Source: Promethearchaeota archaeon
GTDB lineage: Archaea; Asgardarchaeota; Lokiarchaeia; Sigynarchaeales; SOKP01
Length of the DNA: 10,789 nucleotides
Assembly (NCBI GenBank): GCA_014729315.1
Contig: WJKD01000724.1
Location: forward strand, 1-10,789
Direction of reading: 5' to 3'
The notes beneath the pieces are model-generated. The model worked only from the letters and a program-made list of their open reading frames with translations. It had not been told where the DNA came from and made no database searches. Each line of letters opens with the position of its first letter. The stretch's first letter is position 1. The position numbers were made by a program, and so were the translations under genes. This document shows, one piece after another, positions 1 through 10,789 of this stretch.

Positions 1-798
1 AAGATTAAAAAAAAGGAGATAACAGGAAGAAATAAATCGAAGATTATCCGATGCTCAAGGGATGACGAAAAATTAAAGTCTCAGAAGAAAAGGCAAAAAT
101 CAAAGATATTTAAAACACGCAACATTTCTGAACCAAGATCTCTTGATAAGAGCGAATTTAATTTTGAAGATGTGTTACATAAAAGCCAAAAGTCCGTTTT
201 AATTGAATCAAATGTAGTCGTAATAGGAGCGAGCGTTGGTGGGCCAAGAACCATTACTCAAATTCTAAGAACTATTCCCTCTGATTTTACTTGTCCAATT
301 CTCATTGTCCAGCATCTCACAAATCAATTCGTAGATGTATTTGTTTCCTCCTTAAATGAAAATTGTGCTTTAAATGTAAAGATAGCTGAGGATGGAAAAC
401 TTATCGAAAAATCGACGGTTTACATTGCTCCCGGAAACTATCACTTGTCAATAGCCACAAAAAATTGCAGCCCTATCATTAAACTCTTTCAGGGACCTCC
501 CGTCCATTTTTGTATTCCTTCGATTGATGTCTTATTTTCATCAGCTGCTCGGATATATCAAGAAAAAGTTTTAGCAATATTACTAACTGGGATGGGAAAA
601 GACGGGGTAAAAGGAATGGGGATGATAAAGAAGTATGGAGGAAGAACAATCGCTGAGGCTAAGGAAACGAGTATTCTATATGGAATGCCCAAGTCCGCTG
701 TAAAAAAAGGATATGCGGAGTTAATACTCCCAAATTACGAAATAGCAGATTATCTCAACAAATACGACAAATACATTACCTTGAGCTCGAGATATTGA
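1..798 (+). CDS. cheB: CheB-type protein-glutamate methylesterase, 5'-truncated by window edge
   Basis: CheB removes methyl groups from (or deamidates) glutamyl residues of chemoreceptors in the cytoplasm, resetting chemotaxis sensitivity. The frame is open from base 1 without a stop; the GTG at 172 is only an internal candidate start, so the true start lies off the window. Counting from base 1, residues 1-65 form a Lys/Ser-rich linker of the kind that joins the receiver and esterase domains. The esterase domain fills residues about 70-255. It shows GASVGG with the catalytic Ser78, QH with His105, and MGKDG with Asp201; the spacing (27 and 96) nearly matches the Ser-His-Asp triad of enteric CheB. 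The late GMP motif (about residue 228) is also present. A receiver domain is expected upstream but not seen. No other che gene is visible here. The esterase domain can also occur inside CheB/CheR-kinase fusions, which cannot be excluded. Confidence 0.88.
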   Translation, partial: KIKKKEITGRNKSKIIRCSRDDEKLKSQKKRQKSKIFKTRNISEPRSLDKSEFNFEDVLHKSQKSVLIESNVVVIGASVGGPRTITQILRTIPSDFTCPILIVQHLTNQFVDVFVSSLNENCALNVKIAEDGKLIEKSTVYIAPGNYHLSIATKNCSPIIKLFQGPPVHFCIPSIDVLFSSAARIYQEKVLAILLTGMGKDGVKGMGMIKKYGGRTIAEAKETSILYGMPKSAVKKGYAELILPNYEIADYLNKYDKYITLSSRY

Positions 799-926
799 AC
801 TTCGTTGATTAATTTTGTTCAACAACTAATTAAAAATAGTTATTTAAACTCTATTTTGGTTAGATTCCTTTGTTTTAATTAGATTTTCCTTAAAGTTTTA
901 AATCTCGGACTATTGAATAATTTGAA

Positions 927-1066
927 CTACTCATACCTAAAGGTGTGAGATTCGCAATTCATCGAGAATTGCTGACCGAACATCAGCCTTACACCCTTTC
1001 CAAACACATTCACCGTAGTCCCTACGGCATACTCATCGTTCTCAATGATCGTGATATTAAGATTCG
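927..1066. other. Structured G+C-rich island, candidate ncRNA or gene remnant
   Basis: By hand count this stretch is about 44% G+C, against roughly 22% in the preceding bases. It holds consecutive inverted repeats: 954-960 with 966-972 (7 bp, 5-base loop) nested inside 942-948 with 989-995 (7 bp, one G-U), then 1013-1018 with 1022-1027 (6 bp, 3-base loop), then 1035-1040 with 1044-1049 (6 bp, one G-U). On the minus strand, a frame from 1115 down to a TAG at 927-929 is open for 62 sense codons but has no ATG before its last third (981-983). Its translation looks protein-like (IIENDEYAVGTTVNVFGKGV), which I do not recognise. It could be a structured RNA, a small mobile or repeat unit, or the 3' remnant of a minus-strand gene. 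No H/ACA, C/D, SRP or RNase P signature was convincing, and strand is undetermined. Confidence 0.35.
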
Positions 1067-1178
1067 TTAATTGGGATAAATAAAAGCAGTAAGTTTTTAC
1101 TAAACAATTATAAAGTTAAGAATTTAAGAAAATAGATTATGAAGAAACTAAAATTTTAATCAAAAAATACCTTTAATC

Positions 1179-1187
1179 ATATAATTA
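1179..1187 (+). promoter_or_regulatory. Putative TATA box of the EF-2 gene
   Basis: The sequence atataatta is centred about 26 bases before the ATG at 1209, the usual archaeal distance from TATA box to transcription start. No Shine-Dalgarno-like sequence lies before the ATG. Together these suggest a leaderless or nearly leaderless mRNA. The surrounding DNA is A+T-rich, so chance occurrence is possible. Confidence 0.4.
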
Positions 1188-1208
1188 AATCTCATCTGTT
1201 CAAAGATT

Positions 1209-3398
1209 ATGCCTCGTAGAAAGGAAATTTCTGAGATACTTAATTTAATGGAAAAACGAGAGAAAATTAGGAACATCGGTTTAGTGGGACATATTGATCA
1301 TGGTAAAACTACGCTGAGCGACTCCTTATTGAGTGAAGCAGGATTACTTTCCCCAGATATAGCTGGAGAAGCCAGAGTTCTTGATTACCTCGAAGAGGAG
1401 CAAGAGCGGGGGATCACGATGAAATCAACTAATATCTCCCTATATTACGAGAAAATCATCGAGGAAAAAGAACCTTTCTTAATAAATTTAGTTGATACGC
1501 CAGGTCATTTAGACTTCAGCGGTAAAGTCACTAGAGCGTTACGATTGATTGATGGAGTCGTAGTGGTGGTTGATGCAGTGGAGGAAATAATCTCGCAGTC
1601 GGAAACCGTTATAAAACAAGCGCTTCAAGAGGGAGTTAAACCCGTACTTTATATAAACAAGGTCGATAGGTTAATAAGAGAATTAAAACTGAAGGACGAT
1701 CAAATTAAAAAAAAATATATACGCATCATCGACAAATTCAATAAGCTCGTGGAAAGATTCGCTCACCCTCCCTACGATCAGGAATGGAAGGTTTTACCAG
1801 CAAACGGTAGCGTAGCTTTTGGTTCAGCGTTGCATAAATGGGGATTTACAGCAAGAATATTGGAAAAAAGCGAAATAAAATTCAAGGACATTAGGAAAAG
1901 ATATAAAAAGGAAACATACACTAAGGAAAGCTACGCCGACTTACCTGTTTACTTACCAATTCACAAAGCTATCTTAGAGATGATCGTTAACCATCTACCC
2001 AATCCTACGGACGCTCAAGCATATCGGATCAAGAAGATTTACGACGGCGAGTTAACCAACACCATTGGTGAAGCTTTATTGAGATGCGATCCAAAAGGAC
2101 CGCTCGTCATATCTCTTAGCAAGGTACAATCTGGTAAACACGGTTTAGTAGCAACTGGCAGAATTTTTTCTGGAGAATGTACAAATAAAAAAAAAGTGAC
2201 TCTGCTTAGGGAAAAAAGCGAAGGAGTTATTCAGCGTATTGCTATATTCATGGGACAGAGACGAGAACAAGTAGATAGTATCCCGGTTGGAAATATCGTT
2301 GCGATTGAGGGCTTAAAGGAGGTTAAAAGTGGTGAAACACTCGTTGAACCCGAATATGCCAGTCAAATATTACCATTTGAAAATGTAAGGTATGTGACTA
2401 CACCCGTTGTTACAGTGTCGATTGAACCGGATTATTTACGAGATTTAGAACAAATGAAAAAGATAATTGAAAATCTTTTAATCGAAGATCCAAATTTGAA
2501 GTTTGAAATAAACGAGGAAAACGGAGAGTTCTTATTATCAGGAATGGGTCCTCTTCATCTTGAGGTAACAGCCCACGAAATAGAGAAAAGAGGAGTAAAA
2601 GTCTCTATTTCAGAACCTCGAGCTGTGTTTAAAGAGTCCTGTCGAAATGAATCATCTGAAGTAACTTCCAGCATTTTAAACGGAGAGCATTCAATCACAC
2701 TTAAAGTGCAAAGACTAAATCAGAAGACAATTAAGTTTTTTAAAAAAATGGATTACAAGTCGATAAAACCAGAGCAGAAACTTAAGCAGTTATTAAGCGA
2801 AAAGACTAGTTTATCTAAAGAAGAGATAGAACAATTCCAGATTTGTGATTCTGATCAGAACATATTAATCCTTCTGAAACAAGAACAAGTACCAGAGGAA
2901 TATAGAGAGATCATCTTAGAAATTTTCGAGAAAATTCATCTCAATGGTCCTCTTTGCGGAGAAAAATTAACTGAAGTGAAAGTTACTCTTACGACAAATA
3001 ATATTGATAAGATTAATCAAGAGGAAGCGTTTTCAGAAATTTCTGCAATGTTTTACGAGGCAATTAAAAAAGCTTTAAACGAAGCAGAGTCAATTCTACT
3101 AGAACCGATTTACCATACCATTATCCAACTTCCCCCCGAATATATTAAGAATACACTCTCGCTCCTTCCAAAATATTTCGCAAAAATAATTACCATTGAT
3201 CAAGATAGAGAATATCAAGCGCTCATAGAAATTTTATTGCCAGTGCGAAATTCGGTGAAATTTGCAGAGAATATCAGGTCTATCACCAGTGGGAAGGCGT
3301 TTTGGCAAAACGAGTTTCATTCTTTCATGGAAGTGCCCGCTCAACAAGCTAAATCAATAGTTAGCAATTTGAGATTTGTTAAAGGGCTTTCATGGTAA
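1209..3398 (+). CDS. Elongation factor 2 paralogue lacking the diphthamide loop
   Basis: This is a 729-residue archaeal EF-2 family translational GTPase, near the usual length. EF-2 drives ribosomal translocation. The G domain is intact: P-loop GHIDHGKT (27-34), switch I ERGIT (66-70), DTPGH (96-100), NKVD (150-153), and a G5-like FGSA (about 204-207). Domains II and III follow, with GMGPLHLE at 445-452 where canonical EF-2 has GMGELHLE. Domain IV is strongly diverged. The segment that normally carries the diphthamide histidine (H-x-D-A-x-H-R-G-x-x-Q) reads as residues about 595-608 with no histidine and no RG pair. The SPNKHN-like loop, the WGW region and the RRG loop of domain V are not recognisable either. 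The C-terminal GKAFWQNEF and KGL tail remain EF-2-like. Asgard archaea and Korarchaeota are known to encode such EF-2 paralogues; I infer this is one. Whether it works in translocation is unknown. The start is supported by the TATA-like element 26 bases upstream. Confidence 0.9.
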   Translation: MPRRKEISEILNLMEKREKIRNIGLVGHIDHGKTTLSDSLLSEAGLLSPDIAGEARVLDYLEEEQERGITMKSTNISLYYEKIIEEKEPFLINLVDTPGHLDFSGKVTRALRLIDGVVVVVDAVEEIISQSETVIKQALQEGVKPVLYINKVDRLIRELKLKDDQIKKKYIRIIDKFNKLVERFAHPPYDQEWKVLPANGSVAFGSALHKWGFTARILEKSEIKFKDIRKRYKKETYTKESYADLPVYLPIHKAILEMIVNHLPNPTDAQAYRIKKIYDGELTNTIGEALLRCDPKGPLVISLSKVQSGKHGLVATGRIFSGECTNKKKVTLLREKSEGVIQRIAIFMGQRREQVDSIPVGNIVAIEGLKEVKSGETLVEPEYASQILPFENVRYVTTPVVTVSIEPDYLRDLEQMKKIIENLLIEDPNLKFEINEENGEFLLSGMGPLHLEVTAHEIEKRGVKVSISEPRAVFKESCRNESSEVTSSILNGEHSITLKVQRLNQKTIKFFKKMDYKSIKPEQKLKQLLSEKTSLSKEEIEQFQICDSDQNILILLKQEQVPEEYREIILEIFEKIHLNGPLCGEKLTEVKVTLTTNNIDKINQEEAFSEISAMFYEAIKKALNEAESILLEPIYHTIIQLPPEYIKNTLSLLPKYFAKIITIDQDREYQALIEILLPVRNSVKFAENIRSITSGKAFWQNEFHSFMEVPAQQAKSIVSNLRFVKGLSW

Positions 3399-3462
3399 AA
3401 TAATAGTAGAAAAATTATTTCTAAATTTCATATTTTAGAGATTTAGCAGTTGTATATAATCG
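3399..3462. terminator. Convergent intergenic region with possible bidirectional terminator
   Basis: These 64 bases separate two convergent stop codons. CTAAAT at 3421-3426 can pair with ATTTAG at 3441-3446, or with the nearer ATTTTAG through one bulge. Short A and T tracts lie on both sides, so termination of both EF-2 and the LRR gene here is plausible. The pairing is A+T-rich and weak. Confidence 0.3.
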
Positions 3463-4455
3463 TCATCCTTGAAGTTTTTTAAAGATATCTTTTACGATTT
3501 GCGTTAATTTTTCTTTTGGAAAATCTTCAATATCGATTCTTAACGAATCTGGATTTAATAGCAAGGTTGAATTAGGGAGTGATTCTAAAGGATTGACTAA
3601 TAAATTCAATTCCTTCAGAGTTTTCAAATTTCCAATATCTTTTGGTAAATCGGAAATCTCATTGTTAAATAAATTAAGTTTCTCAATTTTTTTAAGATTA
3701 CATAAAGAATTGGGAAGACTAGTAATTAAATTATTGCTTAAATTAGCAACTTCTAACGAGGAAAGATTTCCGAAGGATCGGGGTAATTCATTTATATTAT
3801 TATTTGCTAAATCAAGAAATTGAAGGTTGATAAGATTCCCAAATTTATCGGGTAAATTTTCTAAAGAACCACAACTAGAATATATGCGTTCCAAACTTGA
3901 GAGGTAGCAAATAGCATCTGGAAATTGCGTATAACTATTACCTTCTCTCGAAGAATCCCCATCAGAGCGTAAGTATCGTAAAGAAGAAAGTCCAGATATC
4001 GATTCGGGAAATTTATTGAACTTATTATAAGAAATTGATAAGAATTGCAATCCTTTCAATTTATTAAATGAACCAGGTAGCGAATAAAGCTTATTACTAT
4101 CTAAATCTATACGTTTTAGCATTTCGAGAGCCCCAATTGAAGAAGGCAATTCAATTAGGGAGTTATTATCTAAATTTAAATCTATTAAAAATTTTAACTC
4201 GCAAATCTCTTCCGGTAATTTCTTGAGATTTTTATTGGTGATTTTCAGTTTAACAACGTGTAAATTTTGATTTTTAGAATATGTTGAAGGCAAGAGATCA
4301 GATTGAATAGAAGTAAACTCAAAAAATGGTTTAATACTTGGCTTTTTGGAGCTTTCATAAGGAAAAGCTTTCAATTTTTCTCCGATTTTATTTTCAATTG
4401 ATTTTAGTGCCACTATTTCTTTTGGAGGTAAGTTTACTCCTCTAAACTTCAGCAT
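3463..4455 (-). CDS. Leucine-rich-repeat protein, ten 23-residue repeats
   Basis: A 330-residue protein with no signal peptide or membrane segment, so probably cytoplasmic. After an N-terminal region of about 65 residues without recognisable motifs, ten tandem LRRs run from about residue 66 to 300 with the pattern LxxLxLxxNxLxxLPxxIxxL. Most are exactly 23 residues (for example 91-113, 114-136, 137-159, 189-211, 212-234, 235-257, 258-280). The fifth, about 160-188, is 29 residues long, is degenerate and has a Ser/Gly-rich insertion. The last 30 residues form a charged helical cap. This LRR class, with LP in the variable part, resembles bacterial and plant Ras-group-type LRRs and is common in Asgard genomes; it serves as a protein-binding scaffold. 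The partner is unknown, and no GTPase (Roc/Ras) domain is fused. The start is the first ATG; a weak TATA-like ggatatac lies 27-34 bases upstream (4482-4489 on plus). It is convergent to EF-2 and probably monocistronic. Confidence 0.85.
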   Translation of the reverse strand: MLKFRGVNLPPKEIVALKSIENKIGEKLKAFPYESSKKPSIKPFFEFTSIQSDLLPSTYSKNQNLHVVKLKITNKNLKKLPEEICELKFLIDLNLDNNSLIELPSSIGALEMLKRIDLDSNKLYSLPGSFNKLKGLQFLSISYNKFNKFPESISGLSSLRYLRSDGDSSREGNSYTQFPDAICYLSSLERIYSSCGSLENLPDKFGNLINLQFLDLANNNINELPRSFGNLSSLEVANLSNNLITSLPNSLCNLKKIEKLNLFNNEISDLPKDIGNLKTLKELNLLVNPLESLPNSTLLLNPDSLRIDIEDFPKEKLTQIVKDIFKKLQG

Positions 4456-4632
4456 ATTTTTCCGACCTAAAATATTTTCTAGTATATCCGTTTAATCTAA
4501 CAACAGCGTTTTGGTTTTATAGAATATTAAGTTCTATGTTGTAATTACATAATAATTATCAACAAGCTAATTCAAATTTGCGATTTAAGATTTTGTTGTT
4601 GCTAATTTAATTATTTTACATGGATGAGGAGT

Positions 4633-4638
4633 AAAAAA
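4633..4638 (-). terminator. T-tract terminator after tRNA-Gly
   Basis: Read on the minus strand, a run of six T begins 11 bases beyond the mature 3' end of the tRNA. Oligo-T tracts are sufficient archaeal termination signals. No strong hairpin precedes it. Confidence 0.45.
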
Positions 4639-4648
4639 CATTTTTAAA

Positions 4649-4719
4649 TGCGCCATCCGGGAATTGAACCCGGGCCGCGGGCTTGGGAAGCCAGCATACT
4701 ACCACTATACAAATAGCGC
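4649..4719 (-). tRNA. tRNA-Gly, anticodon CCC
   Basis: A 71-nt cloverleaf on the minus strand. The acceptor stem is GCGCTAT paired with ATGGCGC (one G-U), with discriminator A73 as usual for archaeal and eukaryal tRNA-Gly. The D arm contains AGTGGTAGT. The anticodon loop TTCCCAA gives anticodon CCC (plus-strand 4685-4687), which reads GGG codons. The T arm CCGGG-TTCAATT-CCCGG is perfect and the variable loop has 4 bases. The anticodon stem, CTGGC against GCCCG, contains one T-C mismatch (positions 28-42), which is slightly unusual. CCA is not encoded, so it must be added after transcription. No intron is present. Its own TATA-like element lies upstream and a T tract downstream. Confidence 0.95.
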
Positions 4720-5135
4720 AAGGATGGGATTATATTGATGTTCTGATATATTAAATCCCTATAACATATTAAAATACCCTAACATTTATATTTTATTTGT
4801 TTCTATCTTTTTAACTTTTGACGCAGATTTCCTAAGAGTTTTTATAAAACAGAGAAGTTTGCTAATTTAGTTCGTGTTATTTATGAAAATTATCAAAAAT
4901 CCATAATTCTTAAATATCTAATTCAAAATCTTTACAGTAACTCAGATTGAAAATTAAATTATTGAAGAAAATTTAAATTTGATTCTCTTGAGGTTCTTAT
5001 TAAAATTTTCAGTCATCCGAAATTTAATGACGAATGATACGATTAAATAAAGGTTTATACGAAAAGCAAAACATTGATTTTATTTTATTTATTCTTAGAT
5101 TTGAATTAAAGATAGAATTAAGGTAGTTAGCTATT
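4720..5135. other. 416-base A+T-rich divergent intergenic region
   Basis: This lies between the minus-strand tRNA and the plus-strand kinase operon and must hold both promoters. The tRNA TATA-like element is at 4746-4755. For the kinase, TATA-like candidates on the plus strand are TTTTTATAAAA near 4839-4849 and TTTATAC near 5053-5059; neither can be chosen from sequence alone. A small inverted repeat, GTCAT (5012-5016) with ATGAC (5027-5031), could be an operator or chance. No gene is visible. Confidence 0.5.
4746..4755 (-). promoter_or_regulatory. Putative TATA box of the tRNA-Gly gene
   Basis: On the minus strand this reads TTTAATATAT, close to the archaeal TATA consensus. It is centred about 30 bases upstream of the first tRNA nucleotide and is preceded by purine-rich AGGGA that could serve as a BRE. 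Position and sequence both fit a tRNA promoter. Confidence 0.5.
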
Positions 5136-6521
5136 ATGGTTATGGAAGAGGCTGAAAAATCGTTTGAATCGATTACGAACCAATCCATAATGGGAATATT
5201 TATAATACAAAATCGAAAATTTCAATACGTAAACAAAAAGTTATCGGAAATTACGGGTTATGACGTAAATGAGATTTTGAGCTGGAGATCAGTTAACCTT
5301 CATAAATTTGTACATGAAGAATTTTTAAAGCCTATTCAAAGTGAGTTTGAGAAGATTTTTTCTAATCAAGATAATATCACGAATTTTCAGTTTAAAGGAG
5401 TAAAAAATAACAAGGAGATTTACTGGGCGGAATTATACTGTAAACCGATCAAGCATCGGAAAAAATTGGCTTATTTAGGAATTTTATTAGACATTACCGA
5501 AAAAAAACAAGCCGAAGATAAATTAAAAGAATCTCGAGCGATGCTTCAACTTGTAATGGACAACATTCCTCAATTTATTTATTGGAAAGATACGAATTTA
5601 ACTTATTTGGGATGTAATAAAAATTTTGCTCGGGTTGCGGGGGTTGGAGATCCTGAAAACATCAAAGGTAAAACAGATTTTGATTTACCCTGGGCAACAT
5701 CTCAAGCAGAATCTTTCAATGAAATAGATAGTCTTGTAATGGAAATGGACAAGGCAGAATACCACGTTATTGAATCTCAACGTCAAGCGGATGGAAAGAA
5801 GGCATGGTTAGAGACTAATAGGATACCTCTGCACGATCTCGACGGAAAAGTAGTGGGGATTCTTGGAACCTATGAAGATATCACGGAGAGGAAAAAAGCA
5901 GACGAATTAATAAAATCGCAACTGAAAGAAAAAGAGATTCTTTTAAAGGAGATCCATCATCGTGTGAAAAATAATTTGCAAATTATTTCCAGTCTTTTGC
6001 ATTTACAAGCTTCCTTAACTGACCATAAACCTACTATTTCTTTATTAAAAGATAGCCAAAATAGAATCAGCACCATGGCCTTGATTCACGAGTATTTATA
6101 TAAGTCAGAGGATCTCTCCCAAATCGATTTTAAATCTTATGTTGAAAATTTAATTCAATTTTTATATCGTTCCTATGCAATATCGAGAGATCGAATTAGC
6201 TTAGAAACTAAAATAGATGATATAACATTCGATCTTAATATAGCAATCCCATGCGGTCTGTTGATAACAGAATTAATTACTAATTCTCTACAACACGCAT
6301 TTCCTGACGATAAAAAAGGAATCATTAGGATCTCTCTTCATATATCAGATGACAAATACGAGCTAATAGTTGCCGATAATGGAATAGGTCTAAGTGAAAG
6401 CATCAATATTGAAAATCCGAAGACGCTGGGTTTAACTTTAATTGACGCACTCACGAAACAAATAAAGGGAAACATAAATGTTGATAGAGCGAACGGAACT
6501 GGGTTTAAAATAGAATTTTAG
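5136..6521 (+). CDS. Cytoplasmic sensor histidine kinase, PAS-PAS-HisKA_2-HATPase
   Basis: A 461-residue histidine kinase with no membrane segment, hence a cytoplasmic sensor. PAS 1 is at about residues 8-124 and PAS 2 at about 132-252, each ending in the typical DITE(K/R)K PAC tail. The dimerisation domain is of the HisKA_2 type: [19 protein letters not shown] (264-282), with His275 the likely phosphoacceptor by analogy with the NHRVKN of HWE/HisKA_2 kinases. The HATPase domain has the N box [11 protein letters not shown] (379-389), the G1 box DNGIGL (414-419) and LGL plus GTGF near the end. No receiver domain is attached. The next gene begins 31 bases later and opens with a receiver domain, so the two are probably co-transcribed and the REC is the likely phosphoryl acceptor. 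The ligand sensed is unknown. The start is the first ATG; a second in-frame ATG two codons later (5142) is possible. A weak AAGGT lies about 12 bases upstream of the first ATG. Confidence 0.92.
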
Positions 6522-6541
6522 TCAAATTAAAGATTATATTA

Positions 6542-6546
6542 GTGAT
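6542..6546 (+). promoter_or_regulatory. Ribosome binding site of the REC-PAS gene
   Basis: GTGAT lies 6 bases before the ATG at 6553 and matches the 3' half of the archaeal Shine-Dalgarno sequence GGAGGTGAT. It supports this start and translation from an operon mRNA shared with the upstream kinase. Confidence 0.45.
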
Positions 6547-6552
6547 GGCATA

Positions 6553-7119
6553 ATGAAGAAAAAAAAAATATTAGTGGTGGAGGACGAATACATAGTTGCT
6601 AAAGATTTAGAAAAGACTCTGGATTTTTTGGGTTACTTAGTTCCTGCGACAGTAACTTCGGGGGAAGATGCCATCGCGCGGGCAATTGAATTAAAACCCG
6701 ATTTAATATTGATGGATATTCGTTTGGAAGGTGAAAAGGACGGAATCGTTGCGGCTAAGGAAATTCAAAAAGAAATTAGCGTTCCGATAATCTACATCAC
6801 AGCTTATGCTGACGAAAAAACGCTAAGCGAAGCAAAATTAACAGAACCCTATGGGTATATAGTTAAACCATTTAAGGATGTAGAGCTAAAATCTACAATA
6901 GAAATTTCTCTCCACAAACATAAAATAGAGAAACAACTGAAAGAAAATAGAAAATGGTTAGACGCAACTCTGAGGAGCATTGGAGACGCTGTAATTGCTA
7001 CTAACGGAATGGGCATTATTAGATTTATTAATCTATCCGCCGAAAAATTAACAGGTTGGAGCGAAGAGGATGCTATTGGTACGAAATTAGAAATAGTGTT
7101 TAAAATTAAAAATTTTTAA
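6553..7119 (+). CDS. REC-PAS N-terminal part of a hybrid kinase, cut by in-frame TAA
   Basis: 188 residues. Residues 1-122 are a complete receiver domain with acidic pocket E10/D11, phosphoacceptor D55 (LILMDIRLEG), T83 and K105 (VKPF). A coiled linker follows, then a PAS domain from about residue 133 (IGDAVIATNGMGIIRFIN). The frame stops at a TAA after residue 188, in the middle of this PAS domain at a site where related PAS domains read VFKI-x-N-x-x-(T/S)GKP. The same phase continues directly after the stop with SGKP and the rest of the PAS fold, so this is the N-terminal portion of a 1,254-codon hybrid gene. Alone it could still act as a response regulator with a truncated PAS tail. It lies 31 bases after the HisKA_2 kinase gene, and its REC is the natural phosphorylation target of that kinase. 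The ATG start is supported by GTGAT 6 bases upstream. Confidence 0.85.
   Translation: MKKKKILVVEDEYIVAKDLEKTLDFLGYLVPATVTSGEDAIARAIELKPDLILMDIRLEGEKDGIVAAKEIQKEISVPIIYITAYADEKTLSEAKLTEPYGYIVKPFKDVELKSTIEISLHKHKIEKQLKENRKWLDATLRSIGDAVIATNGMGIIRFINLSAEKLTGWSEEDAIGTKLEIVFKIKNF
7117..7119 (+). other. In-frame TAA interrupting the hybrid kinase gene
   Basis: This single TAA separates two reading frames in identical phase (6553 and 7120 are both 1 modulo 3). On both sides the translation matches one continuous PAS domain. The stop sits where relatives often have Lys or Glu, and AAA, GAA or CAA to TAA is a one-base change. It may be a true nonsense mutation, an assembly or sequencing error, strain polymorphism, or a read-through site. 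Confidence 0.85.
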
Positions 7120-7197
7120 TCGGGAAAACCAACAAATCCAGAGTATAAAGACTTAATAAATCAAGACCTTTTTACTAAAAAATCTCATAAACTTTCC

Positions 7198-10100
7198 TTG
7201 GAAACTAAAAATGGGAATATATTACCTATAGAATTTAATTGTTCCGTTATAAAGAATGGTGAAGGATTAAACAAAGGTACTATTTTAACCTTTAGAGATA
7301 TCTCTCAAAAAATTGAATGGGAAGAGCGCTTACGAGAATCCGAGGAAAAGTATAGATTGATCGCCGAAGATGCAGGGGATTTGATCTCGGTGTATAATTC
7401 GGAAGCAAAATTAATATATTTTAATAAAAAAGCACACGAAAAGGCACTAGGATATGACGCAGAGCAATTAAATAAATTTAAGTTTCGAATTCAAATTACA
7501 CATGAAGCTGATCGTCGTGATCAAGCTAAACAATTTCTAAAAATCCTAAAGACTGGACAAGCTCAACATCAATTTCGACTTAAACATAAAGATGGACATT
7601 ACGTTTGGTTTGATTCAGTAGGGCGTGTTTTTGCAGATAGATTTGGAAGAAAGAACATTTTATTCATCTCAAGAGATATAAGCGAGCGAAAGTTGATGGA
7701 ACAAGAGCTACGTAAATCCGAAGAGAAGTTCAAGGGGCTCTACGATTCGTTAAAGGACGGTATTGGGTTAACTGATCTTGAGGGTAATATTATCGATTGT
7801 AATCAAGCTTTTTTAGATATGCTCGGTTATACTAAAAACGAGATCTTAAATTTAAGCTTTAACGATATCACCCCTAAAAAATGGCACGATAAAGAAAGAT
7901 CGATACTGGAAAATCAAGTAAATGTTAGGGGGTATTCTGACGAATACGAGAAGGAATACATCAAAAATGATGGAACTGTCATTCCTATAAACATAAAAAC
8001 CTGGCTTATTAAAGAAAATAATGAAAATCCAATTGGTTATTGGGCAATAATTAGAGATATAAGCTATAAAAAAGCCGCGCTACAACAATTAAAAGAATCT
8101 GAAGAAAGGTTTAGAACTCTTTACGAAAATATCGTAGGTGGGACATTAATTATAGGAAAAGACTATAAGATAAAGGACGTTAATCAATACACTTGCGACG
8201 TAACTGGGTATTTAAAAGAAGAACTCGTAGGACAGTTATGCGATATAATATGTCCAAGAGGTTCGTCTTCCCACGACTGTCCGATATGGGAGATAGGTAA
8301 AAAAGAATTCCGAGGGATGGACACTCAGATAAAATGTAAGGCCGAAGAGCGTATTTCGATATTAAAAAACGCAAGGAAAATTAAACTGGATGGAGAAACT
8401 TATATATTTGAAACATTTCAGGACATTCACGATCGCAAGATTGCGGAACAAAAAGTAAAGGAATCGGAAGAAAAATTTCGTCATTTGTTCGAGAAAGCAC
8501 CCCACGCAATAATTATTCTTGATACTAATGGAATTCTAATCGACTGCAATTCTACGGCTCTAAGCTTTTCGGGTTATTTAAAATCCGAATTAATTGGAAA
8601 AAAAATATTGGAATTGTTGGAACTTTTTAAGATTTCTAAAATGAATATAAAAATTCAAAACGCCTTTAAAAATTCATTGAGGGGGGAGTCGAAAAATAAC
8701 ATCGAAATCCCCATACTAACCAAAGATGGAAGACAAATTTGGATTACTATGAATGGTTCGTTGATCTCAGTTGGAGATCAAGAATATATCCAAACAATCA
8801 TACAAGATATTACTAAAAGAAAGGAAGCCGAACGGCAACTTAAAAAGTCGGAGGAAAAGTATAGAGAACTCGTTCATAACGCTAATAGCATCATTTTAAA
8901 GCTAGATGTTAAGTATACCATAATTTTTATTAACGAATTTGGCGAACGATTTTTTGGATACAGAAGTAACGAGTTGATTGGAAGAAGTGTAGTAGGGACT
9001 CTTTTACCAAAAAAGGAAAGTACCGGGAGAAATCTTGAAAAGATGGTGAAAAAATTGGTTCTCAATCCAGATAATTACGAATATAATGAGAACGAAAATA
9101 TGACAAAACATGGAGAAATAAAGTGGATTTCTTGGACTAATAAGGGTATTTACGACCAATACGGAAAGCTTACTGGCGTACTTTCAGTTGGCACAGACAT
9201 TACAGAACGCAAGGAAGCTGAGCTCGCCTTAATGGAATCGGAAGAGAAATTTCGTTCAATAGCCGAACAATCATTTTTAGGTATCCTTATTATTCAAAAT
9301 GGCTACATTAAATATGTTAACGATGTATTAACCGATTTGTTAGATCTCACAGAAGAAGAGCTATTTAATTTACCCCAATACGAAATTTATAATCTTTTAG
9401 AATATCCCAAAAATTTCGGATTTTCTACAAATAAGAATATTAAGTTATATTTATCCACAAAATTAGATATAAAGACTGGTAAGTCTCTATGGGTGGATCA
9501 GTACGCAAAAAGAATTCAATTCAAAGCTGAGCCTGCAGATCTTATAACAATCTTCGATGTGACCGAAAAGAAAGAAGCGGAAAAGCTCGTAATCGAGGAA
9601 AATAAAAAACTCCTCGAATTAAATCAGATGAAAAATGAATTTATCACTAGAATTTCTCACGAGCTTAAAACGCCATTGAATTCCATTTACGGTGCATCCA
9701 CCTTATTACTGGACCTTTATATTGATAATATAAATGATAAAGCTAAAAGACTTGTTGAAATTATACATAAAGGCGGAGAGCGACTGGATAAATTGATTCT
9801 AAATTTAATCGACGTCTTGAGAATCGAATCCAATAAATTACGCCTTGACAAGAAAGAAGTAAGCCTACTCGATATGGTACAAGACTGTATAAACGATGTG
9901 ATTCATTTTATTGAAGAACGTGATCTATTCATAAATGTGGATGTTCCTTCGGATATCGTGCTGTCCGTGGATAAACATAGGATTAAAGAATTAATACTTA
10001 ATTTGCTCACGAACGCAATAAAAAATACACCGCAAAATGGTCAAATCACCTTAAGCATTCAAGATTATTTTACTTTTGTTGACGTGAAAATTAAAGACTC

Positions 10101-10317
10101 AGGTGTAGGGTTCACGAAGGAAGAAAAAACTCAACTTTTTAAAAGATTCGGAAAAATTGAACGATACGGAAAAGGTATGGATATCGACACTGAAGGAACT
10201 GGTTTAGGACTTTTTATATCCAAAAAAATAGTTGAGCTCCACAATGGGGAGATCTGGGTTGAGTCTGAAGGTAGAAATCGAGGTTCTACTTTTGTGGTGA
10301 GATTACCTAAAAGCTAA
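7198..10317 (+). CDS. Multi-PAS histidine kinase, C-terminal part of the split hybrid gene
   Basis: The frame is open from 7120; the TTG at 7198 is only the first possible start codon and lies inside a PAS domain, and the first ATG is at about 7696, so independent initiation looks poor. Numbered from 6553, the continuous product would be: REC 1-122, PAS1 133-253 (interrupted at 189), PAS2 259-380, PAS3 386-508, PAS4 513-630, PAS5 635-758, PAS6 763-888, PAS7 893-1008, HisKA about 1018-1090, HATPase about 1135-1252. The H box is ISHELKTP with phosphoacceptor His1036; the N box holds Asn1154, G1 is DSGVGF (1182-1187), the F box FKRFGK, and G2 GTGLGL (1215-1220), so the catalytic core is intact. 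PAS4 carries a Cys-x3-Cys-Pro-x8-Cys-Pro motif (Cys563, 567, 576), suggesting metal or redox sensing. Each PAS after the first is preceded by a SEEK(F/Y)R-like coiled linker. No membrane segments are present. The receiver protein on the opposite strand is a possible partner. Confidence 0.85.
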   Translation: METKNGNILPIEFNCSVIKNGEGLNKGTILTFRDISQKIEWEERLRESEEKYRLIAEDAGDLISVYNSEAKLIYFNKKAHEKALGYDAEQLNKFKFRIQITHEADRRDQAKQFLKILKTGQAQHQFRLKHKDGHYVWFDSVGRVFADRFGRKNILFISRDISERKLMEQELRKSEEKFKGLYDSLKDGIGLTDLEGNIIDCNQAFLDMLGYTKNEILNLSFNDITPKKWHDKERSILENQVNVRGYSDEYEKEYIKNDGTVIPINIKTWLIKENNENPIGYWAIIRDISYKKAALQQLKESEERFRTLYENIVGGTLIIGKDYKIKDVNQYTCDVTGYLKEELVGQLCDIICPRGSSSHDCPIWEIGKKEFRGMDTQIKCKAEERISILKNARKIKLDGETYIFETFQDIHDRKIAEQKVKESEEKFRHLFEKAPHAIIILDTNGILIDCNSTALSFSGYLKSELIGKKILELLELFKISKMNIKIQNAFKNSLRGESKNNIEIPILTKDGRQIWITMNGSLISVGDQEYIQTIIQDITKRKEAERQLKKSEEKYRELVHNANSIILKLDVKYTIIFINEFGERFFGYRSNELIGRSVVGTLLPKKESTGRNLEKMVKKLVLNPDNYEYNENENMTKHGEIKWISWTNKGIYDQYGKLTGVLSVGTDITERKEAELALMESEEKFRSIAEQSFLGILIIQNGYIKYVNDVLTDLLDLTEEELFNLPQYEIYNLLEYPKNFGFSTNKNIKLYLSTKLDIKTGKSLWVDQYAKRIQFKAEPADLITIFDVTEKKEAEKLVIEENKKLLELNQMKNEFITRISHELKTPLNSIYGASTLLLDLYIDNINDKAKRLVEIIHKGGERLDKLILNLIDVLRIESNKLRLDKKEVSLLDMVQDCINDVIHFIEERDLFINVDVPSDIVLSVDKHRIKELILNLLTNAIKNTPQNGQITLSIQDYFTFVDVKIKDSGVGFTKEEKTQLFKRFGKIERYGKGMDIDTEGTGLGLFISKKIVELHNGEIWVESEGRNRGSTFVVRLPKS

Positions 10318-10330
10318 ATTATAGAAACAA

Positions 10331-10350
10331 GAAAAAAATTTTTAACTTTT
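10331..10350. terminator. Bidirectional A/T-tract terminator between convergent genes
   Basis: A run of seven A (10332-10338) directly followed by T5 and then T4 lies between the stops of the hybrid kinase and the minus-strand receiver gene. It gives oligo-T on both transcripts, which is the archaeal termination signal. No strong hairpin is seen. Confidence 0.4.
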
Positions 10351-10373
10351 ATCGATTCCAAGCGAAATATGAA

Positions 10374-10789
10374 TTAGCCTTCCAAATATTCAAAAATTAC
10401 GTCGAATTGGTCAAATTTAAATGGTTTTAGAAAATAGTCTTCAGCACCCGTCTCTTCCATCTTTTCAGCAACATCAGATTCTGGAACAGCGGTTATGTAA
10501 AACACCGGAACATCCTCTAAATTTTTATCTTCTTTAATTTTTTGACACAATTCGTAGCCGTTGATATCCGGTAAAATAATGTCAAGTAAGATAATTTTCG
10601 GTATTGATTTCGCTAAAAGATTCAATCCCTTTGCGCCCGTAATGGCTCCATAACTCGTATAACCTTTAGATTCAAAGAACTGACTTAAAACAGCTAAGGT
10701 CGCTGTATCATCGTCAATAATTAGAATATCAAATTCGGATTCAACTGGTTTTCGATCGGTTAGTGATTCGTTAATTATCTCTTCTAAAA
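10374..10789 (-). CDS. Receiver-domain protein (response regulator or hybrid C terminus), 5'-truncated by window edge
   Basis: The minus-strand frame is open from the right edge to its TAG at 10374-10376, giving 137 complete codons. A TTG at 10623-10625 is an internal Leu inside the domain, not the start. Counted from the edge, residues 19-137 are a full CheY-like receiver: FDILIIDDD with the acidic pocket at D25-D27, phosphoacceptor D69 (IILLDIILPD), then a YITA motif with the conserved Thr and LKPF with the conserved Lys. The protein ends right after the domain. Residues 1-18 form a charged helical linker (LEEIINESL...), suggesting that another domain, perhaps a second REC or a kinase core, lies beyond the window. 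It converges on the hybrid kinase, which suggests but does not prove a shared phosphorelay. Confidence 0.85.
   Translation of the reverse strand, partial: LEEIINESLTDRKPVESEFDILIIDDDTATLAVLSQFFESKGYTSYGAITGAKGLNLLAKSIPKIILLDIILPDINGYELCQKIKEDKNLEDVPVFYITAVPESDVAEKMEETGAEDYFLKPFKFDQFDVIFEYLEG

Follow-up and report, generated by a model that had tools for sequence, protein, structure and literature searches.

A Lokiarchaeal EF-2 paralogue with a replaced diphthamide loop, and a possible role on the large ribosomal subunit

INTRODUCTION

Diphthamide was long thought to be universal in archaea and eukaryotes. Many Asgard lineages lack the modification and keep two EF-2s, and this raises the question of what a second EF-2 does once the loop that carries diphthamide has gone. 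The mainly open-access literature searched mentions the second Asgard EF-2, but an assigned function for it was not found there. Here the question is addressed for a gene within a 10,789-nucleotide stretch of the Promethearchaeota archaeon contig WJKD01000724.1 (the window).

RESULTS

The gene and its protein

The features of the gene are collected in Table 1. An earlier note on this DNA, made from its letters, had described a complete EF-2 reading frame with intact G1-G5 motifs, and this description holds for the frame and for G1-G4: the full set of EF-2 domains is found, together with the P-loop, switch I, DTPGH and NKVD. The EF-2 domains are matched in Pfam, domain IV marginally so (25.1 bits vs a cut-off of 24). 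The archaeal EF-2 profile TIGR00490 aligns end to end with the protein at 622 bits, which does not reach the curated cut-off of 738.45 for the canonical aEF-2 equivalog. The closest solved structures are the archaeal EF-2s of S. acidocaldarius (8hl1) and P. horikoshii (5h7j).

Table 1. Features of the EF-2 paralogue gene, in window coordinates
Feature	Position	Strand	Remarks	Basis
EF-2 paralogue (EF-2p)	1209..3398	+	729 aa plus stop	ORF and homology
G1 P-loop GHIDHGKTT	1287..1313	+	intact	alignment
G2/switch I RGIT	1407..1418	+	intact	alignment
G3 DTPGH	1494..1508	+	intact, includes the GTPase His	alignment
G4 NKVD	1656..1667	+	intact	alignment
Domain III GMGPLHLE	2541..2564	+	P448 vs E in canonical EF-2	alignment
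Domain IV loop SILNGEH	2670..2690	+	replaces KSPNKHN	alignment
Replaced diphthamide loop (TNNIDKINQEEAFSE)	2994..3038	+	residues 596-610	gapless alignment
Glu605 codon	3021..3023	+	aligned to the diphthamide His	alignment

The best 119 protein relatives are 69-73% identical to the window protein, and all those entered under an organism name are Asgard. Full-length matches in genome contigs are labelled Lokiarchaea in 20/20 cases; a 21st match covers 55 residues only and lies in a proteobacterial contig. Since 110 of the 119 relatives share the exact length of 729 aa, the frame is not a product of chance. Judged from these matches, the protein is a Lokiarchaeal representative of an Asgard EF-2 paralogue already in print, so that the kind itself is known.

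Two further features of the window lie outside this gene. A tRNA-Gly (CCC) is located at 4648-4720 (-), between a leucine-rich-repeat gene and PAS kinases. Two ORFs at 6553-10317, one of response-regulator/PAS type and the other a multi-PAS histidine kinase, share a frame that is broken by an in-frame TAA at 7117-7119; a split gene, a nonsense change or an assembly error would account for this.

The replaced diphthamide loop

To examine the loop, 132 EF-2 sequences were aligned together, ORFs below 600 aa being left out; six second-locus copies of genes already included were dropped from the counts. In the window protein the H-x-D-x-x-H-R-G-x-x-Q loop is substituted. In place of the canonical H600, D602, H605, R606, G607 and Q610 it has D, I, E, E, A and E respectively, and the residues required for diphthamide are gone (H605E, R606E, G607A). 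H605 and R606 are kept in 23/23 canonical EF-2 sequences. HRG occurs nowhere in the window protein or its best 119 relatives; an HRG-type loop elsewhere in the protein, which the earlier note had named as a refuting result, was not found. Histidine is present at 600 or 605 in 0/119 of these relatives, and a stray histidine occurs within residues 596-610 in 2/119. Positions 2995-3032, where the note had placed the change, correspond to residues 596-608 and do belong to the loop, but the full loop extends over residues 596-610 (nucleotides 2994-3038). An insertion of about five residues had also been proposed; this is ruled out, as the loop alignment is gapless and GPL and LLEP delimit a 54-residue span in the window protein as in Sulfolobus EF-2.

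Two other motifs that had been singled out are indeed changed. P448 is the family state, found in 118/119 of the best relatives, and the SPNKHN-like loop of domain IV is altered (Table 1).

The replaced region is not uniformly variable. Among the 119 best relatives E605 is kept in 102, F608 in 113, E610 in 115, S612 in 116 and Y616 in 117; because the last four are kept in 113-117 of 119, part of the replaced region is under a constraint of its own. The centre of the loop is variable among the same relatives, and for residues 596-610 of the window protein and the 119 taken together the mean agreement with the consensus is 0.61, with none of the 15 positions at 0.98 or above. In the wider class to which the window protein belongs (EF-2p, 78 sequences) H605 is found in 2/78 and a gap at 605 in 8/78, with R606 in 13/78, T606 in 9/78 and P608 in 9/78. 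Some slower EF-2p loops (L086, L095 and L096) resemble a worn HRGPxQ. Eight members of the class (L120-L122, L124, L127, L130, L131 and L160) have a different conserved tip, approximately PETSWRDIT, and in most of them domain IV is so altered that only residues 9-490 or so align with the window protein.

The HT-type partner

A second class of EF-2, termed HT-type, keeps H605 and has T606 in place of arginine in 25/25 sequences; H600, D602 and P448 are likewise present in 25/25. P448 is common to this class and to 44/78 EF-2p sequences. HT-type proteins are about 32-36% identical to the window protein, and most have an SxNxHN-like loop. A second EF-2 of HT-type is found in 12/12 related Loki genomes searched, two of them having fragments only, one of which ends before the tip and was assigned to its class from the remaining sequence. 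In 3/3 Loki regions examined with Pfam the HT-type gene lies on the same strand as the aIF5B and CCA-enzyme genes and within a few kb of them, with intervening ORFs in 2/3. From its retained residues and setting, the HT-type copy is probably the translocase in Loki genomes. An aIF6 family match is present in all 12 Loki genomes (one a fragment) and SBDS in 11/12.

One Loki genome (G011) has a third, partial EF-2-like gene (L046) with cysteine at the diphthamide position (tip ISEDSRCAGYNQI). Just before switch I, two Loki HT-type genes (L041 in G012 and L043 in G002) are longer by some ten codons, one of them an in-frame TAA. These could be an intron or a recoding site; their fold is not clearly bulge-helix-bulge.

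Distribution of EF-2 classes and dph genes in Asgard genomes

The census covers 195 Asgard genomes, and as most are MAGs of unstated completeness the absence of a gene is weak evidence. Dph1/2 (PF01866) is found in 19, Dph5 (TIGR00522) in 22 and HT-type EF-2 in 144, the last being 147 matches less three dph-bearing canonical ones at 40% identity. Dph1/2 occurs together with HT-type in 0 of the 144 HT-type genomes of this sample. EF-2p genomes number 80 among the matches listed, all at an identity of at least 40% except G120 at 37%; Dph1/2 and Dph5 are found in 0/80 of them. With 12/12 Loki relatives carrying a second EF-2, this supports the earlier reading of the gene as an EF-2 paralogue of a kind that in Asgard archaea often goes with loss of dph genes. 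Not counted in the 80 is G034, which has dph5 and a fragmentary EF-2 sharing 54% identity with the window protein. Also outside the 80, G068 combines dph5 with an HT-type and an EF-2p-like gene and is the one HT genome with Dph5. PF01902, the Dph6 family, is matched in 40/195 genomes; these include Loki genomes without Dph1/2, so the match is uninformative for dph status, and the family also has other roles, as the title of PMC3541065 indicates.

An HT-type copy is present in 68/80 EF-2p genomes among the matches listed. Three of the remaining 12 have HT-like fragments, and in nine of the 80 not even a fragment was found at E 1e-15. MAG incompleteness is an easy explanation for these nine; EF-2p may also act alone in some genomes. 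Of the 29 HT genomes in which the window protein matched once, 28 have a single EF-2, of HT-type (E 1e-25), and the 29th has two complementary EF-2 fragments.

The dph-bearing Asgard genomes are of two kinds. The first has a eukaryote-like EF-2, for example L150, whose best match is fungal eEF2. The second has a single ordinary HRG EF-2 (L092-L094 and L111-L113, in G050, G042, G069, G016, G057 and G063). The named proteins nearest L092 are from Lokiarchaeia (one), Freyarchaeum, Jordarchaeaceae/Jordarchaeales and Ranarchaeia, followed by Bathyarchaeota at about 65-68%. In the sections of Eme et al. (2023, PMC10307638) consulted, dph is placed among Asgards in Hodarchaeales only. The second kind would then appear to be exceptional, provided that the MAGs are clean.

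Descent of EF-2p

When the tip columns are removed before tree building, the HT-type sequences come out as a single clade (support 1.0) and EF-2p joins the ordinary HRG EF-2s (0.987); EF-2p monophyly has a support of 0.674. A tree without domain IV (61 hand-picked sequences, displayed with two euryarchaeal references as root) points in the same direction, with EF-2p near HRG EF-2 and many deep nodes weak (UFB 26-67, one 80). Two EF-2p subgroups (L121/L122 and L086/L087) fall apart from the rest in this tree, and EF-2p monophyly is poorly supported, yet is not rejected on the same alignment (AU p 0.25). A single clade of all EF-2p with HT-type, as expected from a recent duplication of HT-type in dph-less lineages, fails the AU test (p 0.020) but not the SH test (p 0.058); a clade of HT-type with the Loki-centred core of EF-2p is not rejected (AU p 0.18). 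EF-2p does not fall inside the diphthamide-bearing EF-2s, in keeping with the earlier proposal of a paralogue, and leans towards a position as their sister. The trees lean towards EF-2p being nearer to canonical HRG EF-2 than to HT-type, and descent from canonical EF-2 is tentatively favoured. The presence of P448 in all HT-type and 44 of the 78 EF-2p sequences could be read as the opposite descent.

Rates and selection

Divergence of EF-2p was compared with that of HT-type, domain by domain, in 10 Loki genomes that carry both copies; two of the 12 were omitted because their HT copies are fragments. The EF-2p/HT ratio in these matched genomes is 1.31 (95% interval 0.96-1.83) for domain I, 1.58 (1.22-2.09) for domain II, 1.10 (0.71-1.74) for domain III, 2.32 (1.87-2.94) for domain IV and 1.38 (1.02-1.93) for domain V. 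The interval spans 1 for domains I and III and just excludes it for V. The earlier suggestion that divergence is confined to the tip therefore does not stand; the whole of domain IV is fast, and domain II is fast too.

For three close pairs dN/dS of EF-2p amounts to 0.12-0.13 over the full length and rises to 0.19-0.30 in domain IV, from which EF-2p is taken to be under purifying selection. HT-type gives 0.08-0.12 over the full length and 0.03-0.13 for domain IV, but in one pair domain II reaches 0.44.

Inserts in other EF-2 genes

Several EF-2 genes carry short inserts. Three canonical genes of a Jordarchaeaceae-like group (L111, L112 and L113) have 29 nt inserted next to DTPGH (3/3), and four EF-2p genes (L125, L126, L128 and L129) have 31 nt inserted in switch I (4/4). 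All seven inserts fold as hairpins resembling archaeal bulge-helix-bulge introns, with shuffle z values of -1.2 to -3.2, some of them weak, and the reading frame resumes across the inserts with the expected motif. L116 carries a similar insert. The database proteins P0127-P0130 (636 aa) and P0131 (617 aa) may be truncated by such an insert. No report of bulge-helix-bulge-like introns in EF-2 was found among the literature titles listed. In the EF-2p gene L102 (G022) the P-loop is split between GK and TT by an intein-like insert that begins with C and ends with HN.

DISCUSSION

A function for EF-2p

EF-2p is a family in which the loop is lost in 119/119 of the best relatives of the window protein and the GTPase motifs are intact. 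We favour, at about an even chance of being right, the reading that it is a working GTPase without diphthamide that has left translocation and acts mainly on the large subunit. The HT-type copy would carry out translocation, freeing EF-2p for other work. With its domains I, III and V, EF-2p would dock at the factor site, formed by the sarcin-ricin loop and the stalk base, and hydrolyse GTP there. Its main targets would be the large subunit or ribosomes that are not translating, so that domains II and IV would no longer be held to their contacts with mRNA, tRNA and the small subunit. In EF-2, domains II and IV are turned towards the small subunit, and the large subunit is faced by domains I, III and V. 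Given these contacts, the fast evolution of II and IV fits a retained 50S footprint. Several points count against this reading: domain V, which is 50S-facing by the same division, is also slightly fast; overall dN/dS is only slightly lower in HT-type than in EF-2p, and one HT-type pair has a high value in domain II (0.44); and nine of the listed EF-2p genomes show no HT-type copy.

The likeliest task for such a factor would be one of the 50S-only jobs known for archaeal EF-2, either ejecting the anti-association factor aIF6 or holding idle 50S subunits. In the excerpts consulted, aEF-2 uses GTP to eject aIF6 from isolated Sulfolobus 50S, with no need of the 30S subunit (PMC8024482), and aEF2 with PurH locks 50S dimers in Methanosarcina that exclude the 30S, with domain IV off its translocation position (PMC12605026).

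The fast domain IV would also fit a second translocase that has become specialised, its new tip serving certain mRNAs, conditions or stalled ribosomes, because the replaced region is partly conserved among the 119 relatives. The five retained domains and near-constant length are in its favour, as are the nine listed EF-2p genomes without an HT-type copy. Against it stand the low consensus agreement of residues 596-610 in EF-2p and the retention of H600, D602 and H605 throughout HT-type, and we regard this alternative as unlikely. Less probable again is a recycling or splitting factor. The EF-G2-type paralogue of EF-G splits ribosomes without translocating, and a retained G domain with an altered domain IV would suit such a role; against it, recycling in archaea is the work of ABCE1.

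A role in hibernation, in which EF-2p and a purine-pathway enzyme would jointly clamp idle 50S subunits, is, if anything, slightly more improbable than one in recycling. The PurH-aEF2 dimer of 50S subunits in Methanosarcina offers a precedent (PMC12605026, in the part consulted), and in 18/20 Loki loci EF-2p is immediately preceded by a purN-like gene of the same strand (a PF00551 match in the one copy tested). Against this, purN differs from purH, and the region upstream of EF-2p is broadly syntenic in Lokis, so the adjacency may be passive. Moreover purN is missing ahead of the gene both in L014 and in the window, which has a CheB methylesterase gene at that place (in L003 the upstream sequence is too short to judge), and none was found beside non-Loki EF-2p genes within the approximately 1-1.5 kb of flank searched. 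As evidence for a hibernation complex the neighbourhood was therefore set aside as only a lead. Decay of a functionless duplicate, which might be suggested by the loss of every key loop residue and the faster evolution relative to the HT-type partner, is ruled out for practical purposes by the constancy of length, a dN/dS of about 0.13 and the intact GTPase motifs.

For the favoured reading, a GTPase of the large subunit, the contrast in rates between domains, set against a control from the same genome, gives a clear bench test of translocation versus 50S-only activities.

Comparison with known systems

The window protein shares with canonical aEF-2 the full-length five-domain architecture and the intact GTPase motifs, and differs in lacking the HRG loop and in its profile score (622 bits vs the 738 cut-off). 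HT-type EF-2 occurs in the same genomes and commonly has P448 as the window protein does, but it forms a separate clade and, unlike the window protein, keeps H600, D602 and H605.

By analogy, EF-2p of the window may act like Efl1/Ria1, an EF-2 paralogue at the large subunit. Efl1/Ria1 has large insertions and is a protein of about 1100 aa; PDB chain 5anb is 1120 aa vs 729 aa for the window protein, which is without Efl1-type length and aligns end to end with archaeal EF-2. Eukaryotic Efl1 ejects eIF6 from the large subunit, according to the portion of PMC8024482 consulted. A broader proposal, possible though doubtful on the sequence comparisons made here, is that dph-less Asgards have split EF-2 between two genes: EF-2p, of canonical lineage, would have become a dedicated large-subunit GTPase and the divergent histidine-bearing copy the translocase, and the EF-2/Efl1 split would then have a prokaryotic counterpart of independent origin.

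An archaeal EF-2 paralogue (aEF-2p) of dph-lacking archaea was reportedly described by Narrowe et al. in 2018. Asgard archaea lacking dph carry a second EF-2 without the residues needed for diphthamide, as stated in the consulted part of Eme et al. (2023, PMC10307638). Like the window protein, aEF-2p is an EF-2 homologue without the diphthamide-required residues, and nothing in the window protein excludes membership. Set against the aEF-2p of the literature, what is new here is the comparison with the HT-type partner and the domain-wise rates.
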